The notes beneath the pieces are model-generated. The model was not told the origin of the DNA. It did not search any database and worked only from the letters and a program-made list of their open reading frames with translations. Both the position numbers and the translations under genes were made by a program. From Candidatus Nitrotoga sp. MKT (lineage in GTDB: Bacteria; Pseudomonadota; Gammaproteobacteria; Burkholderiales; Gallionellaceae), in NCBI GenBank assembly GCA_003402345.1, contig QFXH01000003.1:124001-188000 (forward strand): DNA of 64,000 bases, written 5' to 3'. Below are positions 1 through 64,000 of the stretch, one piece after another (the first letter of the stretch is position 1; each line of letters opens with the position of its first letter).

Positions 1-496
1 CTTTGATGCCCTGCGCACATAGCAAGATAGTAATGTAGTGGGCAGTGGCATCACCTTCTACAGTAAAATTAGTAGCGAGTATCACTTCACATGTATTTTC
101 CTGCGCCCGCCTAACCAGCCGATCCAGGTGCAATTCACGCGGGCCGATGCCATCCAGTGGAGAAAGCCGTCCCATCAGTACAAAATACATACCACGATAG
201 CACTGCGCCTGTTCCATCATGAGCAAATCGGCTGGCATCTCCACAACACACAGCAGGCTTGCATCACGCTTGGGCGAACGGCATAAAGCACAAACTTCTT
301 CTTCGGAAAAATTATTACACTTGGCACAATGATGGATGCTTTCCACCGCATGCCCCAGCGCCCGTGCCAGCCGCAATGCGCCTGATTTGTCCCGTTGCAA
401 CAAGTGGTATGCCATACGCTGCGCAGATTTTGGTCCAACACCAGGCAAGCAGCGCAAGGCGGCTATCATTTCTTCCAGACTGGAAAGCATGTTCAT
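1..496 (-). CDS. recR: Recombination mediator RecR (3' part lies outside the window)
   Basis: RecR acts with RecF/RecO to load RecA at gaps during recombinational repair. About 165 N-terminal residues are visible. They show the helix-hairpin-helix region with [17 protein letters not shown], a four-cysteine zinc finger ([16 protein letters not shown]), then the start of the Toprim domain ([10 protein letters not shown], with [11 protein letters not shown] further on). The frame is open to base 1, so the gene is cut by the window edge. Two ATG codons, at 496 and 490, are possible starts. It follows ebfC and dnaX on the same strand, the usual dnaX-ebfC-recR operon. Confidence 0.96.
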
Positions 497-521
497 CCGG
501 GTACTAAAAACTTTAGAGTGT

Positions 522-848
522 TCAGAACGGCAAACTCATGCCGGGCGGCAGATTCATGCCCGCTGTGAAGCCACCCATTTTTTGTTGGGTCACTGCAGCC
601 ACCTGCTTCATCGCATCATTCATTGCCGCGACGATCAAGTCTTCCAGCATTTCCTTGTCGTCTGACAACAAGCTGTTATCCAGCATCACGCGGCGCACAT
701 CATGGGCACAGGTCATAACTACTTTTACCATGCCAGAACCGGCTTGACCTTCTACCTCGACTGTAGCAAGCTCGTCCTGCGCTTTTTTCATGTTCTGTTG
801 CATCTGCTGGGCTTGTTTCATCATCCCGGCCAATCCGCCCTTCATCAT
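522..848 (-). CDS. ebfC: YbaB/EbfC family nucleoid-associated protein
   Basis: Small DNA-binding protein of the YbaB/EbfC family (108 aa, normal length). The N-terminus is rich in Met and Gln ([16 protein letters not shown]), typical of the coiled dimerisation helix, and the C-terminus ends in a Met/Pro/Gly-rich tail. It sits between dnaX (18 bp upstream) and recR (25 bp downstream), its conserved position in proteobacteria. Start is ATG at 848, with a second in-frame ATG directly after it. The family binds DNA as a dimer and is linked to nucleoid organisation and recombination. The exact role here is inferred from the family. Confidence 0.95.
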
Positions 849-866
849 GTCTATACCCTCCTTAAT

Positions 867-2492
867 TTATTGTATTGATTTGATCGTTTCTTCAAGTATC
901 TGAGCGCCTAATTGTGCCTGTGCCTCACGCACAAATGGGTCTTGCATAATGGCCTCAATTGCGTGTTGCTGACGTGTTTGTTTCACTTGCTGTTCAACTG
1001 CGGCTGGAGTAGCCATGTTGTTCACACCTAACGTAACCGACAATCGTACGGACTGAACGAAATAATCGGTAAGAGCGGCCTGCAATTTTTCCTGAGCCAT
1101 TTTATTAGTCAACAAATGTTTGTGCTGCGGCGCTAAAACTAAAGTTAACCGCCCATCAACAAAGCTTTCCAGCGTGCAATGTTTCGCCAATTCGCGCGCC
1201 ATACCTTGCACATTCAGTTGTGCCAATAATGTGCTCCAATCAAGAGCCACAGAAGTAGCTCCTACTGGATTGACTGGTGGTGAAATAGTTTGAATAGGTT
1301 GCGGTTGAGGTTGCTGCTTCGGCTCTAGTGCCGGTATCACAATAGCTTGAGCCATCGGCGACGCCGTCACTTCAGCTGTACGCTGTTCCGACATCGCCTT
1401 GGCGCCAGCTGGCCTAAATGCCAACATGCGCAACAAGGTCATGGTGAAACCAGCATATTCATCAGGCGCAAGGTCAATTTCATTTCGCCCGTGTATGGCA
1501 ATCTGATAATACAATTGAATTTCTTTTGCGCTAAAACTCTGCGCCAGTTCCAGCAAGCGCGTTCGCTCCGGCTCATCTTCCGCGATGGCTTGCGGCACCG
1601 TCTGCGCCAAAGCAACACGGTGCAATAGAGTCGCCAAGTCTTGCAAGGCAACATCAAACGCCAAGCTGCGGCTTTGCATATCGTCAGCAATACGCAACAA
1701 ACCGACTCCGTCCCGCACCAACAAAGTTTGCAACACGTCATACAGATAACTCTGGTCAATCGCACCTAACATATTACGGACCGTCGCCTCATCGATTCTG
1801 GAGTCAGAATAGGCAATGGCTTGATCGAGCAAGCTTAGCGCATCGCGCATACTGCCCTGCGCCGCACGAGCCAGCAATGCCAGCGCTGCGATTTCAAACG
1901 TGATGTCTTCCTGCCCCAGCACATATTCCAAGTGTGTGACGATTAACGCGGGTGGCAACTGTTTCAAATTGAACTGCAAACAGCGCGACAACACGGTGAC
2001 GGGGATTTTTTGCGGGTCAGTTGTGGCGAGAATAAATTTGACGTGTGCTGGCGGCTCTTCCAATGTCTTCAACATTGAGTTAAAAGCTGCCTTGGAAAGC
2101 ATGTGTACTTCATCAATCAGATAAACTTTGTAGCGCCCCAATGTGGGCAAATATTGCGCGTTATCCAGTACTTCGCGCATATTATCAATGCCGGTATTAG
2201 ACGCCGCATCCAGTTCAATGAGATCAACAAAACGTCCGCTGTCGATTTCGGTGCAAGCGCTACAAATTCCACACGGTATGGCGGTAATGCCACTGATACA
2301 ATTCAAAGATTTTGCAAAAATGCGCGCGATGGTAGTTTTGCCCACACCGCGCGTGCCAGTAAATAAATAGGCATGATGTAACCGATTTTGTGTCAGCGCA
2401 TTGCTTAATGCCTGCACGACATGCTTCTGCCCCGCCAATTGCGCGAAGATCTTAGGTCGCCATTTGCGCGCTAGAACAGAAGTTACTGACAA
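867..2492 (-). CDS. dnaX: DNA polymerase III subunit tau/gamma
   Basis: Clamp-loader ATPase of DNA polymerase III (541 aa). Residues 1-350 carry the AAA+ module: Walker A GTRGVGKTT, the zinc-binding segment CGICSACTEIDSGRF, the VELD-like ELDAASNTG motif, Walker B VYLIDEVHML, and sensor 1 LATTDPQKIP. The C-terminal part (Pro/Gln-rich linker, then a conserved helical domain) would bind the polymerase and helicase as in tau. The start is TTG at 2492, which gives the normal N-terminus (SVTSVLARKWRPK); no strong RBS is visible. I see no obvious A-rich slippery heptamer for programmed frameshifting. First gene of the dnaX-ebfC-recR operon. Confidence 0.96.
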   Translation of the reverse strand: MSVTSVLARKWRPKIFAQLAGQKHVVQALSNALTQNRLHHAYLFTGTRGVGKTTIARIFAKSLNCISGITAIPCGICSACTEIDSGRFVDLIELDAASNTGIDNMREVLDNAQYLPTLGRYKVYLIDEVHMLSKAAFNSMLKTLEEPPAHVKFILATTDPQKIPVTVLSRCLQFNLKQLPPALIVTHLEYVLGQEDITFEIAALALLARAAQGSMRDALSLLDQAIAYSDSRIDEATVRNMLGAIDQSYLYDVLQTLLVRDGVGLLRIADDMQSRSLAFDVALQDLATLLHRVALAQTVPQAIAEDEPERTRLLELAQSFSAKEIQLYYQIAIHGRNEIDLAPDEYAGFTMTLLRMLAFRPAGAKAMSEQRTAEVTASPMAQAIVIPALEPKQQPQPQPIQTISPPVNPVGATSVALDWSTLLAQLNVQGMARELAKHCTLESFVDGRLTLVLAPQHKHLLTNKMAQEKLQAALTDYFVQSVRLSVTLGVNNMATPAAVEQQVKQTRQQHAIEAIMQDPFVREAQAQLGAQILEETIKSIQ

Positions 2493-2505
2493 AATTTACG
2501 TTGTC

Positions 2506-3036
2506 TCAAAAATGGTAGGCAAGGCGAATTTGGCTAAAATTGATGCCTGGATTTGGGTGCTTAATTGAACCATTAGACAAATGCTGAAAACGATAGCCCA
2601 GATCAAACTGCTTCCGATCCCCGAAACGCAAGCCTGCACCAAGATGATCGCCGAATTGAAAAGCGGTACTAAATCTACGGTCGGCATTGATATGAGTATC
2701 GGAAATCAGATGAACTCCGATCCCTGCTTCCAGGTATGGCGCCAAGCCGGAAAGATTTTTCTGTTGCAGGCGAAATATCGGAGTAAAACCGATATCTGTA
2801 ATGTTATGATTACTACCCGCACTGTTTTGGCCGTTCCAACGTCCAGCTGAAGCTTCCCAATAGCCAGTCACCAACCAGTTGCCGTCGGTAAACCACTTCT
2901 TTTCCCAATCCCATTGGGCGCCGATACGCGCCATATTGGTTTTATCGCCACTTCCAATCTCAGCGGAAACACCATCTATGGCCCACACATTCCCAGTTAA
3001 CAATAACGCACCGATCAGTACACAGATCTTTTTCAT
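2506..3036 (-). CDS. PagL-like lipid A 3-O-deacylase (acyloxyacyl hydrolase family)
   Basis: Predicted outer-membrane beta-barrel enzyme of the PagL family, which removes the 3-O-linked acyl chain of lipid A. Length 176 aa is normal. It has a signal peptide (KKICVLIGALLLTGNVWA), alternating barrel-strand patterns and a terminal Phe. The C-terminal FQHLSNGSIKHPNPG contains the family His-x-Ser-Asn motif, and the Glu partner is less clear. ATG 3036 is chosen because GGAG lies 5 nt upstream; GTG 3042 is less likely. It lies just downstream of the 4.5S RNA gene on the same strand. Confidence 0.85.
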   Translation of the reverse strand: MKKICVLIGALLLTGNVWAIDGVSAEIGSGDKTNMARIGAQWDWEKKWFTDGNWLVTGYWEASAGRWNGQNSAGSNHNITDIGFTPIFRLQQKNLSGLAPYLEAGIGVHLISDTHINADRRFSTAFQFGDHLGAGLRFGDRKQFDLGYRFQHLSNGSIKHPNPGINFSQIRLAYHF

Positions 3037-3061
3037 TGTCACTCCATCCTTCGAATAAGGA

Positions 3062-3157
3062 GGCGAGCCTTACCCCCGGCACTTGCAATAAATGGTTATG
3101 GCTGCTTCCTTCCGGATCTGACCAGGTTCACCACCTTGTAATGCGGGGAGGCCCGCC
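3062..3157 (-). ncRNA. ffs: Signal recognition particle 4.5S RNA
   Basis: On the minus strand the segment begins GGCGGGCCTCCCCGC and ends GGGGGTAAGGCTCGCC, so its ends pair to form the long SRP hairpin. The conserved domain IV is intact, with GGTCAGATCCGGAAGGAAGC near the apex, which binds Ffh. Length is about 96 nt. The RNA guides nascent membrane and secreted proteins to the translocon as part of SRP. Confidence 0.95.
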
Positions 3158-4146
3158 AATTTTTTCAAGCAACCCAACAGCTTATTACGTAATACCAAAG
3201 CAGCACTACTAACACCACTAAAATCCCATGTCTTAATTACACAATAAGCATCTCAGTTTCGTCTTTATGCGTTTCACCTTAGCAAAAAATTTATTGCAAC
3301 TATTAAGCCGCTTATTTATGTTGTCATCATACTATCAAATGAACTGACTGACAAAACTCAGTCATATCCAATATGGCATGAACTTGAATAAGAGCTGTAT
3401 TTCCAAAAAAATGAGCTTGAAGCAAGCGAACCGAAAGCCTCAAGATTATAGGCTCGGCACAAAAAAATTAAATTTTTTCCGTGTGCCGCAATCGAAGATA
3501 TATAACCTAAAAAAGATACAAAATTTAAACATGAAGCAGCTGCACACACGGTGAAAGGATTTGCATCATAACGGGGAATCAACGTGATCCCTATATGTCG
3601 AGCTAAGCGGACTTTCCTATCCGACCGTATTGGGCGTCATTAATGGTTATGGGTAGCACTAGTAAATATTCATTACATTCAATAATGTTACAAATACATT
3701 ACAGTAGGCCTGTCAAGAATGGAAAAGAGAAACATAAAGACAAAATTAAAGTTGCGCTGCCTGCCCAACCACCGCACCCAGAAGAACAACTTAACGCCAA
3801 TTCTTGAAATATCATCGCGTATATCATTAAAACTTTATGAGATTGTAATCCCATACATTCGATATTTTGGCTGCATGTACGCAAAATACATGCAGCCACA
3901 CAGTTCGAATCAAAACAGTATTTGGCAATCGGAAATATAGGCACAAGGAAGCATCGGGGCTGTATGCCCTTATGTACGTAACCACAGAACTAACAACGGG
4001 AATCGTCGAGACATCTTGATTGCCTGTACAACCGGACTTAAAGGTTTCCCGAAAGCCATCGAGACAGACTATGCGAAAACATCCCTGCATTTAAGCTATG
4101 CGACATAGCCTTGCACAAATATACCCTTACTCATGCCATATAATCA
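3158..4146. other. Gene-poor stretch of about 1 kb
   Basis: Short open frames on both strands show no recognisable domain, no consistent RBS and no coding-like composition. The clearest structure is a perfect 12-bp inverted repeat, described separately. The stretch is AT-rich. I see no RNA gene. Confidence 0.5.
3868..3898. repeat. Perfect 12-bp stem hairpin
   Basis: TGGCTGCATGTA (3868-3879) is followed after a 7-nt spacer by its exact complement TACATGCAGCCA (3887-3898). No T-run follows on either strand, so it is not a standard intrinsic terminator. It could be a protein-binding dyad or the remnant of a mobile element end. Confidence 0.7.
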
Positions 4147-4788
4147 TTAGCGTGCTGCATTGGCCAACGCAGCCAGAGTGTCAGCCCCCAAATCAGCACT
4201 GTAGTAACCCAGATTTGCGCCTGTCTCATCTATACTCACCTTAGGCATCAATCCGGCCGCTAAAAGCGACTCATTCTTAGCAGCGCGATGCACGTCGTGA
4301 GGATCAGTAATGCCTCTATTACTATAAATGTTAGAAGCTACGCTGCCATCCTTCTTTTCCGTACCTTCGTCCAGCGTATATATAGTACGCTGGTTAAGCA
4401 GGGATGTAGCATGAGAATCATACTCATTAAGTAAGAAAACAAGTATGTTTCTGCCAGATACTTCTTTCTGGTTAGTCGACTTCACGTGCAAGATTGCGCT
4501 TTGTATTACGCGGTGAAAAGCAAGCGTAGGCTGTGTATTAATTTCGTCGCTATCAGGTACGACTGGTGTATTCTTATCAACAAAATCAATCAATAAAATT
4601 CGCAATTCTTCAATATCCACTCCACGAGATTGTAATATCTCTATCGCTGAAGGATTATCCAGCATTGCTAACAGCAAATGCTCCACTGAAAGAATTTTGT
4701 GCCGCTTAGCACGCGCTTCAATGATTATTTGCCGCAGGTTGGTTTCAAGTTCTTTCCCGAGCAAATCTGCCCGATAAAGCTTCCACAT
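4147..4788 (-). CDS. Stand-alone Clp N-domain (ClpA/ClpC-like) protein
   Basis: 213-aa protein. Residues about 8-145 form a double Clp-N repeat, with LETNLRQIIIEARAKRH and LSVEHLLLAML, then a second copy around AFHRVIQSAILHVKS and GRNILVFLL. This resembles the substrate/adaptor-binding N-domain of ClpA. No AAA+ ATPase module follows: the last 70 residues are low in recognisable motifs and the gene ends with a clean stop. Start ATG 4788 has GAGGAAA upstream. It may act as an adaptor or decoy for ClpAP, or be a remnant of a clpA-like gene. No clpS or clpP lies nearby. Confidence 0.75.
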   Translation of the reverse strand: MWKLYRADLLGKELETNLRQIIIEARAKRHKILSVEHLLLAMLDNPSAIEILQSRGVDIEELRILLIDFVDKNTPVVPDSDEINTQPTLAFHRVIQSAILHVKSTNQKEVSGRNILVFLLNEYDSHATSLLNQRTIYTLDEGTEKKDGSVASNIYSNRGITDPHDVHRAAKNESLLAAGLMPKVSIDETGANLGYYSADLGADTLAALANAAR

Positions 4789-5087
4789 TGATGTTTCCTC
4801 CAGTTAAGTTATAGAAAATATCATTGCTGATTAACGCACATCGAAGCCTGTATTACTTTAAGCTAAGCTTCAGATGCGCCTACTTTTTCAGTATATTATG
4901 AAAAAATATGGTGGGCAAATAAAATATCTGACGAGTAAGCTTGGACTGTGGTAGCGCAGCAAGCCGCAATTTAAACCGTTTCTTGGTCAAGCCCGGCGGA
5001 ATTGTGAACTTTAGTATGAAACTACTGTAATACTGTAGTGCGTCAATCAGAAGTGTCCTTGATTCAAGGTAGCACGAGCGCGGGTGC
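4789..5087. other. Intergenic, nothing recognised
   Basis: About 300 bp between the Clp-N gene and the transposase relic. It is AT-rich at the left and carries no open frame with a recognisable product. Confidence 0.4.
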
Positions 5088-5530
5088 TTAACTAACCAAG
5101 CCTTGCCCTGAGTGCTTTCGGGTTACGTAACTATCCACGACAATCAGGTGCAGCCCCTTGGTCTTTAATATCTTGTAATCAATGATCTTGAGGAAAACTT
5201 CAACCACCCCTGATGCCGACAAAGTCGGGGCCGTTATTGACAGCACCTTGCCATCCAACGTATTCAGCGCAGCATTGTATTTATAATCATGTGCATTAGT
5301 TCTGCCTCGTCCGCGCTTAAGAGAGGGTAGGTCAGGCTGCGTAAGGTCAAATGTCTGAATTTGTGTTTTTATCACAATACAGCACCAGCGCGTGCTCGAG
5401 TAGATCGCGGTACGGGCCGACAATGTTCTCAAGTTTTGGGTGTATCGTTGGAAAGCTTGGAAGACACGACCCGATGCGGCTTGAGTCCATGTATCTGCCA
5501 AATACGGACAACAACAGAAACGCTGATGCC
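5088..5530 (-). pseudogene. Decayed IS630-family transposase
   Basis: Reading across frames on the minus strand recovers IS630 transposase landmarks: HGLKPHR, then KLENIVGPYRDLLEHALVLYCD, then QIQTFDLTQPDLPSLKRGRG, HDYKYNAALNTLDGKV and HLIVVDSYVTRKHSG. These match the family blocks that contain the catalytic Asp residues. At least one frameshift (near 5350-5400) and small deletions break the frame, and the N- and C-terminal parts are missing. It is a dead remnant. No intact terminal inverted repeats were identified. Confidence 0.75.
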
Positions 5531-5940
5531 CAATGAGCAGCCAAGATGCAGGGCTCTTTAATGCACCGCACCTGCAGAAGTCTTTTCAAACGTGACCTAC
5601 AACGGCGGCAAACAGAACAACGTGGTTGCCTAGGCTATTATCTTGCTACCAACAACATTAGCTATACTTATTTCGAGATACCAAATGGAATTTGAAGCGA
5701 AACGCACATACCATCGGCCTGATGGCAGTCGCAGGTAACGATGGGGGATAAACCCGGTACAAAAATGAAGCAGCTTATACAATTGATCGTGTGCGATATC
5801 AACGGACTATCCAGGCAACTTACATCACCAACGGCGATTAGGTGCGCCCGGAATAGCATAATTCTAAGTAGCGTAGCTTACAAAAACAGTTTCATCTTAA
5901 CAAAGTAAGCCAGCACCAACCTAAAACTACTTAATTTATA
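5531..5940. other. Intergenic, probably decayed sequence
   Basis: Between the IS630 relic and the tRNA cluster. It has no convincing gene and no RNA other than the tRNA that starts at its right edge. It may hold further eroded insertion-sequence DNA. Confidence 0.35.
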
Positions 5941-6017
5941 TGGGGTGACTGATGGGGCTCGAACCCACGACAACCGGAATCACAATCCGGGGCTCTACCA
6001 ACTGAGCTACAGCCACC
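5941..6017 (-). tRNA. tRNA-His (GTG)
   Basis: Minus-strand cloverleaf with acceptor GTGGCTG paired to CAGTCAC, anticodon GTG in CGGATTGTGATTCCG, and T-arm GGGTTCGAGCCC. It has an encoded G at position -1 and discriminator C73 before CCA, the hallmark identity pair of tRNA-His. Confidence 0.95.
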
Positions 6018-6046
6018 ACGGGATAAAACTCGACAAGACATGTCAT

Positions 6047-6123
6047 TGGCGTGCCCGACAGGAATCGAACCTGTAACCCCCAGCTTAGAAGGCTGGTGCT
6101 CTATCCGGTTGAGCTACGGGCAC
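6047..6123 (-). tRNA. tRNA-Arg (TCT)
   Basis: Minus-strand cloverleaf: acceptor GTGCCCG with CGGGCAC, anticodon loop CCTTCTAAG giving TCT, T-arm CAGGTTCGATTCCTG, and encoded CCA after discriminator G. It lies 29 bp upstream (in transcription order) of tRNA-His. Confidence 0.95.
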
Positions 6124-6164
6124 AATTCCTGTAAAGCCATTTGACTCTGCACTACTAAGATATA

Positions 6165-6241
6165 TGGTCGGGGTGGAGAGATTCGAACTCCCGACATCCT
6201 GCTCCCAAAGCAGGCGCGCTACCAGGCTACGCTACACCCCG
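6165..6241 (-). tRNA. tRNA-Pro (TGG)
   Basis: Minus-strand cloverleaf: acceptor CGGGGTG with CACCCCG, anticodon TGG in CTGCTTTGGGAGCAG, T-arm GGGAGTTCGAATCTC, discriminator A and encoded CCA. First of the Pro-Arg-His tRNA trio, an order common in proteobacteria. It follows pgsA on the same strand. Confidence 0.95.
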
Positions 6242-6407
6242 AAAGCGGAGAACTATACCCTGCGTGAGATAAAAAATCAATCATGTTCGGGTTATTTTGC
6301 AGTGTACTCAATGAAAAGTTATTTCTACACAATCTAAATGACGGAACATTATTTCGAGGCCTCTTGCCAACAGAAGGTGACCATTTTATGCAACATAATA
6401 TCCCCCG

Positions 6408-6974
6408 TTATTTGCGGGCAATTTGTGGCAGCGCAAGTTTCAAGTAATAGATCATTGACCACAATGTTAAAACAGCAGCAAGATAAATCAATAATGTACC
6501 CAATGTATTAGCAGGCAAACCAACCAACGAGTCGTGACAAAGCAGCAATGATATGGCGATCATCTGAAATACAGTTTTCACCTTGCCCAGCATAGAAACT
6601 GCGGTGCTCTTACTTTCTCCAAGCTGCGCCATCCATTCACGTAAGGCAGAGATAGCAATTTCACGACCTATAATAATGAAAGCAATGATCATATCCACAT
6701 AACCAAGTTTTACCAGCACAATCAATGCGGCAGCCACCATCAGCTTATCGGCGACTGGATCGAGAAATGCGCCAAAGGCAGAAGTTTGATTGAGCGCGCG
6801 CGCCAAATACCCATCTAGCCAATCTGTAAGAGCGGCCAATGCGAATATCACCGTACTAACTAAATGCTTATGGTGCAGGGAAAGTGCTGTATCCGGTAAG
6901 TAGAACACCCCAAGAAATACAGGTATAAGAATAATGCGAAACCAAGTCAGCAAATTTGGGATATTGAGTGGCAT
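6408..6974 (-). CDS. pgsA: CDP-diacylglycerol--glycerol-3-phosphate 3-phosphatidyltransferase
   Basis: Integral membrane enzyme that makes phosphatidylglycerol phosphate, the committed step to phosphatidylglycerol and cardiolipin. 188 aa with several membrane segments (for example FRIILIPVFLGVFYLP near the N-terminus and LIYLAAVLTLWSMIYYL near the C-terminus). The CDP-alcohol phosphotransferase signature D-x2-DG-x2-AR-x8-G-x3-D-x3-D is present from DWLDGYLAR to FLDPVADKL. Only 2 bp separate it from uvrC, the conserved uvrC-pgsA pair. Confidence 0.96.
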   Translation of the reverse strand: MPLNIPNLLTWFRIILIPVFLGVFYLPDTALSLHHKHLVSTVIFALAALTDWLDGYLARALNQTSAFGAFLDPVADKLMVAAALIVLVKLGYVDMIIAFIIIGREIAISALREWMAQLGESKSTAVSMLGKVKTVFQMIAISLLLCHDSLVGLPANTLGTLLIYLAAVLTLWSMIYYLKLALPQIARK

Positions 6975-6976
6975 GA

Positions 6977-8788
6977 TCAGTGCAATTGTTGATAAATTTT
7001 TTCCGCCAGCGCCAGACTAATGCCATCTACCTGTGCTAACTCTTCCAAACTGGCTTGGTACACGCCCTGCAAACCTCCAAACCGAGCGAGCAGATTACGC
7101 CTACGCTTCTCTCCTACCCCACTAATCTCTTCCAGCATGGAGGTTGTGCGCGTTTTACCGCGCTTGGCGCGGTGTCCACTAATAGCGAAACGATGCGCCT
7201 CATCGCGCACCTGCTGAATCAAGTGTAATGCTGGATTGTCCGGCAACAATTGTAGCGGTTTTTCATGCTGCGGAAGTAACAATTGCTCTAACCCGGGCTT
7301 GCGCTCCACGCCTTTGGCTACGCCCATTAACGAGATTTCCATCAGGCCTAGTTGTTCTAACACCTGACAAGCCACACTTAGCTGTCCCGCACCGCCATCT
7401 ATCAAAATCAAATCGGGACGCTTGCCTTCCCCTGCCTGTAATTTTTGATAGCGACGAAACAAGGCTTGGCGCATGGCTGCGTAGTCGTCTCCCCCAGTAA
7501 TACCGCTAATATTGTAGCGTCGGTACTCCACAGTACGCATAGCCAAATTGTCGTACACAACACAGGAAGCCACAGTCGCTTCGCCCATGGTGTGGCTGAT
7601 ATCAAAACATTCAATGCGTGACAATTGGGGTAGCGCAAGCACTTCGCGCAATTTCTCCAGTCGAGCCAGCTGTCCGGCCTGCTGGCCTGCTTGCTGGTGT
7701 AATGCCAGCAGAGCATTTTTCAGCGCCATATCCAACCATTGGCGCCGTTCACCACTTACACTATGGCGTATCTGTACCTTATGCCCGGCCTGTTCGCCAA
7801 GTAATTCTTCCAAAGTATTTGCCGCGATAGGCGTGCTGGTGAGAATAAGAGGTGGCACGCTATGGTTTAAATAATGCTGTGCCAAAAAGGCATGTAGCAC
7901 TTCGTCAGCCGCCTGCGCTTCGGCATTTTGCGGAAAAAAGCTCTTATCACCGAGATGTCTACCACCGCGCACCATGGCCAAATTCACACACAGCACACCG
8001 TTCAACTCAGCGACAGCAACAATGTCCGCATCTGTTGCACGACCACTTTCCATGAACTGCTTTTGCTGCACCGTATGCAGCGCATGCAACTGGTCGCGTA
8101 GCGCAGCGGCCTGTTCATAATGTTGGGTCTCTGCCGCTTGCTCCATAGCTAGCCTTAGCGATCCTTCCACCTCGCCCTGCTTGCCTTGTAATAGCAAATT
8201 CGCATTGTGCACATCAATTGCATAGTTCTGCTGGCTAATTAATCCAACACAAGGGGCAGTACAACGATGAATTTGATGCAGCAAACAGGGACGAGCGCGA
8301 TTGGAAAATGTGCTGTCCTCGCAAGTACGGATGCGAAAAATTTTTTGCAGCAACTGTATACTTTCCTTGGCGGCTTGTGAGTTTGGATAAGGCCCGAAAT
8401 ATTGATGGTGTTTACCAGTCGCACCACGATAATAAGCAAGGCGAGGAAAACCATGCCCGGTCAGGACGATATATGGGTAAGATTTATCATCTCTAAAAAG
8501 TATGTTGTATCGCGGTTTTAATGTTTTTATTAAGTTATTTTCCAGCAGCAGAGCCTCAGCCTCAGAACGTGTGACCGTCACCTCAATACGGGCAATATGC
8601 GACACCATCAGGCTGATGCGCGGTGAGATATTTGTTTTCTGGAAGTAGGATGCAACGCGTTTTTTAAGCTGCCCAGCTTTGCCTACATAAAGCACTTGCC
8701 CTTGGCTATCCAACATACGATACACACCAGGCAGTAGGGGCAAACTGGCAACAAATGATTTAAGGTCAAACTCGGTTGTTTGGGTCAA
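6977..8788 (-). CDS. uvrC: Excinuclease ABC subunit C
   Basis: Dual-incision nuclease of nucleotide excision repair (603 aa, normal length). The N-terminal GIY-YIG nuclease shows [21 protein letters not shown] UvrB-interacting UVR helix pair lies around residue 200-240 (AAALRDQL). The RNase H-like C-terminal nuclease has [20 protein letters not shown] and [11 protein letters not shown], and a helix-hairpin-helix pair ([18 protein letters not shown]) closes the protein. Start ATG 8788 lies inside the end of the upstream glycosylase gene, which suggests translational coupling. Confidence 0.97.
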
Positions 8789-9446
8789 GGTTATTATTTA
8801 GGTCACGGCTATGCAAATATAAAACAATTGCGCTGAAAACGGCATGAAACATCGCCTCGGTCAGGCGCTTGGTCTGGGTATTGTAGCGACTGCAATGGTA
8901 GCTGTCATACAGCATTATGCCGTTCGGCAGTGCATGCCGCATGCCATGCGAAAATTTATAGTCTTTTATTTTCAAGTCCAGCGCACGCAACACCGCAAGA
9001 TGGGCAATCGCCCCTAAAGCCAGGACTACTGCGCCTAACGGTAAAGAAGCCAGTTCAGCCACCAAATATTGATTGCATTGCCGCACTTCGGCAGGTTCCG
9101 GCTTGTTCTGCGGCGGCAAACAGCGCACAGCATTGGTAACGCGGCAATCGCTTAAAATCAGTTCGGCATTAGCATGACCTGCGGCATTCAAAGGTTCGGA
9201 TTGACTAGCAAAACCAAATTGATAAAGTGTGGAATACAGCAATTTCCCGGCAAAATCGCCGGTAAATGGCCGACCTGTGCGATTCGCTCCATGCATACCG
9301 GGTGCCAATCCCACTATTAGCAGGCGCGCCTGCGCATCGCCGAAAGACGGCACCGGGTGAGCATAATAATCTGGATATGTTTGACGCACATCCCCCAGAA
9401 AGTTCGCCAAGCGTGGGCATAAATGGCAAGCGGTAGAAAATTTCAT
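8766..9446 (-). CDS. Uracil-DNA glycosylase, family 5 (UDGb)-like
   Basis: Predicted base-excision repair enzyme that removes uracil or other deaminated bases from DNA (226 aa). The N-terminal cysteines (CHLCPRL) and a downstream Cys near VRC would fit a 4Fe-4S cluster as in families 4 and 5. Motif A reads [16 protein letters not shown], with Gly-Leu-Ala-Pro and no catalytic Asp/Asn, typical of UDGb. The late motif shows [12 protein letters not shown] with the His of motif B. It overlaps the start of uvrC by 23 bp, so two repair genes are probably co-expressed. The last 20 residues overlapping uvrC are Asn/Leu-rich and unlike the family core. Confidence 0.88.
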
Positions 9447-9794
9447 GCGCTATCTATCCAAGCAATTGATACTTAGCAAAAAATAAAATACATTTAGTCG
9501 TAAAGCGCATAAAATGATTGATCATCATACCCATATCAGCAATTCAACCGTAATAGCCTAAATTACCTTCGCCGTAACCATTGATATGCGATGCATTCAA
9601 ACTCAATTTTCAATATACACTTTCAATTCGTCGGCTTTCAACGACAATAGTATTTGCACTATTTCAAATAATTAGAATTGTCACAGGTTTTATGTTGCCA
9701 TGTAACGACACAAAAATTTTAATTTTTAAAAAAAAATTAAAATCAAATAGCAATCATTTGTTTTTATTGCAAATAAATAATGGCATGGTATATG
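9447..9794. other. AT-rich intergenic region upstream of EF-hand gene
   Basis: About 350 bp of strongly AT-rich DNA with A-tracts near 9725-9745. The open frame through it has no recognisable domain and runs into the hairpin before the EF-hand gene, so it is more likely a promoter region than a gene. Confidence 0.45.
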
Positions 9795-9838
9795 CTTCCT
9801 TTATCAATACAGCAATATTGCTGGACTGATAAAGGAAG
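9795..9838 (+). promoter_or_regulatory. RBS-sequestering hairpin upstream of EF-hand gene
   Basis: CTTCCTTTATC (9795-9805) is exactly complementary to GATAAAGGAAG (9828-9838). The right arm contains the AAGGAAG Shine-Dalgarno sequence of the gene starting at 9844. A 14-nt palindrome CAGCAATATTGCTG (9810-9823) is nested inside. Folded in mRNA, the outer 11-bp stem would hide the RBS, so translation could be controlled by temperature, a ligand or a protein. The control role is inference. Confidence 0.65.
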
Positions 9839-9843
9839 TTAAT

Positions 9844-10104
9844 ATGAATTATTCTTCAAGAATACAAAATACTCCGGCCCAATCAATCGCTCTAATTTCT
9901 ATGCTGTTAATTGGCGCGACTGGCATTGTTCAGGCTGATTCCATTACCAAGGAAAATGCACCATCTTGGGCCGCTTACGACACAAACAGCGATAGCTTTG
10001 TTAGTTTGGAGGAAGCCACAACCAAGCAGATGCCCGCTCGTGTATTCAAAGAACTGGACGCCAGCCATGACGGTAAATTAAGCAAAGATGAATTTACTAA
10101 ATAA
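9844..10104 (+). CDS. Secreted EF-hand protein
   Basis: 86-aa protein with an N-terminal signal-like segment (SIALISMLLIGATGIVQA) and two EF-hand loops: DTNSDSFVSLEE and DASHDGKLSKDE. The first places Asp/Asn/Asp/Glu at calcium-ligand positions, and the second has Asp/Ser/Asp/Lys then Asp-Glu. This predicts a small periplasmic calcium-binding protein. ATG 9844 follows AAGGAAG at good spacing. It is a single-gene unit ended by the terminator at 10166. Confidence 0.85.
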   Translation: MNYSSRIQNTPAQSIALISMLLIGATGIVQADSITKENAPSWAAYDTNSDSFVSLEEATTKQMPARVFKELDASHDGKLSKDEFTK

Positions 10105-10165
10105 AGCGGCAATTTGCAGTAATCTGAGTTAACTTCTGTTTTTTTTCATAAAAGCTCCCCTTCTG

Positions 10166-10196
10166 GTGCGTCAGCTCCCCCTGACGCACTTTTTTT
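10166..10196 (+). terminator. Intrinsic terminator of EF-hand gene
   Basis: GTGCGTCAG, loop CTCCCC, CTGACGCAC, then seven T. A perfect 9-bp stem with a T-run, 60 bp after the EF-hand stop codon. Confidence 0.92.
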
Positions 10197-10241
10197 GCGC
10201 CATCTGAATGTATTTTTTATATTTGACGGGCGGATTTAAAG

Positions 10242-10362
10242 TGGCGGATTCAACTTCGAAGTGCAACAGCTAACGATGGATCGGCATAACGCATTCCAAA
10301 TATACTGCATACAATAATTCGAAATCCAACACTTTGCATAGCCGTGGTTGAGTCGCCCTATC
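10242..10362 (-). pseudogene. IS30-family element relic (transposase C-terminus and end)
   Basis: On the minus strand the reading VLDFELLYAVYLECVMPIHR ending near 10273 resembles the last residues of IS30-type transposases. It is followed by TGTTGCACTTCGAAGTTGAA then TCCGCC, the same terminal sequence found beside the other IS30 relic at 40.44 kb. The upstream part of the transposase is gone or unrecognisable. A similar motif (CACTTCAGTGCTGAATCCCC) at 10733-10752 may be a further end fragment. Confidence 0.6.
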
Positions 10363-10775
10363 CCCCACTGCACTCACCCCTAACAACGAACATCTTTCGA
10401 TCAACGATTTCCAGGCGTTCTTTAACGCTAACACATAACCCTGAATCATAATTTCGCCACTTCTGCCCATTTGCATAGTGCTTGCAGCATAATCTGGCAC
10501 AACCTCCCCCATCACGGATGTCCGCATAGACATGCCAGTAGATCGCCTCATAGCGCCCGTCTTTTGGGCAAGCCGAATTTGACCAAAACCAGCTTGTTTC
10601 AACCCGTAAATCTGGTATCGTTACCAGTTGGTGGGCATGGATACATTTCTTACTTACACCCCTTTTACTGGATTGTTTAAGCGGCTCTGAATACTAATGC
10701 GGCTTGCCGCCGAAACTCTCTTATAAAATGACACTTCAGTGCTGAATCCCCCATTTATTGTTATGGAGCCAACGA

Positions 10776-11882
10776 ATGAAAACAAAAGCTGCAATCGCAT
10801 GGAAGGCCGATGCGCCACTGACAGTTGAAGAAGTTGACCTTGCAGGACCAAGGGAGGGTGAAGTACTGGTCGAAATCAAAGCGACCGGAATCTGCCATAC
10901 TGATTATTACACGCTATCGGGTTCTGACCCGGAAGGTATTTTCCCATCGATCCTTGGGCACGAAGGCGCAGGCATCGTGGTAGATGTCGGCCCGGGTGTT
11001 TCCTCTCTTAAAAAATACGATCATGTCATTCCTCTATACACCCCTGAATGCCGCCAATGCAAGTACTGCTTGTCGCGCAAGACTAATCTTTGTCAAGCCA
11101 TCCGCGCTACTCAGGGTCGCGGCTTAATGCCGGATGCTACATCACGTTTCTCGATTGACGGCAAGCCCATCTATCACTATATGGGAACCTCGACTTTCTC
11201 CAACTACATCGTCGTTCCTGAAATTGCATTGGCTAAAATCCGTGAAGATGCGCCATTCGACAAGGCTTGTTACATCGGCTGTGGTGTTACGACCGGCGTT
11301 GGCGCCGTGGTTTTTTCAGCTAAAGTTGAAGCCGGCGCGAATGTGGTGGTGTTTGGATTGGGTGGCATTGGTCTGAACGTAATTCAAGGCGCAAAGATGG
11401 TGGGTGCCAACAAAATTATCGGCGTTGACATCAATCCTGGACGAATCGAGATAGCACGTAAATTCGGCATGACCGATTTCGTGAATCCGAAAGAAATTGG
11501 AGATATTGTCAATCACATAATCCAGTTGACGGACGGTGGTGCTGATTACTCCTTCGAATGTATTGGCAATGTCACCACCATGCGGCAGGCACTTGAGTGT
11601 TGCCATAAAGGCTGGGGCCAATCGTTCATCATTGGCGTTGCCGCTGCCGGGCAAGAAATCAGTACTCGCCCATTTCAACTGGTAACAGGCCGCGAATGGA
11701 AAGGATCCGCTTTTGGCGGGGCACGTGGCCGTACCGATGTACCGAAAATTGTTGACTGGTACATGGAAGGTAAATTGAATATCGATAATTTGATTACCCA
11801 TACATTACCGCTGGAGCGCATCAACGAGGGTTTTGATTTGATGAAGAGCGGCGAATCGATTCGTTCCGTCGTGCTGTATTGA
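10776..11882 (+). CDS. frmA: S-(hydroxymethyl)glutathione dehydrogenase (class III alcohol dehydrogenase)
   Basis: Zinc-dependent NAD(H) enzyme oxidising S-hydroxymethylglutathione, the spontaneous adduct of formaldehyde and glutathione, to S-formylglutathione (368 aa). Visible features are the catalytic-zinc region TGICHTDYYTLSG and GHEGAGIV, the structural zinc cysteines in CRQCKYCLSRKTNLC, and the Rossmann motif VFGLGGIGLNVIQGAK. ATG 10776 is preceded by GGAG at 7-nt spacing. It pairs with fghA 12 bp downstream as a formaldehyde detoxification operon. No frmR-type repressor gene is present upstream. Confidence 0.96.
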   Translation: MKTKAAIAWKADAPLTVEEVDLAGPREGEVLVEIKATGICHTDYYTLSGSDPEGIFPSILGHEGAGIVVDVGPGVSSLKKYDHVIPLYTPECRQCKYCLSRKTNLCQAIRATQGRGLMPDATSRFSIDGKPIYHYMGTSTFSNYIVVPEIALAKIREDAPFDKACYIGCGVTTGVGAVVFSAKVEAGANVVVFGLGGIGLNVIQGAKMVGANKIIGVDINPGRIEIARKFGMTDFVNPKEIGDIVNHIIQLTDGGADYSFECIGNVTTMRQALECCHKGWGQSFIIGVAAAGQEISTRPFQLVTGREWKGSAFGGARGRTDVPKIVDWYMEGKLNIDNLITHTLPLERINEGFDLMKSGESIRSVVLY

Positions 11883-11894
11883 ACGGGCTGCGCC

Positions 11895-12746
11895 ATGCTT
11901 GAACTGATCAGCGAACACGCATGTTTTGGAGGGAACCAGCGGTTTTATAGTCATCATTCCGAAGAAATCGGCTTGCCAATGCGTTTTTCAGTATTTCTGC
12001 CACCGCAGGCTCGGGAAGGCAAGGTTCCTGCCCTATTCTGTTTGGCCGGCCTGACCTGTTCAGAAGAAACTTTCATGGTCAAGGCGGGGGCACAGCGTAG
12101 TGCTGCGCGGCAGGGGCTGATGCTGATTGCGCCCGATACCAGCCCGCGCGGCGCCAATCTTCCAGGCGAAGCAGACAGCTGGGATTTAGGGGTCGGTGCA
12201 GGTTTCTATCTCGATGCGACAAAAGCGCCATGGGACAAGCATTACCGTATGTACAGCTACGTGCTAGAACTATATGAATTGATTGTGCGGGAATTCCCCG
12301 TGCATTCTTCCAGTATTGGCATTACCGGGCACTCGATGGGCGGGCATGGAGCGCTTGTTCTGGCGTTGCGCAATCCAGATCTTTTTAAAACGGTATCGGC
12401 ATTTGCGCCGATCTGTGCGCCGAGCAAATGTCCTTGGGGTGTTAAGGCATTTACTGCGTATCTGGGCAGCGAACAAGGGAACTGGCAGCAATACGATGCC
12501 AGTGCGCTCATGGAACAAAGGCATATGCCATTTCCAAACGGAATACTGATTGATCAGGGGTTGAGCGATAAATTTCTGTCTAATCAATTGTTTCCTCAAA
12601 CGTTCGAAGCAGCCTGCCAAAAAGCGCAGCAACCCTTGGAACTGCGCAGGCATGCTGACTACGACCATGGGTATTATTTTATTTCGACATTCATCGAAGA
12701 ACATATTCGATTTCATCACCGAACATTAGATGGGACAACCCCATAA
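11895..12746 (+). CDS. fghA: S-formylglutathione hydrolase
   Basis: Esterase D-type alpha/beta hydrolase that converts S-formylglutathione to formate and glutathione (283 aa). It has the nucleophile elbow ITGHSMGGHGALVLAL with catalytic Ser, an oxyanion region near LAGLTCSEETFMVKAG, a candidate Asp in LIDQGLSDKFL and the terminal His in YDHGYYFISTF. It completes formaldehyde oxidation started by frmA. Confidence 0.96.
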   Translation: MLELISEHACFGGNQRFYSHHSEEIGLPMRFSVFLPPQAREGKVPALFCLAGLTCSEETFMVKAGAQRSAARQGLMLIAPDTSPRGANLPGEADSWDLGVGAGFYLDATKAPWDKHYRMYSYVLELYELIVREFPVHSSSIGITGHSMGGHGALVLALRNPDLFKTVSAFAPICAPSKCPWGVKAFTAYLGSEQGNWQQYDASALMEQRHMPFPNGILIDQGLSDKFLSNQLFPQTFEAACQKAQQPLELRRHADYDHGYYFISTFIEEHIRFHHRTLDGTTP

Positions 12747-12832
12747 CAATATTGATCGTATCTGCCAAACTCATTCACAAGCCATTAAAAATTTTCTTGG
12801 TGAATATTTTATTAATTTGTGAAGCTGTGATT

Positions 12833-12849
12833 GCCATTGGCGCAATGGC
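12833..12849. promoter_or_regulatory. Short dyad upstream of HU gene
   Basis: GCCATTG-GCG-CAATGGC, a 7-bp perfect inverted repeat 45 bp before the HU-like gene. Possible operator or 5' UTR hairpin; function not known. Confidence 0.4.
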
Positions 12850-12893
12850 TTGATACAGTGCAGTGTTTTTTCAACTAAAGGGAGTCATTAATT

Positions 12894-13187
12894 ATGAATA
12901 AAGCAGAGTTGATTGATGTAGTAGCTAAATCCACAAAGAACCCAAAGACAAATGTCGAGGAGATACTAAATGCGCTAATGGCTGCTGTACAAGCAACATT
13001 GGTAAAAGGCGATAATGTGCAGCTGATTGGTTTTGGCACCTTTGCTGTCGAACAGCGCGCTGCTCGGATAGGACGGAATCCAGCTACCGGAAAAGAATTA
13101 AAAATACCGGCCAAGAAAGTTGCGAAATTTAAAGTCGGCAGCAAATTGAAAGACGCGGTTGCTGGCGTAAAAGCTAAAAAGAAATAA
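12894..13187 (+). CDS. HU family DNA-binding protein
   Basis: 97-aa histone-like protein. The N-terminal helices (MNKAELIDVVAKSTKN) and the DNA-binding beta-arm with RIGRNPATGKELKIPAKK are typical of HU/IHF proteins, and the C-terminal tail is Lys-rich. GGGAG precedes the ATG. It is monocistronic, with a terminator at 13201. HU versus IHF assignment is by eye. Confidence 0.92.
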   Translation: MNKAELIDVVAKSTKNPKTNVEEILNALMAAVQATLVKGDNVQLIGFGTFAVEQRAARIGRNPATGKELKIPAKKVAKFKVGSKLKDAVAGVKAKKK

Positions 13188-13200
13188 CCAACGCAGTCAA

Positions 13201-13225
13201 GCGTGCCCCCAAATCTGGGGCACGC
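13201..13225 (+). terminator. Terminator-like hairpin after HU gene
   Basis: GCGTGCCCC-CAAATCT-GGGGCACGC, a 9-bp GC-rich stem, followed by CATCTTATTATTAT. The T-rich tail is interrupted, so it is a moderate intrinsic terminator. Confidence 0.7.
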
Positions 13226-13398
13226 CATCTTATTATTATCTGAATTAGTATTTTCACCTCATTTGCAGCATCACGCTTTAAACCCTGAGATTCACATCTT
13301 TCATTTTTATTCTCTGTTGCCGTTATAGACCGGTTAATAACAGATTAAATGTAATTTTAGCTGACATCCATTCCATAAGAACTATGGCGTTTAGTTTT

Positions 13399-15252
13399 TT
13401 AGTTTCCCCATGCCTCGATTTCGGTGATGCGGGAGTAACTGGCGAGCGCGCTGGTAACGTTTACCCGAATTCGATCAGTGGTAACCGCGGCGAAGCTTAC
13501 TGTCCTTTTAACAAGATTATTTCCGCTTACCGTAGCAAGCGTAACCCAAGCCGATCCATCCCAGCCCTGGACGGTAAAGCCAGTTACGCCATAAGTGGTG
13601 AAGGTGAGCGTATCGGTCGGTTCGATCGGGTTAGCGTAGTTGTCCTGAAGCGTATAGACCACCACGCGATCGATCGTTTGCGTACCATTAAAGTTAATTT
13701 GCACCCAGTCGGGTTGCGTGTTGGCTGTTGCATCATTCCAGCCACCTCCATTACCCCAGATGACACCGGTGCGCTGGTTGTTGTTGACCGCCGCCACAGG
13801 GTATGCGCTGCTGTAGGTGCTTGACGCCGAAGCCACTGCCCCAACGCTGGCAAGCGCAACGTTACTACTCGCTACAGGTATTGTCGTTGCCGAAACAGGA
13901 TTTGACTGCGCTGAGCAGTTGCTTGCAACGTCACATGCCGCTAAGGTATAGCTATAACTGGTCGAGGCTGTCAAGCCCGTATCGGTATAGCTCGTCGTGG
14001 TCGGGCTGCCAACCAGGGTGCCCCCACGATAAACTTTGTAGCCCGTTACGCCCACGTTGTCCGTCGAGGCCGTCCAGCTTAGGTTTATCTGGGTGGCACC
14101 AACAGGCGTAGCAGAAAGGCCTACAGGTACGCTAGGTGGAACATTGTCTACACCACAATTTCCACCCACCGATCCAGTTCCATCCAACTTAAAAGTGGCC
14201 GATGCCACACATCCAGCCGTAATAACAAACTGTGATGGCGAACTCCCCCCAAGCACAATTGGAGCGATTGGCACCCCATTATTGTAAAGTGGTGGCTGAA
14301 AAGAAAATCCAGAAGATGTTTCCGAATAAGGCCCAATACTAGAGCCAGCAGTAAAGTCTGTCTGAATTACTTCTGCGTGCAGTGTGTAGCTGCCAGGGGG
14401 CAGTAGCAATTTAAAGTAGCCGGTATTTTGAATTAGGTAGTCGGAAACAACACTAAACACTTTATTAGTGTTTACTTCCTTAGCCCAAATGTTGGCGCCA
14501 CGAATAGGCGTACCATTAACTTGGACGAAGCTTCCAGTAAGCTGGCCATAAACACTGCCCAGTGTTGCATCTGGATAAAGAGCGCTCACTGCAGCAGTAT
14601 CGTCTTCATGTAAAGTAGCGTAACTCCGGTAAGCAATGGGGTACATTAATGGATAATTTGAGGGGTACGACGTCACTAGCCCTTGTGAATTATCCAATTG
14701 CGTGTGATCCAAACCAATCAAATGACCAACTTCATGGGCAAGAACGACTTTCATGGTCGTATCGTTCACGGAAATATAGCCGTTGATAACAGCACGGCCT
14801 TCCACATATTGACACTGTGAACCGTTATTATTCCAAGCTGAACCTGCGAAACCAAGTACACTATTTTTTGCACCCACACCGAATATGGAATCAATAATGG
14901 AACCATCGGAATCGTAAATTACTGGGTTCAATCCATCCGAAAAATCATACAAGAACGTCGCATAATTACTGGCAGCAATGTCCACCGGCAGATCCGCCCC
15001 GCGCGCAAGAACCACCGTTGAAGTCGCCACATTAGTCCACATGGATACCGCTTCGGTAACTAGTGCGTCTGCCTGCGCTTTTGTACGGGAACCAAGGATC
15101 CCTTGGTCATAATTAAGCGACACTGAACCTGCGCCAGCATATTTTGTAGGTAGCTGATAACAAACCACCAAAGGTCCACCTGCAAATGCAGAAACCGTAA
15201 ACAGAATCAGCACCCCAGCTATAAACCCGTGCAGAACTCTCAGGCATGTCAT
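13399..15252 (-). CDS. Secreted matrixin-type metalloprotease with FnIII and F5/8C domains
   Basis: 617-aa secreted protein. A signal peptide (GFIAGVLILFTVSAFAGG) is followed by a metzincin domain with the zinc motif HEVGHLIGLDH near residue 170. Next come a carboxypeptidase-regulatory-like beta domain (residues about 240-330) and a fibronectin type III domain starting at PPSVPVGLSATP (about 370-460). A C-terminal F5/8-type-C/discoidin-like domain runs from about 475 to the end (SASSTYSSAYPVAAVNNNQRTG to ITEIEAWGN) and probably binds carbohydrate. It likely degrades extracellular protein or matrix. It overlaps the upstream gene by 4 bp (ATGA), so the two are co-translated. Confidence 0.85.
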   Translation of the reverse strand: MTCLRVLHGFIAGVLILFTVSAFAGGPLVVCYQLPTKYAGAGSVSLNYDQGILGSRTKAQADALVTEAVSMWTNVATSTVVLARGADLPVDIAASNYATFLYDFSDGLNPVIYDSDGSIIDSIFGVGAKNSVLGFAGSAWNNNGSQCQYVEGRAVINGYISVNDTTMKVVLAHEVGHLIGLDHTQLDNSQGLVTSYPSNYPLMYPIAYRSYATLHEDDTAAVSALYPDATLGSVYGQLTGSFVQVNGTPIRGANIWAKEVNTNKVFSVVSDYLIQNTGYFKLLLPPGSYTLHAEVIQTDFTAGSSIGPYSETSSGFSFQPPLYNNGVPIAPIVLGGSSPSQFVITAGCVASATFKLDGTGSVGGNCGVDNVPPSVPVGLSATPVGATQINLSWTASTDNVGVTGYKVYRGGTLVGSPTTTSYTDTGLTASTSYSYTLAACDVASNCSAQSNPVSATTIPVASSNVALASVGAVASASSTYSSAYPVAAVNNNQRTGVIWGNGGGWNDATANTQPDWVQINFNGTQTIDRVVVYTLQDNYANPIEPTDTLTFTTYGVTGFTVQGWDGSAWVTLATVSGNNLVKRTVSFAAVTTDRIRVNVTSALASYSRITEIEAWGN

Positions 15253-15830
15253 TTAACCGCTCCTGCTTGTTGGCGCACAAGCTCTTTAAATTCGTCGAGA
15301 TTAAATTGCTTAGTAGATCCCGGTGCCTGCCGCATTTTAATTAGGGCTGGTGTGGACATCAAATGGGTGGAGGCACCCAAGGTCATTTCTTTGAAATCTC
15401 TACCATTGGTTACATGAGCACCCGTTAACCCCGGGATAACATTAAATTTTCCCTGCTCAAGACCAACTGGACTGGAGAACCCTGATACCGAAATTCCATA
15501 AAGAAAAAGTATATAGCTCTCCCCCACTGTAAAAGTAGGCACTCCCGTTATTTGATTTGTTTCCCCTTGTACCTTTCCACCGATTTGCTTTATGGTATGC
15601 GTGGCTCCAACTTTACCCTTGAGAACCTCCTGCACTTCAAAGGTGCTATAAGTCACAATCAAATTTGTTTGGGGATCACGTTCACTATGATTTTCAAGTG
15701 ATTTACCTTGAAATGCGATAGCGGCATCATTAATGATTTCATCCAGGTAAAGTGGTAACACACTCATAGCGTGTGCAGGCAGCGTACTTATAAGACTGAT
15801 CAAACAGGCAAAAATAAATTGTCTCAACAT
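15249..15830 (-). CDS. Secreted protein of unknown function, partner of matrixin
   Basis: 193 aa with a clear signal peptide (LRQFIFACLISLISTLPAHA). The rest alternates beta-strand-like stretches, including YSTFEVQEVLKGKVG and GESYILFLYG. These resemble small secreted proteins found beside matrixin-type peptidases, possibly an inhibitor or chaperone. ATG 15830 is chosen because GGGGGGTG stands upstream; a longer frame exists. The 4-bp overlap with the protease gene shows coupling. I do not recognise a named domain. Confidence 0.65.
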   Translation of the reverse strand: MLRQFIFACLISLISTLPAHAMSVLPLYLDEIINDAAIAFQGKSLENHSERDPQTNLIVTYSTFEVQEVLKGKVGATHTIKQIGGKVQGETNQITGVPTFTVGESYILFLYGISVSGFSSPVGLEQGKFNVIPGLTGAHVTNGRDFKEMTLGASTHLMSTPALIKMRQAPGSTKQFNLDEFKELVRQQAGAVK

Positions 15831-16433
15831 AAAAACACCCCCCAAGCGATAAGGTATATCGAACCAGTGTCCCAAAGTTTTAGCCTATCTATAAATTTAA
15901 ATTTACACTGAAGCAAAAATTAAACCTAAAGTACTTTCATATTCATGATCCTACACATTGTAAATATGAAAATCTCTAGAAAAATATGTATTTTCATAAT
16001 AGATAACCAGCCTTAAATTTAATTACTTGCTCCAAGCCAGTTTCATGTACGAAAAATGTACTAAATACGAATTTTAATAACCCCTAGATCCCAATAGTCT
16101 ACGAAACCAGAATTAGTACATGGTTTATTAAAAATGCTAGGATGCACGCTAAACAAAAGAACTTGTTATTAACTTAATGCTACGGGCAATTTCACTAAAC
16201 ATTCGGGTTCCGGGCAACAGTAGATACGGAGACACAAATGCTAAAGCAGAATTAAGCAATTCCATTTTGAAATTGAAATGTGCGAACTCGTAACTTAACT
16301 AAATAGCAAACAAACAATTTTTATGGCAAGCAGCACAGATTATATCGTACTCAGTGCCCGTTAGATCGCTACCCCTAATGGGGGTAGCTCAAATTATTAA
16401 TCTATCAGCAACGCAAAGGGAGCAACGACACGC
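15831..16433. other. Intergenic between secreted protease unit and ABC permease
   Basis: About 600 bp, AT-rich, without a convincing gene. The only clear structure is the hairpin GCTACCCC-TAATG-GGGGTAGC at 16368-16388, 45 bp before the permease start. It probably carries divergent promoters. Confidence 0.45.
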
Positions 16434-17252
16434 ATGATTACAGTAGTAAAAAATCTTGTCGAATACCACGAATTGATGACAGTACTTGCCTGGAAAAACG
16501 TCACACTACGCTACAAACAAGCATATCTGGGCATTGCCTGGGCTGTAGTCAAACCGCTCATCCTCATGCTGATTTTTACATTGGTCAAAAGCTTCGTTGG
16601 TATTGATAGTGGCAACATCCCGTACCCCCTCCTAACTTTTGCAGCGCTCATGCCCTGGATTTTCTTTCAAGAATCTGCATCCGAGGGAGTAAGCAGTGTG
16701 GTGGGTAATGCCAACCTGATCAAAAAAATCTATTTCCCGCGCGAGATATTCCCCATAACGGCAGTCGTCACCAAACTTGTAGAGCTTGGCATCAACTTTG
16801 TCATTTTAGCCGGGCTTATGATTTGGTTTCAATATATACCCAGCATACACATACTATGGGTACCGTTCATCATTCTTTACACAATCCTGGCAGCTCTGAG
16901 CATCGCATTTGTTGGCGCAGCAATTAATGTTTACTATCGGGACATGGGAACCGCCCTGCCTGTTCTACTTTCCCTACTTATGTATGCATCTCCGGTGATG
17001 TACCCATTGCAACTGGTAAAGGATAAACTTTTAGAACAACAAGCTGCTGGCGAGTGGTCCAACCTGCTCTATACCCTTTATACCCTTAACCCCCTAGCAG
17101 GCATCATTGATGCATTTCAAAGTGTAGTACTGAAAAATCAGCCGCCGGATCTAATGGCGATGATACCTGGCATGATTTTAGTTGCGATCCTACTCCCTCT
17201 AAGTTACACATTCTTCAAGCGGGCGGAGTCTTATTTTGCAGATGTAATTTAA
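16434..17252 (+). CDS. ABC-2 type permease for polysaccharide export (Wzm-like)
   Basis: 272-aa membrane protein of the ABC-2 family used for O-antigen, capsule or teichoic acid export. The N-terminal cytoplasmic helix (LMTVLAWKNVTLRYKQAYLG) precedes six predicted membrane segments, and the family motif SPVMYP appears in YASPVMYPLQLVKD. The cognate Wzt-type ATPase normally follows directly, but here hairpins and tRNA genes follow and no ATPase is encoded within the window. The gene is intact, so it is either orphaned by rearrangement or works with an ATPase elsewhere. Confidence 0.88.
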   Translation: MITVVKNLVEYHELMTVLAWKNVTLRYKQAYLGIAWAVVKPLILMLIFTLVKSFVGIDSGNIPYPLLTFAALMPWIFFQESASEGVSSVVGNANLIKKIYFPREIFPITAVVTKLVELGINFVILAGLMIWFQYIPSIHILWVPFIILYTILAALSIAFVGAAINVYYRDMGTALPVLLSLLMYASPVMYPLQLVKDKLLEQQAAGEWSNLLYTLYTLNPLAGIIDAFQSVVLKNQPPDLMAMIPGMILVAILLPLSYTFFKRAESYFADVI

Positions 17253-17276
17253 AGGCAGCGGATAGAAGTTGAATGA

Positions 17277-17318
17277 TCTCCGGCAAAGCCGGAGACTTAT
17301 TGGGCAGCGGCCAATAAG
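17277..17318. terminator. Two adjacent 8-bp hairpins after ABC permease
   Basis: TCTCCGGC-AAA-GCCGGAGA (17277-17295) is directly followed by CTTATTGG-GCAGCGG-CCAATAAG (17296-17318). Both stems are perfect. There is no long T-run, so they could act as a terminator or transcript-stabilising structure for the permease gene. Confidence 0.6.
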
Positions 17319-17517
17319 CCCTGAATCCTCTCCAAAACAGCTATAACCCTAGTTTATCTGGTCGTAACACTCTTCCTCTTGGTTCCGATATACACTCTAG
17401 CCCAAATACTTAAACGAAATACCCACGAGCCTAAAATACCTCGCCAGTAAAATTCCGCCCTTGCTCCTCGAAATACCCTGTTACCACTATCGCTTTGCCC
17501 TTTACGGGGTACAGTAT

Positions 17518-17546
17518 TTGACCTTTTGTATGAGTTGCGGTAAGCT
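17518..17546 (+). promoter_or_regulatory. Promoter of tRNA-Ser/tRNA-Arg
   Basis: TTGACC, 17-bp spacer, TAAGCT, ending 12 bp before the tRNA-Ser 5' end. A sigma-70-like promoter suits the tandem tRNA transcript. Confidence 0.5.
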
Positions 17547-17558
17547 GCGCGACCTTTA

Positions 17559-17651
17559 GGAGAGATGGCCGAGTGGTCGAAGGTACTCCCCTGCTAAGGG
17601 AGCGTAGGGTTTATAGCCTTACCGAGGGTTCGAATCCCTCTCTCTCCGCCA
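17559..17651 (+). tRNA. tRNA-Ser (GCT)
   Basis: Class II tRNA with long variable arm. Acceptor GGAGAGA pairs with TCTCTCC, the anticodon loop CTGCTAA gives GCT, the T-arm is GAGGGTTCGAATCCCTC, and CCA is encoded. Confidence 0.96.
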
Positions 17652-17676
17652 GAGAAACAATATTAAAAACAGTTTT

Positions 17677-17753
17677 GCGCCCGTAGCTCAGATGGATAGA
17701 GTACTTGGCTACGAACCAAGGGGTCGGGCGTTCGAATCGCTCCGGGCGCACCA
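17677..17753 (+). tRNA. tRNA-Arg (ACG), integration target
   Basis: Acceptor GCGCCCG pairs with CGGGCGC, the anticodon ACG lies in TTGGCTACGAACCAA, and CCA is encoded. Its 3' half, from within the anticodon stem onward, is repeated at 26432-26478, so an integrative element has entered here and restored an intact tRNA at its left end. Confidence 0.96.
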
Positions 17754-17759
17754 GTAAAT
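17709..17759 (+). repeat. attL: 51-bp direct repeat, left copy
   Basis: Runs from the anticodon stem through the 3' end of tRNA-Arg and six bases beyond. It is identical to 26432-26482. This is the left junction of the integrative element. Confidence 0.95.
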
Positions 17760-17760
17760 C

Positions 17761-17789
17761 AAGGGGTTAGGCCAAAAGCCTAGCTCCTT
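17761..17789 (+). terminator. Element-borne terminator-like hairpin at attL
   Basis: The arms AAGGGGTTAGGC and GCCTAGCTCCTT pair around CAAAA with two mismatches. It overlaps the last codons of the integrase gene. It resembles the hairpin at 26483-26515, which was the original downstream terminator of tRNA-Arg before insertion, so the element seems to bring a replacement terminator. Confidence 0.6.
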
Positions 17790-18828
17790 GTTCATTTCCT
17801 GTAGTCAAAAACGTATCACTTTTGGCTACGATTTCAGGCAAAACTACTGGCCTGCGATCCACCCATTGCGCAAGATGTTCACTGGATAGGTGCGCATACT
17901 TCTGCACCATCTCCGGCGTTGACCACCCGCCCAACTCCTGCAATACGTGCAACGGAGTGCCTTCTTGAATGTGCCAGCTTGCCCATGTGTGTCTGAGGTC
18001 ATGCCAATGAAAATTCTCGATGCCAACCCGCTTTAGTGCCTTGTGCCATGCCTTGGTGTTTACCTGATGCACGGGCTTGCCGTTAAAGGTGAACACATTG
18101 GCCTGATGCTTGCCGATCTGTTTGCGTATCACTTCTACCGCTACGCTTGACAGTGGAACGGGAATCGCTTTTCTGGCCTTGGCTTGATCGGGGTGTATCC
18201 ATGCCGTTTTGCGCACTAAATCTACCTGTGACCATTGCAGACCAGTGACATTGGAACGCCGCAGCCCTGTTTCCAGACTGAAACGCACCATGTCAGCAAG
18301 ATGCAAAGGCAATTTGGAAATCAGCCTGTCAGCTTCATTCCGAGTAAGCCAGCGCACTCGCTTGGTCGGTTCCGGCAGCATTCGCACCACCGGAGCACGA
18401 TCCAGCCATTCCCATTCATTACAGGCCTTTCTGAGAATTGCCCGGACAACTTCCTGCATACGATTGACCGTTGAGTTTGCGACCCCTTCGGCTTGCTTCG
18501 CTGCAGAAATTCTGTCCAGCACATCCCGCTTGATTGCCTGCAATTCGATGCCTGTCAGATATTGATCAAGCCAGCGCAAATGATAAATGTCGCTGACCTG
18601 CGAGGTTTTATGCTTCGTCTCGCCTAGATACTTAACCACAGCATCGTTCCACTTGTAGATCGGCTTGGCTCCCAGCCTTTCCTGCTCCCACAGGGACGAT
18701 TTCAGCTTTGCTTCGTACTCTTCCGCATTTTCGCGGACGGGAGTGCCAGAACTTTGCTGTACTCGCTTGCCTTTGTGGGTGAAACGAACCCACCAGATTG
18801 ATGAGTCCTCACGCTTGTAGAGTGACAT
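17767..18828 (-). CDS. int: Tyrosine recombinase (site-specific integrase)
   Basis: 353-aa phage-type integrase. The N-terminal part is an arm-binding/SAM-like core-binding region. The catalytic domain has the first Arg in ETGLRRSNVTGLQW, the HLRH-type box HDLRHTWASWH and the nucleophile Tyr in VQKYAHLSSEHLA. Start ATG 18828 follows AAAGGAG. The stop lies 8 bp from attL, the classic int-next-to-att layout. It should catalyse recombination between the tRNA-Arg attB and attP. Confidence 0.95.
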   Translation of the reverse strand: MSLYKREDSSIWWVRFTHKGKRVQQSSGTPVRENAEEYEAKLKSSLWEQERLGAKPIYKWNDAVVKYLGETKHKTSQVSDIYHLRWLDQYLTGIELQAIKRDVLDRISAAKQAEGVANSTVNRMQEVVRAILRKACNEWEWLDRAPVVRMLPEPTKRVRWLTRNEADRLISKLPLHLADMVRFSLETGLRRSNVTGLQWSQVDLVRKTAWIHPDQAKARKAIPVPLSSVAVEVIRKQIGKHQANVFTFNGKPVHQVNTKAWHKALKRVGIENFHWHDLRHTWASWHIQEGTPLHVLQELGGWSTPEMVQKYAHLSSEHLAQWVDRRPVVLPEIVAKSDTFLTTGNEQGARLLA

Positions 18829-19043
18829 AGTAAATTCTCCTTTGTGTCACCTTCCAGCGTTCGCCATTTGGAAGAATAGAGTGAACGCAGATAGGACACA
18901 AGATCATCTTGCAGGAATGCCCAGCACTTGCCCGGTTTGGCGGCTGGAATCTCACCGGATCGCGCCTTGGATTGCACCGAGTTGGGATGCATTTTTAGGA
19001 ACGCGGCAGCTTGTTCAAGATTAAGCGTCTCCATAATCTCCAT
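18702..19043 (-). CDS. Excisionase-like helix-turn-helix protein
   Basis: 113 aa. The N-terminal MerR/AlpA-type winged helix (LNLEQAAAFLKMHPNSVQSK, then GEIPAAKPGKCWAFLQDDL) is typical of recombination directionality factors. Start ATG 19043 (or 19034) lies within the end of the rep gene. The C-terminal part overlaps the integrase start by 127 bp in another frame. Similar HTH proteins beside Rep/Int modules often carry such a Ser/Thr/Gly-rich tail, so the overlap is probably real rather than a missed stop. It likely controls excision and int expression. Confidence 0.75.
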   Translation of the reverse strand: MEIMETLNLEQAAAFLKMHPNSVQSKARSGEIPAAKPGKCWAFLQDDLVSYLRSLYSSKWRTLEGDTKENLLCHSTSVRTHQSGGFVSPTKASEYSKVLALPSAKMRKSTKQS

Positions 19044-20373
19044 CCTTTGCGCGCTGGTAGGCTGCTGCACTTTTCTTGGCGTGTTGCGCATCCAACTTGA
19101 TGCGGTTGTTGATGGTGTTGAACTTACGCCCTTTGAGCCTAGCTTTCCCCTCCACCTGAGCTGCAAGTGAAATGCCTTGCTGGTCAAAGAAAGTTGATGC
19201 GAAGTGTAGGAAAGTTCCTAACCCCTCACCCCAATCCGTGATGCCCTCTCGTGCCATGAAAGAAGAGATGTAGCCCAATCCGCCCGGAATAATCCTTTCG
19301 TCTTGTGGCAGGTTGGTAGAGCGCACACGTTCAAGCGCAAGTTGTGGAGTGGGAGTCCAAATTGCAGATTGAATATCAGACCATAGCGGATGCGTTTTCC
19401 ATCTGGATTTGTTGCTATCGTTCCCCATTTCGGTCAATCGCAGCCAGTCTGAGGTAAGGTAATTCCACAAGCCGCCGAGATTGTCGAGAAGTTGAGGAAC
19501 AGTTGCTATTCCTAACTCTCGCAGGGCAGTGTTGGCTGCTTGGAATTCATGCCTCCACAATGGATCGCCGGGCTGCCAGCCGAATGCTTCCCAAACTTTG
19601 AACAAATAGACCTTGTTGCTTTCTTCGATAATCTCTAGAAATTTGTCATAGGTTCTTGATTGAATCGCCCCACCTGAACCGATTGCCCAACCCGTGAAGC
19701 GATCTCCACTTGTCCAGTAAGCGGCTTTCTTTCTGGCGCGTGTCACCCATTGCCGAACGTTGAAATCATCCATCGGAATGCCGGGAATAAAATCGACGCA
19801 CACATCCGCCCGACTGACTTTAGGTTCGTCGTGAACAATGCCTAGACTATTAACGATAATGCGCAATTCTGATTCGATTTGAGGAATCGGAACAAACGTT
19901 AAATATTCGCTACTGATCTTGGCATAGGCGAGGGGGAGTCTTGTGCCACGGCTGATTTGAATGCGAAAACGATCATCGGAGATGACATAGCGGAAGCGAC
20001 CCGCACCGTGTGCAGCTACATTGAACAGACGATCCGCAATCACGATTTGAGCAATGGACTGTTCTTCGTCTTCGTTTGACTGTGCAGACTTCTTTCTGTC
20101 CTCTAGGCGGTCATCTACCTCATTTGATAACTCGCCCTGATAGGAGAGGTAAAGAGAATCCACGGCACATCGAAGAATCCGATTTTGTGGTTTTTCTTCT
20201 GGAATGTATTTAGAGGGTACTGTGATACTAGGCGGCGTACCCTTTGCCACCTCGCCGCATTCACGGCTTCCGCCGAGGCGCGCGCCTCCGCGCGCATCCC
20301 CGTCGGTATCCGTAAACGCTGCTGCGGCGGCTCCAGATAAACAGCCACTACAACTCAATATTTTGTCATGCAT
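19021..20373 (-). CDS. Replication initiation protein (Rep_trans/RstA-like)
   Basis: 450-aa putative initiator. Motifs resembling the phage gpII/RstA/plasmid Rep_trans family are KVSRADVCVDFIPG, IQSRTYDKFLEI (candidate catalytic Tyr region) and PLWRHEFQAANTALREL. The first 50 residues are Ala/Gly/Arg-rich from a GC-rich stretch that contains a 14-bp palindrome. The true start may therefore be internal, near PSKYIPEEKPQNR, with the GC-rich part acting as origin. Rolling-circle replication of the excised element is inferred. It overlaps the HTH gene. Confidence 0.78.
   Translation of the reverse strand: MHDKILSCSGCLSGAAAAAFTDTDGDARGGARLGGSRECGEVAKGTPPSITVPSKYIPEEKPQNRILRCAVDSLYLSYQGELSNEVDDRLEDRKKSAQSNEDEEQSIAQIVIADRLFNVAAHGAGRFRYVISDDRFRIQISRGTRLPLAYAKISSEYLTFVPIPQIESELRIIVNSLGIVHDEPKVSRADVCVDFIPGIPMDDFNVRQWVTRARKKAAYWTSGDRFTGWAIGSGGAIQSRTYDKFLEIIEESNKVYLFKVWEAFGWQPGDPLWRHEFQAANTALRELGIATVPQLLDNLGGLWNYLTSDWLRLTEMGNDSNKSRWKTHPLWSDIQSAIWTPTPQLALERVRSTNLPQDERIIPGGLGYISSFMAREGITDWGEGLGTFLHFASTFFDQQGISLAAQVEGKARLKGRKFNTINNRIKLDAQHAKKSAAAYQRAKDGDYGDA
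20275..20288. repeat. GC-rich palindrome at 5' end of rep, origin candidate
   Basis: GAGGCGCGCGCCTC is a perfect 14-bp palindrome followed at once by CGCGCGCATC. It is a strikingly GC-rich patch in an otherwise AT-rich element and lies at the N-terminal end of rep, where rolling-circle origins often reside. Confidence 0.5.
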
Positions 20374-20474
20374 AATGTCCTCGCTTAGTTAAAAAACGAG
20401 GTCAGGTTAGAGTTTTGACCCGAATTGAATCAGTACCAAACCCTGTAGAAAGACTTTTGCATGGAAATTTGTAT

Positions 20475-21488
20475 ATGTCTATCAATGAGATAAATGTCGA
20501 TGTAAATATAGGGCGCGATGCACTTAAAGGGGCAGCATCCTGTCTGCAGGAATATCTAAAACTCCATGGGGGTAGTGGTCGCCATTACAGAGTACTGGCT
20601 TTTATGGCTTCCGAAACAATCAAACGAATCGAGCAAAGCAAGCCAACAGAATTTAGCAACCTGGATTTGCAAGAAGCTGTTTTGGGGAGAATCGGGGATG
20701 ATGCAAGCGCTTGGTTGAGTCCGATATGGAGGAAGATAACAACTGAATTACTACCATCGATTAAAGATAGTCTTGAGGGATTTGCTATTACTAAAGACTA
20801 TACCGTCTACCCATGGGTGGGAAAAACTGAAAGCGCAGGTGGGTCTGGGAATGCTGCCTTATATTTCCTAACAGCGAGAGAGGTGACCTCGGAAGAGAGG
20901 GTGTCTGGTGAACTGTTGCCAACAGCGGATATTCATTACTTGCCAGCTGTGAAAATCACCCCCTCTTGGTGGGCAAAATGGCTTTTCGATCAGAATTATT
21001 CCGCTAACGGCTGGAGAAAGTTACTGTATATATTGACGCCAATGATATGGGTAATAGCCATCATTTTGTTTGCAGATATTCTGTGGATTTTATTAAGCCG
21101 AGTCAAATCACCTTTGACGCCTCAAGATGTCATATTGTTATTAACGGTCATAGGGGCGTTGTTTTATTGCCGTTATGTATTCCGCCGACTTTGGGCGTTT
21201 ATGGAAGATCGGATCATGTTAGCGCCCGATCACCTGGTAAGTATTGGTGAGTTTGGAGTTTGCGTTGAGTTATACAAAGAAGATTTCAAGGATAAGTCCA
21301 GTCCTCGAATTTTAAGGCTCGTGAAGTATTTAGCTGAATGCCCGATATGTGGCGCAGAGGTGCTTATTGATAAGGGAGAGCCAGATTTTCCAAGGAGATT
21401 AATTGGCAGGTGTCAGGAAAGTCCTATGGAACATATATTTAGCTTTGATAGGATTACCAAAACGGGAAACAAGTTGAGGAAATATTAG
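20475..21488 (+). CDS. Two-TM protein with C-terminal zinc-ribbon-like motif
   Basis: About 337 aa, function unknown. Residues 1-180 are soluble and mixed. Two membrane helices follow (ILTPMIWVIAIILFADILWI and DVILLLTVIGALFYCRYVF), then a cytoplasmic-looking domain with CPICGAEVLI and a later Cys in IGRCQESPMEH, which could form a zinc knuckle. ATG 20475 has GGAAA upstream; TTG 20415 would add 20 residues. It diverges from rep and precedes the ABC-3C operon by about 390 bp, so it may be independent cargo or an accessory membrane partner. Confidence 0.7.
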   Translation: MSINEINVDVNIGRDALKGAASCLQEYLKLHGGSGRHYRVLAFMASETIKRIEQSKPTEFSNLDLQEAVLGRIGDDASAWLSPIWRKITTELLPSIKDSLEGFAITKDYTVYPWVGKTESAGGSGNAALYFLTAREVTSEERVSGELLPTADIHYLPAVKITPSWWAKWLFDQNYSANGWRKLLYILTPMIWVIAIILFADILWILLSRVKSPLTPQDVILLLTVIGALFYCRYVFRRLWAFMEDRIMLAPDHLVSIGEFGVCVELYKEDFKDKSSPRILRLVKYLAECPICGAEVLIDKGEPDFPRRLIGRCQESPMEHIFSFDRITKTGNKLRKY

Positions 21489-21881
21489 TAGCAAAAATGG
21501 CAGCTGTTCGGCCATTGCTGCCGATGGCGTGCAGATGAAACTACGACCGGTAAGCAGCCCTCAGCGGTTATAGACGCTGAAATCATTCAGAACGGTTGCT
21601 TTCTTGAAACGCGACTGCGTGGTTTCGTCACAAAGCGGACATGAATTATTAACTGTCTCCTAAACTCATATGCAGCACCAGAGCAAGAGACAGGAAGTGC
21701 TGAGATATCTATTTTTTGGATGAATTAACATGATAACCTGCTTGAGAAGGCTACGGGTGGTAAAAGGTAATCATTAATTTAGCGTCAATAAGTTTTTATT
21801 CGTGTGATGCAAATCTTTAATATGAATAAGGTTTCGAGAGAAAACGATCAAATTTTGACAAGTTGAAGGTGGGAAAGTTAT
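21489..21881. other. Intergenic upstream of ABC-3C operon
   Basis: About 390 bp without a gene. The right end has TTGACA at 21856 and GTGGGAAAG before the SMEK-domain gene start. It probably holds the operon promoter. Confidence 0.4.
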
Positions 21882-22850
21882 ATGGTTGTTACAAGAAAAA
21901 CTGGCATGGATTCCATAATTAAATGCCTATCCTATATAAAGTCTCAGGTGGAAATTTCCGCGTCTCAAAATCTCACTGATATCAATGTTTACTCTGAAAA
22001 CTTTTTCAGGGATTTGCTGAATTTGGTCTTGGGTCACCATTTTCAGAATGTCAACATTGATGAAAAAAATGCGGCGGCAATTGACTTGGGCGACAAGTCC
22101 GCAAAGATTGCTGTTCAAGTTACTTCCACAAATGAGTTTTCCAAGATCGAGAAAACAGTGACAAAGTTCAATGAGAAAAAGCTCTATGAAACGTATGATG
22201 AGCTTAAAATAGTAATCGTCGGGAACAAGAAAACGTACAGGAAGAAAAAGATCGGAGATTCGTCCAAGCACGAATTGGACGTTGCCAAAGATGTTTGGGA
22301 TATATCCGCGCTCGTTGAGTTAATTGGCGATAAGAGTGTAAAGGAGATACAAGAAGTCCAGCGCTTCCTTGAAGAACAAGTCCAGTTTATTTCCAAAAAC
22401 CATGTCTCTAAAGAAATTGCTACCTTCGAAAATCTTATTCTGCTGCTGAGCGATGAAGACCATCCCGCTATTGGTTCCGGATTTTTAGAAGAGCCTGATC
22501 CTAACGGCAAAATCAATGAGCGGTTTGCGGATCATGCAGTGTTACTAACTAGCGAGTTTCAAAACCTCTACATCGAATATGGTGAAGTACTTTCTGATGT
22601 CCGGCAGCACTCTGAGCTAGGCCAAACAAAGCTTCGAAGACTTGGGATTTATCTTAAGACTTATAGCGATCAGGTTCTAACCGATTGCGATGGTGATCCC
22701 AAAGCAGCTCTTAAGCAGCTTGTACAAGAGTTGGAGAACTTAATGAAAAATAAGATCAAAGACTATGACGTTACAGCAATCAGATTTTTTCTAATTGACG
22801 AATTACTGAGATGTAACGTTTTCCCTAACAAGGAAGCCATAAATGCCTAG
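21882..22850 (+). CDS. SMEK-domain protein of ABC-three-component system
   Basis: 322 aa. Residues 1-130 resemble the SMEK domain, a predicted restriction-endonuclease-like fold: SIIKCLSYIKSQVEISASQN, NVYSENFFRDLLNLVLG, then NAAAIDLGDKSAKIAVQVTS, where Asp and Gln-Val-Thr fit the D...(E/Q)xK/T core. The C-terminal half is helical, with no named motif, and is probably the effector/interaction part specific to ABC-3C systems. It overlaps the next gene by 8 bp. Role: probable conflict-system effector sensed and triggered through the ATPase. Family assignment is by recognition of motifs, not by search. Confidence 0.78.
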   Translation: MVVTRKTGMDSIIKCLSYIKSQVEISASQNLTDINVYSENFFRDLLNLVLGHHFQNVNIDEKNAAAIDLGDKSAKIAVQVTSTNEFSKIEKTVTKFNEKKLYETYDELKIVIVGNKKTYRKKKIGDSSKHELDVAKDVWDISALVELIGDKSVKEIQEVQRFLEEQVQFISKNHVSKEIATFENLILLLSDEDHPAIGSGFLEEPDPNGKINERFADHAVLLTSEFQNLYIEYGEVLSDVRQHSELGQTKLRRLGIYLKTYSDQVLTDCDGDPKAALKQLVQELENLMKNKIKDYDVTAIRFFLIDELLRCNVFPNKEAINA

Positions 22851-23085
22851 CCTTTTTCTTACTGATGAACAAGTGGAGGCGTCGCCCCCCATCGTTGCTT
22901 ATAAAATAATGTCGATGATTGAAACTAAAGCAGACGAAAGAGTAAGTATCTTCGATATTACGTACGGATTTAGAAAAGAGAAATGGTTCTCATACAACAA
23001 CATTGTTTTAGGACTGATCTTTTTATATACCGCTGGCCTAATAGATTTTGACGAACCATACGTAGTAAAAGATGTTGCAAATTAA
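22843..23085 (+). CDS. ABC-three-component system middle component
   Basis: 80-aa protein between the SMEK effector and the ATPase, overlapping both (8 bp and 14 bp). The sequence (SIFDITYGFRKEKWFSYNNI and GLIFLYTAGLIDFDEPYV) looks like a small winged-helix domain. This matches the middle-component class (MC6-like) that links effector and ATPase in ABC-3C systems. The tight overlaps imply fixed stoichiometry and complex formation. The number of the class is a guess; the position and size are the evidence. Confidence 0.72.
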   Translation: MPSLFLTDEQVEASPPIVAYKIMSMIETKADERVSIFDITYGFRKEKWFSYNNIVLGLIFLYTAGLIDFDEPYVVKDVAN

Positions 23086-24799
23086 AAAGCTTTATACAGA
23101 ACCTGAAATGATTGACCCTGTCATGTTCGAAGAGGGTCTAAATCTTATATTGGGTGAAAAAGACGAGAGCAGCAATAAAACAAATGGAGTCGGAAAGTCG
23201 CTATGTATCGAGTTTATTAACTTTGCGCTTTTAAAGCAGGCAAGCGATAGTCGGGTAAAGAAAATTCCGAAGGCTATATTTTCGCCTCAAACGTATATAT
23301 GTCTCGACATTGTTGTGGGAAATGAACCAATCACGATAAAACGCTCTCTCCAAAATGCAGAGCGGCCCACATTTTACTTGAAGGAACGAATTATAGAGTT
23401 TCAAAAACTTGAAGATGCGACTTCATATCTTGGAAAAAAGCTTTTTGACAATAACGATAGAAATAGCCCCAGCTTTAGATCAATGATGGGGCCTCTGATA
23501 AGAGATGAACGCTCAGAATTTAAGTCGCTTGTGGCTTGTTATGATACGAGCAAGCGGATTCCAGACGATTATGCCCCCCATTTGTATTTACTAGGAATAG
23601 ATATACAGATATACGCCACGATCAAGCATGTCATAAATGAAATCGATGAGCTTTCGAAGCACATGAAGAAAATCAAGGATGATGTCGAGCTACTTCGACA
23701 AAAGGACATTAATGACGCACGTTCGGATATGAACGAGCTTGAAAGTGAAGTAAAAGAAATTTCTCGTAGTATCGATGCTCTTGAGAATATTTCGGGCTAT
23801 GAGTTCGTAAAAGAGGACATCATTCATCTCGAAAAGACACTTGATGATTTGAGAAGGGAAAAATCCATACTCAGATCAAAGTACCTTCGGTCGAAGCCTA
23901 TCGTTGACGCAAGCAAAATTGATTCCGGTGAAATCAGGGAATTCTATGAGCAAATGCGAAAAGGGCTAGGTGATCTGATCAAACGAGAGCTTGATGAGGT
24001 CTATCAATTCAAGAAGAAAATTGACGACTTTCAAAATCAGTTAATCTATCAAAGAAGAGATGAGATTAGAAAAAATATTGGAACAATCGATTCCCAGCTC
24101 GATATTTTGGATCAGAAATATAAGGAAAAATTGTCGGTTCTTGATCAGCAGGGCGATCTCAAAAATCTAAAGCAGACTTATTCCGCATATCAGTCGAAAT
24201 TCGATGAGGCAAGCCAGTTGAAGGCCTTTATCTCCAAGTATGATGAGCTCGAATTCCAGAAACAGCGAGCCAAAACTGAGAAGGAGCTGGAGTTGCTTAA
24301 CCTGCAATCCGCCATCCAGGAATCCAACGAGATATTGGGTTCATTGGAAGAAACCATTTTGGGGGCACACGAATTTATTCAGGGAAATCGAAAAGCGTCA
24401 TTCGAAGTTAAGCCGACTTCGAAAAAGCAGGTGGTCGAAATAACTATGCGCATAGATGATGACGGTAGTCACAGTGTCGAACGTGAAAAAGTTTTCATAT
24501 ACGATATATGCCTTTTACTGAACGACCAAACATCTGCCTACCATCCTGGGTTTCTGATTCACGATAATATTTTTGACGTCGACCAGGATACGCTCACCAA
24601 GAGTCTTGGTTATCTCGTCAACAAGGCACGATTTGGAATTGGTAAACAATATATTTTGACTTTGAATGCTGACCGCCTTGAGAACGCGATAGTAGATTCG
24701 GAACTGCTTGATTTGTTGAAGCCTGCTGTTAGGGCTACATATACTAAGGTAGAGGGAAGGCGATTCATTAAGACAAAGTATCAGGAAATCCAGAAATAG
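23072..24799 (+). CDS. DUF2326-type SMC-like ATPase of ABC-three-component system
   Basis: 575-aa ABC/SMC-like ATPase. Walker A is the variant NKTNGVGKSLCIEFINF (residues about 36-52). A long coiled coil spans about residues 180-450 (for example DELSKHMKKIKDDVELLRQK and KQRAKTEKELELLNL). The C-terminal half has the DUF2326-like block with HPGFLIHDNIFDV, which holds Walker B/D-loop residues, and ends with IGKQYILTLNADRL. Such ATPases are predicted to sense phage or foreign DNA and activate the effector through the middle component. It is the last gene of the operon. Confidence 0.82.
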   Translation: MLQIKKLYTEPEMIDPVMFEEGLNLILGEKDESSNKTNGVGKSLCIEFINFALLKQASDSRVKKIPKAIFSPQTYICLDIVVGNEPITIKRSLQNAERPTFYLKERIIEFQKLEDATSYLGKKLFDNNDRNSPSFRSMMGPLIRDERSEFKSLVACYDTSKRIPDDYAPHLYLLGIDIQIYATIKHVINEIDELSKHMKKIKDDVELLRQKDINDARSDMNELESEVKEISRSIDALENISGYEFVKEDIIHLEKTLDDLRREKSILRSKYLRSKPIVDASKIDSGEIREFYEQMRKGLGDLIKRELDEVYQFKKKIDDFQNQLIYQRRDEIRKNIGTIDSQLDILDQKYKEKLSVLDQQGDLKNLKQTYSAYQSKFDEASQLKAFISKYDELEFQKQRAKTEKELELLNLQSAIQESNEILGSLEETILGAHEFIQGNRKASFEVKPTSKKQVVEITMRIDDDGSHSVEREKVFIYDICLLLNDQTSAYHPGFLIHDNIFDVDQDTLTKSLGYLVNKARFGIGKQYILTLNADRLENAIVDSELLDLLKPAVRATYTKVEGRRFIKTKYQEIQK

Positions 24800-24997
24800 A
24801 GTCCGTAAGGTAGTGAGAATTCAAGAATACCTGAGACTAGTTCACTTAATTCAAGGTCCGCTTCTGGCACATAGTGACCGTTGGATTATGGTTCCGGAAA
24901 GTGGACATTGGCAAACCACCAAGGATTTTCAGCGATTGTCCGCATTGGCCGAAAAAAAGACGATCTCGGAAAATAACTCATACACCGAGAATTTATT
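24800..24997 (+). other. Short region after ABC-3C operon with a doubtful 63-codon frame
   Basis: A GTG-started frame (24813-25004) with AAGG just upstream encodes a 63-aa peptide with no known domain (IQEYLRLVHLIQGPLLAHSD at the start). It may be a small accessory gene of the operon or chance. Confidence 0.25.
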
Positions 24998-25100
24998 ACT
25001 GTAGTAAAAACCGTCCCGATTTGAAAACATATTAACTTTACTGTAGCCGTTTCAAATTGTTCTTGTGTGTGGCGAACTCTGGTAAAACATTGATATTAAT
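24998..25100 (+). repeat. Imperfect 100-bp direct repeat, left copy
   Basis: It starts with ACTGTAGTAAAAACCGT, identical to 26305-26321. Further shared blocks in the same order are CTGTAGC.GTTT.A, GTGTGGCGAAC.CTGGTAA and ATTGAT.TTAAT. The second copy lies just inside attR. The pair encloses the methylase remnant and the toxin-antitoxin genes. Confidence 0.8.
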
Positions 25101-25129
25101 ATAAGCGCATTCTGATCGAAACGCCTATT

Positions 25130-25342
25130 GCCAATTTGTTTCAGTCCAGATCGTTCAAGTGTCCGTGGATCGTTTCGTACGATGCAGCGTCTGAGATCAA
25201 AGAAATGTACAAGCTCAGTCAAGGCCTGACTTACGGTCTAAATTACGCGGCGCAGACTCGCTATATTGAAAATGAGGTCATGTACTTTAGCCGGAAACTA
25301 ACTCTTCCAGTTTTGTCTGATGAATTGTCCAGCGCGACCTAG
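25130..25342 (+). pseudogene. Truncated D12-class DNA adenine methylase (C-terminal remnant)
   Basis: The frame reads CPWIVSYDAASEIKEMYKLS and GLNYAAQTRYIENEVMYFS. These are the conserved last 60 residues of D12-class N6-adenine methyltransferases, where the SYD and Y.L.Y.A blocks are followed by EVMxFS. The AdoMet-binding and DPPY-containing parts are absent upstream, so it is a fragment. It may be a recombination scar from an earlier restriction-modification cargo. Confidence 0.65.
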
Positions 25343-25553
25343 TAGTATCGCCGAAGGGCTAGTTTGAATGCAGATCAGTACGAAAGTATGCTGATTTGTA
25401 AAGAATAAGGCGTAATCTGATATTTTTGTTTCAATTTATTTTTGGAATGAAGTCAGATCAGGTTTCGTTCAGGACACCTATTTCGCTTCAATCACGTGCG
25501 CAACCACCCAATTCAAATTTGCCAAAGCTAATCCAATGGATTACTATCGCCAT

Positions 25554-25889
25554 ATGATTACGATTGCCGAAGTGCCGGAATATGTCCGCCAAGCGGAGAA
25601 ACTCCTGACCGCAGATGAACGGCAAGATATTTTGAGTTATCTGGCAGCACATCCGAAATCTGGCGATTTGATCGAAGGCACAGGCGGTATTCGCAAGATG
25701 CGCTGGGGGCGAGGTGGACGCGGCAAAAGTGGCGGGGTGCGGGTAATCTACTACTACCACAGCGAAGTGATGCCGCTTTATCTGCTAGCGATGTTCGCCA
25801 AGAATGAGCAGGCCAATTTGAGCAAGGCGGATCGCAACAGTATGGCAAAGTTGGTGGATATTTTGGTTGCAACTTGGATTGAGAGGTAA
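25554..25889 (+). CDS. HigB/RelE-type toxin
   Basis: 111-aa toxin of the HigB-2/RelE superfamily, paired with a NadS-like antitoxin. Recognisable segments are TPEY-like AEVPEYVRQAEKLL, DLIEGTGGIRKMRWGRGGRG and GGVRVIYYYHSE. These give the RelE fold with basic surface residues expected to cleave ribosome-bound mRNA. ATG 25554 matches the usual N-terminus (MITIAE); ATG 25536 is an alternative. The toxin gene comes first, as in higBA loci, and is followed after 3 bp by the antitoxin. Confidence 0.9.
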   Translation: MITIAEVPEYVRQAEKLLTADERQDILSYLAAHPKSGDLIEGTGGIRKMRWGRGGRGKSGGVRVIYYYHSEVMPLYLLAMFAKNEQANLSKADRNSMAKLVDILVATWIER

Positions 25890-25892
25890 TAA

Positions 25893-26177
25893 ATGGGAAA
25901 AGCTTTTGACAGTATTTCGCGTGGTTTGAATGAAGCTATCGCACACGCGAAAGGCGAGAAGGTCGCGGTGAAACTTTACAAACCGGAGGCGGTGGATGTC
26001 TCTGCCTTGCGCCGTAATATGGGTATGACGCAAGAGCAGTTTGCTGCCCGTTTCGGGTTTTCGGTGGCGACGTTGCGCCATTGGGAGCGCGGGGATCGTT
26101 CACCGCAAGGTGCGGCGCTGGTGCTGCTGAATGTCATCAAGCGCGCGCCGGAAGCGGTTACGGCTGCGCTGAACTGA
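25893..26177 (+). CDS. NadS/HigA-type antitoxin (XRE helix-turn-helix)
   Basis: 94-aa antitoxin. The N-terminal segment (FDSISRGLNEAIAHAKGE) should bind the toxin. The C-terminal HTH (LRRNMGMTQEQFAARFGFS then TLRHWERGDRSPQG) should bind the operon promoter and autoregulate. It is the partner of the HigB-like toxin. The pair likely stabilises the integrative element. Confidence 0.92.
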   Translation: MGKAFDSISRGLNEAIAHAKGEKVAVKLYKPEAVDVSALRRNMGMTQEQFAARFGFSVATLRHWERGDRSPQGAALVLLNVIKRAPEAVTAALN

Positions 26178-26221
26178 GCAGTATCACAAATGCTTCGCAC
26201 TTGTAGATAGTATCGTCACAG

Positions 26222-26233
26222 ACTGGCGCGCCA
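26222..26233. repeat. 12-bp palindrome downstream of antitoxin
   Basis: Positions 26223-26234 read CTGGCGCGCCAG, a perfect palindrome in the 250-bp gap between antitoxin and attR. Possibly an integrase or host-factor site; no function assigned. Confidence 0.3.
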
Positions 26234-26304
26234 GATTGTGGCTTGTTTTATCGGCACAACAGCGATGCTCTTGCGCAAAGTCATTACAGACTTGCTACCG
26301 CAAG

Positions 26305-26406
26305 ACTGTAGTAAAAACCGTACCACTTTCACACTTTGATGGTGTTTCTGTAGCTGTTTTAGACTGTTTTGAAGTGTGGCGAACACTGGTAAGGTATTGA
26401 TTAATA
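26305..26406 (+). repeat. Imperfect 100-bp direct repeat, right copy
   Basis: Partner of the repeat at 24998-25100, with the same ACTGTAGTAAAAACCGT start and ordered shared blocks. It ends about 25 bp before attR, so it may be part of the attachment-site arm region. The left copy would then mark an older element end or a cargo-exchange point. Confidence 0.8.
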
Positions 26407-26431
26407 AATATACGATGGTTAAATTTCAATC

Positions 26432-26482
26432 CTACGAACCAAGGGGTCGGGCGTTCGAATCGCTCCGGGCGCACCAGTAAAT
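26432..26482 (+). repeat. attR: 51-bp direct repeat, right copy
   Basis: Exact copy of 17709-17759, a displaced 3' half of tRNA-Arg(ACG). Only the fragment is present, so it is not a functional tRNA. Confidence 0.95.
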
Positions 26483-26515
26483 AAAGGAGTTAGGCATAAA
26501 AGCTTAACTCCTTTT
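26483..26515 (+). terminator. Original tRNA-Arg terminator, now beyond attR
   Basis: AAAGGAGTTA and TAACTCCTTT form a perfect 10-bp stem around GGCATAAAAGCT, followed by T. By position this was the terminator of tRNA-Arg before insertion of the element. Confidence 0.75.
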
Positions 26516-26730
26516 CCATTCTTGCGTTGTCTCTATGCTATCGAAAGAATCAATCTGGAAGTAATCCGAGTGCACTTGGTGTTACAGCAGGTGCGTTGTT
26601 AGGCGGGCGCACATGCTAGGTTTAGCGCTAGATCTGAATTGCTCATCGGTTCGGCGTGTGGCACTTAAAATGAAGTTTTATTAATCATTACTTCTTCAAT
26701 TCCATCCTTCTAACCATAAGGTCAATTGCT
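26516..26730. other. Intergenic, nothing recognised
   Basis: About 215 bp between the element and the peptidase gene. It contains GTTGTTAGGCGGGCGC near 26597, which resembles an integron attC end but has no convincing partner. Confidence 0.35.
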
Positions 26731-27573
26731 TCACCTAGCTGCTACAAATATATTGCACTGGGCCGGGTCGCCGGTTTCCATCCCACGCTTAAACCAGGCG
26801 ACACGCTGTTCCGATGATCCGTGAGTAAAGGTCTCAGGCACTGCATACCCAAGTGCTTTCTTTTGGAGCGTATCATCTCCAATCGCGGTGGCCGCCGCGA
26901 TAGCTTGCTCAATTTCACCGGGTTCGAGAATATGTTTCTGACTATCCGTGCGCCGCGCCCAAACTCCGGCATAACAGTCTGCCTGTAGCTCCAGTTTTAC
27001 GCTCGCGGCATTCGCCTCTGCTTTGCTTGATGCCTGCTGCTTGACGGCATTTACCTTAGCGGAAATTCCTAGAAGATTCTGGACGTGGTGACCCACCTCA
27101 TGCGCCAACACATAGGCCTCAGCAAATTCACCCGGCGCATGAAAACGATTTTGAAGTTCCGAGAAGAACGATAAATCGATATAGATTTTGCTGTCCAACG
27201 GGCAGTAAAACGGCCCCATGGCAGCGGCACCGTTACCGCATGCAGTTGTTGTGCTACCGGTAAAAAGCACTAGCTTCGGCTTGCGATATTCCTTGCCCTT
27301 TGCCGCAAATACTTCGCCCCATGTATCTTCCGTTTCCGCGAGGATCTTCGACACAAAAACGGCTGTTTTGTCATTTGCTGCAGGCTTGTGCGCGCTAACC
27401 TGCGGAATAGGGGCCGTCTGCTCCATCAAGCCCAACAAAGTGGCCGGGTTCACGCCGGTTAGATAACTTCCAATCAAGGCAAGCAAGACGCTTCCAATAC
27501 CAATCCCTTTAATAAGCCCACCGCCACGACGATCCTCAATATTTTCACTTTCTCTTTCATTGTCTAGCAGCAT
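26731..27573 (-). CDS. ypfJ: YpfJ family neutral zinc metallopeptidase
   Basis: 280-aa membrane-anchored peptidase-like protein of the YpfJ/KPN_02809 family. A short cytoplasmic N-terminus precedes one TM helix (GIGSVLLALIGSYLTGV). The catalytic HEVGHH motif lies in VLAHEVGHHVQNLLG, and the third ligand region is KLELQADCYAGVWA. Also present is the family segment GPFYCPLDSKIYIDLSFF. The domain should face the periplasm. The substrate is not known. Single gene, no operon. Confidence 0.92.
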   Translation of the reverse strand: MLLDNERESENIEDRRGGGLIKGIGIGSVLLALIGSYLTGVNPATLLGLMEQTAPIPQVSAHKPAANDKTAVFVSKILAETEDTWGEVFAAKGKEYRKPKLVLFTGSTTTACGNGAAAMGPFYCPLDSKIYIDLSFFSELQNRFHAPGEFAEAYVLAHEVGHHVQNLLGISAKVNAVKQQASSKAEANAASVKLELQADCYAGVWARRTDSQKHILEPGEIEQAIAAATAIGDDTLQKKALGYAVPETFTHGSSEQRVAWFKRGMETGDPAQCNIFVAAR

Positions 27574-28077
27574 GATTTATCAGCGTCCAAATTTGGGGGG
27601 TATTTCATGAAATGGATTATAACTATGCACATAGCAAACAGATTGGGCGACAAACTGGTTCGTCGTTGAATTTCACTGATGGTGAAAGATTCGCAAAAAT
27701 GCATCCGCCTTATCTTTGCGTATATGACCTTGGCAATCATCTCTGTTTACTTACTCTTAAAAATTAAGCGGGATACATAAATTATGTGGCCACAAATCCA
27801 CCAACACAACTACCGTTTAATCGTCATATTTAAACTAGGAATTGAGCTGACGTCCTTCAATTGTACTGATGACTATTAGTTATCATCTCAATTGATCATG
27901 CGAAAAACAGCACGCAGTATTTTTCGTCAATGGCCGATTTAACAGCAATGTTTCCCTACCTCTAATCTAAAACTCTTGCCCGTTTTTTTGACATAATGAA
28001 AGAGACTTCCAATTGCATCGTCACAGTACGAAGCGTATTCTTTAGCTAATCCAACCAATCGAAATAGAAGCCGAGTC
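27574..28077. other. Intergenic of about 500 bp
   Basis: No gene recognised on either strand. It probably contains the ypfJ promoter at its left end. Confidence 0.4.
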
Positions 28078-28149
28078 ATGCCGAATCTAATCACTCAAGT
28101 GCGGGGTACTCTCATCGACCTAGCCATCAAATTTGGCTGCCGCGTTTGA
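28078..28149 (+). CDS. Upstream short ORF overlapping the MFS start
   Basis: ATG 28078 opens a 23-codon frame (MPNLITQVRGTLIDLAIKF at its N-terminus). Its TGA stop overlaps the TTG start of the MFS gene by 4 bp (TTGA at 28146-28149). It could be a translational-coupling leader or the stub of a deleted gene. No clear RBS. Confidence 0.3.
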   Translation: MPNLITQVRGTLIDLAIKFGCRV

Positions 28150-29360
28150 CCTCTCCATTACGCAACAGCAGCTTTATCAAGCTGCTAATTTTCCGTTTTC
28201 AGATTTCACTGGCCTACCAAATGATCGCCGTGGTTGTCGGCTGGCATATCTATGAATTAACGCACGACCCTTTTGCGCTGGGTCTGGTCGGATTGGCGGA
28301 AGTCATTCCCTACTTTTGTTGTGCGCTATTCGCGGGTTACGTCGTAGACCATCACTCTAGGCGAATGTTTGGCGTGCTGGCAAGCATCGTGCTAAGTTGC
28401 AATGCTCTAGTACTCGTGCTTGTAGCCAACGGCGGGATAGCGGGCGCCACGCTAGTATGGATCTATGCATCGATCGCCGCTGGTGGCATTGCCCGTGCCT
28501 TCATCGGGCCTTCTTACAACGCACTGCTTGCTCTGACTTTGCCGCGTGAGCATTATGCCCGTGCCGCCGGTATCAGTAGTTCGGTTTTTCAATCTGCGCT
28601 GGTGCTTGGTCCTGCGTTGGGGGGGATACTCGTTGGTTGGGCCAGTCTTACTACCGCTTACATGGTGGCTTCGATCCTCAGCATCAGTGCCGCCGTTTCT
28701 TTATTCTTGCTACGCATCGCAGAGCCACCGAAAGCTGAAAGCGCACCGGTATTTTCCAGCATTGCCGAGGGGCTGCGCTTTGTATTCAGCAACCAGATCA
28801 TTCTAGGCGCGCAAGTACTGGATATGTTCGCCGTGTTATTCGGCGGCGCGGTCGCCATGTTGCCAGTATTTATCCACGATGTTTTCCATTATGGTCCAGA
28901 AGGCTTGGGCATCTTACGCGCGGCACCTGCGATAGGCGCAATCGCCACCGGCGTACTACTTGCACGCCATCCCGTGAACCAGAATGCGGGTGGGATATTG
29001 CTGGCATCTGTCGCCGGGTTTGGTGTATGCATCATTTTGTTCGCCCTTACCAGTCATTTTTGGGTGGCGGCTTTCTTGCTGATGCTCTCTGGCGTGTGTG
29101 ATGGGGTCTCGATGGTACTGCGTACCACTATTATGCAGCTGATGACGCCAGACGCTATGCGCGGTCGTGTTTCTGCGATCAACGGCATTTTTATCGGCTC
29201 GTCCAACGAGTTGGGCGCTTTCGAATCCGGCTTGGCTGCCCGGGTAATGGGATTAGTACCCTCTGTAATTTTTGGCGGAGTAATGTCTTTGGCTATCGTG
29301 GCAGCGACGGCGCGTCTGGCACCCAAGTTGCGCAAATTAAATCTGCAGCAATTACGTTAG
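28146..29360 (+). CDS. MFS transporter (EntS/DHA3-like exporter)
   Basis: 404-aa major facilitator with 12 predicted membrane helices. The first half holds AYQMIAVVVGWHIYELTHDP and GLAEVIPYFCCALFAGYVVD, with the loop-2/3 motif VVDHHSRR. The second half shows LMTPDAMRGRVSAING, common in EntS-like drug/siderophore exporters. The start is TTG 28146: no ATG or GTG is open further upstream in frame, and the reading agrees with family N-termini. Substrate unknown. Confidence 0.87.
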   Translation: MTSPLRNSSFIKLLIFRFQISLAYQMIAVVVGWHIYELTHDPFALGLVGLAEVIPYFCCALFAGYVVDHHSRRMFGVLASIVLSCNALVLVLVANGGIAGATLVWIYASIAAGGIARAFIGPSYNALLALTLPREHYARAAGISSSVFQSALVLGPALGGILVGWASLTTAYMVASILSISAAVSLFLLRIAEPPKAESAPVFSSIAEGLRFVFSNQIILGAQVLDMFAVLFGGAVAMLPVFIHDVFHYGPEGLGILRAAPAIGAIATGVLLARHPVNQNAGGILLASVAGFGVCIILFALTSHFWVAAFLLMLSGVCDGVSMVLRTTIMQLMTPDAMRGRVSAINGIFIGSSNELGAFESGLAARVMGLVPSVIFGGVMSLAIVAATARLAPKLRKLNLQQLR

Positions 29361-29599
29361 GAAAACGCTGATTTATCCTTCTGTTCTAATGAGGCGGATT
29401 CTAGATCATCGATTTTAAAACATGCTCCCGGGGCTGTTTGCAGAGAAGTCAGGCCATGCAAACTTGTTTTTCCGAACCGGAATACGCAGCAGAAAAAAGC
29501 AAATGCGCGCAACCGATTTCTGACTGCGCTAGAAGCAGTAATTCCATGGACGTGTACTATCAGGTTAACCGTCAAGAAAAAAGCGATAGGAAATTAAAA
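29361..29599. other. Intergenic before the attenuator
   Basis: About 240 bp with no recognised gene. It ends at the promoter described next. Confidence 0.35.
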
Positions 29600-29629
29600 T
29601 TGACTCAATCCATTATTCACCCTGATAAT
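29600..29629 (+). promoter_or_regulatory. Promoter of the leader/DMT transporter transcript
   Basis: TTGACT (29600-29605) and GATAAT (29624-29629) with an 18-bp spacer. The predicted start of transcription falls at about 29636, on or next to the ATG of the leader peptide, so the leader could be translated without a 5' UTR. Confidence 0.6.
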
Positions 29630-29635
29630 CTGCTC

Positions 29636-29737
29636 ATGACCTCCCTAAAAGCCGTTTCACAAAACAAAGCTCTGCTAAACGCACACCCTCGAGTGGTGTG
29701 GCGTATGAGTATTGTGGCCTGGAGAATTAGTAGTTAA
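29636..29737 (+). CDS. Candidate Trp-containing leader peptide
   Basis: 33-codon ORF ending in VVWRMSIVAWRISS. The two Trp codons are TGG 29699-29701 and TGG 29720-29722. It lies between a promoter and an intrinsic terminator upstream of a DMT transporter, the geometry of an amino-acid attenuator. A ribosome paused at the first Trp codon would leave TGTGGCCT (29713-29720) free to pair with AGGCCACA (29764-29771) and break the terminator. The translation start is unproven because no RBS is visible. Confidence 0.5.
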   Translation: MTSLKAVSQNKALLNAHPRVVWRMSIVAWRISS

Positions 29738-29760
29738 GTACTATTAACATTAGCAGTTTC

Positions 29761-29796
29761 AAAAGGCCACAGAGTGTTTCTGTGGCCTTTTTGTTT
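29761..29796 (+). terminator. Attenuator terminator upstream of DMT transporter
   Basis: AAAAGGCCACAGA (29761-29773) and TCTGTGGCCTTTT (29779-29791) form a perfect 13-bp stem with a 5-nt loop and a T-run. It lies 23 bp before the transporter ATG rather than after a gene. Its left arm can alternatively pair with 29713-29720. Confidence 0.88.
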
Positions 29797-29818
29797 TTAT
29801 ATCGTTTGGAGTACAAGT

Positions 29819-30688
29819 ATGTCGCTTCCCGCCGCGTTTGTTTCAGTCATTCTTATCTGGTCTACTACACCGCTTGCCATCAAATGGAGCGCAATAGGAG
29901 TCGGCTTTAGTTTTGCAGTTCTCTCGCGCATGGCAATAGGCGCGCTGTTGTGTGTCGCACTGCTAGTTATACTGCGCATTCGTTTCCCATTGCATCGTAA
30001 GGCGCGTCTAAACTATCTGGCCAGCGGATTAAGCATGTTCGGTGCGATGGCACTGACGTATTGGTCTTCCCAGTATGTCAGCTCCGGCATGATCTCCGTA
30101 CTATTTGGTTTGTCGCCGTTGATTACCAGCTTGGGAGCGGCTTTGTGGCTAAAGGAAGAGGCAATAACTCCGAGCAAGATAGCAGGTATGTTGCTGGGCC
30201 TGGCCGGTCTGGTTCTAGTGTTCCGCGGTGGGCTGGATCTAGGTAATGGCGCAACTGTGGGTTTGGTCGCACTGTTCATTGCGGTGGTCATGCAATCTCT
30301 TGGTTTGGTATGGATCAAACGGATAAGCGATGATAGTCCGCCGCTGGCGATGACGCTTGGCTCTTTGATTGTGGCATTACCACTGTTTTTATTGGTATGG
30401 TGGCTGGCTGATGGGCACTGGCCTGCTTTGTTGCCCGAGCGGGCAGTAGCGGCTACTTTGTACTTGGGAGCATTCGGATCGCTGTTAGGCTTTACGCTGT
30501 ATTACTACATGATCAAACATATGCAAGCAGGGCAAATAGCTTTGATAACGCTCGTAACACCAGTGCTGGCATTACTACTTGGCCATGGCTTGAATAATGA
30601 GACGGTGTTGCCACATGTGTGGATGGGTACAGCAAGTATTGCGTTCGGATTATGCCTGCATCGCTGGGGAGGACGGTGGCTAGCTTGA
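29819..30688 (+). CDS. DMT superfamily transporter (EamA family)
   Basis: 289-aa membrane protein with ten predicted helices made of two EamA repeats. The repeats are marked by SGMISVLFGLSPLITSLGAALWL in part one and QIALITLVTPVLALLLGHGL in part two. The family moves amino acids, purines or related metabolites, usually outward. ATG 29819 has GGAG at 7-nt spacing. The upstream Trp-codon attenuator suggests a link with tryptophan or a related compound (inference). Confidence 0.88.
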   Translation: MSLPAAFVSVILIWSTTPLAIKWSAIGVGFSFAVLSRMAIGALLCVALLVILRIRFPLHRKARLNYLASGLSMFGAMALTYWSSQYVSSGMISVLFGLSPLITSLGAALWLKEEAITPSKIAGMLLGLAGLVLVFRGGLDLGNGATVGLVALFIAVVMQSLGLVWIKRISDDSPPLAMTLGSLIVALPLFLLVWWLADGHWPALLPERAVAATLYLGAFGSLLGFTLYYYMIKHMQAGQIALITLVTPVLALLLGHGLNNETVLPHVWMGTASIAFGLCLHRWGGRWLA

Positions 30689-30760
30689 CAGGTGTTGCAG
30701 CCGGATGGGCATACACGATCCCTATTTTCCATACCTCAATCCATTATTCAATAATGCGGC

Positions 30761-32155
30761 TTATGCTTGCACCATCCAGAATTCAAAACGTATGCGACCA
30801 TTCTCGGTGCTAACAGAAATGCCTCCACCATGGGCCTCAATAATGGATTTTGTTATGGCTAGTCCAAGCCCTGCACCCGCATTGTTTCCTTGACATGAGG
30901 GGTCAATATGATAAAAACGATCAAACAGCCGATCCAAATGCTCTTTACCAATGTCGGTACAAGGGTTTTCAATAATTAAGCAAATCTTCTTTTCATCTTT
31001 CAGTTGGATATCAACAGTTATTAACTGATCAATGGGTGTGTGTTGTATCGCGTTGGATATCAGATTATTAATCGCCCGCCGTATCATGAGCTTATCACCC
31101 GAAATAATAGCCGTTCCATGACTAACCATCTGTATGCGCTTTTCCTCAGTAAGGGGCTCATAGAACTCAATTAATTGAGCAACTTCTTTAGCCAAATTTA
31201 TAGGTTCCCGGTGTGGAATAATTAAGTCATTTTCTGCTTTAGCCAGAAATAACATATCAGAAACCATCCGGGCCAGCCTGTCATATTCCTCAAGATTTGA
31301 AATCAATATTTCTTGATAGTCTTCCAAAGATCTGGGCTTAGCTAACATGACTTGAGTCTGCGTCATTAAATTACTGACCGGAGTGCGCAACTCATGCGCC
31401 AAGTCGGAAGAAAAATCTGATAATCGTTGAAAGGATTTTTCAAGCCTGGATAACATTTTATTGAAGGACTCAGCCATATGCATCAATTCCTTGGGAACAC
31501 TTTCGACTTTCAATCTTTCAGAAAGACGATTGGCTGTAATAATTTGGGTAAGATGATCAAAATCGCGAATTGGAGATAAGCCTCGACGGACAGCCAGCCA
31601 ACCCAGCAAACTCATAAGCAAAATGCCTATAATCAGAGCGAGCCATAATGTTTGATTGAAGCGAGTAATGAATTTCTGGTGATGCGCAATATCCAGCGCA
31701 ATTGCAACGATCAGGGTGGGGCTTTGCTTGTCATGGGAAGGCATTGAAACTGCGAGGCCACGATAAGTTTGAGAGCCATCTCGCCATTTATATAATTTAG
31801 CTTCTTCACTTTCTCCGGACAAGGAACGTTGGTCGATAATTGTATTAGGGAAATTCGCTTCGCCCCAACTATAGATTTGTTCACCTGTAGCCGTGTACAC
31901 CGCAACCGAAAGCGCATGATGGCCAACTAAGGCGTCATTGAGCTGCGAAGGTACAGATTTAAGCGCTGATACGGATTCAATCTTCTGCAAGGCATAACGG
32001 ATTAACTCAAGCTTCCCATGAATTTCAGCTATATCCTCTTCAGCAAAATGGCGCTCAACAGACAATCCAGCGATAGTACCCACGGTGATAAGAACAGTAC
32101 TCGAAAGTGCCGCAAACAGAAAAGTAATTCGCCATGTGATTGATTGGCGCAACAT
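30761..32155 (-). CDS. Heavy-metal sensor histidine kinase (CusS-like)
   Basis: 464-aa membrane kinase. TM1 (ITFLFAALSSTVLITVGTI) and TM2 (LALIIGILLMSLLGWLA, near residue 180) enclose a periplasmic sensor. A HAMP domain follows (LSPIRDFDHLTQI), then HisKA with the phospho-acceptor His in LAHELRTPVSNL and HATPase_c with N-box NLISNAIQHTP and G-box GAGLGLAITKSI. It belongs to the CusS/IrlB heavy-metal kinase family. It shares one base with the regulator gene upstream. Copper or silver sensing is inferred from the neighbouring copper genes. Confidence 0.93.
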   Translation of the reverse strand: MLRQSITWRITFLFAALSSTVLITVGTIAGLSVERHFAEEDIAEIHGKLELIRYALQKIESVSALKSVPSQLNDALVGHHALSVAVYTATGEQIYSWGEANFPNTIIDQRSLSGESEEAKLYKWRDGSQTYRGLAVSMPSHDKQSPTLIVAIALDIAHHQKFITRFNQTLWLALIIGILLMSLLGWLAVRRGLSPIRDFDHLTQIITANRLSERLKVESVPKELMHMAESFNKMLSRLEKSFQRLSDFSSDLAHELRTPVSNLMTQTQVMLAKPRSLEDYQEILISNLEEYDRLARMVSDMLFLAKAENDLIIPHREPINLAKEVAQLIEFYEPLTEEKRIQMVSHGTAIISGDKLMIRRAINNLISNAIQHTPIDQLITVDIQLKDEKKICLIIENPCTDIGKEHLDRLFDRFYHIDPSCQGNNAGAGLGLAITKSIIEAHGGGISVSTENGRIRFEFWMVQA

Positions 32156-32832
32156 TAGTCATCTAGGCCCATAAGTACATAGCCCATGCCACGTACAGTT
32201 CGAATGAGTTTGGGTTCAAAGTGGTCATCCATTTTAGCTCGTAGGCGACGAACAGCCACCTCAATGACATTTGTGTCACTGTCAAAATTCATGTCCCAAA
32301 TTTGGGATGCGATCAAGGAACGAGGTAAAACTTCACCACGACGCCTAAGCAACAATTCCAACAAAGCAAACTCTTTTCCAGTAAGTTCTATCCGCTTTCC
32401 GCCCCGCGTAAGTTTCCGACGTTGAAGATCCAATACCAAGTCAGCGACTTGTACAATGTCTGGGTCTCTTACTTTACCTCTACGTAGCAATGTCCTTACT
32501 CGTGCCAACAATTCTGAGAAGGCAAACGGTTTTATCAGATAATCATCTGCGCCCAGCTCCAACCCTTTTACTCTGTCATCTATCCCATCTCTGGCTGTCA
32601 GGAATAATACTGGCGTATTTTTGCCAGCTCGACGTATGGTTTGAATGATCTCCCAACCATTAACGTTCGGCAGCATGACATCCAGTATTATCAAATCATA
32701 AGCCTCAGTCAGCGCTAGATGTTTTCCATCTAAACCGTCTCTTACAAGATCTGTGACAAAGCCTGCTTCAGATAAACCTTGTTTAAGGTATTTACCTGTT
32801 TTTGGTTCGTCTTCAACAATCAGAATTCTCAT
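32155..32832 (-). CDS. Heavy-metal response regulator (CusR-like, OmpR family)
   Basis: 225-aa response regulator. The receiver domain has the acidic pair VEDEP, the phospho-Asp in LIILDVMLP and the switch Lys in [15 protein letters not shown]. The C-terminal winged helix ([16 protein letters not shown] to [25 protein letters not shown]) binds DNA. It is divergent from the copper operon at 33057. A TTACAA/TTGTAA dyad in the gap is the likely target. Confidence 0.94.
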
Positions 32833-32957
32833 AAGTAGATGGGTCCAATGGTCAACCTGAATTCTGCATGAATATTTCTTTGACCGGCACCATTTTGCCT
32901 AATTTTTGGACATTAACTTCAAAACTAGTCCTTTTAGGTTTGACACTTTGCCCAATC

Positions 32958-32971
32958 TTACAATTTTGTAA
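32958..32971. promoter_or_regulatory. Candidate CusR/CopR operator
   Basis: TTACAA-TT-TTGTAA, a perfect 6-bp dyad between the divergent regulator and copper-resistance transcripts. The sequence resembles the TTACA...TGTAA cop boxes bound by CusR/CopR-type regulators. A TTGACA lies 17 bp to its right (32988-32993). Confidence 0.55.
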
Positions 32972-33056
32972 TCTTCAGGTAATCATTTTGACAGCTTCCA
33001 AGTTCTAATATGTTCGCTAGTTAACCCGAAATTAAACTTACATTTAAGGGATGAGG

Positions 33057-34349
33057 ATGTATTTGCCTACTATGGTTTTATCGCTAAGTCTATTAATTGC
33101 ATTTAATGTTTTAGGGGCTCAGAACAATAATTCTCCATCCCCCAACCTTACCACCTCCACTCCTATCAATGTGCCTTATCAATCTTCTTTTTCTAGTTAC
33201 AAACCCTATGTCGAGGAGGAGCTTTCTTCATGGCGTGCTCTCAATGAGCAAGTAACTGGGGAAGGCCCTACTGACCACTCCATGGGCAATATGAAAAGCA
33301 TGGATCACAAAAGAATGGAATCTATGCCATCTGGCCACTCTATGCCTGAGATGAAAGGCGTGCAACATGATCATGTAGAACCTTCGACCTCTGAAACTCC
33401 CATGGTACCTATGAAAGGCATGGATCACGATTCCATGAAAGATATGCCTCCCCCAACTACGCAACCTTCAGTCAAGGGGGTTAGTCGTGGACCCCAACAA
33501 GAAATACTTTTGGCGATGAATGACGAGAAAATGACATCAAAGCATTCATCTAAACCTCCGATAGAAAACATGCCGCATGAGCATAATGAAACCGAATCTT
33601 CCTCATTCATGACACCTATGGCAGCCATGGATCATGGTTCCATGAAAGACATGCCTAACGACACCGGTCAACCGTCTTCCAAAGAATCATCAGAACAGGC
33701 ACATCAACATCGAGACGAGCATGCAGTATCAGGTGGGGCAGGTGGTGCGACGCCACTGAAAATAAATAAAACAGGGCCAGTCATCAAATTTGAACTCATT
33801 CCCAATGCTCATCCTATCGCTGTGCATTTTCCAATCGCGCTCACACTAATCGCCTTGTTATTCAGCCTCGCAGCTCGGATTGGCAGCAGGCATAACTTAG
33901 CAACCCAGCTTGCTACCGTTGGCCACTGGGCATTATGGATATCAGGGGTAACTGCAATCATTGCTGCGGGCTTAGGTTGGCTAGCTTTCAACTCTGTTGA
34001 TCACGATGATTCTGGACATGCGGCCATGTTAATTCATCGTAATTGGGCAATCCCGACTGCAATCGGTCTTTTGCTCTTAGCTATGTGGGATGTCTTCAAG
34101 TCACGCGCCCATGAGGTAATGTCATGGTTTACCCTGATCGTGCTGACCTTGCTATCCGGATCAGTCGCGGTAACAGGTTGGTTAGGTGGCGAAGTAGTTT
34201 ACCGTCATGGCATTGGAGTGTTGTCTTTGCCCGAAATTGCAACGGGAAGTGACTCTCATGGTCATGACCATGGTGATTCAGATAGCCATCGTTATCAGCA
34301 TGGTGTCTCTGCAGTTATTGAAGAATCAAAACCGGCACATCAACATTAA
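33057..34349 (+). CDS. Met/His-rich protein with DUF2231 membrane domain
   Basis: 430 aa. A signal sequence (YLPTMVLSLSLLIAFNVLG) precedes a 200-residue periplasmic region with degenerate metal-binding repeats such as HSMGNMKSMDHKRMES, PMKGMDHDSMKDMP and AAMDHGSMKDMPND. Their M-x2-M and D-H/Q-H clusters suit Cu(I)/Ag(I). From about residue 255 a four-helix DUF2231-type membrane domain follows (AHPIAVHFPIALTLIALLFSL), and the C-terminus is His-rich (SDSHGHDHGDSDSHRYQH). ATG 33057 is preferred because AAGGG lies 6 nt upstream; ATG 33051 overlaps it. First gene of the copper operon; probable periplasmic metal buffer. Confidence 0.8.
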   Translation: MYLPTMVLSLSLLIAFNVLGAQNNNSPSPNLTTSTPINVPYQSSFSSYKPYVEEELSSWRALNEQVTGEGPTDHSMGNMKSMDHKRMESMPSGHSMPEMKGVQHDHVEPSTSETPMVPMKGMDHDSMKDMPPPTTQPSVKGVSRGPQQEILLAMNDEKMTSKHSSKPPIENMPHEHNETESSSFMTPMAAMDHGSMKDMPNDTGQPSSKESSEQAHQHRDEHAVSGGAGGATPLKINKTGPVIKFELIPNAHPIAVHFPIALTLIALLFSLAARIGSRHNLATQLATVGHWALWISGVTAIIAAGLGWLAFNSVDHDDSGHAAMLIHRNWAIPTAIGLLLLAMWDVFKSRAHEVMSWFTLIVLTLLSGSVAVTGWLGGEVVYRHGIGVLSLPEIATGSDSHGHDHGDSDSHRYQHGVSAVIEESKPAHQH

Positions 34350-35809
34350 TGGAATGGGATTTGAATTTGAGTATGACTACTCTTTTGGCCTCAAGTTTGG
34401 TGAATATGCCAAGAGCGCTTATTACCTTCCTTTTCATCAGTGTAACCCTCAGCGGTTGTGCTACTTTTTCCAAAGACGGAGGACTTGGTGCAGTTCAGAA
34501 AACTACTAAGGATCTTATTGGTAAGGATATTCAGTGGGTCAAATCTGTAGAAGACCAGGATGCTGTGCAATCTCGTACTGAAGAGCTATTAAAAAACCCA
34601 CTCACGGTAAATGATGCAGTGCAGATTGCCTTATTCAACAATAAAGGTCTACAGGCAGCATTTTATGATTTAGGTATTTCTGAAGCAGATCTGGTACAGG
34701 CAGGCAAATTACCAAATCCACGCTTTGCCATGCTGCATACCAAAAATAATGGTGACTATAAGATCGAGCAGTTATTCACATTTAATATTCTTTCTTTACT
34801 GACCATGCCCAAAGCACTCCAGATTGAAAAACGACTGTTTGAGCAAACACAACGACAGACTGCGATGGAAGTATTGCGGTTGGCTAATGAGACCCGCAAG
34901 GCATATTTCAAGGCAGTGGCTGCGGATCAAAGCACGCATTACATGCAACAAGTTAGAGCTGCGGCAGAAGCCAGTGCAGAACTGGCCCGTAATATGGTGA
35001 AAGCGGGCAATTGGAGAAAACTAGACCAGGCCCGGGAACAAGGATTTTATGCAGATGCTGCACTGGGAGTTGCTCGTGCGGAGCGGAATAAAATCACTGC
35101 CTATGAAGAGTTGACCAGGCTTATGGGCTTATGGGGCAAACAGACTCAGTTCACGCTCCCTGAAAGATTGCCGGACTTACCCGTAACTGTAGATGAATCA
35201 AACAACATCGAACAAACCGCCATGGATCAACGCCTTGATCTGCAGTCGCTCCGATTACAAACTGAAGCGCTGGCCAATCAGCTTGGCTTAACTAAAGCCA
35301 CGCGTTTCATCAATGTATTGGAAGTTGGGCCTGCACGCGTTCTTGAAGGTAAAAGATCAGATCCTTACAAGAAAGGCTTCGAGATTACCTTTGAGATTCC
35401 CATTTTCGATTGGGGCACCGCTCGGGTAGCCAGAGCTGAAGCAATTTATATGCAGGCCATCCATATGATTGCTGAGACAGCAGTGAATGCACGTTCAGAG
35501 GTGCGCCAAAGCTACAAGCTATATCGTTCAAGTTATGACATTGCAAAGCATTACCGTGATGAGATTGTACCCATCCGCAAACGCATTTCTGCTGAAAACC
35601 AGCTTCGTTACAACGGCATGTTGATCAGCGCATTTGAATTATTAGTGAATGCCCAATTACAAGTCAGCACTGTCAACAGCTATATCGAAGCGCTGCGTGA
35701 TTTTTGGTTATCGCAAAGCGATTTAGAAATGGCCCTGATTGGTAAGCCCCTGTTTTCCGGTGGCACTGGCTCACCGATGAGGGACAACCAGATGAGCATG
35801 GGCTATTAA
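34349..35809 (+). CDS. TolC-family outer-membrane lipoprotein
   Basis: About 486 aa (467 if it starts at ATG 34406). The signal ends in the lipobox LSGC (FLFISVTLSGCATFSKDG), so the mature protein is lipid-anchored. The body is two long helical repeats typical of OEP/TolC proteins (VNDAVQIALFNNKGLQAAF; IEQTAMDQRLDLQSLRLQTE). It would form the outer-membrane channel of a metal efflux system, but no RND pump or periplasmic adaptor is encoded nearby. Its first base overlaps the stop of the preceding gene. Confidence 0.82.
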   Translation: MEWDLNLSMTTLLASSLVNMPRALITFLFISVTLSGCATFSKDGGLGAVQKTTKDLIGKDIQWVKSVEDQDAVQSRTEELLKNPLTVNDAVQIALFNNKGLQAAFYDLGISEADLVQAGKLPNPRFAMLHTKNNGDYKIEQLFTFNILSLLTMPKALQIEKRLFEQTQRQTAMEVLRLANETRKAYFKAVAADQSTHYMQQVRAAAEASAELARNMVKAGNWRKLDQAREQGFYADAALGVARAERNKITAYEELTRLMGLWGKQTQFTLPERLPDLPVTVDESNNIEQTAMDQRLDLQSLRLQTEALANQLGLTKATRFINVLEVGPARVLEGKRSDPYKKGFEITFEIPIFDWGTARVARAEAIYMQAIHMIAETAVNARSEVRQSYKLYRSSYDIAKHYRDEIVPIRKRISAENQLRYNGMLISAFELLVNAQLQVSTVNSYIEALRDFWLSQSDLEMALIGKPLFSGGTGSPMRDNQMSMGY

Positions 35810-35839
35810 GCAAGTATTCCAGAATTAAGGATATCGGAT

Positions 35840-37216
35840 ATGGTAACAAGGCGTGATTTCCTGAGAGCAAGTGCGGCAGGGGTTGCTTTATCAGCAGCAA
35901 CGGTAAGTGCAGTGGCAATGGCTGCCTTGCCTCAAATTGTATCGATGGAAACCCCCGATACACAGCCGCCATTAACGCCAGAAAATGGACGCCCTTACAA
36001 CCCTGTTGTTACGCTCAATGGCTGGACTTTGCCATGGCGCATGAACAATGGCGTCAAAGAGTTCCATCTGGTGGCAGAGCCGGTAGTGCGCGAGATGGCC
36101 CCGGGCATGAAAGCGCATCTATGGGGCTATAACGGCCAAAGCCCAGGACCTACCATTGAAGTTGTTGAGGGTGATCGAGTGCGCATATTTGTTACCAACC
36201 GCTTACCTGAACATACGTCTATTCATTGGCATGGGCAGCGGTTACCGAACGGTATGGATGGCGTCACCGGGTTGACCCAGCCTGGTATCAATCCCGGCAA
36301 GACATTTGTTTATGAATTTGAAGCTAAACGGCCCGGCACTTTCATGTACCACCCGCATGCTGATGAAATGACGCAAATGGCCATGGGTATGATGGGCTTC
36401 TGGGTGACCCATCCAAAGAATCCCAAGTTCATGGCAGTAGATCGTGATTTCGTATTTTTACTTAATTCTTTCGACATCGATCCTGGTAGCTATACGCCAA
36501 AGATTACCACCATGCTCGATTTCAACTTATGGGCATTTAATAGCAGGGTGTTTCCTGGAATTTCGCCCATGGTGGCACGCCAGGGAGATCGAGTACGTAT
36601 CCGTGTGGGTAACCTAACAATGACCAACCATCCGATGCATTTACACGGTCACGAATTTGTTGTCGCCGGGACAGACGGAGGATGGACGCCACCAAATTCC
36701 CGTTGGCCGGAAGTTACCGCCGATATAGCAGTGGGCCAAATGCGCGCGTTTGAATTTATTGCTGATGAGCCTGGTGATTGGGCATTTCATTGTCACAAGA
36801 GCCATCACACTATGAATGCAATGGGTCATGACGTGCCTACGATGATTGGTGTGGATCAAAGCAAGCTTGTCGACAGAATAATATCGCTGGTTCCTGATTA
36901 CATGAGCATGGGTGAAAGCGGCATGGCGGATATGGAGAAGATGGCAATGCCTTTGCCAGATAACACCTTACCGATGATGTCCGGTCAGGGGCAATTCGGT
37001 GGCATCGGAATGGGAGGGATGTTTACGACCGTTAAAATCCGCGAAGGTCTTGCGCGTAACGATTACAAAGACCCTGGCGCTTATCAGCATCCTGTAGGCA
37101 CCGTAGCTTATGAAATTAATTGTGAGTTACCGCCTGTGCAAAGGCAAACTGAAACCCCATCCGAAGATGGGGTGGAATTTAAAGTGCGTAAACCCGTGGG
37201 TCATGGTGAACATTAG
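35840..37216 (+). CDS. Multicopper oxidase, CopA/PcoA-like
   Basis: 458-aa periplasmic oxidase exported by the Tat route (VTRRDFLRASAAGVALSAA). All four copper-binding blocks are visible: HWHGQRLPNG, MYHPHADEMTQ, NHPMHLHGHEF and the type 1 site HCHKSHHTMNAMGH. The C-terminal region is Met-rich (GMGGMFTTVKI preceded by SMGESGMADMEKMAMP). It likely oxidises Cu(I) to the less toxic Cu(II) or stores copper. Third gene of the copper operon. Confidence 0.93.
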   Translation: MVTRRDFLRASAAGVALSAATVSAVAMAALPQIVSMETPDTQPPLTPENGRPYNPVVTLNGWTLPWRMNNGVKEFHLVAEPVVREMAPGMKAHLWGYNGQSPGPTIEVVEGDRVRIFVTNRLPEHTSIHWHGQRLPNGMDGVTGLTQPGINPGKTFVYEFEAKRPGTFMYHPHADEMTQMAMGMMGFWVTHPKNPKFMAVDRDFVFLLNSFDIDPGSYTPKITTMLDFNLWAFNSRVFPGISPMVARQGDRVRIRVGNLTMTNHPMHLHGHEFVVAGTDGGWTPPNSRWPEVTADIAVGQMRAFEFIADEPGDWAFHCHKSHHTMNAMGHDVPTMIGVDQSKLVDRIISLVPDYMSMGESGMADMEKMAMPLPDNTLPMMSGQGQFGGIGMGGMFTTVKIREGLARNDYKDPGAYQHPVGTVAYEINCELPPVQRQTETPSEDGVEFKVRKPVGHGEH

Positions 37217-37353
37217 AAACATTCGTACATCAAATTTCATCATATTTCTGTTTTTACTCGTTGTTGCTGAACATAATTTTGCCAGTTCGATTGATGTGTT
37301 CTCAGTCCAATGCTTCAGCCTCGATGTAGAAAAGCGAAATAAAATAATCGATA

Positions 37354-37773
37354 TCAATGTGCTGTAGATCCACCTGTAAACGCTGAGATGATAGGGCACG
37401 GCTTGGTTCGACCCGTCATTTCGCATTCGTGGATTAAATGTGTGAGGATACTTTGCATGCGTTCAAGGTCGACGATCCGCTTATTGATATCGCCAAGACG
37501 GGCATTTGCGATCTTGCGGATCGCCGCTCTGTCAGAGCCGTCCTCCAATGCAAGCAAGGATGCAATCTCACCCAGCGTAAAACCCAGATCTTGTGATCGC
37601 TTGATAAATCGGATGCGCTCAACGAGGGCAACCGGATATTGCCGGAATGTCGTGCCATTTGGCGCAGGTGTAGGTAGTAAATTCAATTTTTGATAATAGC
37701 GAATCGTCTCAATACCCACTTTAGCAGCGCGTGCCAAACGGCCAATTGTTAATTGTTCAACTTCTTTTTTCAT
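37354..37773 (-). CDS. MerR-family metal-responsive regulator
   Basis: 139-aa dimeric activator with the MerR HTH (TIGRLARAAKVGIETIRYYQ), wing and dimer helix. The metal loop has two Cys (HECEMTGRTKPCPII) spaced as in MerR/PbrR. The earlier Cys found in MerR and ZntR is absent (ALEDGSDRAAI), so mercury is unlikely and copper or another monovalent metal is more probable. ATG 37773 is chosen because the longer start at 37815 would lie inside the operator. Divergent from the P1B ATPase. Confidence 0.88.
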   Translation of the reverse strand: MKKEVEQLTIGRLARAAKVGIETIRYYQKLNLLPTPAPNGTTFRQYPVALVERIRFIKRSQDLGFTLGEIASLLALEDGSDRAAIRKIANARLGDINKRIVDLERMQSILTHLIHECEMTGRTKPCPIISAFTGGSTAH

Positions 37774-37799
37774 GAATTTGTCTGGTAAGTAAAAAAAGA

Positions 37800-37831
37800 T
37801 TGACTCTGTGGTCATGCACAGAGTGTAGGAT
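37800..37831 (+). promoter_or_regulatory. MerR-type promoter/operator of the P1B ATPase
   Basis: TTGACT and TAGGAT are separated by a 20-bp spacer, longer than the optimal 17. The spacer region holds a perfect dyad, ACTCTGTG-GTCATG-CACAGAGT. This is the standard architecture of MerR-activated promoters, where metal-bound regulator untwists the DNA. It drives the gene at 37867. Confidence 0.85.
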
Positions 37832-37866
37832 GATCCTGTCTTTAAATTACGTCAAGGGGTTGAGCT

Positions 37867-40275
37867 ATGAATCAGAAAAATCAAAGCACCTGTTGCGGCC
37901 ATACCAGTTCTGAAAAAAAAGTTGTTGTAGCACCCATCAGCAGCCCGACTTACGAAAAAACGTACATCGATCCCGTCTGTGGAATGAAAGTGTCGGCCGA
38001 TAGCAAGAAGTCGGTTGAGCATGGCGGCACCACATACTATTTTTGTAGTGAAAACTGTGTTGCCAAATTTCGGACCAATGCCAAGCAATACCTGATCATG
38101 CCGACAGCCAGCGATATCGCCCCCAAGACGCCTCTGCAAGCAGTCGCAAAGAACACAATCTTTACCTGCCCGATGCACCCTGAGGTACAACAAGTTGGTC
38201 CCGGCAGTTGCCCGCAGTGCGGGATGGCACTGGAGCCGATGGAGGCGACTGCGGAAGAAGATACCACCGAACTTGACGATATGACCCGTCGCCTGTGGGT
38301 AAGTGCAGCATTGACCATACCGTTACTGATTTTGACAATGGGTAAGGTGGTTTCAGGAATCGACTTTCATAGCTGGCTGGGAACGACTGTGTTTAACTGG
38401 TTGCAGGCTGCGCTTGCGGCACCAGTCGTTCTATGGGCGGGCTGGCCGTTTTTCGAGCGCGCCGGGGCATCATTTCGTACTTGGAATCTTAATATGTTCA
38501 GTCTGATTGGACTGGGCACTGGGGCGGCCTTTGTGTTCAGTGTAGGGTCGCTCTTGTTTCCTGAATTACTTCCGGCTGCTTTCAAAATGGACGGCATGGC
38601 GCCGCTTTACTTTGAGGCCGCTGCCGCCATTATCACGCTCGTGTTGGTAGGGCAGGTGCTGGAACTGCGGGCGCGGTCACGTACCAACAGCGCGATCAAA
38701 TCGCTTCTGGGCCTCGTGCCAAATACGGCCGTTCGTCTCAGGCTCGACGGTAGTGAAGAAGAAATACATCTGGACGAGATCCATGTAGGTGATCGACTGC
38801 GTGTGAAGCCGGGTGACAAAATACCGGTCGACGGTGAAGTGGTCGAAGGCAGATCAAATATCGACGAATCGATGATCACCGGCGAACCCATACCATCTGA
38901 GAAAACCGTTGGAAGCAAAGTGTCTGCTGGCACTGTTAATCAAACCGGTTCATTCGTATTCACGGCGCAGAAAGTGGGCGCGGAAACCTTGCTTGCGCAC
39001 ATCGTAAAAATGGTCAACGACGCCAGCCGCTCGCGTGCACCCATCCAAAAAATTGCCGATGCGGTTGCCGGCTGGTTTGTGCCGGTGGTAATGGGAGTTG
39101 CCCTCATGGCCTTCGTTATCTGGGCTTTTTTTGGCTCACCGCCTGCGCTTGCGCATGCACTTGTAACAGCCGTCTCGGTACTTATCATTGCCTGCCCTTG
39201 TGCTCTTGGTTTGGCCACGCCGATTTCGATCATGGTAGGCATTGGCCGGGGCGCGCAAGAAGGCATTTTAATTAAAGACGCAGAAGCGCTGGAACTGATG
39301 GAAAAAGTAGATACCTTAGTGGTTGATAAGACTGGCACGCTTACCGAAGGACGCCCCAAAGTTCAGGACGTAGTCGCTATCAATGGATTTACTGAAAATG
39401 AGGTTTTGTCATTGGCGGCTTCTCTTGAACAACACAGTGAGCACCCTCTTGCGCAAGCTATTGTTGGGTACACAAAAGAAAAGAATATTAATATTGTAGA
39501 AGCTAAAGATTTTGATTCGATTACCGGCAAGGGAATACGAGGGGTTATTGATGACCAGTCAGTTGCTATTGGCAACGCCATGCTTATGTCAGATGTTGGT
39601 GTCAACATTGCGTCACTTCAAAGTAAAACGCAAGAATTACAGACGTTAGCAAAGTCAGTGATGTTTCTAGCCATTAATGAGAAAGCAGCGGGATTGGTGA
39701 GCGTTGCTGATCCAATCAAACCTACGGCAGCACGTGCTATAGCAGAACTGAAGGCAGCTGGAATTCGGATAGTATTACTCACAGGCGATAACGTTGCGAC
39801 CGCTGCATCGGTTGCGCGGCAACTTGGCATTGATGATATCAAAGCCAACGTCATGCCAAGTGATAAATATCGACATGTGCAAACGCTACAGGCAGCGGGC
39901 CATATCGTGGCAATGGCGGGCGACGGGGTCAATGACGCGCCAGCACTTGCTCAAGCGAATGTTGGCATCGCTATGGGTACCGGAACCGACATTGCGATGA
40001 ATAGTGCGCGCATTGTCTTAGTGAAAGGCGATCTATTGGGCATAGCACGTGTACGTTTGCTCAGCCAGGCAACTATGCGAAATATTAAACAGAATTTATT
40101 TTTTGCATTTGCATATAACCTGATTGGTGTACCCATTGCTGCGGGGGCACTGTACCCCTGGTTTGGTCTGCTATTAAACCCAATGATCGCGAGTGCTGCG
40201 ATGGCCTTAAGTTCGGTATCAGTAATAGGCAATGCTCTGCGGTTACGCAGTGCGACTCTTGGCCACACACCATAG
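37867..40275 (+). CDS. copA: Heavy-metal P1B-type ATPase (copper-exporting type)
   Basis: 802 aa. The N-terminus has CCGH, then a YHS/TRASH domain ([15 protein letters not shown] to [11 protein letters not shown]) and a heavy-metal-binding segment ([20 protein letters not shown]), in place of classical HMA domains. The transporter core has CPC in [13 protein letters not shown], phosphorylation DKTGTLTEG, the HP motif [13 protein letters not shown] and the hinge [19 protein letters not shown] and the copper neighbours predict Cu(I)/Ag(I) export. It is preceded by AAGGGG and a MerR-type promoter. Confidence 0.93.
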
Positions 40276-40316
40276 TACGGTTGCTACCGTTAATAGAAAA
40301 GGCATAAATGATTGGT

Positions 40317-40502
40317 GTTACTGAGGAGCAAGTGCAGCGAGCGGTAGAACAACTCAACCATCGGCCACGCAAAGTGCTGGGTCAGATCACCGCATGAAGT
40401 ACTATTCAGTGTGGCGATGCGCTACACCAAGCCAACTTCAGCTGTTGCACTCGAACTTGAATCCGCCACTTACAAAAATTGCACTTCAGAGTTGAATCCG
40501 CC
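40317..40502 (+). pseudogene. IS30-family transposase relic with element end
   Basis: The plus strand reads VQRAVEQLNHRPRKVLGQIT, the conserved C-terminal LN.RPRK.LG block of IS30 transposases. A frameshift then leads to VAMRYTKPTSAVALELESAT at the end. It is followed by GCTGTTGCACTCGAACTTGA and TCCGCC, then a second related motif TTGCACTTCAGAGTTGAATC at 40479. Only the 3' tip of the element survives. It lies between the copper and arsenosugar operons. Confidence 0.7.
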
Positions 40503-40521
40503 TCACCATTTTCAACCTCAC

Positions 40522-41574
40522 CTAGCAGCAGCCGGAAACCGCTACGCTTTCATGTTGTGCGATTTCATGTTGCGTAAAGGGAAGGTCACTACCGCATCCG
40601 GCAAAAATTCCATAATGCTGGCTAAAATCGCCGATGAATTCGAAATGTTTCCTGAATCGGGAATCATGCAGCATGTGCCAGGTGTTACCACACACCGGAA
40701 ATACCCGCCCGGTTTCGATGTCGTGATGATTATCGAGGATAAAGCGATGCGGATGATCGGGTATCGTACCGCGATAAATCACCGCCTGACCGTAATTTTC
40801 ACAGGCGGGTTCCAGCCCATCCAACTTGAACAACCTATAAGTGGCCGAGAAAAAGCGGATGTTACCGGCCCGCTCAGCCAGCTTGGCATCGGTAATATCG
40901 AGCGGCTTGTCTTCAACCAATCTGGGATCGGCAAAGTCATGGCGCTTGGCGATATTAATGAAATCGTTCCAGTACAGCGCGCCACCCAGACATTCACCAT
41001 ACAACACCGGGTCATTGCGCACCGCGTCTGGCACTCTGCGGTCGGCATAAACATCCGAGAAATAGAATTCGCCGCCTGGCTTGAGCAAGCGATGTACTTC
41101 GCGCAGCACTGCGTCTTTGTCCGGCGAAAGATTGATCACGCAATTCGACACGATGACATCAAAGCTACCACTTTCCAATCCAAGTTCATCGAGTTTTTCA
41201 ATGTAGCCCTGTTTAAAAATGACATTGTCGAAACCGAACACCCCGGCGTGGTAGGCGCGATAACTTTCCGCAACGGCAAGCTGTTCTGCGGTCATATCCA
41301 CACCAACCACTTGGCCATTCGCGCCAACCAATTGCGCCAGCGCATACACATCGCGCCCGGAACCGCTGCCCAAATCGAGAATGCGGCAGCCTTCCAACAG
41401 CGGCGGGCAAACCAAACCGCAGCCGTAGTAGCGCGACATCACTTCAGGATGGATGCGCGCCAGCAGCGGCTTAAGCCAGTTTGGCACTTGCGACGCATCA
41501 CAGCAGGCAGAGGTTTTCAGGTCGCCAGAAGTTTGCAGCTGTTTGCCGTAATAGTCTTTGACAATTTCATGCAT
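40522..41574 (-). CDS. arsM: Arsenite S-adenosylmethionine methyltransferase
   Basis: 350-aa methyltransferase. The AdoMet-binding motif is ILDLGSGSGRDVYALAQLVG. Conserved Cys positions are seen in the N-terminal SACCDASQ, in VIVSNCVINLSPDKDAV (the ArsM hallmark) and in the C-terminal part (FPVCGNTW). It makes methylated arsenicals such as dimethylarsenite from As(III). ATG 41574 follows AAGGA. Last gene of the arsenosugar operon; here it would supply the dimethylarsenic precursor. Confidence 0.92.
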   Translation of the reverse strand: MHEIVKDYYGKQLQTSGDLKTSACCDASQVPNWLKPLLARIHPEVMSRYYGCGLVCPPLLEGCRILDLGSGSGRDVYALAQLVGANGQVVGVDMTAEQLAVAESYRAYHAGVFGFDNVIFKQGYIEKLDELGLESGSFDVIVSNCVINLSPDKDAVLREVHRLLKPGGEFYFSDVYADRRVPDAVRNDPVLYGECLGGALYWNDFINIAKRHDFADPRLVEDKPLDITDAKLAERAGNIRFFSATYRLFKLDGLEPACENYGQAVIYRGTIPDHPHRFILDNHHDIETGRVFPVCGNTWHMLHDSRFRKHFEFIGDFSQHYGIFAGCGSDLPFTQHEIAQHESVAVSGCC

Positions 41575-41641
41575 GGTTATTCCTTGAATGATTGATTGAT
41601 AGCGTGCGGTTAATCGCACTCAGATAAGCGTTTTTGCACTT

Positions 41642-42382
41642 TCAATTAGCAAAACACATCGCATCTTTCTTAACAAACTGAAAATCAGCGAAGCCGGCAT
41701 GGGCGCGTTCACCGGTATTGTCGGTGTCGGATGCGACGGAAAGCTGGACCAGGCGTGCCTGCTCTGATCCAAACTCAGTAATCATATCTTGCTGTACATC
41801 ATGCCGTGCAACGACCCATTTCCCTGCATTGGCAGCACCGGATTCGGCCACAATCATGTGGATGCGGTCGGAATAGGCATTGGGCTTGCGCGTACCCACC
41901 GGATAATGGTTGTCCCACACATAATTGATCGCGGCATCGGGCACCGCATCGCCATAGATGCTGCGTGCCAGCTTAAGTTTGATGCGTGTGGCAAAATTCA
42001 GCGCGGATTCAGGCATGGCAAACGAGACATACACACGCGCGGCATAATCGTCGCCGCCTTTGGTGGCCATGTCGGCCTTGGCCAACGGGGCATCCACACG
42101 CCAGCGCCAACACAGCACTGGCGTGCGATTCAAATCAACCTCGACCGGTCGCGCCAGTAGCGCCATACTGCGCTCGGCGGTGGCTTCGATGGCCAACACA
42201 TCGTCCCATCGGGTAACGCGGTAACGGGTGGGCGGTAATTTTTTATTGAGCTGTATTACCTGCCACGGAGAGGGTACGTCTACGGACTCCTGGGTGAAAT
42301 GATCGAGCCTAACTTCATCACTTGCTTGGGCCAGCAAAGAAAAACTGGCCCCTATCAGCCACATTAAATTTCGTATCTTCAT
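41642..42382 (-). CDS. DUF3047 secreted protein
   Basis: 246 aa with a signal peptide (MKIRNLMWLIGASFSLLAQA). The DUF3047-like core shows CWRWRVDAPLAKADMATKGG, DDYAARVYVSF and NYVWDNHYPVGTRKPNAYSD. Family function is unknown; the fold is probably a beta-sandwich lectin-like domain. The 4-bp ATGA overlap with the glycosyltransferase-like gene upstream ties it to arsenosugar synthesis. A periplasmic location is odd for a biosynthesis gene. Confidence 0.8.
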   Translation of the reverse strand: MKIRNLMWLIGASFSLLAQASDEVRLDHFTQESVDVPSPWQVIQLNKKLPPTRYRVTRWDDVLAIEATAERSMALLARPVEVDLNRTPVLCWRWRVDAPLAKADMATKGGDDYAARVYVSFAMPESALNFATRIKLKLARSIYGDAVPDAAINYVWDNHYPVGTRKPNAYSDRIHMIVAESGAANAGKWVVARHDVQQDMITEFGSEQARLVQLSVASDTDNTGERAHAGFADFQFVKKDAMCFAN

Positions 42383-42993
42383 GCAAACACCATTTTTGGT
42401 GACAATAATTTTAAATCTTGCGGCGCATCCACATCGTGCAACATCTGCCCGACATGCAGCGACCAGCCGAGCTGCCCGATGCGCGCGATGGTGGTGCTGG
42501 CAACCGCATCGGTGCTCCACGGCATATCACTGAAAAGCGCTGCACTGTAGCGCTTGAGTCCCAGCAACGCATAGCCGCCATCGGCGGTGCAATGGATGAC
42601 TGCATCGTGTCCGCGCAATGATTGGGCGGCTTCACGCAGCAAGGTGGCGGACATTTCTACACAGTCCGTACCAATCAATAAAACTAATTCTGTATTTTTA
42701 ATGGCCCGCCCTGATGCACGCGCCAGTCGCGCACCAAGATCACCCTCACCTTGATCAGAAATCTCAATGCCAAGCGGAAGTGCTATGCCTTGCCAAGCGA
42801 CATCATCAATTTTTGGTGTGCCGCATAATTCGACTGTGCCAATGCCAGCGGCCAGCGCTTCATGCAATGTGCTGAACAACATTTGCTGCGCCAGTTTGGC
42901 CGCACCCTCTGCCCCCAGTGCGGGAATCAAGCGCGTCTTGGCGAAACCGGGCTGCGGGGCTTTGGCAAAGATGATGATGCGGGTGGATATCAT
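42379..42993 (-). CDS. Arsenosugar biosynthesis glycosyltransferase, TIGR04282-like (DUF2064)
   Basis: 204-aa nucleotide-diphospho-sugar transferase-like protein. FAKAPQPGFAKTRLIPALG near the N-terminus is the DUF2064 signature, and VLLIGTDCVEMSATLL and DGGYALLGLKRY contain the metal/sugar-binding acidic residues. ATG 42993 gives the normal N-terminus (MISTRIIIFAKAP). It overlaps its neighbours on both sides by 4 bp. It probably adds or modifies the sugar moiety on the arsenical intermediate. Confidence 0.87.
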   Translation of the reverse strand: MISTRIIIFAKAPQPGFAKTRLIPALGAEGAAKLAQQMLFSTLHEALAAGIGTVELCGTPKIDDVAWQGIALPLGIEISDQGEGDLGARLARASGRAIKNTELVLLIGTDCVEMSATLLREAAQSLRGHDAVIHCTADGGYALLGLKRYSAALFSDMPWSTDAVASTTIARIGQLGWSLHVGQMLHDVDAPQDLKLLSPKMVFA

Positions 42994-43664
42994 CGGTACA
43001 ATCTCACCAATTCCCCCGCATCCGTCCCGCGCCAATACGCCCAGCGCAAACGCCACATCAGCAGGATGGTGCACCACACTCCGCGCGTCTCCCAACGACG
43101 GCCGGATGTCGTCACGCAATGTGCGATGCAGACGGGACGAGAAAACGCCAGTAACCGTTTGCTTAGCTCCACATCCTCCATTAATGGCTGGTCAGGAAAT
43201 CCCCGCAAGCACTCGAACACGGCACGCCGCACGAATATTGCCTGGTCGCCAGTAGCAATTCCGGTCAGGCGTGAGCGCCAATTCATCAAGCGGCTGACCA
43301 CGCGCAACATAAAGGGACGACCGGTAATACACACATCAAAGCGCCCCCAGCAATACGCTTTATTGGCCAAGGCTTGTTCGATGTGGCGTGTTGCGCCCTG
43401 TGGCAGGCGCGTGTCGGCATGCAGAAACAACAACACATCACCGCTGGCCTGTGATGCGCCGGCATTCATTTGCTTTGCCCGGCCACAGGCAGTGCGCAAC
43501 GCAATGAATCCAACTACTTCGCACAGCATTGCTGATCCATCAGTGCTACCGCCGTCGACAAATATGATCTCGCAACCGGCTCGCTGGAATGGCAGCAAGT
43601 GTGCGAACAATTCCGGCAATTGCTCCGCTTCGTTGAGCATCGGTACGATAATGGATAGACGCAT
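42990..43664 (-). CDS. Arsenosugar biosynthesis glycosyltransferase, TIGR04283-like (GT2)
   Basis: 224-aa family 2 glycosyltransferase. It begins with SIIVPMLNEAEQLPELFAHL, the nucleotide-binding IIFVDGGSTDGSAML and the DxD-like FLHADTRLPQGA, with an acceptor region around GRFDVCITGRPFML. It is paired with the TIGR04282-type protein as in other arsenosugar clusters. It overlaps that gene by 4 bp and lies 3 bp from the oxidoreductase fusion. Confidence 0.87.
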   Translation of the reverse strand: MRLSIIVPMLNEAEQLPELFAHLLPFQRAGCEIIFVDGGSTDGSAMLCEVVGFIALRTACGRAKQMNAGASQASGDVLLFLHADTRLPQGATRHIEQALANKAYCWGRFDVCITGRPFMLRVVSRLMNWRSRLTGIATGDQAIFVRRAVFECLRGFPDQPLMEDVELSKRLLAFSRPVCIAHCVTTSGRRWETRGVWCTILLMWRLRWAYWRGTDAGELVRLYR

Positions 43665-43667
43665 CGT

Positions 43668-45818
43668 TCAGCCTCGCTTCCATGCGTGATAGCGCTTCAT
43701 CCACGCCAGCATTTTTTGCGGCGCATGGGCGCGTTTCCATTCTCCGGCCGCGTATTTGTTCGCTTCAGCCAGAGTCGGATAGATGTGGATGGTGCTGAGT
43801 ATCTTGTTCAACCCCAGCCCGTGTTTCATCGCCAACACGAATTCGATTATTAAATCGCCAGCGTGCTCGCCAACGATGGTGACACCAAGGATCTTGTCCT
43901 TACCGGGCACGGTCAGCACCTTAACAAAGCCATACGCCGTGCCATCGGCGATGGCGCGGTCAAGATCATCCATGCCGTATTTCACTACGTCATAAGCGAT
44001 GCCTTGCTCGCGCGCTTCCTGTTCGTTTAGCCCGACGCGCGCGACTTCTGGATCAATAAAAGTTGACCAAGGCACCACCGAGTAATCCACCTTGAATTTC
44101 CAGAAATCACCAAACAGCGCATTCACCGTGGCATACCATCCTTGGTGGCCAGCGGTATGGGTAAACTGGTATGGCCCGGCTACATCACCCGCCGCAAAGA
44201 TGTTGGGGTAAATGGTTTCCAGATAGTCATTGGTGACTACGGTGCGCTGGGTTTCAATCCCCAGTTCTTCCAGGCCGTAGCCTGTCAGCCGCGCCACGCG
44301 GCCTACCGCGCACAACAGCGCGTCGAACTCGATACGGCGCGACTTTCCATCCTGTTCAACCACGATGAATTTGTGTCCGTCTTCCTGCCCGCAGCGCACA
44401 GCAATATGGTCGGTCAGCACGTCCACCCCATCTGCGGTGAGCGACGCGCGTGCCAGCTCGGAGACTTCGCTATCTTCGCGAACCATGATGCGCGCCCCCT
44501 TCTCGATCTGGGTGACGTGCGAGCCCAACCGCGCGAAACTCTGCGCCAGTTCACAACCGATCGGGCCACCGCCCAGCACCACCAGGCGCGCAGGCGCCAT
44601 GTCCAACTTGGCAAATTCGTCCCACAGCGTGTCGCTGGTAACGTAACCCACCTCATCCAAACCGGGCAGCGGCGGCACGAAAGGCTGCGCGCCGGTGGCA
44701 ATGATGATGCTGCGCGTGGTGAGCACTTGAGTCGTGCCATCGTTCAATTTTATTTCCACCGTCCACGGGTCGGTAATGCGCGCATAGCCTTGCAGCACTT
44801 CCACGCCCAGGCCGGTATAGCGTTCCACGCTATCGTGCGGTGCCACGGTGCGGATCACCTCTTGCACACGCGCCATCACATGGCGAAAGCTGAACTTTGC
44901 TTCGTTCGCCTCCAGCCCATAATGATCGGCGTGGCGTATCTGGTGCGCCAGCTTGGCACTTTTGATCAATGCCTTGCTCGGCACGCAACCGTAGTTGAGG
45001 CAATCGCCCCCCATCTTGCCCGCCTCGATCAGCGTCACCTTGGCCTTGACCGCCGACGCGATGTAGGCGGACACCAGCCCACCCGCGCCGCCGCCGATCA
45101 CGATCAGATTACGGTCGAATCGCGTAGGGGGATTCCATTTGCCATAAACGCGGCGACGTTGCAGCCAAGCCGTGATTTTTTTAGCGATCATCGGAAAAAT
45201 GCCCAGCAATACGAAAGAAAACACTATTCCCGGCGACAAGATGCCGGACAGGCTTTGCAATTGCGCGAGTTGTGTCCCCGCATTCACGAACACCAATGTG
45301 CCTGCCAGCATCCCCACCTGGCTGACCCAATAGAACGTACGGGTGCGCATCGGCGTGAGCCCCATCAGCAGGTTGACGATAAAAAACGGAAATACGGGAA
45401 TAAGACGCAGAGTAAACAGATACAAAGCCCCGTCCTTGGCCACCCCGTCGTTAATCGCTTTCAACTTGTCGCCAAAGCGTTGCTGCACGATGTCGCGCAA
45501 CACAAAGCGCGAGGTGAGAAAAGCCAGTGTCGCGCCGATGCTGGAAGCGAATGACACCAACAGCGTGCCCATCACTAACCCAAACAACGCCCCCATGGCC
45601 AGGGTCATAACCAACGCGCCCGGCAAAGAAAGCGCAGCAACGATTACATACAAACCAAAACCGACTGCCGCGACCAACCACAGCGACTGCGCCTTGAGCG
45701 CAGCAAAATCATGCTGACTCTGCTTGAGCGATTCCAGCGTTAAATAACGCTCCAGATCGAAGGCAAAGAAGCTGACGACCAGCACAAGAATCAACAGAGC
45801 AAGCAGCGCGCGCTTCAT
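43668..45818 (-). CDS. VTT-domain/FAD disulfide oxidoreductase fusion
   Basis: 716 aa, two modules. Residues 1-230 form a TVP38/TMEM64 (VTT) membrane domain with SLPGALVMTLAMGALFGLVM and FLTSRFVLRDIVQQRFG. Residues 245-716 are a class I pyridine nucleotide-disulfide oxidoreductase: FAD motif VIGGGAGGLVSAYIA, redox-active CLNYGC in GGDCLNYGCVPSK, NAD motif VVLGGGPIGCELAQSFA and a C-terminal dimer domain with HIYPTLAE. It lacks the HMA domain and the C-terminal Cys pair of mercuric reductase. Overlap ATGA with arsS. It may reduce arsenical or lipid disulfides at the membrane (inference). Confidence 0.88.
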   Translation of the reverse strand: MKRALLALLILVLVVSFFAFDLERYLTLESLKQSQHDFAALKAQSLWLVAAVGFGLYVIVAALSLPGALVMTLAMGALFGLVMGTLLVSFASSIGATLAFLTSRFVLRDIVQQRFGDKLKAINDGVAKDGALYLFTLRLIPVFPFFIVNLLMGLTPMRTRTFYWVSQVGMLAGTLVFVNAGTQLAQLQSLSGILSPGIVFSFVLLGIFPMIAKKITAWLQRRRVYGKWNPPTRFDRNLIVIGGGAGGLVSAYIASAVKAKVTLIEAGKMGGDCLNYGCVPSKALIKSAKLAHQIRHADHYGLEANEAKFSFRHVMARVQEVIRTVAPHDSVERYTGLGVEVLQGYARITDPWTVEIKLNDGTTQVLTTRSIIIATGAQPFVPPLPGLDEVGYVTSDTLWDEFAKLDMAPARLVVLGGGPIGCELAQSFARLGSHVTQIEKGARIMVREDSEVSELARASLTADGVDVLTDHIAVRCGQEDGHKFIVVEQDGKSRRIEFDALLCAVGRVARLTGYGLEELGIETQRTVVTNDYLETIYPNIFAAGDVAGPYQFTHTAGHQGWYATVNALFGDFWKFKVDYSVVPWSTFIDPEVARVGLNEQEAREQGIAYDVVKYGMDDLDRAIADGTAYGFVKVLTVPGKDKILGVTIVGEHAGDLIIEFVLAMKHGLGLNKILSTIHIYPTLAEANKYAAGEWKRAHAPQKMLAWMKRYHAWKRG

Positions 45819-46789
45819 GTTGCAACGTTTTCTTCTTTCAATGCGCCGCCGCAACTACTGCCCTGCCCGGCGGTGCAGCCGTAGCAGTGGCCGGCAACAT
45901 TGATCGGATGGCCTTGCAAGTCTTGCAGCAGCAAATCACGCAGATGCGGACGATCTTGGCCGGGGATAGCCAACCCCAACTGCTGGTTAAAATCGCAGTC
46001 GTAAAGAAATCCCTGCCAATCCACGCTAACCAGGTTGCGGCACATCACCGTGTCGAGATTGGCAGCGGCGAAGTTTTTTTGCAGTAGACGCAGATAATCA
46101 TTGAACTGGCCTTTGGAGACCAGCGTTGAACCGAAACGCTGGATCGGCATATTGGTGATGGCGAACAGCTGGTTGAACACGATGCCAAAATGCTCGAACA
46201 GCTCGCGCTGGTAATCTTCTTGCAGCTCAGCTTGGTCTGGCGGCAGCGAAGCACCCTGCGGATTGAACACCAGATTCAGCGTCAGGCCGCTGTCAGGCTG
46301 CCCGTAACCTAGCACATTGAGTTTTTGCAGTGCGGCGATACTCTTGTCAAACGTGCCCTTGCCGCGCTGCTTGTCCACATTGTCCAGCGAGTAACAGGGC
46401 AGCGAGGCGACAATCTCGACCTGCTGCGCGGCGAGAAATTCGGCGAGATCTTCCTGTCCCGGTTCGAACAAAATGGTGAGATTGCAACGGTCAATCACTT
46501 TACTCCCTTGCGCGCGAGCGGCACGCACCATTTCACGAAAGCCCTCATGCAATTCCGGTGCGCCGCCAGTCAGATCGAGCGTATGCAAATCGCGCGCCGC
46601 CAACACCTGTGGAATCAACGCCAGCGTTTCACTATCCATCATCTCGGTACGATTCGGCCCGGCATTCACATGGCAATGCAAGCAAGTCTGGTTGCACTTA
46701 TAACCCAGATTAACCTGCAAAATTTCCAACGTGCGACGACGCAAGGCGGGGAATTCAGTGGCTTGTAACAAAGGCAGAGTGGCGTGCAT
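45815..46789 (-). CDS. arsS: Arsenosugar biosynthesis radical SAM protein ArsS
   Basis: 324-aa radical SAM enzyme. The 4Fe-4S triad is CNQTCLHC in NLGYKCNQTCLHCHVNAGP. The C-terminal auxiliary cysteines, in DCDFNQQLGL and GHCYGCTAGQGSSCGG, match the DUF3641 region of ArsS. ArsS links a deoxyadenosyl group to dimethylarsenite to build 5'-deoxy-5'-dimethylarsinoyl-adenosine, the first step to arsenosugars. Head gene of the six-gene operon, all on the minus strand with mostly 4-bp overlaps. Confidence 0.93.
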   Translation of the reverse strand: MHATLPLLQATEFPALRRRTLEILQVNLGYKCNQTCLHCHVNAGPNRTEMMDSETLALIPQVLAARDLHTLDLTGGAPELHEGFREMVRAARAQGSKVIDRCNLTILFEPGQEDLAEFLAAQQVEIVASLPCYSLDNVDKQRGKGTFDKSIAALQKLNVLGYGQPDSGLTLNLVFNPQGASLPPDQAELQEDYQRELFEHFGIVFNQLFAITNMPIQRFGSTLVSKGQFNDYLRLLQKNFAAANLDTVMCRNLVSVDWQGFLYDCDFNQQLGLAIPGQDRPHLRDLLLQDLQGHPINVAGHCYGCTAGQGSSCGGALKEENVAT

Positions 46790-47023
46790 GACTTATTCCT
46801 GTCAAATAGTTATCCATCGCAACTGCGCAAGATTGACAGTGCAATACGTTCCTGAATTGTAGTCGTTACAGAAACTAGATTACTTACAAAGTAAAACTTT
46901 GTAGCAATGGTCAGCACCATTGTGTAAGGAACTACAGGATAAGTGCAACTATTGACATATGTACCGGAAGCTCGAAGACCGATTAGTCTCTAATCATTTA
47001 TAAATTAGGCACATTCATGACCG
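46790..47023. other. Upstream region of arsenosugar operon
   Basis: About 230 bp holding the presumed promoter of arsS on the minus strand. No gene and no obvious ArsR-type dyad were seen. Confidence 0.35.
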
Positions 47024-47082
47024 TAACGAATAAAGTTAGATCGTGGCTTCGCTTCTCTTGCACAATCTAACCTTATTCGTTA
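47024..47082. repeat. attC-like inverted repeat after DUF4238 gene
   Basis: TAACGAATAA-A-GTTAGAT (47024-47041) and ATCTAAC-C-TTATTCGTTA (47065-47082) pair over 17 bp with one mismatch around a 23-nt loop. It has the AACGAATA core also seen at 48111 and 57604. It stands just past the 3' end of the DUF4238 gene, where a gene-cassette recombination site would be. The match to the attC consensus is imperfect. Confidence 0.55.
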
Positions 47083-47162
47083 GCCAGAAAACCTTCATCT
47101 TGACAACATCTGCTACCCTTTTAAGCATGATTGAATATACGAAAGAAAATTGTAACCATGCT

Positions 47163-48080
47163 TCATGAAAAGAGTAGCGTCCCCTCTTTCGAGCAATGAT
47201 ACGGTTCAAGTTCTTCTGGAGACCAAAGTGGGTATTCAATTCCATCAGTTGCACTCATTATCATTCTGATGCTTTCGTATGCACTCTTTTGCTCATCTAA
47301 ATCGCTCAGAATATGGATCGAAAATGGCGGCTGCGGATAAATACCGAGCACATGCTGAAACATGGTTTCTGCGATTTCTCCATCGTGATCAGGGCTAAGC
47401 ATTAAAGTGTTATTTGCACTTTTCGCTAAATAGAAATTAATCATCAAGGAACCACCCTTAGAAAGTTGATACCCACACAGCTCACCTGGTCTGTTAGTTA
47501 ATGCTTTCCAGCCCTCCGGCATAGAGCAAGCCACAAAACATATCTGAGGGCTGAGAGGATAAAAAATACAGGTCTCAGGACGCTCAATAAACCCAGACAT
47601 GAAAACAGGATTATCTGTTCTTACAAAATAATCGTCTTCATGTGCAAGCAGATAACACCAATTTCGATTAGCAATGAAAAATAAATCTCCACAGTCTGAG
47701 CATCCAACTCGATCATGCTTTGGTTCTTCCGTAATTCCATGAATGTTTTTAGCATATTTTTCATACTTCATGAAACTTGGAGTTCTAACATGCTGAGAGA
47801 GAATAAATTGAGCCCAAATTTTTCGCTCTGCTTCATCAATTTCATTAAATGAAAGTAGCTTTTGATAAATTAAAGCTGCTCGGCTCTCTAGATTGTTTCC
47901 TAAAGAATTTTCAACCTTCTGAGAATATATTCCCCGTTTGCGTCCCCATTGCTTCTTACCAGCCTTACTCTTCTTTATTGATGAGGTATGCTCACAACTA
48001 AAATATGTAATGTAGCAATCATCTTTAGCCCATGCCTTGTTTGCGAATACTGGTGAATAGTGCGACAAAGGCAAAGTCAA
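47163..48080 (-). CDS. DUF4238 family protein
   Basis: 305 aa, function unknown. DUF4238-like features are the start TLPLSHYSPVFANKAWAKDD, the mid-part RKIWAQFILSQHVRTPSF and the segment FVRTDNPVFMSGF followed by YPLSPQICFVAC. The start is TTG 48080 with AAAGGAG at 8-nt spacing. The gene is AT-richer than its neighbours. An inverted repeat lies past its 3' end and an attC-end-like sequence lies 27 bp before its start, so it looks like a captured cassette. Possible defence or regulatory role only by analogy. Confidence 0.75.
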   Translation of the reverse strand: MTLPLSHYSPVFANKAWAKDDCYITYFSCEHTSSIKKSKAGKKQWGRKRGIYSQKVENSLGNNLESRAALIYQKLLSFNEIDEAERKIWAQFILSQHVRTPSFMKYEKYAKNIHGITEEPKHDRVGCSDCGDLFFIANRNWCYLLAHEDDYFVRTDNPVFMSGFIERPETCIFYPLSPQICFVACSMPEGWKALTNRPGELCGYQLSKGGSLMINFYLAKSANNTLMLSPDHDGEIAETMFQHVLGIYPQPPFSIHILSDLDEQKSAYESIRMIMSATDGIEYPLWSPEELEPYHCSKEGTLLFS

Positions 48081-48106
48081 AATATTTCTCCTTTCTCCGG
48101 CCAGTT

Positions 48107-48126
48107 GCTTAACGAATAGCGTTTAT
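48107..48126 (-). repeat. attC-end-like sequence before DUF4238 gene
   Basis: GCTTAACGAATAGCGTTTAT. On the minus strand it reads CGTTAAGC, which fits the GTTRRRY crossover consensus. The 16 bases AACGAATAGCGTTTAT recur exactly at 57604-57619. Confidence 0.55.
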
Positions 48127-48177
48127 AGGTCGCCCGCCCCAAAAACTCCACACCCTCTTTTTATCAACTCATCATAA

Positions 48178-48723
48178 CTAATCCGTTTTCGCTGAAAAAC
48201 GAGCCAGCACTTCATAGCAAGCGCCTTGTTCATCGCTCAGCGATTGCACTAGCACAAAATCACTCACCTGCCAGCAGACTCTGGATTGCCTCGGTAGAGA
48301 TGTGTCGCTCCATTTGGCATTTCGAAGCAGTGTCACATGTAGCTTATATGGCCGCTGCTCAAATTGAAAACGATGATTAAGCAGCTTGCTTTCAAGATCA
48401 TGCACTAGAGACGTGTGCTGGGACGGGACTACTTCTGGCGCAGCATACACAATGTGGTTATGCCCCCAATAGTGCGCCTCTGACAATTCTAGATAAAAAC
48501 GCTGAAACTCCACCTCTCGCGCCACCAATTGCAAAGCTTCCAGACGATTCTCAGCCACCTCGCCAAGGAATACCAACGTGACATGTAAAGTGGCAGGTCG
48601 CATAGCCCTGCCATCGCACAATTCCTGCAACCGTGGTTGCCATGAGGCCAGCGCAGTGCGCTCTGTTTCACTCGGCCATAGCGCGAAGAACAGCCGCCAC
48701 TTTTTTTCCTGAATTGATGTCAT
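48178..48723 (-). CDS. thpR: RNA 2',3'-cyclic phosphodiesterase (2H family)
   Basis: 181-aa LigT/ThpR enzyme. Two HxT motifs mark the active site: LHVTLVFLGEV (residue about 48) and LHVTLLRNAKW (about 130), and the N-terminus RLFFALWPSE is typical. It hydrolyses 2',3'-cyclic phosphates on RNA ends and can ligate tRNA halves in vitro. Single gene. Confidence 0.93.
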   Translation of the reverse strand: MTSIQEKKWRLFFALWPSETERTALASWQPRLQELCDGRAMRPATLHVTLVFLGEVAENRLEALQLVAREVEFQRFYLELSEAHYWGHNHIVYAAPEVVPSQHTSLVHDLESKLLNHRFQFEQRPYKLHVTLLRNAKWSDTSLPRQSRVCWQVSDFVLVQSLSDEQGACYEVLARFSAKTD

Positions 48724-48812
48724 GCCGGAATGTTAACCCCATTCCTTTTTCATGCTCGATTCACTTTTCGCCGACACCAAAACGCTGCACAAACAGTCTG
48801 GTTAACATTTTC

Positions 48813-49220
48813 TTAACGGCTTACCACGTTCAAGTCCGGCTTCAGTTCGTTTTCATCGATATAACCAATGGCACCGGGTGTAGTTTGGACAAAGTTAATG
48901 ACTTCGGCGGCACTCGATAGTTCTTTTGGCGGAAGACCTTTGCCGATAAAGCGGCGCACCGTCCAATAGGCGGTGTATTTGTCATCGTTCTGATTCAGGT
49001 AGCGCTGCAAGAAACGATCACGCAATGCGCTTGCCTTGAGATTTACTGCTGTGACATGCACGCCATCGATTTCAATAATCTTGCCGGTAAAGATTCTTTG
49101 TACGGTACTCGCGTTTAATTTACTTAAGCCAGCATGACCAATGACAACCACGTTGTCCGCATGCGCCTCGCATATCGTAAGCGCCAGTAGCGCGGAGACC
49201 AGTTTGATTTTGAATTTCAT
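48813..49220 (-). CDS. Phosphate-binding-like periplasmic protein (PstS-like fragment family)
   Basis: 135 aa with signal peptide (FKIKLVSALLALTICEAHA). The motifs VVVIGHAGLSKLNASTVQRIF, FIGKGLPPKELSSAAEVI and TTPGAIGYIDEN match small PstS-like substrate-binding proteins. It is a single short domain, too small for a full PstS. ATG 49220 (after another start at 49223) has GGGAG upstream. It lies 14 bp from the porin-like gene on the same strand, so the two probably act together in the envelope. Confidence 0.82.
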   Translation of the reverse strand: MKFKIKLVSALLALTICEAHADNVVVIGHAGLSKLNASTVQRIFTGKIIEIDGVHVTAVNLKASALRDRFLQRYLNQNDDKYTAYWTVRRFIGKGLPPKELSSAAEVINFVQTTPGAIGYIDENELKPDLNVVSR

Positions 49221-49234
49221 CATGACTGTCTCCC

Positions 49235-50548
49235 TTAGAACGTAAAGTTGTAAGAGAGAGACAACACATTGATGCGTTGATTGCTGGATTGTCCACCCGG
49301 CGGCGCATCAATAAAACTGGATGCGATGCCGGTTTGCACGACAGACCATTCAGCCTTGATTTTGCTGTTGCTGCCAAGCGAGTAGGCGGTGCCGAGCGCC
49401 CATGTATTTTGGTCATACACCACTATCGTATCGGCCAGGTTACGCTCCAACGCGTTAACCGCCGGGATAATCGTCTGAGCACCATTTACCGCCTGATACA
49501 GGTCGCGGTTTTTCGTGGTTAGCTTGGCGTAGGTCAGGTAAGGTGTCCAGTGACCGATTTCTTTCTGCAGGCTCAGGTAGAAACCTTTGCTGTCGGGAGA
49601 AAGGGTTGAGCCTTCGTTTTTGCGTCTGACATATTCGCCGATTGTGCGAAAGCCGTGCCCCACATCAATGCTGGCACCAAAATTAGTAGTAACGGTTTTT
49701 ATCCTGGATGGGCCGTCCGCAGCAGGGCAGTAATAGTTGCCAATGAATGCCGGCGGAATGCCAATTGGTGCGCAACCGTCAACCGGCGCGGGCACGTACG
49801 TGGATGGCCCCAGTGTGGTGCCGTTGCGGGCCGTGGTATCGGCGAAATGCATACCCGCTAAAAAGGTGTTTCCGTCGCGATTTAAGCTCAGCCGCAGTCC
49901 TTTTGACTCGGTCGCCAAGGGCGCAAAAAATTCACCCGCCGCCCCGCTTTTAGTGAGGACATTACCGGGGTCACGCGCATAGAAGCGCCACGATTCTTTA
50001 TCGGCATTCCCCCAATAACCATCAAGGATGAATTCGTTCTCGTTGAGCTGCCAGGTTTTGGCGAACGATGCCCCAATAAAATCCACCGTAGATGCGGAGG
50101 CATAAACCTCGACCGGCAAGCGGGCGGCCGCGTAAGTCGTGCCTATATTGGCATTCTCTGAATTCAGGTAGAAGGGGATACGTAATTTCCCTACGCGAAA
50201 CAACCAATCATCAGTTGGACGGTAGGATAAAAATGCCCAAGTTAGGGTTGGTTGCCAGTTTTGATTGTTCCTTAGCAGTGCAGGCGGCGCTACTTGGACT
50301 TGTAGCGTCGCGCTCCACTCGGGATTGACTTGGGCATTTAATTGTGCGCCGAATAGGGTGTCGCGTTTTAAACTGCCTTCGTTATCGATATAGCGCTGGT
50401 AGGTATAGCTTTGATCAGATATGGCATAGCCTACGGTGCCGTATCCCGACAGGGAAAAATCAATGGCTTGTGTCGGCAGGCTGGCCGCGCCTAGTGAGAG
50501 GCAGGCCAGCGTGCGTACACTATTTTTAAGCCATTTTTGCATGGGCAT
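49235..50548 (-). CDS. Porin-like outer-membrane protein
   Basis: 437 aa. A signal peptide (TLACLSLGAASLPTQA) is followed by beta-barrel strands (SLSGYGTVGYAISDQSYTYQ; WAFLSYRPTDDWLFRVGKLR; YNFTF at the end), typical of OprO/P or carbohydrate-type porins. Start MPMQKW at 50548 is chosen; longer frames have no support. It is paired with the phosphate-binding-like gene downstream, so anion uptake is a reasonable guess but not shown. Confidence 0.82.
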   Translation of the reverse strand: MPMQKWLKNSVRTLACLSLGAASLPTQAIDFSLSGYGTVGYAISDQSYTYQRYIDNEGSLKRDTLFGAQLNAQVNPEWSATLQVQVAPPALLRNNQNWQPTLTWAFLSYRPTDDWLFRVGKLRIPFYLNSENANIGTTYAAARLPVEVYASASTVDFIGASFAKTWQLNENEFILDGYWGNADKESWRFYARDPGNVLTKSGAAGEFFAPLATESKGLRLSLNRDGNTFLAGMHFADTTARNGTTLGPSTYVPAPVDGCAPIGIPPAFIGNYYCPAADGPSRIKTVTTNFGASIDVGHGFRTIGEYVRRKNEGSTLSPDSKGFYLSLQKEIGHWTPYLTYAKLTTKNRDLYQAVNGAQTIIPAVNALERNLADTIVVYDQNTWALGTAYSLGSNSKIKAEWSVVQTGIASSFIDAPPGGQSSNQRINVLSLSYNFTF

Positions 50549-50657
50549 GAGTATTGTGCATGGGACGGATCCTAGCGGCCACAGGATTTTAAAATTCAAC
50601 GGTTCTATTGAAAACACGGTGAATTATAACCATTTGGCCTTTCCTTGGCAGGTTTGC

Positions 50658-51746
50658 TTAAAGCGCGGGCTTTGGACATTTGCAATAGCCATTTAGCTCC
50701 ACATAGGCCTTGCCGCTTACTGCGCCGCTAATGGTGCACGCGCCTTCCCAGTATACCGGGCCGACCCAGAAGCTGTGGTTGCCGCATAGCTCCTGATTTT
50801 GTACGGCAGGTTGCACGGTGAAGGTCTCATCGCCGATGGTCACCGTCCAGCCGGCGGGATAGGTGCAGCCAGTGGTGGGGCTGGTCCAGTAACCCAGTAT
50901 GGCCACGTCGAATTGATGTGCGGCGAGGTCAGTGGTGCGCCCTTGTGCGTCGGTGATGGAGCCGGATTTTTCTATCATGGCATCTTCGCCGTTAAAATCG
51001 AACAGCATGATTTGGCGGTTGTCCGCCAATTCGATGGCAAACCATTGCCAGCCTTTATCAATCGCTTGAAACAGTTCGCCGTACTGGCGGTCAAACCAGC
51101 TGGTTCCGGTGACTTTGTAAGATTTGCCCTTAATGCTCAAGCTGCCAGTCGTCGCCATGTGGGTGCGCGAGTAGTAGTAGGTATAGCCGCCGAAAACGTA
51201 GGGGTGCGCACCACCGCCGTAGTGCAGCGCGGGGGGCTTGGTTGATTGCAGGTCAATATCCAATACGTAATCACCGATTGCGCTGTGCAAGTGGTCGGTG
51301 CCATTGCCGCCCACCGCAGTGACGGATTTGTCCGCACCGTTACTGAGATTGAAACCATTGGGGGTTTTGTTGGGGAGATGGAATTCGACAAATTCCTTGA
51401 ATTCAAAGCGATTGCCGTTCACATCAGTGATGGCCGCTTGCACCAGCTGATCACGCATAAACAAAAAAGCATCAAAACTAAAAAATACCACTTCAAAACC
51501 GAAACGCTGGCCGTCTTCCGTTTCCAGATGGCCCGTCCAGTACCACCACTGCACCTGCTCGGTGGGTAAAAATGCATCGTCTGCAGGCAGGCTTACCGGA
51601 CCAATCAAACCGCGTTTCGGGCTAAACCAGCACATAAAAATGGCCGCCACCAAGAGTATCCACGGCAGTAACGGTGGGTATTTCCAAACGGTCAGTGCCA
51701 CAATCAGCACGATGAGCCAAGGTAATTTTTGCCAGATTGCGCGCAT
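50658..51746 (-). CDS. Lipocalin-like domain protein (CrtC/AttH-type)
   Basis: 362 aa. An N-terminal membrane anchor (WLIVLIVALTVWKYPPLLPWI and beyond) is followed by a two-lobed lipocalin-like domain. WWYWTGHLETEDGQRFGFEV near the start and SWFDRQYG plus WQWFAIELADNRQIMLFDF later are hallmarks of AttH/carotenoid 1,2-hydratase-like proteins. The catalytic role is uncertain. GAGGAACG precedes ATG 51746. It starts 2 bp after the stop of the diguanylate cyclase, so they form one transcript with the kinase. Confidence 0.82.
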   Translation of the reverse strand: MRAIWQKLPWLIVLIVALTVWKYPPLLPWILLVAAIFMCWFSPKRGLIGPVSLPADDAFLPTEQVQWWYWTGHLETEDGQRFGFEVVFFSFDAFLFMRDQLVQAAITDVNGNRFEFKEFVEFHLPNKTPNGFNLSNGADKSVTAVGGNGTDHLHSAIGDYVLDIDLQSTKPPALHYGGGAHPYVFGGYTYYYSRTHMATTGSLSIKGKSYKVTGTSWFDRQYGELFQAIDKGWQWFAIELADNRQIMLFDFNGEDAMIEKSGSITDAQGRTTDLAAHQFDVAILGYWTSPTTGCTYPAGWTVTIGDETFTVQPAVQNQELCGNHSFWVGPVYWEGACTISGAVSGKAYVELNGYCKCPKPAL

Positions 51747-51748
51747 GT

Positions 51749-52687
51749 TTAGACGTTCCTCGGGATGAGTTTTTTGTGATGCCAAGACTTTACCTGATTG
51801 CGTCCAGATTGTTTAGCTAAGTAGAGCGCTTGGTCAGCCAGTTTGAGCAATTCCGCCGCTGAGTTTGTTTCGCTCTGGGTATTGCAAGCGACTCCGATGC
51901 TGATCGTGATATGTGCTGCGGCCGGTGAGTAGGCATGGGGAATCTGCATGGCGGCAATAGTCCCGCGCAAGGATTCGGCCACGTTGCGCGCGCCTTCCAG
52001 ATCGGTTTGTGGTAGTAAAACGACAAATTCTTCGCCGCCGTAACGCGCTACCAAATCCGTCGGACGGTTCACTTCTGCCTGCATGGCTTGGGCGACCCGC
52101 GTCAAACACTGATCGCCCAAACCGTGACCATAGTGGTCGTTAAACAGTTTGAAATAATCCACGTCCAGCATTAGCAGGGACAGCTCATGTTGTTGCCGTG
52201 CCGCACGCTGCAATTCGTTGTGCAGTATTTCGTCAAAACGGCGTCGATTGGCGACTTGGGTCAATTCATCCATGAACGAAAGGCGTTTTAACGCATCCGT
52301 TTGCAACTTGAGCGCAATGTGGTTGCGCACCCGCGCTTTGATAATCGGCGGACTAATCGGTTTATGGATATAGTCCATTGCGCCCAGCGTCAGTCCCAGT
52401 TCTTCATCTTCTGTTTGGTTGCGGGCAGTGACAAACAACACGGGAATATCACAGGTGTCTGGATTGGCCTTGAGGCGTTTGCAGACTTCATAGCCATCCA
52501 TTTCCGGCATCATCACATCCAGCAAAATCAAATCCGGCGAGCTGGCCGCAACCAGCTCCAAGGCTTTGGCGCCACTGGTCGCCAACTGGATACGGTAATC
52601 CTCGCGCAAGATACTGCTCAACAGGCTCAGGTTGTCGGGCACATCGTCCACCAGCAAGATCGTTGCACGTTCGGTTTCGGCAAACAT
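51749..52687 (-). CDS. Response regulator with GGDEF diguanylate cyclase output
   Basis: 312 aa. An N-terminal receiver (LLVDDVPDNLSLLSSIL, phospho-Asp in DLILLDVMMPEMDGYEV) is joined to a GGDEF domain with MLDVDYFKLFNDHYGH and an active RYGGEEFVVLLPQ. An I-site, RPTD, lies five residues before GGEEF, so product inhibition by c-di-GMP is expected. It is the WspR/PleD-like output partner of the hybrid kinase encoded 42 bp upstream. Confidence 0.93.
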   Translation of the reverse strand: MFAETERATILLVDDVPDNLSLLSSILREDYRIQLATSGAKALELVAASSPDLILLDVMMPEMDGYEVCKRLKANPDTCDIPVLFVTARNQTEDEELGLTLGAMDYIHKPISPPIIKARVRNHIALKLQTDALKRLSFMDELTQVANRRRFDEILHNELQRAARQQHELSLLMLDVDYFKLFNDHYGHGLGDQCLTRVAQAMQAEVNRPTDLVARYGGEEFVVLLPQTDLEGARNVAESLRGTIAAMQIPHAYSPAAAHITISIGVACNTQSETNSAAELLKLADQALYLAKQSGRNQVKSWHHKKLIPRNV

Positions 52688-52729
52688 GGGGCTGTACTCC
52701 GCTATGTTATAAAAGGCATCTCTAAAATT

Positions 52730-55105
52730 TCAAGTTTTCGGCAACAAGGCTAGGGCAATATCAAAATCAAAGTTATCCAACGCCACCGAGATGCGATGTA
52801 CGGTTTGCACTGGCAACAGGCTTGCAAATGCGGACTTGTGGGTTTGCCATAAATCTGCCGCCTCAACATTGCATTCTTCCAGCAATATTCTGAGTTGTGG
52901 CAAACAGTCTGGCCATTGGCCTGGTAGCGTGGCCGCCTCTGGCGGTGCGCCAACTTCATGCGGCGGCGATGCGGGCGTATGCTGCGACAGGCCCTTGAGT
53001 AAATGCCGCAGCGCCTCAGGCAATATCGGTTTGGACAGGAATAGATGGGCATTCAACCTGGAGACGGTATCGTGCATGGCATCCATATCGTAAGCGGAAA
53101 CGATGACCGGCAAAGGCTGGTTGTCCGGGGGTTGTGCGTGCAGCGTGCGCAAGACTTGTTCGCCATCCATGCCGGGCATGACCCAGTCCAGCATCAGCAG
53201 ATGATAGGGGCGATTTTGTTGCTGCGCCTGGGCAATCATTTCTAGCGCAATCTGCCCGTTCTCGGCACTATCAACGCCAGCCCCCGGTGTTTGGCCCACG
53301 CCAAGATGACGCAGCATTTTGACCAGCACCATGCGCGCTTCGGGTTGATCGTCCACGACCAAAACACGCAGGGTTTGTACGCCAGGCAAGCTTGCCGTAG
53401 TAGCCGTACGCTGTTGCGCGCGCAAGAGGCGGGCGGTAAAGATAAAGCGCGAGCCGGCATCGGGTTTACTTTCTGCCCAGATATGCCCGCCCATCAGTTC
53501 GACAAAACGCTTGGCAATTACCAGCCCCAGACCCGTCCCCCCGTATTTTCGCGTAGTGGAGCCATCCGCCTGGCTAAACTCCTGGAACAAGTGTTCCATC
53601 TGCTCCGCCGTCATGCCGATACCCGTATCGCTTACGGTAAAGCGTAGTGTCATTGATTCTCCATCTTGTGCGTCAATGCCCAGCGTCAACTTGACATGGC
53701 CGCTATGCGTAAATTTGATGGCGTTGGATAATAGGTTGATCAAAATTTGTCCTAGGCGCAACGCATCCCCAACCAAAGCACCCCCTTCATCCAACAAATG
53801 GGGGGTGTCCACTTCAAACAATAATTCCACTTCTTTTTCGTAAGCGCGTTGTTGCAACAAGGCCAGAGCGTTGGAAACCACCTCCTCAACCAGGAAGCGA
53901 TTTTGTTCCAGCTCCAGCTTGCCCGCTTCAATCTTGGAAAAATCCAAAACGTTGTTGATAATGTCCATCAACATCTTGGCGGCGTTATGAACCTTGGAAA
54001 CATAATCGCGCTGACGCGCATTCAGGTCTGTTTTTAGCGCTAAGTAGGCCATACCCAAAATAGCGTTCATGGGCGTGCGGATTTCATGGCTCATCGTAGC
54101 CAAAAACATGGATTTAACCTTGGTCGCATTCTCGGCTTGATTGCGCGCTTTTTCCAATGCCAACTGTACGGTTTGGCGGCGGCTGATATCGGCTTCAATT
54201 GATTGCGCCATGCTGTCAAACGTCTCGCCCAACACGGCCAGCTCATCTACCGCTGAGTCCTGTACCGAATCCAATCGGGTACGGCTGGTGTAATCACCTG
54301 CCGACAATCGGTCGGCAGACAGCTTAAGCCGCTCGATCGGCTTTAATACTTGGCGACGCACGGTATTAAAAGCTAACCCAACCAGACCGATGGTAACCGC
54401 CATACTTGCCAACAAAACCATAATAAGCCGCTCCAAGCGTGTGGTTGCTTGTTCGACCTCGCTCTGGGTGCGTTTGCTGACTTGATCTTTGAGTTCCTCT
54501 ACAGCGTGTGCCAAATTGGCTTTCAGCCGGTTATAAGCCTGGCTGTGAACCAGCTTACTGGCAAAATCGAGGCGGGGAGTCCCTTCGGAAACGAATACGC
54601 GTTTGTCTGGATCATAAAGCCCTTGCGTAGCGGCAAAAGCAATTTGTTCGGTTTGTTTCATGGCCTCGGTCGCCGCGAAAACCTGCGTTAGTGTCTGAAG
54701 TTCTTGTGCGTTAAAACCCAAAGCGCGCATTCTGTCCTTTAATAAACGGCGTGCAACTCGCTCGGGTAGGACATGCAGCACCCGCCCTGCAATTACATCA
54801 TCCCAATAAGTCGCAGGATTAAACGTGGTAGGTGCGGATTTTTCGCCCTGACGTACGGCGAGGATATCGTAGTAATAAAACAGATAGCGCGGCTCGCCGG
54901 TGGTCGTGTAAGCGCGCACCAACCTGGCGAGTTGCTCGGTCTCTTGTTGCAGTTCATTAGACAATTGAATGGACAGCCGTTGATGCTCTTGTACGGCCAT
55001 CATTTTGATGTACGCCTGCTCAATCAGCACGACACACAACACATTTGCGCCCAATACCAGCAGCACTCCCACAGAAAACCAGATTGAAAGTTTACGCAGC
55101 TTCAT
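52730..55105 (-). CDS. Hybrid sensor histidine kinase/response regulator
   Basis: 791 aa. TM1 (LSIWFSVGVLLVLGANVLCVVL), a periplasmic region of about 200 residues, TM2 (MVLLASMAVTIGLVGLAF) and a HAMP domain precede HisKA (SHEIRTPMNAILGMAYLAL), HATPase (NLLSNAIKFTHSG; GGTGLGLVIAKRFVELMGG) and a receiver (VLVVDDQPEARMVLVKML, Asp in LLMLDWVMPGMDGEQVL). The C-terminal 90 residues look like an Hpt-like or linker helix bundle. It probably controls the diguanylate cyclase directly downstream. Confidence 0.93.
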   Translation of the reverse strand: MKLRKLSIWFSVGVLLVLGANVLCVVLIEQAYIKMMAVQEHQRLSIQLSNELQQETEQLARLVRAYTTTGEPRYLFYYYDILAVRQGEKSAPTTFNPATYWDDVIAGRVLHVLPERVARRLLKDRMRALGFNAQELQTLTQVFAATEAMKQTEQIAFAATQGLYDPDKRVFVSEGTPRLDFASKLVHSQAYNRLKANLAHAVEELKDQVSKRTQSEVEQATTRLERLIMVLLASMAVTIGLVGLAFNTVRRQVLKPIERLKLSADRLSAGDYTSRTRLDSVQDSAVDELAVLGETFDSMAQSIEADISRRQTVQLALEKARNQAENATKVKSMFLATMSHEIRTPMNAILGMAYLALKTDLNARQRDYVSKVHNAAKMLMDIINNVLDFSKIEAGKLELEQNRFLVEEVVSNALALLQQRAYEKEVELLFEVDTPHLLDEGGALVGDALRLGQILINLLSNAIKFTHSGHVKLTLGIDAQDGESMTLRFTVSDTGIGMTAEQMEHLFQEFSQADGSTTRKYGGTGLGLVIAKRFVELMGGHIWAESKPDAGSRFIFTARLLRAQQRTATTASLPGVQTLRVLVVDDQPEARMVLVKMLRHLGVGQTPGAGVDSAENGQIALEMIAQAQQQNRPYHLLMLDWVMPGMDGEQVLRTLHAQPPDNQPLPVIVSAYDMDAMHDTVSRLNAHLFLSKPILPEALRHLLKGLSQHTPASPPHEVGAPPEAATLPGQWPDCLPQLRILLEECNVEAADLWQTHKSAFASLLPVQTVHRISVALDNFDFDIALALLPKT

Positions 55106-55369
55106 CGGTGCAGGCGACTATCTACAGCGGTATGTTCATAATATTCAAGCATGTTTAGTCGCGTATAACCATATTCAGCATAATGGTTTCATCATCGTGC
55201 CACAAATTTCACCGTCAGGCCATCAGGATTTACCTTCAGGATAGCTGGATTGTATCCAATGCTGGCACTTCACTAGCCGCAAAATGGTGGCACATATCAT
55301 ACGGACAGCAGCCATGCGACTGCCAAATGGTTTCTGGGGGACTCAGGGGTCGTCAAGCACAGTACCGAC
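55106..55369. other. Intergenic, nothing recognised
   Basis: About 260 bp between the hybrid kinase and cytochrome b561. It carries no gene or clear hairpin. Confidence 0.35.
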
Positions 55370-55921
55370 TCAATCCCGATTAGGGAGCATACGCCGAAGC
55401 GTATTATCGCGCACAATGTAATGGTGATATAACGCAGCTGCGGCATGTAGGCCAATGAGAAAATAACCGATCGTGCCACCGGCTTCATGAATCTCTTCGA
55501 TCACATCCGCCAGAAATTTACTCTTACCGATAAGTGCCGGCAGATGCAAGCCGAAAAATGGTATCGGCTTACCTTCCGTACTGAGTAATAGCCATCCCGC
55601 CAGCGGCATAGCGAGCATCAGTGCATAGAGCGCTACGTGGATTAGCTTAGCTAATTGCATCTGCCACTTAGGTGGATCTGGCTCAATACGCGGGACAGTA
55701 CCTGTTATATAAATTATTAGGCGTAACGAGGCTAGAGCAAGAATAGATAAGCCCAACATAAAATGCCAGGTTTTTAAAGCCGCGCGAAGATCGCTTCCTT
55801 TGGGGAAAAATTCATGTAACTCAATACATGCATACACTGCTACGAACATTAGCAACATTAACCAATGCATTCCAATAGCTAGTGCTCCGTAACGGGTCGT
55901 GGTATTGCGTATATTCATCAC
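55370..55921 (-). CDS. Cytochrome b561-type membrane protein
   Basis: 183 aa with four predicted helices and conserved heme-ligand His residues: one in GMHWLMLLMFVAVYACIELH, others in TWHFMLGLSILALASL, LIHVALYALMLAMPLAGW and YFLIGLHAAAALYHHYI. It matches bacterial cytochrome b561/YodB, a small quinol-linked electron carrier. It could dispose of superoxide or pass electrons to periplasmic enzymes. Single gene. Confidence 0.92.
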   Translation of the reverse strand: MMNIRNTTTRYGALAIGMHWLMLLMFVAVYACIELHEFFPKGSDLRAALKTWHFMLGLSILALASLRLIIYITGTVPRIEPDPPKWQMQLAKLIHVALYALMLAMPLAGWLLLSTEGKPIPFFGLHLPALIGKSKFLADVIEEIHEAGGTIGYFLIGLHAAAALYHHYIVRDNTLRRMLPNRD

Positions 55922-56072
55922 TTTGCTCCTAAAGAATTAGACCTAACAGTTTTTAAGCGACTCCAGAATTATGTTGATGAATGATAAGCACCAGATTCAG
56001 TCTGATTCGTTATATGCATGATTGTACTGACGAATGCGAATATTTCGAGAAGATTCTGGGTCAAATCTATTA

Positions 56073-56160
56073 AAGACTGCATGGGACGATATGCTAATTA
56101 TTAGTGCCCCCCACGTGCATACACTACATTGCCAGACCTACCCAGCAATTTGCATTTGGA
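56073..56160. repeat. Imperfect direct repeat left of toxin-antitoxin pair
   Basis: It starts AAGACTGCATGGGACG and contains TTAGTGCCCCCCACGTGCAT and CTACATTGCCAGACCTACC. About three quarters of positions match 56859-56957 by eye. The two copies enclose the ParE/Phd-like pair. Confidence 0.7.
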
Positions 56161-56165
56161 AATGG

Positions 56166-56465
56166 CTAGTCAAACTGCTGAGGAAGATTGCGCGCACTGT
56201 GCAACACCCGCTCAACCAGGATGCCAAAATCAGTTTCAGAAAAGAAAATCAAATATCGCTCATACGGGAGCTGGCGCAAGTCTTCGGCCAAGTCTGGCCT
56301 GGCGACTCCCAGCCCCGGCTGTTCCACCAGCAAGGTGCATTGCTGGCGCAGTTCGTTCACAAAACTACGGGCGCGTTGTGGGTTATCACGAGCAATGTAA
56401 CGGGCAATTTCCAACAAATCTTTGCGCGCCCACTCGGCAAACTCCAGTTGTGCAGTCTTCGCCAT
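56166..56465 (-). CDS. ParE/RelE-type toxin
   Basis: 99-aa toxin. Helical N-terminus LEFAEWARKDLLEIARYIAR, then PGLGVARPDLAEDLRQL and a beta core YERYLIFFSETDFGILVERVLHS, the ParE-like fold. It shares one base with the antitoxin gene upstream. Target (gyrase or ribosome) cannot be told from sequence. Confidence 0.92.
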   Translation of the reverse strand: MAKTAQLEFAEWARKDLLEIARYIARDNPQRARSFVNELRQQCTLLVEQPGLGVARPDLAEDLRQLPYERYLIFFSETDFGILVERVLHSARNLPQQFD

Positions 56466-56764
56466 TATGCCCTGGCTTGTTCAATGGCCACCTGATCAAT
56501 TGCAACATTCATTTCGGCGAACATTTGTTCAGCCGAAATTGGCGGGTGCTGATCGCGTCGACTGATCGCAATCGCTTCGCGCAAAGTTGCGGCGTCCAGT
56601 GCCGCCATCTGACGCATATACATTGCCGCCGGAACCAAATACGCCGCTGGGCGATTATGGTTTAACACGGCAACCGCTTCATCCCCCGCCTGCTCGATGA
56701 TAGCGCTGGGGCTACGTTTAAGTTCGGTAATGCTAACCGAGCGATTAGCCAGTAATTTCTCCAT
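56465..56764 (-). CDS. Phd/YefM-type antitoxin
   Basis: 99-aa antitoxin. The N-terminal Phd/YefM DNA-binding fold (SVSITELKRSPSAIIEQAGD, then VAVLNHNRPAAYLVPAAMY) is followed by an acidic, flexible C-terminus that would bind the toxin. ATG 56764 follows GGAG. It comes first in the operon and probably represses it. Confidence 0.92.
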   Translation of the reverse strand: MEKLLANRSVSITELKRSPSAIIEQAGDEAVAVLNHNRPAAYLVPAAMYMRQMAALDAATLREAIAISRRDQHPPISAEQMFAEMNVAIDQVAIEQARA

Positions 56765-56858
56765 GATTTTGTCTCCGATAGGCACTAAATAAGATGCTTA
56801 ATTGTGGCCATTATTTCCGCAGCGGTCAATGAGAAGTGTTACAAAAGCCCTGTCTATG

Positions 56859-56957
56859 AAGATTGCATGAGACGGCGTGCTATTTAGCTAGTGCCCCACG
56901 CGCATGTTCTACATTACTAGAACTGACCACGGCCACACTTTTGCACTTTTAGAAGCG
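56859..56957. repeat. Imperfect direct repeat right of toxin-antitoxin pair
   Basis: AAGATTGCATGAGACG, then CTAGTGCCCCACGCGCATG and CTACATTACTAGAACTGACC, matching 56073-56160 in order. It lies between the toxin-antitoxin operon and the small membrane-protein pair. Confidence 0.7.
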
Positions 56958-56988
56958 GCGCTTTTGGTTGTCCGTGTTAATGAAATTG

Positions 56989-57162
56989 TTAGGCCGCATA
57001 GCCTGCAATTGCACCGTACACCATAAGTAGCACACCAAAAAACTGAACCTTTATTCCGCCAGTAGAAACTTCATCCATTTTGGATTCAAGGCTTCGTAAT
57101 GCCATTACGGCATCCTGGATTTGTTCGCTTATTTCCTTAAGATTGGCGGTCGATTTTTTCAT
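56989..57162 (-). CDS. 57-aa small membrane protein
   Basis: A short gene with ATG 57162 preceded by AAGGGG at 5-nt spacing. The N-terminal half is a helix with heptad-like spacing (LKEISEQIQDAVMALRSLES), followed by one membrane helix (VQFFGVLLMVYGAIAGYAA). Its TAA stop lies within GCCTAAC, which matches the RYYYAAC attC consensus. It overlaps the end of the upstream two-TM gene by 26 bp. Function unknown; probably acts with that protein. Confidence 0.65.
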   Translation of the reverse strand: MKKSTANLKEISEQIQDAVMALRSLESKMDEVSTGGIKVQFFGVLLMVYGAIAGYAA

Positions 57163-57551
57163 TTAGCCCCTTGGATTTCTGCTCAAGGTCACGCTTTACC
57201 TCATTGATCTGCTCTTGGAGGTACTCGAGTTTCTCGTCAATACTTTGCGGATTACGGCCAACAGTAACTTTTGCCTTCCCTCCTGACATGACTATCGCTG
57301 CTCCTTGCAGCTCAATTACAACAGACCTTTTGAGCAGCGGGAATTCTTTGAAGTAATCGGTAAGTATAGAATAAAGCGACTTCTGCTTTATTACGCCAAT
57401 ATTGGAGTCAATCGAATACAGAATTAGTAGCCCGCCTACCAACTGGGAAACCAGGGAGGCTAATTTATTGATGACGTTAGCCCATTGTGAAAAATAATTG
57501 AGCAGCAGTAAATGTGCGCAAAAAAGGAAAATAAGGACGAGTATTGGCCAT
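57137..57551 (-). CDS. Two-TM protein with coiled-coil tail, start unclear (frameshift likely)
   Basis: The coding frame is clear from about 57550 down. A first hydrophobic helix (PILVLIFLFCAHLLLLNYF) and a second (LVGGLLILYSIDSNIG) are followed by a soluble part, and a charged coiled coil ends it (IDEKLEYLQEQINEVKRDL). No start codon exists in frame ahead of the first helix. ATG 57551 (MANTR) with GGCGAG upstream is one frame off, so a single-base frameshift near 57540 probably disrupts the gene, or the start is non-standard. Co-encoded with the 57-aa protein. Confidence 0.5.
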
Positions 57552-57599
57552 GCTCGCCACGACTACTGAATTAAACGAAGCAGTGTGCCCACGATTGTT

Positions 57600-57683
57600 G
57601 CCCAACGAATAGCGTTTATCTGCCGCTCCTCCCAAACTTGTTAAACCCACGACCCTATTGGCGGCGGATAAACCTCGTTGCAC
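57600..57683 (-). repeat. attC-like recombination site
   Basis: CAACGA (57603), GTTTATC (57614) and GCCGC (57622) pair in order with GCGGC (57661), GATAAAC (57667) and TCGTTG (57675). The result is an 84-bp imperfect hairpin with unpaired bases, as in attC sites. On the minus strand it ends CGTTGGGC, an exact GTTRRRY. It lies upstream of the membrane-protein pair and shares 16 identical bases with 48111-48126. Confidence 0.6.
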
Positions 57684-57772
57684 TGAACCATCGGAGAACG
57701 GAACCTTTAACGATTGTAAAGTTTTGAAGTGTAGCGTCAACCCAATGTCATGAGCCTCAATATTTTCCTCAA

Positions 57773-58678
57773 TCACCCTCTCTCCATAAACAGCTCAAGA
57801 TGCGCAAGAAAGGCGCGTGTCTTGGCGGGCAGGTAGCGGCGCATGGGCATCACTGCCCAGGCGGGAACAGCGGGAAGACACCACTTCGGTAATATTCGCA
57901 CCAAGCGTTTGCCGCGCACGTCTTCTGCCACGAAGCGATCCGGTAATGCCCCGATACCCGCACCGTCCAGCAAAAGTTGTTGGATCATATCAGGTGAATT
58001 CAGGGTGAGCCGTCCGGGCGGAATCCCTTCCCAAACGGCCTTGCCATATATTAGTTTCCAAGGAGTTGCGCTTCCTCGCGCTGAAAGCAAACGAACCGCC
58101 GAATGACGCTCCAGCTCATCAGGATGCTTCGGTGCTGAATGAAGTGCGAGATAAATGGGGCTGGCGTAAAGGCCGAATCCAAGCTCGTTAATCTTGCGCG
58201 CTACTAATGTGGAGTCGTTTTCCAGCACGCCCATGCGAATGGCAAGATCGAAGCGTTCGCCGATCAGATCAACGCGCCTTGAAGTCAGATCGAGATCAAG
58301 CTGTATCTCGGGATAGGTTTCGATGAAGGTGGCGATGGCGCGCGAGAAATGTTGCTTGGCATAGTCGCCCGGCATGGAGACGCGCAATCGTCCGCGCGGC
58401 TGCACATCTTGGCTACGCACAAAATCTTGCGTGGTGGCGACCTCTTCCGCAACGCGCCGGCAATGATCAAGGAATTCCTGCCCGAAGTCGGTGAGTGTAA
58501 GGCGACGGGTAGTGCGCAACAACAACCGCTGCCCAAGTGCCGCTTCAAGATTCGTCAAACGGCGGGAAACGGTGGCTTTGGGCATACCGAGATGTTCTGC
58601 CGCGCGCACTAAACTTTCTTGTTCGACAATGGTGGCGAAAAGGATGTAGTCGTCAGCGGAGATATTTTTTTGTTCCAT
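57773..58678 (-). CDS. LysR-family transcriptional regulator
   Basis: 301 aa. The N-terminal HTH (DYILFATIVEQESLVRAAEHLG, then KATVSRRLTNLEAALGQRLL) is followed by a substrate-binding domain (RGRLRVSMPGDYAKQHFSRAI). It is divergent from pirin-doxX-OYE with a 90-bp gap, so it most likely controls that group. The effector is unknown; OYE neighbours suggest a reactive electrophile or oxidant signal. Confidence 0.93.
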   Translation of the reverse strand: MEQKNISADDYILFATIVEQESLVRAAEHLGMPKATVSRRLTNLEAALGQRLLLRTTRRLTLTDFGQEFLDHCRRVAEEVATTQDFVRSQDVQPRGRLRVSMPGDYAKQHFSRAIATFIETYPEIQLDLDLTSRRVDLIGERFDLAIRMGVLENDSTLVARKINELGFGLYASPIYLALHSAPKHPDELERHSAVRLLSARGSATPWKLIYGKAVWEGIPPGRLTLNSPDMIQQLLLDGAGIGALPDRFVAEDVRGKRLVRILPKWCLPAVPAWAVMPMRRYLPAKTRAFLAHLELFMERG

Positions 58679-58768
58679 TTGTGGAATAGTCTATCCCACA
58701 TTGATGGCTTTATCTATCTTTTCGAGCCATCTAAAATGTGCTCACGTTAATTTAATTGAGGAGCCAAC

Positions 58769-59635
58769 ATGAATACTGTCAATCAAACAATACTTCACCA
58801 ATCGCGCGGTGTCGACCGCATCATCGAAGGCGTTGCCACCTCGGACGGCGCAGGGGTGAAGCTAACCCGCGTGCTTACCGGTAAGCTGCAACACCGCCTT
58901 GATCCATTTTTAATGCTGGACGCATTTGGCAGCGATAACCCGAACGATTACATCGCAGGCTTTCCGGATCACCCACATCGTGGTTTTGAGACGATAACTT
59001 ATATGCTGTCTGGGCGGATGCGGCATCGCGATAGCGCAGGGCACGAGGGACTGCTGGAAAATGGTGGTGTGCAGTGGATGACTGCCGGGCGCGGCGTTAT
59101 TCATTCAGAAATTCCCGAACAAAAAGACGGTGTGATGGAAGGTTTTCAGCTATGGCTCAACCTGCCCGCGAAGCGCAAGATGGCCGAGCCGTGGTATCGC
59201 GACATCGCAAGCCGGGAGATTCCAGAATACGTAACAACAGGGAACGTTACCGTGCGTGTAATTGCCGGAACCAGCAACGGCGTGGCAGGCGTTGTTACAC
59301 GCGAGGATACCGAGCCCATGTATCTCGATGTTCACTTGCCTGCGGGCGCTTCATTCTCGACGGCGTTGCCTAGTACGCATAACGCTTTCATCTACGTCTA
59401 TCGGGGCACGGTGAAAGTTGGTGATACGTTAGTGGAATCGCATCGCATGGGTATCTTGAGCAACACAACGGAAGCCGATGGTGTAGCGCTTTCAGCGATT
59501 GAAGACGCACGCTTGATCCTGATCGCTGGCAGACCGCTGAACGAACCGATCGTGCAATACGGGCCGTTCGTGATGAATACACAGGAAGAGATTCATCAGG
59601 CGATGGACGATTTTAGGAATGGGCACCTTGCCTGA
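58769..59635 (+). CDS. Pirin family protein
   Basis: 288-aa bicupin. The N-terminal metal site is visible in FPDHPHRGFETITYMLSGRM and RDSAGHEGLLENGGVQWMTAGRG, with His/His/His/Glu ligands. The C-terminal cupin has AFIYVYRGTVKVGDTL. Bacterial pirins can act as quercetinases or regulators; the actual role is open. GGAG precedes the ATG. First gene of the group divergent from LysR. Confidence 0.93.
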   Translation: MNTVNQTILHQSRGVDRIIEGVATSDGAGVKLTRVLTGKLQHRLDPFLMLDAFGSDNPNDYIAGFPDHPHRGFETITYMLSGRMRHRDSAGHEGLLENGGVQWMTAGRGVIHSEIPEQKDGVMEGFQLWLNLPAKRKMAEPWYRDIASREIPEYVTTGNVTVRVIAGTSNGVAGVVTREDTEPMYLDVHLPAGASFSTALPSTHNAFIYVYRGTVKVGDTLVESHRMGILSNTTEADGVALSAIEDARLILIAGRPLNEPIVQYGPFVMNTQEEIHQAMDDFRNGHLA

Positions 59636-59668
59636 ATCAAATAACTTTAAATTAATAAGGAGCATGAC

Positions 59669-60115
59669 ATGGCTACCCAAAATATTTTCAAGCAGGTCAA
59701 CGGCAATATCGTGAAATTGGTATCAATACCCGCCGTCAACGCGTTACTTGCGCTCACCGCCAGACTTTTAGCGTCGGCAATCTTTATTGGCGCAGGATTC
59801 AGCAAGCTGGGGGCAGGTTACGCGGGAGCGCAAGGCTATATGGCATCTGTCGGTCTTCCCGGTGAACTACTTCCCTTGGTGATTGCGCTGGAAATGGGTG
59901 GAGGGTTAGCGTTATTGCTTGGTTTTCAAGCGCGTTTGGTGGCATTTGCATTGTCGGTTTTCTGCATCGTTTCCGGTGTGTTGTTTCACTCTGGCGCAGA
60001 TCCGATGCAACAGATTATGTTTATGAAAAATCTTGCAATGGCAGGCGGATTATTGGCATTCACCTTATTTGGCGCTGGCCGTATGAGCCTGGACGGGGAA
60101 ACAAAAGCTTATTGA
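59669..60115 (+). CDS. DoxX family membrane protein
   Basis: 148 aa with four predicted helices. The DoxX-like segments are LLASAIFIGAGFSKLGAGYAG, LPLVIALEMGGGLALLLGFQ and FMKNLAMAGGLLAFTLFGAG. Such small membrane proteins often sit beside pirin or oxidoreductases in redox-stress operons. AAGGAG precedes the ATG at 59669. Confidence 0.9.
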   Translation: MATQNIFKQVNGNIVKLVSIPAVNALLALTARLLASAIFIGAGFSKLGAGYAGAQGYMASVGLPGELLPLVIALEMGGGLALLLGFQARLVAFALSVFCIVSGVLFHSGADPMQQIMFMKNLAMAGGLLAFTLFGAGRMSLDGETKAY

Positions 60116-60136
60116 TCCGGGATGGTGAAGTATTAA

Positions 60137-60198
60137 TTCCGTTCGGGCTGAAATTGTCGAAGTCCACCCACCTTTCGACAGGCTCAAGGCGAACGGAC
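60137..60198. repeat. REP-like extragenic palindrome
   Basis: TCCGTTCGGGCTGA...TTGTCGAAG (60138-60162) is an imperfect inverted match of CTTTCGACAGGCTCAAGGCG...AACGGA (60172-60197). The core TTCGACAGGCTCA-GGCGAACGG is a motif widespread in proteobacterial intergenic repeats. It separates doxX from the OYE gene. Confidence 0.7.
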
Positions 60199-60288
60199 TT
60201 CAAACATAATATGGCCGAATCAATAATTTTTAACGCTGAGTAACTTGCCCGTAATTTAATTTAGAAAATATCTACTAAGGAAAATAAT

Positions 60289-61356
60289 ATGACTACCACC
60301 CTTTTTACTTCCACCACGCTTGGTAAATTGCAACTGAAGAACCGCATCACCATGGCACCGCTGACGCGTTCACGCGCCATCGGCAATGTGCCGAACGAAC
60401 TGATGGAAAAATATTACCGGCTGCGCGCCGGAGCCGGGCTCATCATCACAGAAGGTACATCGCCTTCGCCGAACGGGCTCGGCTATGCGCGCATCCCCGG
60501 CCTATTTAACGACGCACAAGTACAAGGCTGGCGGCGGGTGACGGACAGCGTACATCAGGCAGGTGGCAAAATATTTGCACAACTGATGCACACCGGACGG
60601 GTTAGCCATCCCGCGAATATGCCAGCCGATGCCAAGGTGCTCGCGCCATCCGCTATTGCCGCGCCGGGCGAAATGTGGACGGACAGCAATGGATTGCAGC
60701 CGCATCCTGTTCCCACCGCAATGAACGAAGCTGACATCGCCCACGCCATCGCCGAGTATGCAACCGCCTCCAAGCGGGCGATTGAAGCTGGATTTGATGG
60801 CGTAGAGTTGCATGCGGCAAATGGCTATTTAATCGATCAGTTTCTTAACGCCGCCTCCAATCACCGCACTGACCGCTGGGGCGGCAGTATTGAAAATCGC
60901 ATCCGCTTCGCCGTGGAAGTTGCCAAGGCTACTGCCATTGCTATCGGTGCAGATCACATCGGCATGCGCATTTCACCTTACGGTGTATTCAACGGCATGG
61001 CTGCCGATGTGGAGATGGATGCTTTGTATGAATGCTTAATCGCCGAATTAAACAGCATCGGCTTGGCGTATATCCACATCGTCGATCACAGCTCGCAAGG
61101 CGCACCGGAAGTAAGCCCAGCATTGAAGGCAAAAATCCGTGCCACCTTTAAAGGGAAATACATTATGTCAGGCGGCTATGATTTGGCTCGCGCAAACGCC
61201 GATCTCGATTTACAGCGTGGCGACCTCGTCGCATTCGGCCGCCCATTCATTTCCAATCCTGATCTAGTGGAAAAATTACGTAATGGCAGTTCGTTGACAG
61301 CACCAGACTCCAATACCTTTTATACACCGGGGGAAAAAGGGTATACCGACTATTAG
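60289..61356 (+). CDS. Old yellow enzyme-family alkene reductase (NemA-like)
   Basis: 355-aa FMN-dependent TIM-barrel enzyme. It starts with TTLGKLQLKNRITMAPLTRSRA. The active-site segment GVELHAANGYLIDQFLN, the HRTDRWGGSIENRIRFAVEV block and the phosphate-binding GGYDLARANADLDLQRGDLVAFGRPFI typical of NemA are present (the last given in parts). It reduces activated alkenes, N-ethylmaleimide-type electrophiles or nitro-esters using NAD(P)H. AAGGAAAA precedes the ATG. Confidence 0.94.
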   Translation: MTTTLFTSTTLGKLQLKNRITMAPLTRSRAIGNVPNELMEKYYRLRAGAGLIITEGTSPSPNGLGYARIPGLFNDAQVQGWRRVTDSVHQAGGKIFAQLMHTGRVSHPANMPADAKVLAPSAIAAPGEMWTDSNGLQPHPVPTAMNEADIAHAIAEYATASKRAIEAGFDGVELHAANGYLIDQFLNAASNHRTDRWGGSIENRIRFAVEVAKATAIAIGADHIGMRISPYGVFNGMAADVEMDALYECLIAELNSIGLAYIHIVDHSSQGAPEVSPALKAKIRATFKGKYIMSGGYDLARANADLDLQRGDLVAFGRPFISNPDLVEKLRNGSSLTAPDSNTFYTPGEKGYTDY

Positions 61357-61788
61357 CAGCTGAGTGTTTAAAGGGCGCCTTTAAAAATTCAATTTTGCGA
61401 GCAGCCACTTTGCGGCTTGCCTGCTTACCCCGTTGCGGCATAATACGGCATTACTAAAAATTATTTCTTATATATCAACAATATATTCCGCACTAAAATT
61501 TTTATTTCTGCCTTGCTTTGTTCGGAAACTTGGGTTTTTAGAGGCACCCTAAACTTGGATTCTTAAAATAAACCGGTGATTTCGTGGTGCGCTAATCCGT
61601 TAGCGTTGGAGGTACCGATCAATTTTAGTGGGTGTAATAAGTGCAAGCTTGATTGGCAAGATCAAGCTTGCACGGATAAAAACTTGACGGATTGTTTATT
61701 TTGTCACAGTGCCTACCGTAAATTTTTTATCATGCCACGCGAGATCAAGCTATATGGATGATTTATTGTACCAATGGTCTTGGCAGAC
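61357..61788. other. Intergenic of about 430 bp
   Basis: No convincing gene. It includes the imperfect inverted repeat GCAAGCTTGATTGGCAAGATCAAGCTTGC at 61642-61670. Its outer arms GCAAGCTTGAT and ATCAAGCTTGC are exact complements (11 bp), a probable terminator-like or regulatory hairpin. Confidence 0.5.
61642..61670. repeat. 11-bp perfect inverted repeat
   Basis: GCAAGCTTGAT (61642-61652), spacer TGGCAAG, ATCAAGCTTGC (61660-61670). It lies between the OYE gene and the PEP-CTERM gene, which face each other, so it may serve as a bidirectional terminator. There is no T-run. Confidence 0.6.
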
Positions 61789-62448
61789 CTATGCTACTTT
61801 TCGCCGCAATGCAATCAATGCCGAAAACCCGACTAACAGTAACGGTATCGACGCAGGCTCTGGGACAGTCTGCGGCGGGTCTTGCCGTGTCGAGATATCC
61901 AATGCTGAAAAATCCAGGGCAGCACCATTAAATGCCGTCTCGCCGAACAAACCTAACCCTGGTGCGGTTAAAGATAATGAGATATTCACTGAGCCTGACT
62001 CCAAACCGGCAAAGGTTGTTGTTGGTAGCGCCAGTGTATAAACATTGTCCTCTCTACTTCCGCCACCGTGTGATTCGAACAGTGTATTAAGCTCAGCCGT
62101 CAAATCGATGCCGTTAACTTTAAAGGACGAAACCTGATTACCTGTCGCGGCGGATTCGTGGTCATAAATTCCAAGTATGAAATTTACGCCCGTGACATTG
62201 ATGAGTGGACCATAAGAAAAGAACCAACTGGCCGAAAAATTCGGGCCGGATACGTCACTGCCAATAAATACTCCATCGAATGGGGCGGGCTCCCCTGAAC
62301 TTGCAGTCATAAAAGGAACAATATTCATTGTCGATCCATCGGCAAAATCCTGCTCACCTATAGTCACGATCGTGTTTGCAACAGCAAACGGAGAACCAGC
62401 GGTGAGCGCGATTAGCACAGGTATTTTTGAATACATCCATTTTTTCAC
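61789..62448 (-). CDS. PEP-CTERM sorting-domain protein
   Basis: 219-aa exported protein. A signal peptide (YSKIPVLIALTAGSPFAVA) is followed by a beta-rich Thr/Ser/Gly region. The C-terminal PEP-CTERM tag has VPEPASIPLLLVGFSALIAL then RRK, the recognition site for an exosortase that would cut and anchor the protein in the exopolysaccharide/biofilm matrix. GTG 62448 is the start, with AAGGAGG at 8-nt spacing. No exosortase gene is in the window. Confidence 0.9.
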   Translation of the reverse strand: MKKWMYSKIPVLIALTAGSPFAVANTIVTIGEQDFADGSTMNIVPFMTASSGEPAPFDGVFIGSDVSGPNFSASWFFSYGPLINVTGVNFILGIYDHESAATGNQVSSFKVNGIDLTAELNTLFESHGGGSREDNVYTLALPTTTFAGLESGSVNISLSLTAPGLGLFGETAFNGAALDFSALDISTRQDPPQTVPEPASIPLLLVGFSALIALRRKVA

Positions 62449-62902
62449 TGGGGATCCTCCTTCAGATATGCGAATTTTGATTGTTTTTCGTAACGTTCAC
62501 GAAGTTACAGAGTGATTGATTATTACGGTCGAGTGGAACTGATTTTTGTCATATCATTATATTATTCCTTCATGCTGTAATCAGGTCAACAAAACTGCGC
62601 TAAATTGTGAATCCTAGAATTTCTCAATTTAGAAATACATATGTTGCAATTAGAGTTTTGAAAATGTGGGACACTGTTCAGTGAAACCTTTAGGGAGTCG
62701 GGAGAGCTTGGTGCTCTGTCTCAGCCGTACCTACATACTACGTTTGGCCGCCGGTTGCGCTTGACCACAACTATTATCGGTGGAAGCTCACCTGCACTGA
62801 GGCGGGTGGCACGGTGATAATGAATTTTGTTGCCCATGTGCATTAGTTGATTGCGTCGCGCGGCTGTTTCTTACTTTTCCCCAATTGATGTTCAGAGGCG
62901 GT
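62449..62902. other. Intergenic, possible decayed DNA
   Basis: About 450 bp. The first 200 bp is AT-rich promoter-type DNA for the PEP-CTERM gene. 62680-62860 is GC-richer and looks like eroded coding sequence, but I could not identify a family. Confidence 0.35.
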
Positions 62903-63109
62903 ATGTCCTTCATTAAATCCAGCATGGCCCTGATTGGGCTAGTGGCATGTCTTTTTAGTTACCTACCTGTGGCAACGGCAGCATCGTTTGACAAATATCT
63001 GGTTGTGCCGCTTGGAACAATTTCCGCGCCTAGAGCGTTCATCCCTTTCTTGGTGAAGGCGTCTGACTCCAGTAATACCGAGTATTTGAACCTTCAATTA
63101 CGGAAATAA
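62903..63109 (+). CDS. Small secreted protein, hypothetical
   Basis: 68 aa. A signal peptide (SSMALIGLVACLFSYLPVATA) precedes a short mature part (SFDKYLVVPLGTISAPRAFI), which may be the N-terminal stub of a larger secreted protein. ATG 62903 gives a normal signal; upstream frames add little. No domain recognised. Confidence 0.5.
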   Translation: MSFIKSSMALIGLVACLFSYLPVATAASFDKYLVVPLGTISAPRAFIPFLVKASDSSNTEYLNLQLRK

Positions 63110-63587
63110 TCTTGATGATCTACCCCGCGTGGAATTATCATCCGACGCACGCATTTCAGAGAAAGTGGTTAGGCAATTTTTTACGATCATTGTGGCTATG
63201 CTTCACGAAAAGAGTTGCGTCTCTTGATATAGAATAAGAAATTTTCTTATTCTAATTTGTTAACACCTCTATACCATGTAGTCCTCAGACAGGTGCGACA
63301 GCTAACGCCGGGCAATGAATTGCCTGGCTTTGTTGCATTCGTCCTTATATGAGACACTTAACTCCTTGATTAACGCCAGTGATTACCTCAAGCCAGACAT
63401 CAGCCTTGGGCACGGGATGTACCAACAGCAAAACGAATGATAATGGCTTCGTTAAAGCTAGCGGTATTAAGATGTGAGCTGTTTTAATCCATGCTATTAA
63501 GGCAAGAAAAAACCCAGCTCCCTAGATTCAACATTCTTTGTTCAACTTTTCTGTATTGGAAAATACAGCTCTCGTTTGGAGATGGCC
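63110..63587. other. Intergenic, one strong dyad
   Basis: About 480 bp without a gene. It holds the 12-bp palindromic repeat at 63230-63254 and a short hairpin CTGTATT-GGAA-AATACAG at 63551-63568, close to the LysM gene start. A 27-nt segment (63197-63223) resembles 47156-47182. Confidence 0.45.
63230..63254. repeat. Perfect 12-bp inverted repeat
   Basis: TAGAATAAGAAA-T-TTTCTTATTCTA. It is AT-rich and followed by AATTTG. Operator or terminator of the small upstream gene; no certain role. Confidence 0.6.
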
Positions 63588-64000
63588 ATGTTGCATTTAT
63601 TTTTCCCCTTGCGCTACGTTATAGCACTCGCCTTAAGTCTACAGCTTGTTAACGCTGACGCTGCGGCTGAACCAGAGTGGTTGTACGCGATAAATCCCGG
63701 CGACACTTTGATCAGCGTTGCGGCAGGCTATCTAGCCAATCCAAACGACTGGCGCAAGCTCCAAAAACTCAATTACGTGACTAAACCTAAGCGGCTCATA
63801 CCTGGAACCAAGTTGCGTTTACCGGTGGCCCTGCTGAAGCGTGAAGCTGTCATCGCTGAAGTCATTCATGTCCAAGGTAAGGTCACGCATACTGCGAAGA
63901 ATGGCCGCCCTCAAAATCTTATCGCAGGCACACGACTAGAGGTGGGCGACATGATCGAAACCAGCACTGCTGCTAGTGTGTCCATGCGTTTTGTAGACGG
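63588..64000 (+). CDS. LysM and FecR-domain protein (3' part outside window)
   Basis: About 137 residues visible. A signal peptide (FFPLRYVIALALSLQLVNA) precedes a LysM domain (YAINPGDTLISVAAGYLANP to LIPGTKLRLPVAL) and the start of a FecR-like domain (EVIHVQGKVTHTAKNGRPQN to VSMRFVDG). Such proteins sit in the periplasm, bind peptidoglycan and often carry further beta or repeat domains. ATG 63588 has GGAG at 6 nt; ATG 63582 overlaps the RBS. The frame is open to the window edge. Confidence 0.85.
   Translation, partial: MLHLFFPLRYVIALALSLQLVNADAAAEPEWLYAINPGDTLISVAAGYLANPNDWRKLQKLNYVTKPKRLIPGTKLRLPVALLKREAVIAEVIHVQGKVTHTAKNGRPQNLIAGTRLEVGDMIETSTAASVSMRFVD

Follow-up and report, generated by a model that had tools for sequence, protein, structure and literature searches.

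A putative single-Trp-codon attenuator upstream of an EamA family transporter gene in Candidatus Nitrotoga and related bacteria

Genetic organization of the locus

In this study, we closely examined a stretch of 64,000 nucleotides (positions 124,001 to 188,000 of contig QFXH01000003.1), here called the window, from the 2.7-Mb genome of Candidatus Nitrotoga sp. MKT. A previous sequence-only reading had described a promoter, a 33-codon open reading frame (ORF), an antiterminator, a 13-bp terminator, and an EamA transporter gene in this order, and all of them were confirmed at the positions listed here:

29600..29605, + strand: -35 element TTGACT (sequence and consensus scan)
29624..29629, + strand: -10 element GATAAT, with an 18-nt spacer from the -35 element and 6 nt ahead of the leader ATG
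29636..29737, + strand: leader ORF MTSLKAVSQNKALLNAHPRVVWRMSIVAWRISS, 33 codons from the ATG plus TAA (29735-29737), read from the sequence and probably leaderless
29699..29701, + strand: Trp22 codon, the proposed control codon, with Trp conserved in related leaders
29713..29720, + strand: antiterminator 5' arm TTGTGGCC, which pairs with 29764-29771 over 8 bp in folding predictions
29720..29722, + strand: second Trp codon, out of the ancestral frame and overlapping the antiterminator arm; by leader comparison present in this species group only
29761..29791, + strand: intrinsic terminator of 13 bp with a 5-nt loop, then a T-rich tail (scan and folding, -20.0 kcal/mol)
29764..29771, + strand: antiterminator 3' arm, common to the terminator 5' arm (folding)
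29808..29811, + strand: GGAG, probable ribosome-binding site of the transporter gene (by reading)
29819..30688, + strand: EamA/DMT family transporter of 289 amino acids (Pfam PF00892, E 1.2e-32)

In the window, 27 nt separate the end of the terminator from the EamA gene. The transporter is 100% identical in Nitrotoga sp. LAW (L032; loci are given L numbers throughout), and a plasmid copy of the region was looked for and not found. A consensus scan of 29400-30900 yielded two promoter-like sites against 1.7 expected and four terminator-like sites against 1.7 expected, which alone is insufficient to go beyond chance; the recurrence of the arrangement, the frame specificity of its TGG, and the on average better pairing of arms with their own than with swapped partners indicate more than chance.

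Occurrence of the leader in related genomes

A search for the same leader in relatives, as suggested in the sequence-only reading, recovered it in 64 of 76 distinct upstream regions of close relatives, in 32 of 40 remoter regions (by reading), and in 56 further loci found with a covariance model. The leader ORFs in these related loci comprise 21 to 38 codons. Since the leaders are mutually related, all counts given here refer to non-independent events.

The close regions were chosen by protein. Of 149 related genomes searched with the protein, 59 contained the transporter (E up to 1e-30). Scanning named genomes gave 36 transporter loci, by title largely from Gallionellaceae and other Nitrosomonadales; L094, a partial protein match, was left out. 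The resulting 94 upstream regions include the 76 distinct ones, of which 12 were set aside by eye. L067 has no clear ATG, so that this protein-chosen set holds 63 translated leaders. Among the regions set aside, five (L027, L047, L050, L061, and L084) keep the terminator without a leader ORF as judged by reading, L093 has a hairpin without a T tail, and L039, L055, L081, L087, L095, and L096 show neither. In L047 and L050 a promoter stands shortly before the terminator; the leader ORF has apparently been lost there and the transporter retained.

The covariance model (R1) was built on the 3' part of the leader from 47 sequences over 118 positions. It matched in 57 of 399 genomes of the order and in 59 of 369 genomes of the class (E up to 0.01; false matches included). 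The survey covers part of these matches, with some weaker ones and L200 left out. Reading of the neighborhoods yielded the 56 additional leaders, each followed by an EamA gene, 10 from order genomes and 46 from class genomes; this model-found set is biased, since R1 covers the TGG. Another 28 matches (L121, L122, L126, and 25 others) were judged to be non-leaders, namely, tRNA-plus-terminator arrangements or gene-end terminators. L170 is a repeat of L050 and has no leader ORF, and L097, L098, L100 to L103, L108 to L110, and L112 to L117 repeat the protein-chosen set or share genomes with it.

For the remoter set, the 369 class genomes were searched with the protein, and 101 of them contained the transporter (E up to 1e-55). 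Forty transporter places missed by R1 were taken, and 16 low-scoring places were left out. A script offered 33 ORFs, of which those of L224, L236, and L229 were dropped by eye. No leader was recognized in 8 of the 40 regions, one of which (L216) keeps the terminator.

Promoter geometry and a probably leaderless message

In the protein-chosen relatives, a TTGAC-type -35 element was matched in 58 of the 64 leader regions. The leader ATG follows the -10 element by 6 to 8 nt in 56 of these 58, with one case each of 5 and 9 nt; starts were accepted between 2 nt upstream and 12 nt downstream of the end of the -10 element. The model-found leaders show the same 6 to 8 nt within the 4 to 10 nt in which an ATG was looked for, as do 27 of 30 remoter leaders, for which 0 to 20 nt were accepted. 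By established promoter geometry, the usual distance from the -10 element to +1 would put the start on the window ATG. Because the ATG stands 6 nt after the -10 element, at this usual spacing, the leader message is probably leaderless, with +1 on the ATG or no more than two bases from it.

A Trp codon kept in frame

A Trp is encoded in 58 of the 63 protein-chosen leaders, in 57 of them at the core position. The same holds for 53 of the 56 model-found leaders (a biased set), with L106, L141, and L195 lacking it, and for 29 of the 32 remoter ones, with L212, L214, and L240 lacking it; this last count is made up of 28 of 30 script-found leaders and L229, the start of which lies off the contig. 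Taken together, 140 of 151 leaders encode Trp and 11 have none, and the remaining peptide diverges. Trp is missing from the core position in 12 of the 151 (L009, L023, L048, L071, L080, L088, L106, L141, L195, L212, L214, and L240), including L088 with a Trp elsewhere in the leader and the degenerate L048. Most of the Trp-less leaders keep the pairing arms, with weak pairing in L214 (-11.2 kcal/mol). A terminator kept without the Trp codon or the antiterminator arm, which the sequence-only reading had named as the pattern that would speak against attenuation, was thus mostly absent: besides the 58 of 63 and 29 of 32 leaders with Trp, a GTGGYC-type arm is present in 59 of the 63 protein-chosen leaders. 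The exceptions are six terminator-only regions and the 11 Trp-less leaders.

Upstream of the arm, TGG occurs in frames 0, +1, and +2 in 55, 21, and 1 of the 63 protein-chosen leaders and in 53, 23, and 2 of the 56 model-found ones. In the remoter set, for which the stretch was delimited in another way, the numbers are 28, 18, and 3 of 30, a weaker contrast with frame +1. This frame test disfavors the idea that the TGG is kept merely as an RNA or DNA signal. Codon-position patterns were compared in 88 related, non-independent pairs from 55 leaders. Before the Trp codon, differences per site amount to 0.151, 0.181, and 0.244 at codon positions 1 to 3, and over the eight codons after it they are 0.226, 0.213, and 0.210, without phase. 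The phase signal is weak and compatible with translation under loose constraint up to the Trp codon; the stretch beyond it would be kept as RNA.

The distance from the start of the Trp codon to the arm is 16 nt in 35 of the 56 protein-chosen leaders measured (range, 11 to 37 nt), and in the Trp-containing leaders of the protein-chosen and model-found sets the codon lies 9 to 22 codons ahead of the stop. The leader peptides are basic, with 427 K, R, and H against 49 D and E among 2,017 residues in the protein-chosen set and 363 against 45 among 1,752 in the model-found set, which leaves room for an effect of the nascent chain. No common arrest motif was seen in the peptides of all three sets by reading.

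The second Trp codon results from a deletion

The sequence-only reading had counted two Trp codons in the leader. The first of these, Trp22, is the conserved one; the second did not hold up as a control codon. L007 and L006 read RVVWHIEYCGLE (...VWHIEYCGLE...), whereas the window, L003, L004, and L005 lack one base downstream of the Trp codon, giving RVVW(R/H)MSIVAWRIS. Since the 1-nt deletion is common to four genomes, a sequencing error is unlikely, and on this comparison the second Trp codon is local to this species group and unconserved. Two functional Trp codons were therefore rejected, the second being a product of the deletion inside the antiterminator arm. Nor can it be the sensor, because a stall at this codon would hide the arm beneath the ribosome. 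The C-terminal frame switches several times between relatives with GTGGYCxGG unchanged, and this constancy despite the frame changes suggests that the stretch is kept as RNA.

Antiterminator and terminator pairings

In folding predictions for the window, the pairing of 29713-29720 with 29764-29771 sits in a hairpin of -19.9 kcal/mol, and antiterminator and terminator are mutually exclusive. At equilibrium, the whole window leader is predicted to favor the terminator, so that the switch would be kinetic. When increasing lengths of the 5' side were occluded, the predicted antiterminator energy was -20.3 kcal/mol with the RNA free from 29712, -15.1 kcal/mol from 29715, and -7.3 kcal/mol from 29719. 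An advance of one or two codons beyond Trp22 would thus decide the outcome, and the series agrees, as a prediction, with the earlier proposal that stalling at the first Trp codon favors antitermination.

The best pairing of each leader with its own terminator arm was compared with that obtained after swapping the arms and after shuffling the leaders. The mean energies were -16.1, -15.4, and -12.0 kcal/mol, respectively, in the 63 protein-chosen leaders, a comparison that is little informative because the arms are nearly identical, and -17.1, -15.0, and -13.0 kcal/mol in the 56 model-found ones. The own arm had mean ranks of 0.41 and 0.31 in the two sets (0.5 expected) and fell in the best tenth in 9 of 63 and 16 of 56 leaders; the duplex picked by the script is not always the arm drawn by hand (L124 and L130). 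In several leaders with a GGCCGC-like terminator, among them L065, L118, and L139, the upstream arm has changed to match. RNAalifold gave back the terminator and a single weak hairpin of 3 pairs, but not the antiterminator, because the latter is an alternative fold. A segment masking the antiterminator arm was sought in 115 leaders and none was found (67 of the 115 lie below their own shuffle mean), so that an untranslated leader should read through.

Proposed mechanism and alternative explanations

By its sequence, the element has all marks of a trp-type attenuator and would be a variant of a known mechanism. The parts are present, they exclude each other in the folding predictions, they are conserved, and the Trp codon is frame specific. 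We consider it likely that the leader acts as a ribosome-mediated attenuator with a single Trp control codon, which would turn expression on through stalling at Trp22 when charged tRNA-Trp is scarce. RNA polymerase would start on the leader ATG or no more than two bases away, and a ribosome would bind the leaderless 5' end and trail the polymerase. With charged tRNA-Trp plentiful, the ribosome would reach the stop codon, about 25 to 35 nt before the terminator, and cover the antiterminator 5' arm; the terminator could then form and transcription would end. During a pause with Trp22 in the A site, we infer that the front edge of the ribosome would be near 29711-29713, leaving the arm at 29713-29720 just free. 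The antiterminator would then form and the polymerase enter the EamA gene. Trp would itself be the signal, most simply in the form of charged tRNA-Trp.

Several findings count against this mechanism. Most leaders have only one control codon, and a large number of such codons is said to matter for sensitivity (PMC1183508). In addition, 12 of the 76 close and 8 of the 40 remoter regions have no recognized leader, 11 of 151 leaders lack Trp, the advantage of the own arm is small in the 63 protein-chosen leaders, and the search for an arm-masking segment found none.

The loss of Trp from leaders that mostly retain their arms could also be read as a sign that the leader, like those of erm and cat genes, senses slowed translation or a ribosome-targeting drug and induces an EamA exporter, the Trp being a slow or drug-sensitive site. 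The occlusion series would allow this, as a stall anywhere at or before codon 22 should free the arm, and EamA proteins are often exporters and the leaders basic. Such a sensor would not need an in-frame Trp, yet 140 of 151 leaders keep Trp amid otherwise divergent residues, and the remoter leaders showed no common arrest motif by reading; we regard this explanation as improbable. Still less probable is arrest by the nascent peptide as in TnaC, with Trp acting as a residue in the exit tunnel rather than as a codon and with free Trp or the transporter substrate as ligand. A single conserved Trp among basic residues, 9 to 22 codons before the stop, is what such a peptide could look like. Against it, the peptide around the Trp diverges across the class, a ribosome halted close to the stop codon would sit over the arm and favor termination, and the prevailing Trp-to-arm spacing of 16 nt fits a stall at the codon.

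We think it very unlikely that the element is simply a promoter-proximal terminator that yields a small RNA or a low constant expression of the transporter with little regulation. Six regions with a terminator and no ORF (by reading; five protein-chosen ones and L216), the losses of Trp, and the fact that a similarly designed leader is catalogued as a small RNA (RF02884, BcKCsr7) would suit this. A bare terminator does not account for an antiterminator arm that is conserved and co-varying, for the conserved start of the ORF, or for the frame specificity of the Trp codon.

Relation to known leaders

Among the matches listed in a search of the open-access literature, with subscription papers mostly outside it, no attenuator before an EamA gene was found. 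Like amino acid attenuators in general and the E. coli-type Trp leader (RF00513), the element comprises a leader ORF, control codons, and alternative hairpins; unlike the latter, its target is a transporter and its message is probably leaderless. RF00513 gave no Rfam match at E up to 1 in 29000-30900 of the window, none in 20 related loci, and, on the window leader itself, none even at E up to 10. A known Rfam leader was rejected, as the window leader has no Rfam match and the related leader L099 scores below the gathering score of RF02884.

The trpL leader of Sinorhizobium meliloti itself has several Trp codons. It precedes trpE(G) and encodes a 14-amino-acid peptide, and by this description is set apart from the leaders of 21 to 38 codons before a transporter found here. 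The 5' end of this trp attenuator (trpL/peTrpL, rnTrpL) is at the leader ATG (PMC7298713); the locus studied here resembles it in a 5' end at the ATG, which in our case is inferred, in its Trp codon(s), and in an antiterminator that competes with a terminator. That source gives trp attenuators several Trp codons, in contrast to the usual single one here.

TnaC, the leader of the tryptophanase operon, has one key Trp and is linked to Trp metabolism. It is Rho dependent, senses free Trp, and stalls at its stop codon, whereas in the leader described here the terminator is intrinsic and the Trp codon lies upstream of the stop. Stalling of TnaC by free Trp is described in PMC8429421.

With RF02884 (BcKCsr7, Burkholderia sRNA 7), the leader shares a short promoter-close ORF and a GCCACGG-type terminator. 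RF02884 did not match the window leader and matched the EamA leader L099 weakly (27.8 bits against a gathering score of 59). It exceeded the cut-off in 1 of 150 genomes of the order, at L248 (G205:C23:593829-593982), where an ORF with an Arg run, MLSLQTNLRRRRSLLP, precedes a gene for an ArgD-like aminotransferase; L248 thus differs in having Arg rather than Trp codons and a target gene other than EamA. From its sequence, this leader, and RF02884 with it, may be an Arg attenuator, which we note as a lead. L120, L123, L177, and L205 likewise have Arg-codon leaders and GGCC- or GCC-type terminators before genes for ArgD-like class-III aminotransferases, as assigned by Pfam for L120 and L123, by reading for L205, and by likeness to L123 only for L177. 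The ATG lies 6 to 7 nt past the -10 element in L123, L177, and L205; no promoter was matched in L120. RF02884 itself is an expressed Burkholderia small RNA, also named nc5U30 (PMC10987360). If the Trp switch works as proposed, some of the small RNAs in catalogues may likewise be attenuator leaders ended at their terminators. At L144 (1600-2505), a leader built in the same way, MFTANTTCKSVHFLRMPLRITRWNTVAWGME, stands ahead of an alpha/beta hydrolase gene and not a transporter gene.

The transporter and its possible substrate

The EamA/DMT family is very large and hard to assign by sequence, and control elements provide one of the rare hints to a substrate. Only general families fit the transporter, namely, Pfam EamA and, below cut-off, the NCBIfam models TIGR00950 and YedA; a solved relative sought by sequence was not found (best E, 0.27). 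The Trp codon suggests that Trp or a similar aromatic compound is carried, and with this direction of control import would be easier to reconcile than export. Most DMT carriers that are known export their substrates, a role that fits induction by Trp shortage poorly. RibN-type riboflavin importers illustrate that such a carrier can serve uptake and be controlled by RNA.

In L118, L124, and L125, a chorismate-mutase-like gene (AroQ/PchB-like) stands between leader and transporter. The L118 gene matches Pfam CM_2, that of L124 was judged by reading, and in L118 and L125 the NCBIfam models of chorismate mutase and isochorismate lyase score below cut-off. These intervening genes point to aromatic metabolism. 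Against a link to Trp in particular, chorismate mutase draws chorismate away and competes with Trp synthesis. No Trp-codon run was seen by eye in part of the sequence upstream of the two trpE-like genes of the genome.

A conserved Trp-codon switch would point directly to a candidate substrate of a transporter that occurs in many families, and would extend amino acid attenuation to EamA transporters, with one control codon and a leaderless message. More tentatively, and with somewhat less than even confidence, we propose that the leaders form an unnamed, class-wide family of leaderless single-Trp-codon attenuators in the Gammaproteobacteria (sensu GTDB), defining an unrecognized Trp regulon in which EamA proteins would import Trp or a similar aromatic compound and be induced when charged tRNA-Trp runs short, with sister Arg leaders of like design before ArgD-like genes, one of which stands in Rfam as a small RNA.

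Neighboring genes in the window

Other features of the window were observed on both sides of the leader. At 25536-26177 (+ strand), a RelE family toxin-like gene (Pfam PF06296) is followed by a gene for a 94-amino-acid helix-turn-helix-like protein (by reading); the two are a probable toxin-antitoxin pair. Downstream of the transporter gene, 30761-32832 encodes a sensor kinase and a response regulator, followed up to 37216 by outer-membrane efflux-like and multicopper-oxidase-like proteins (by reading), and from this reading the region 30761-37216 looks like a copper-resistance cluster.
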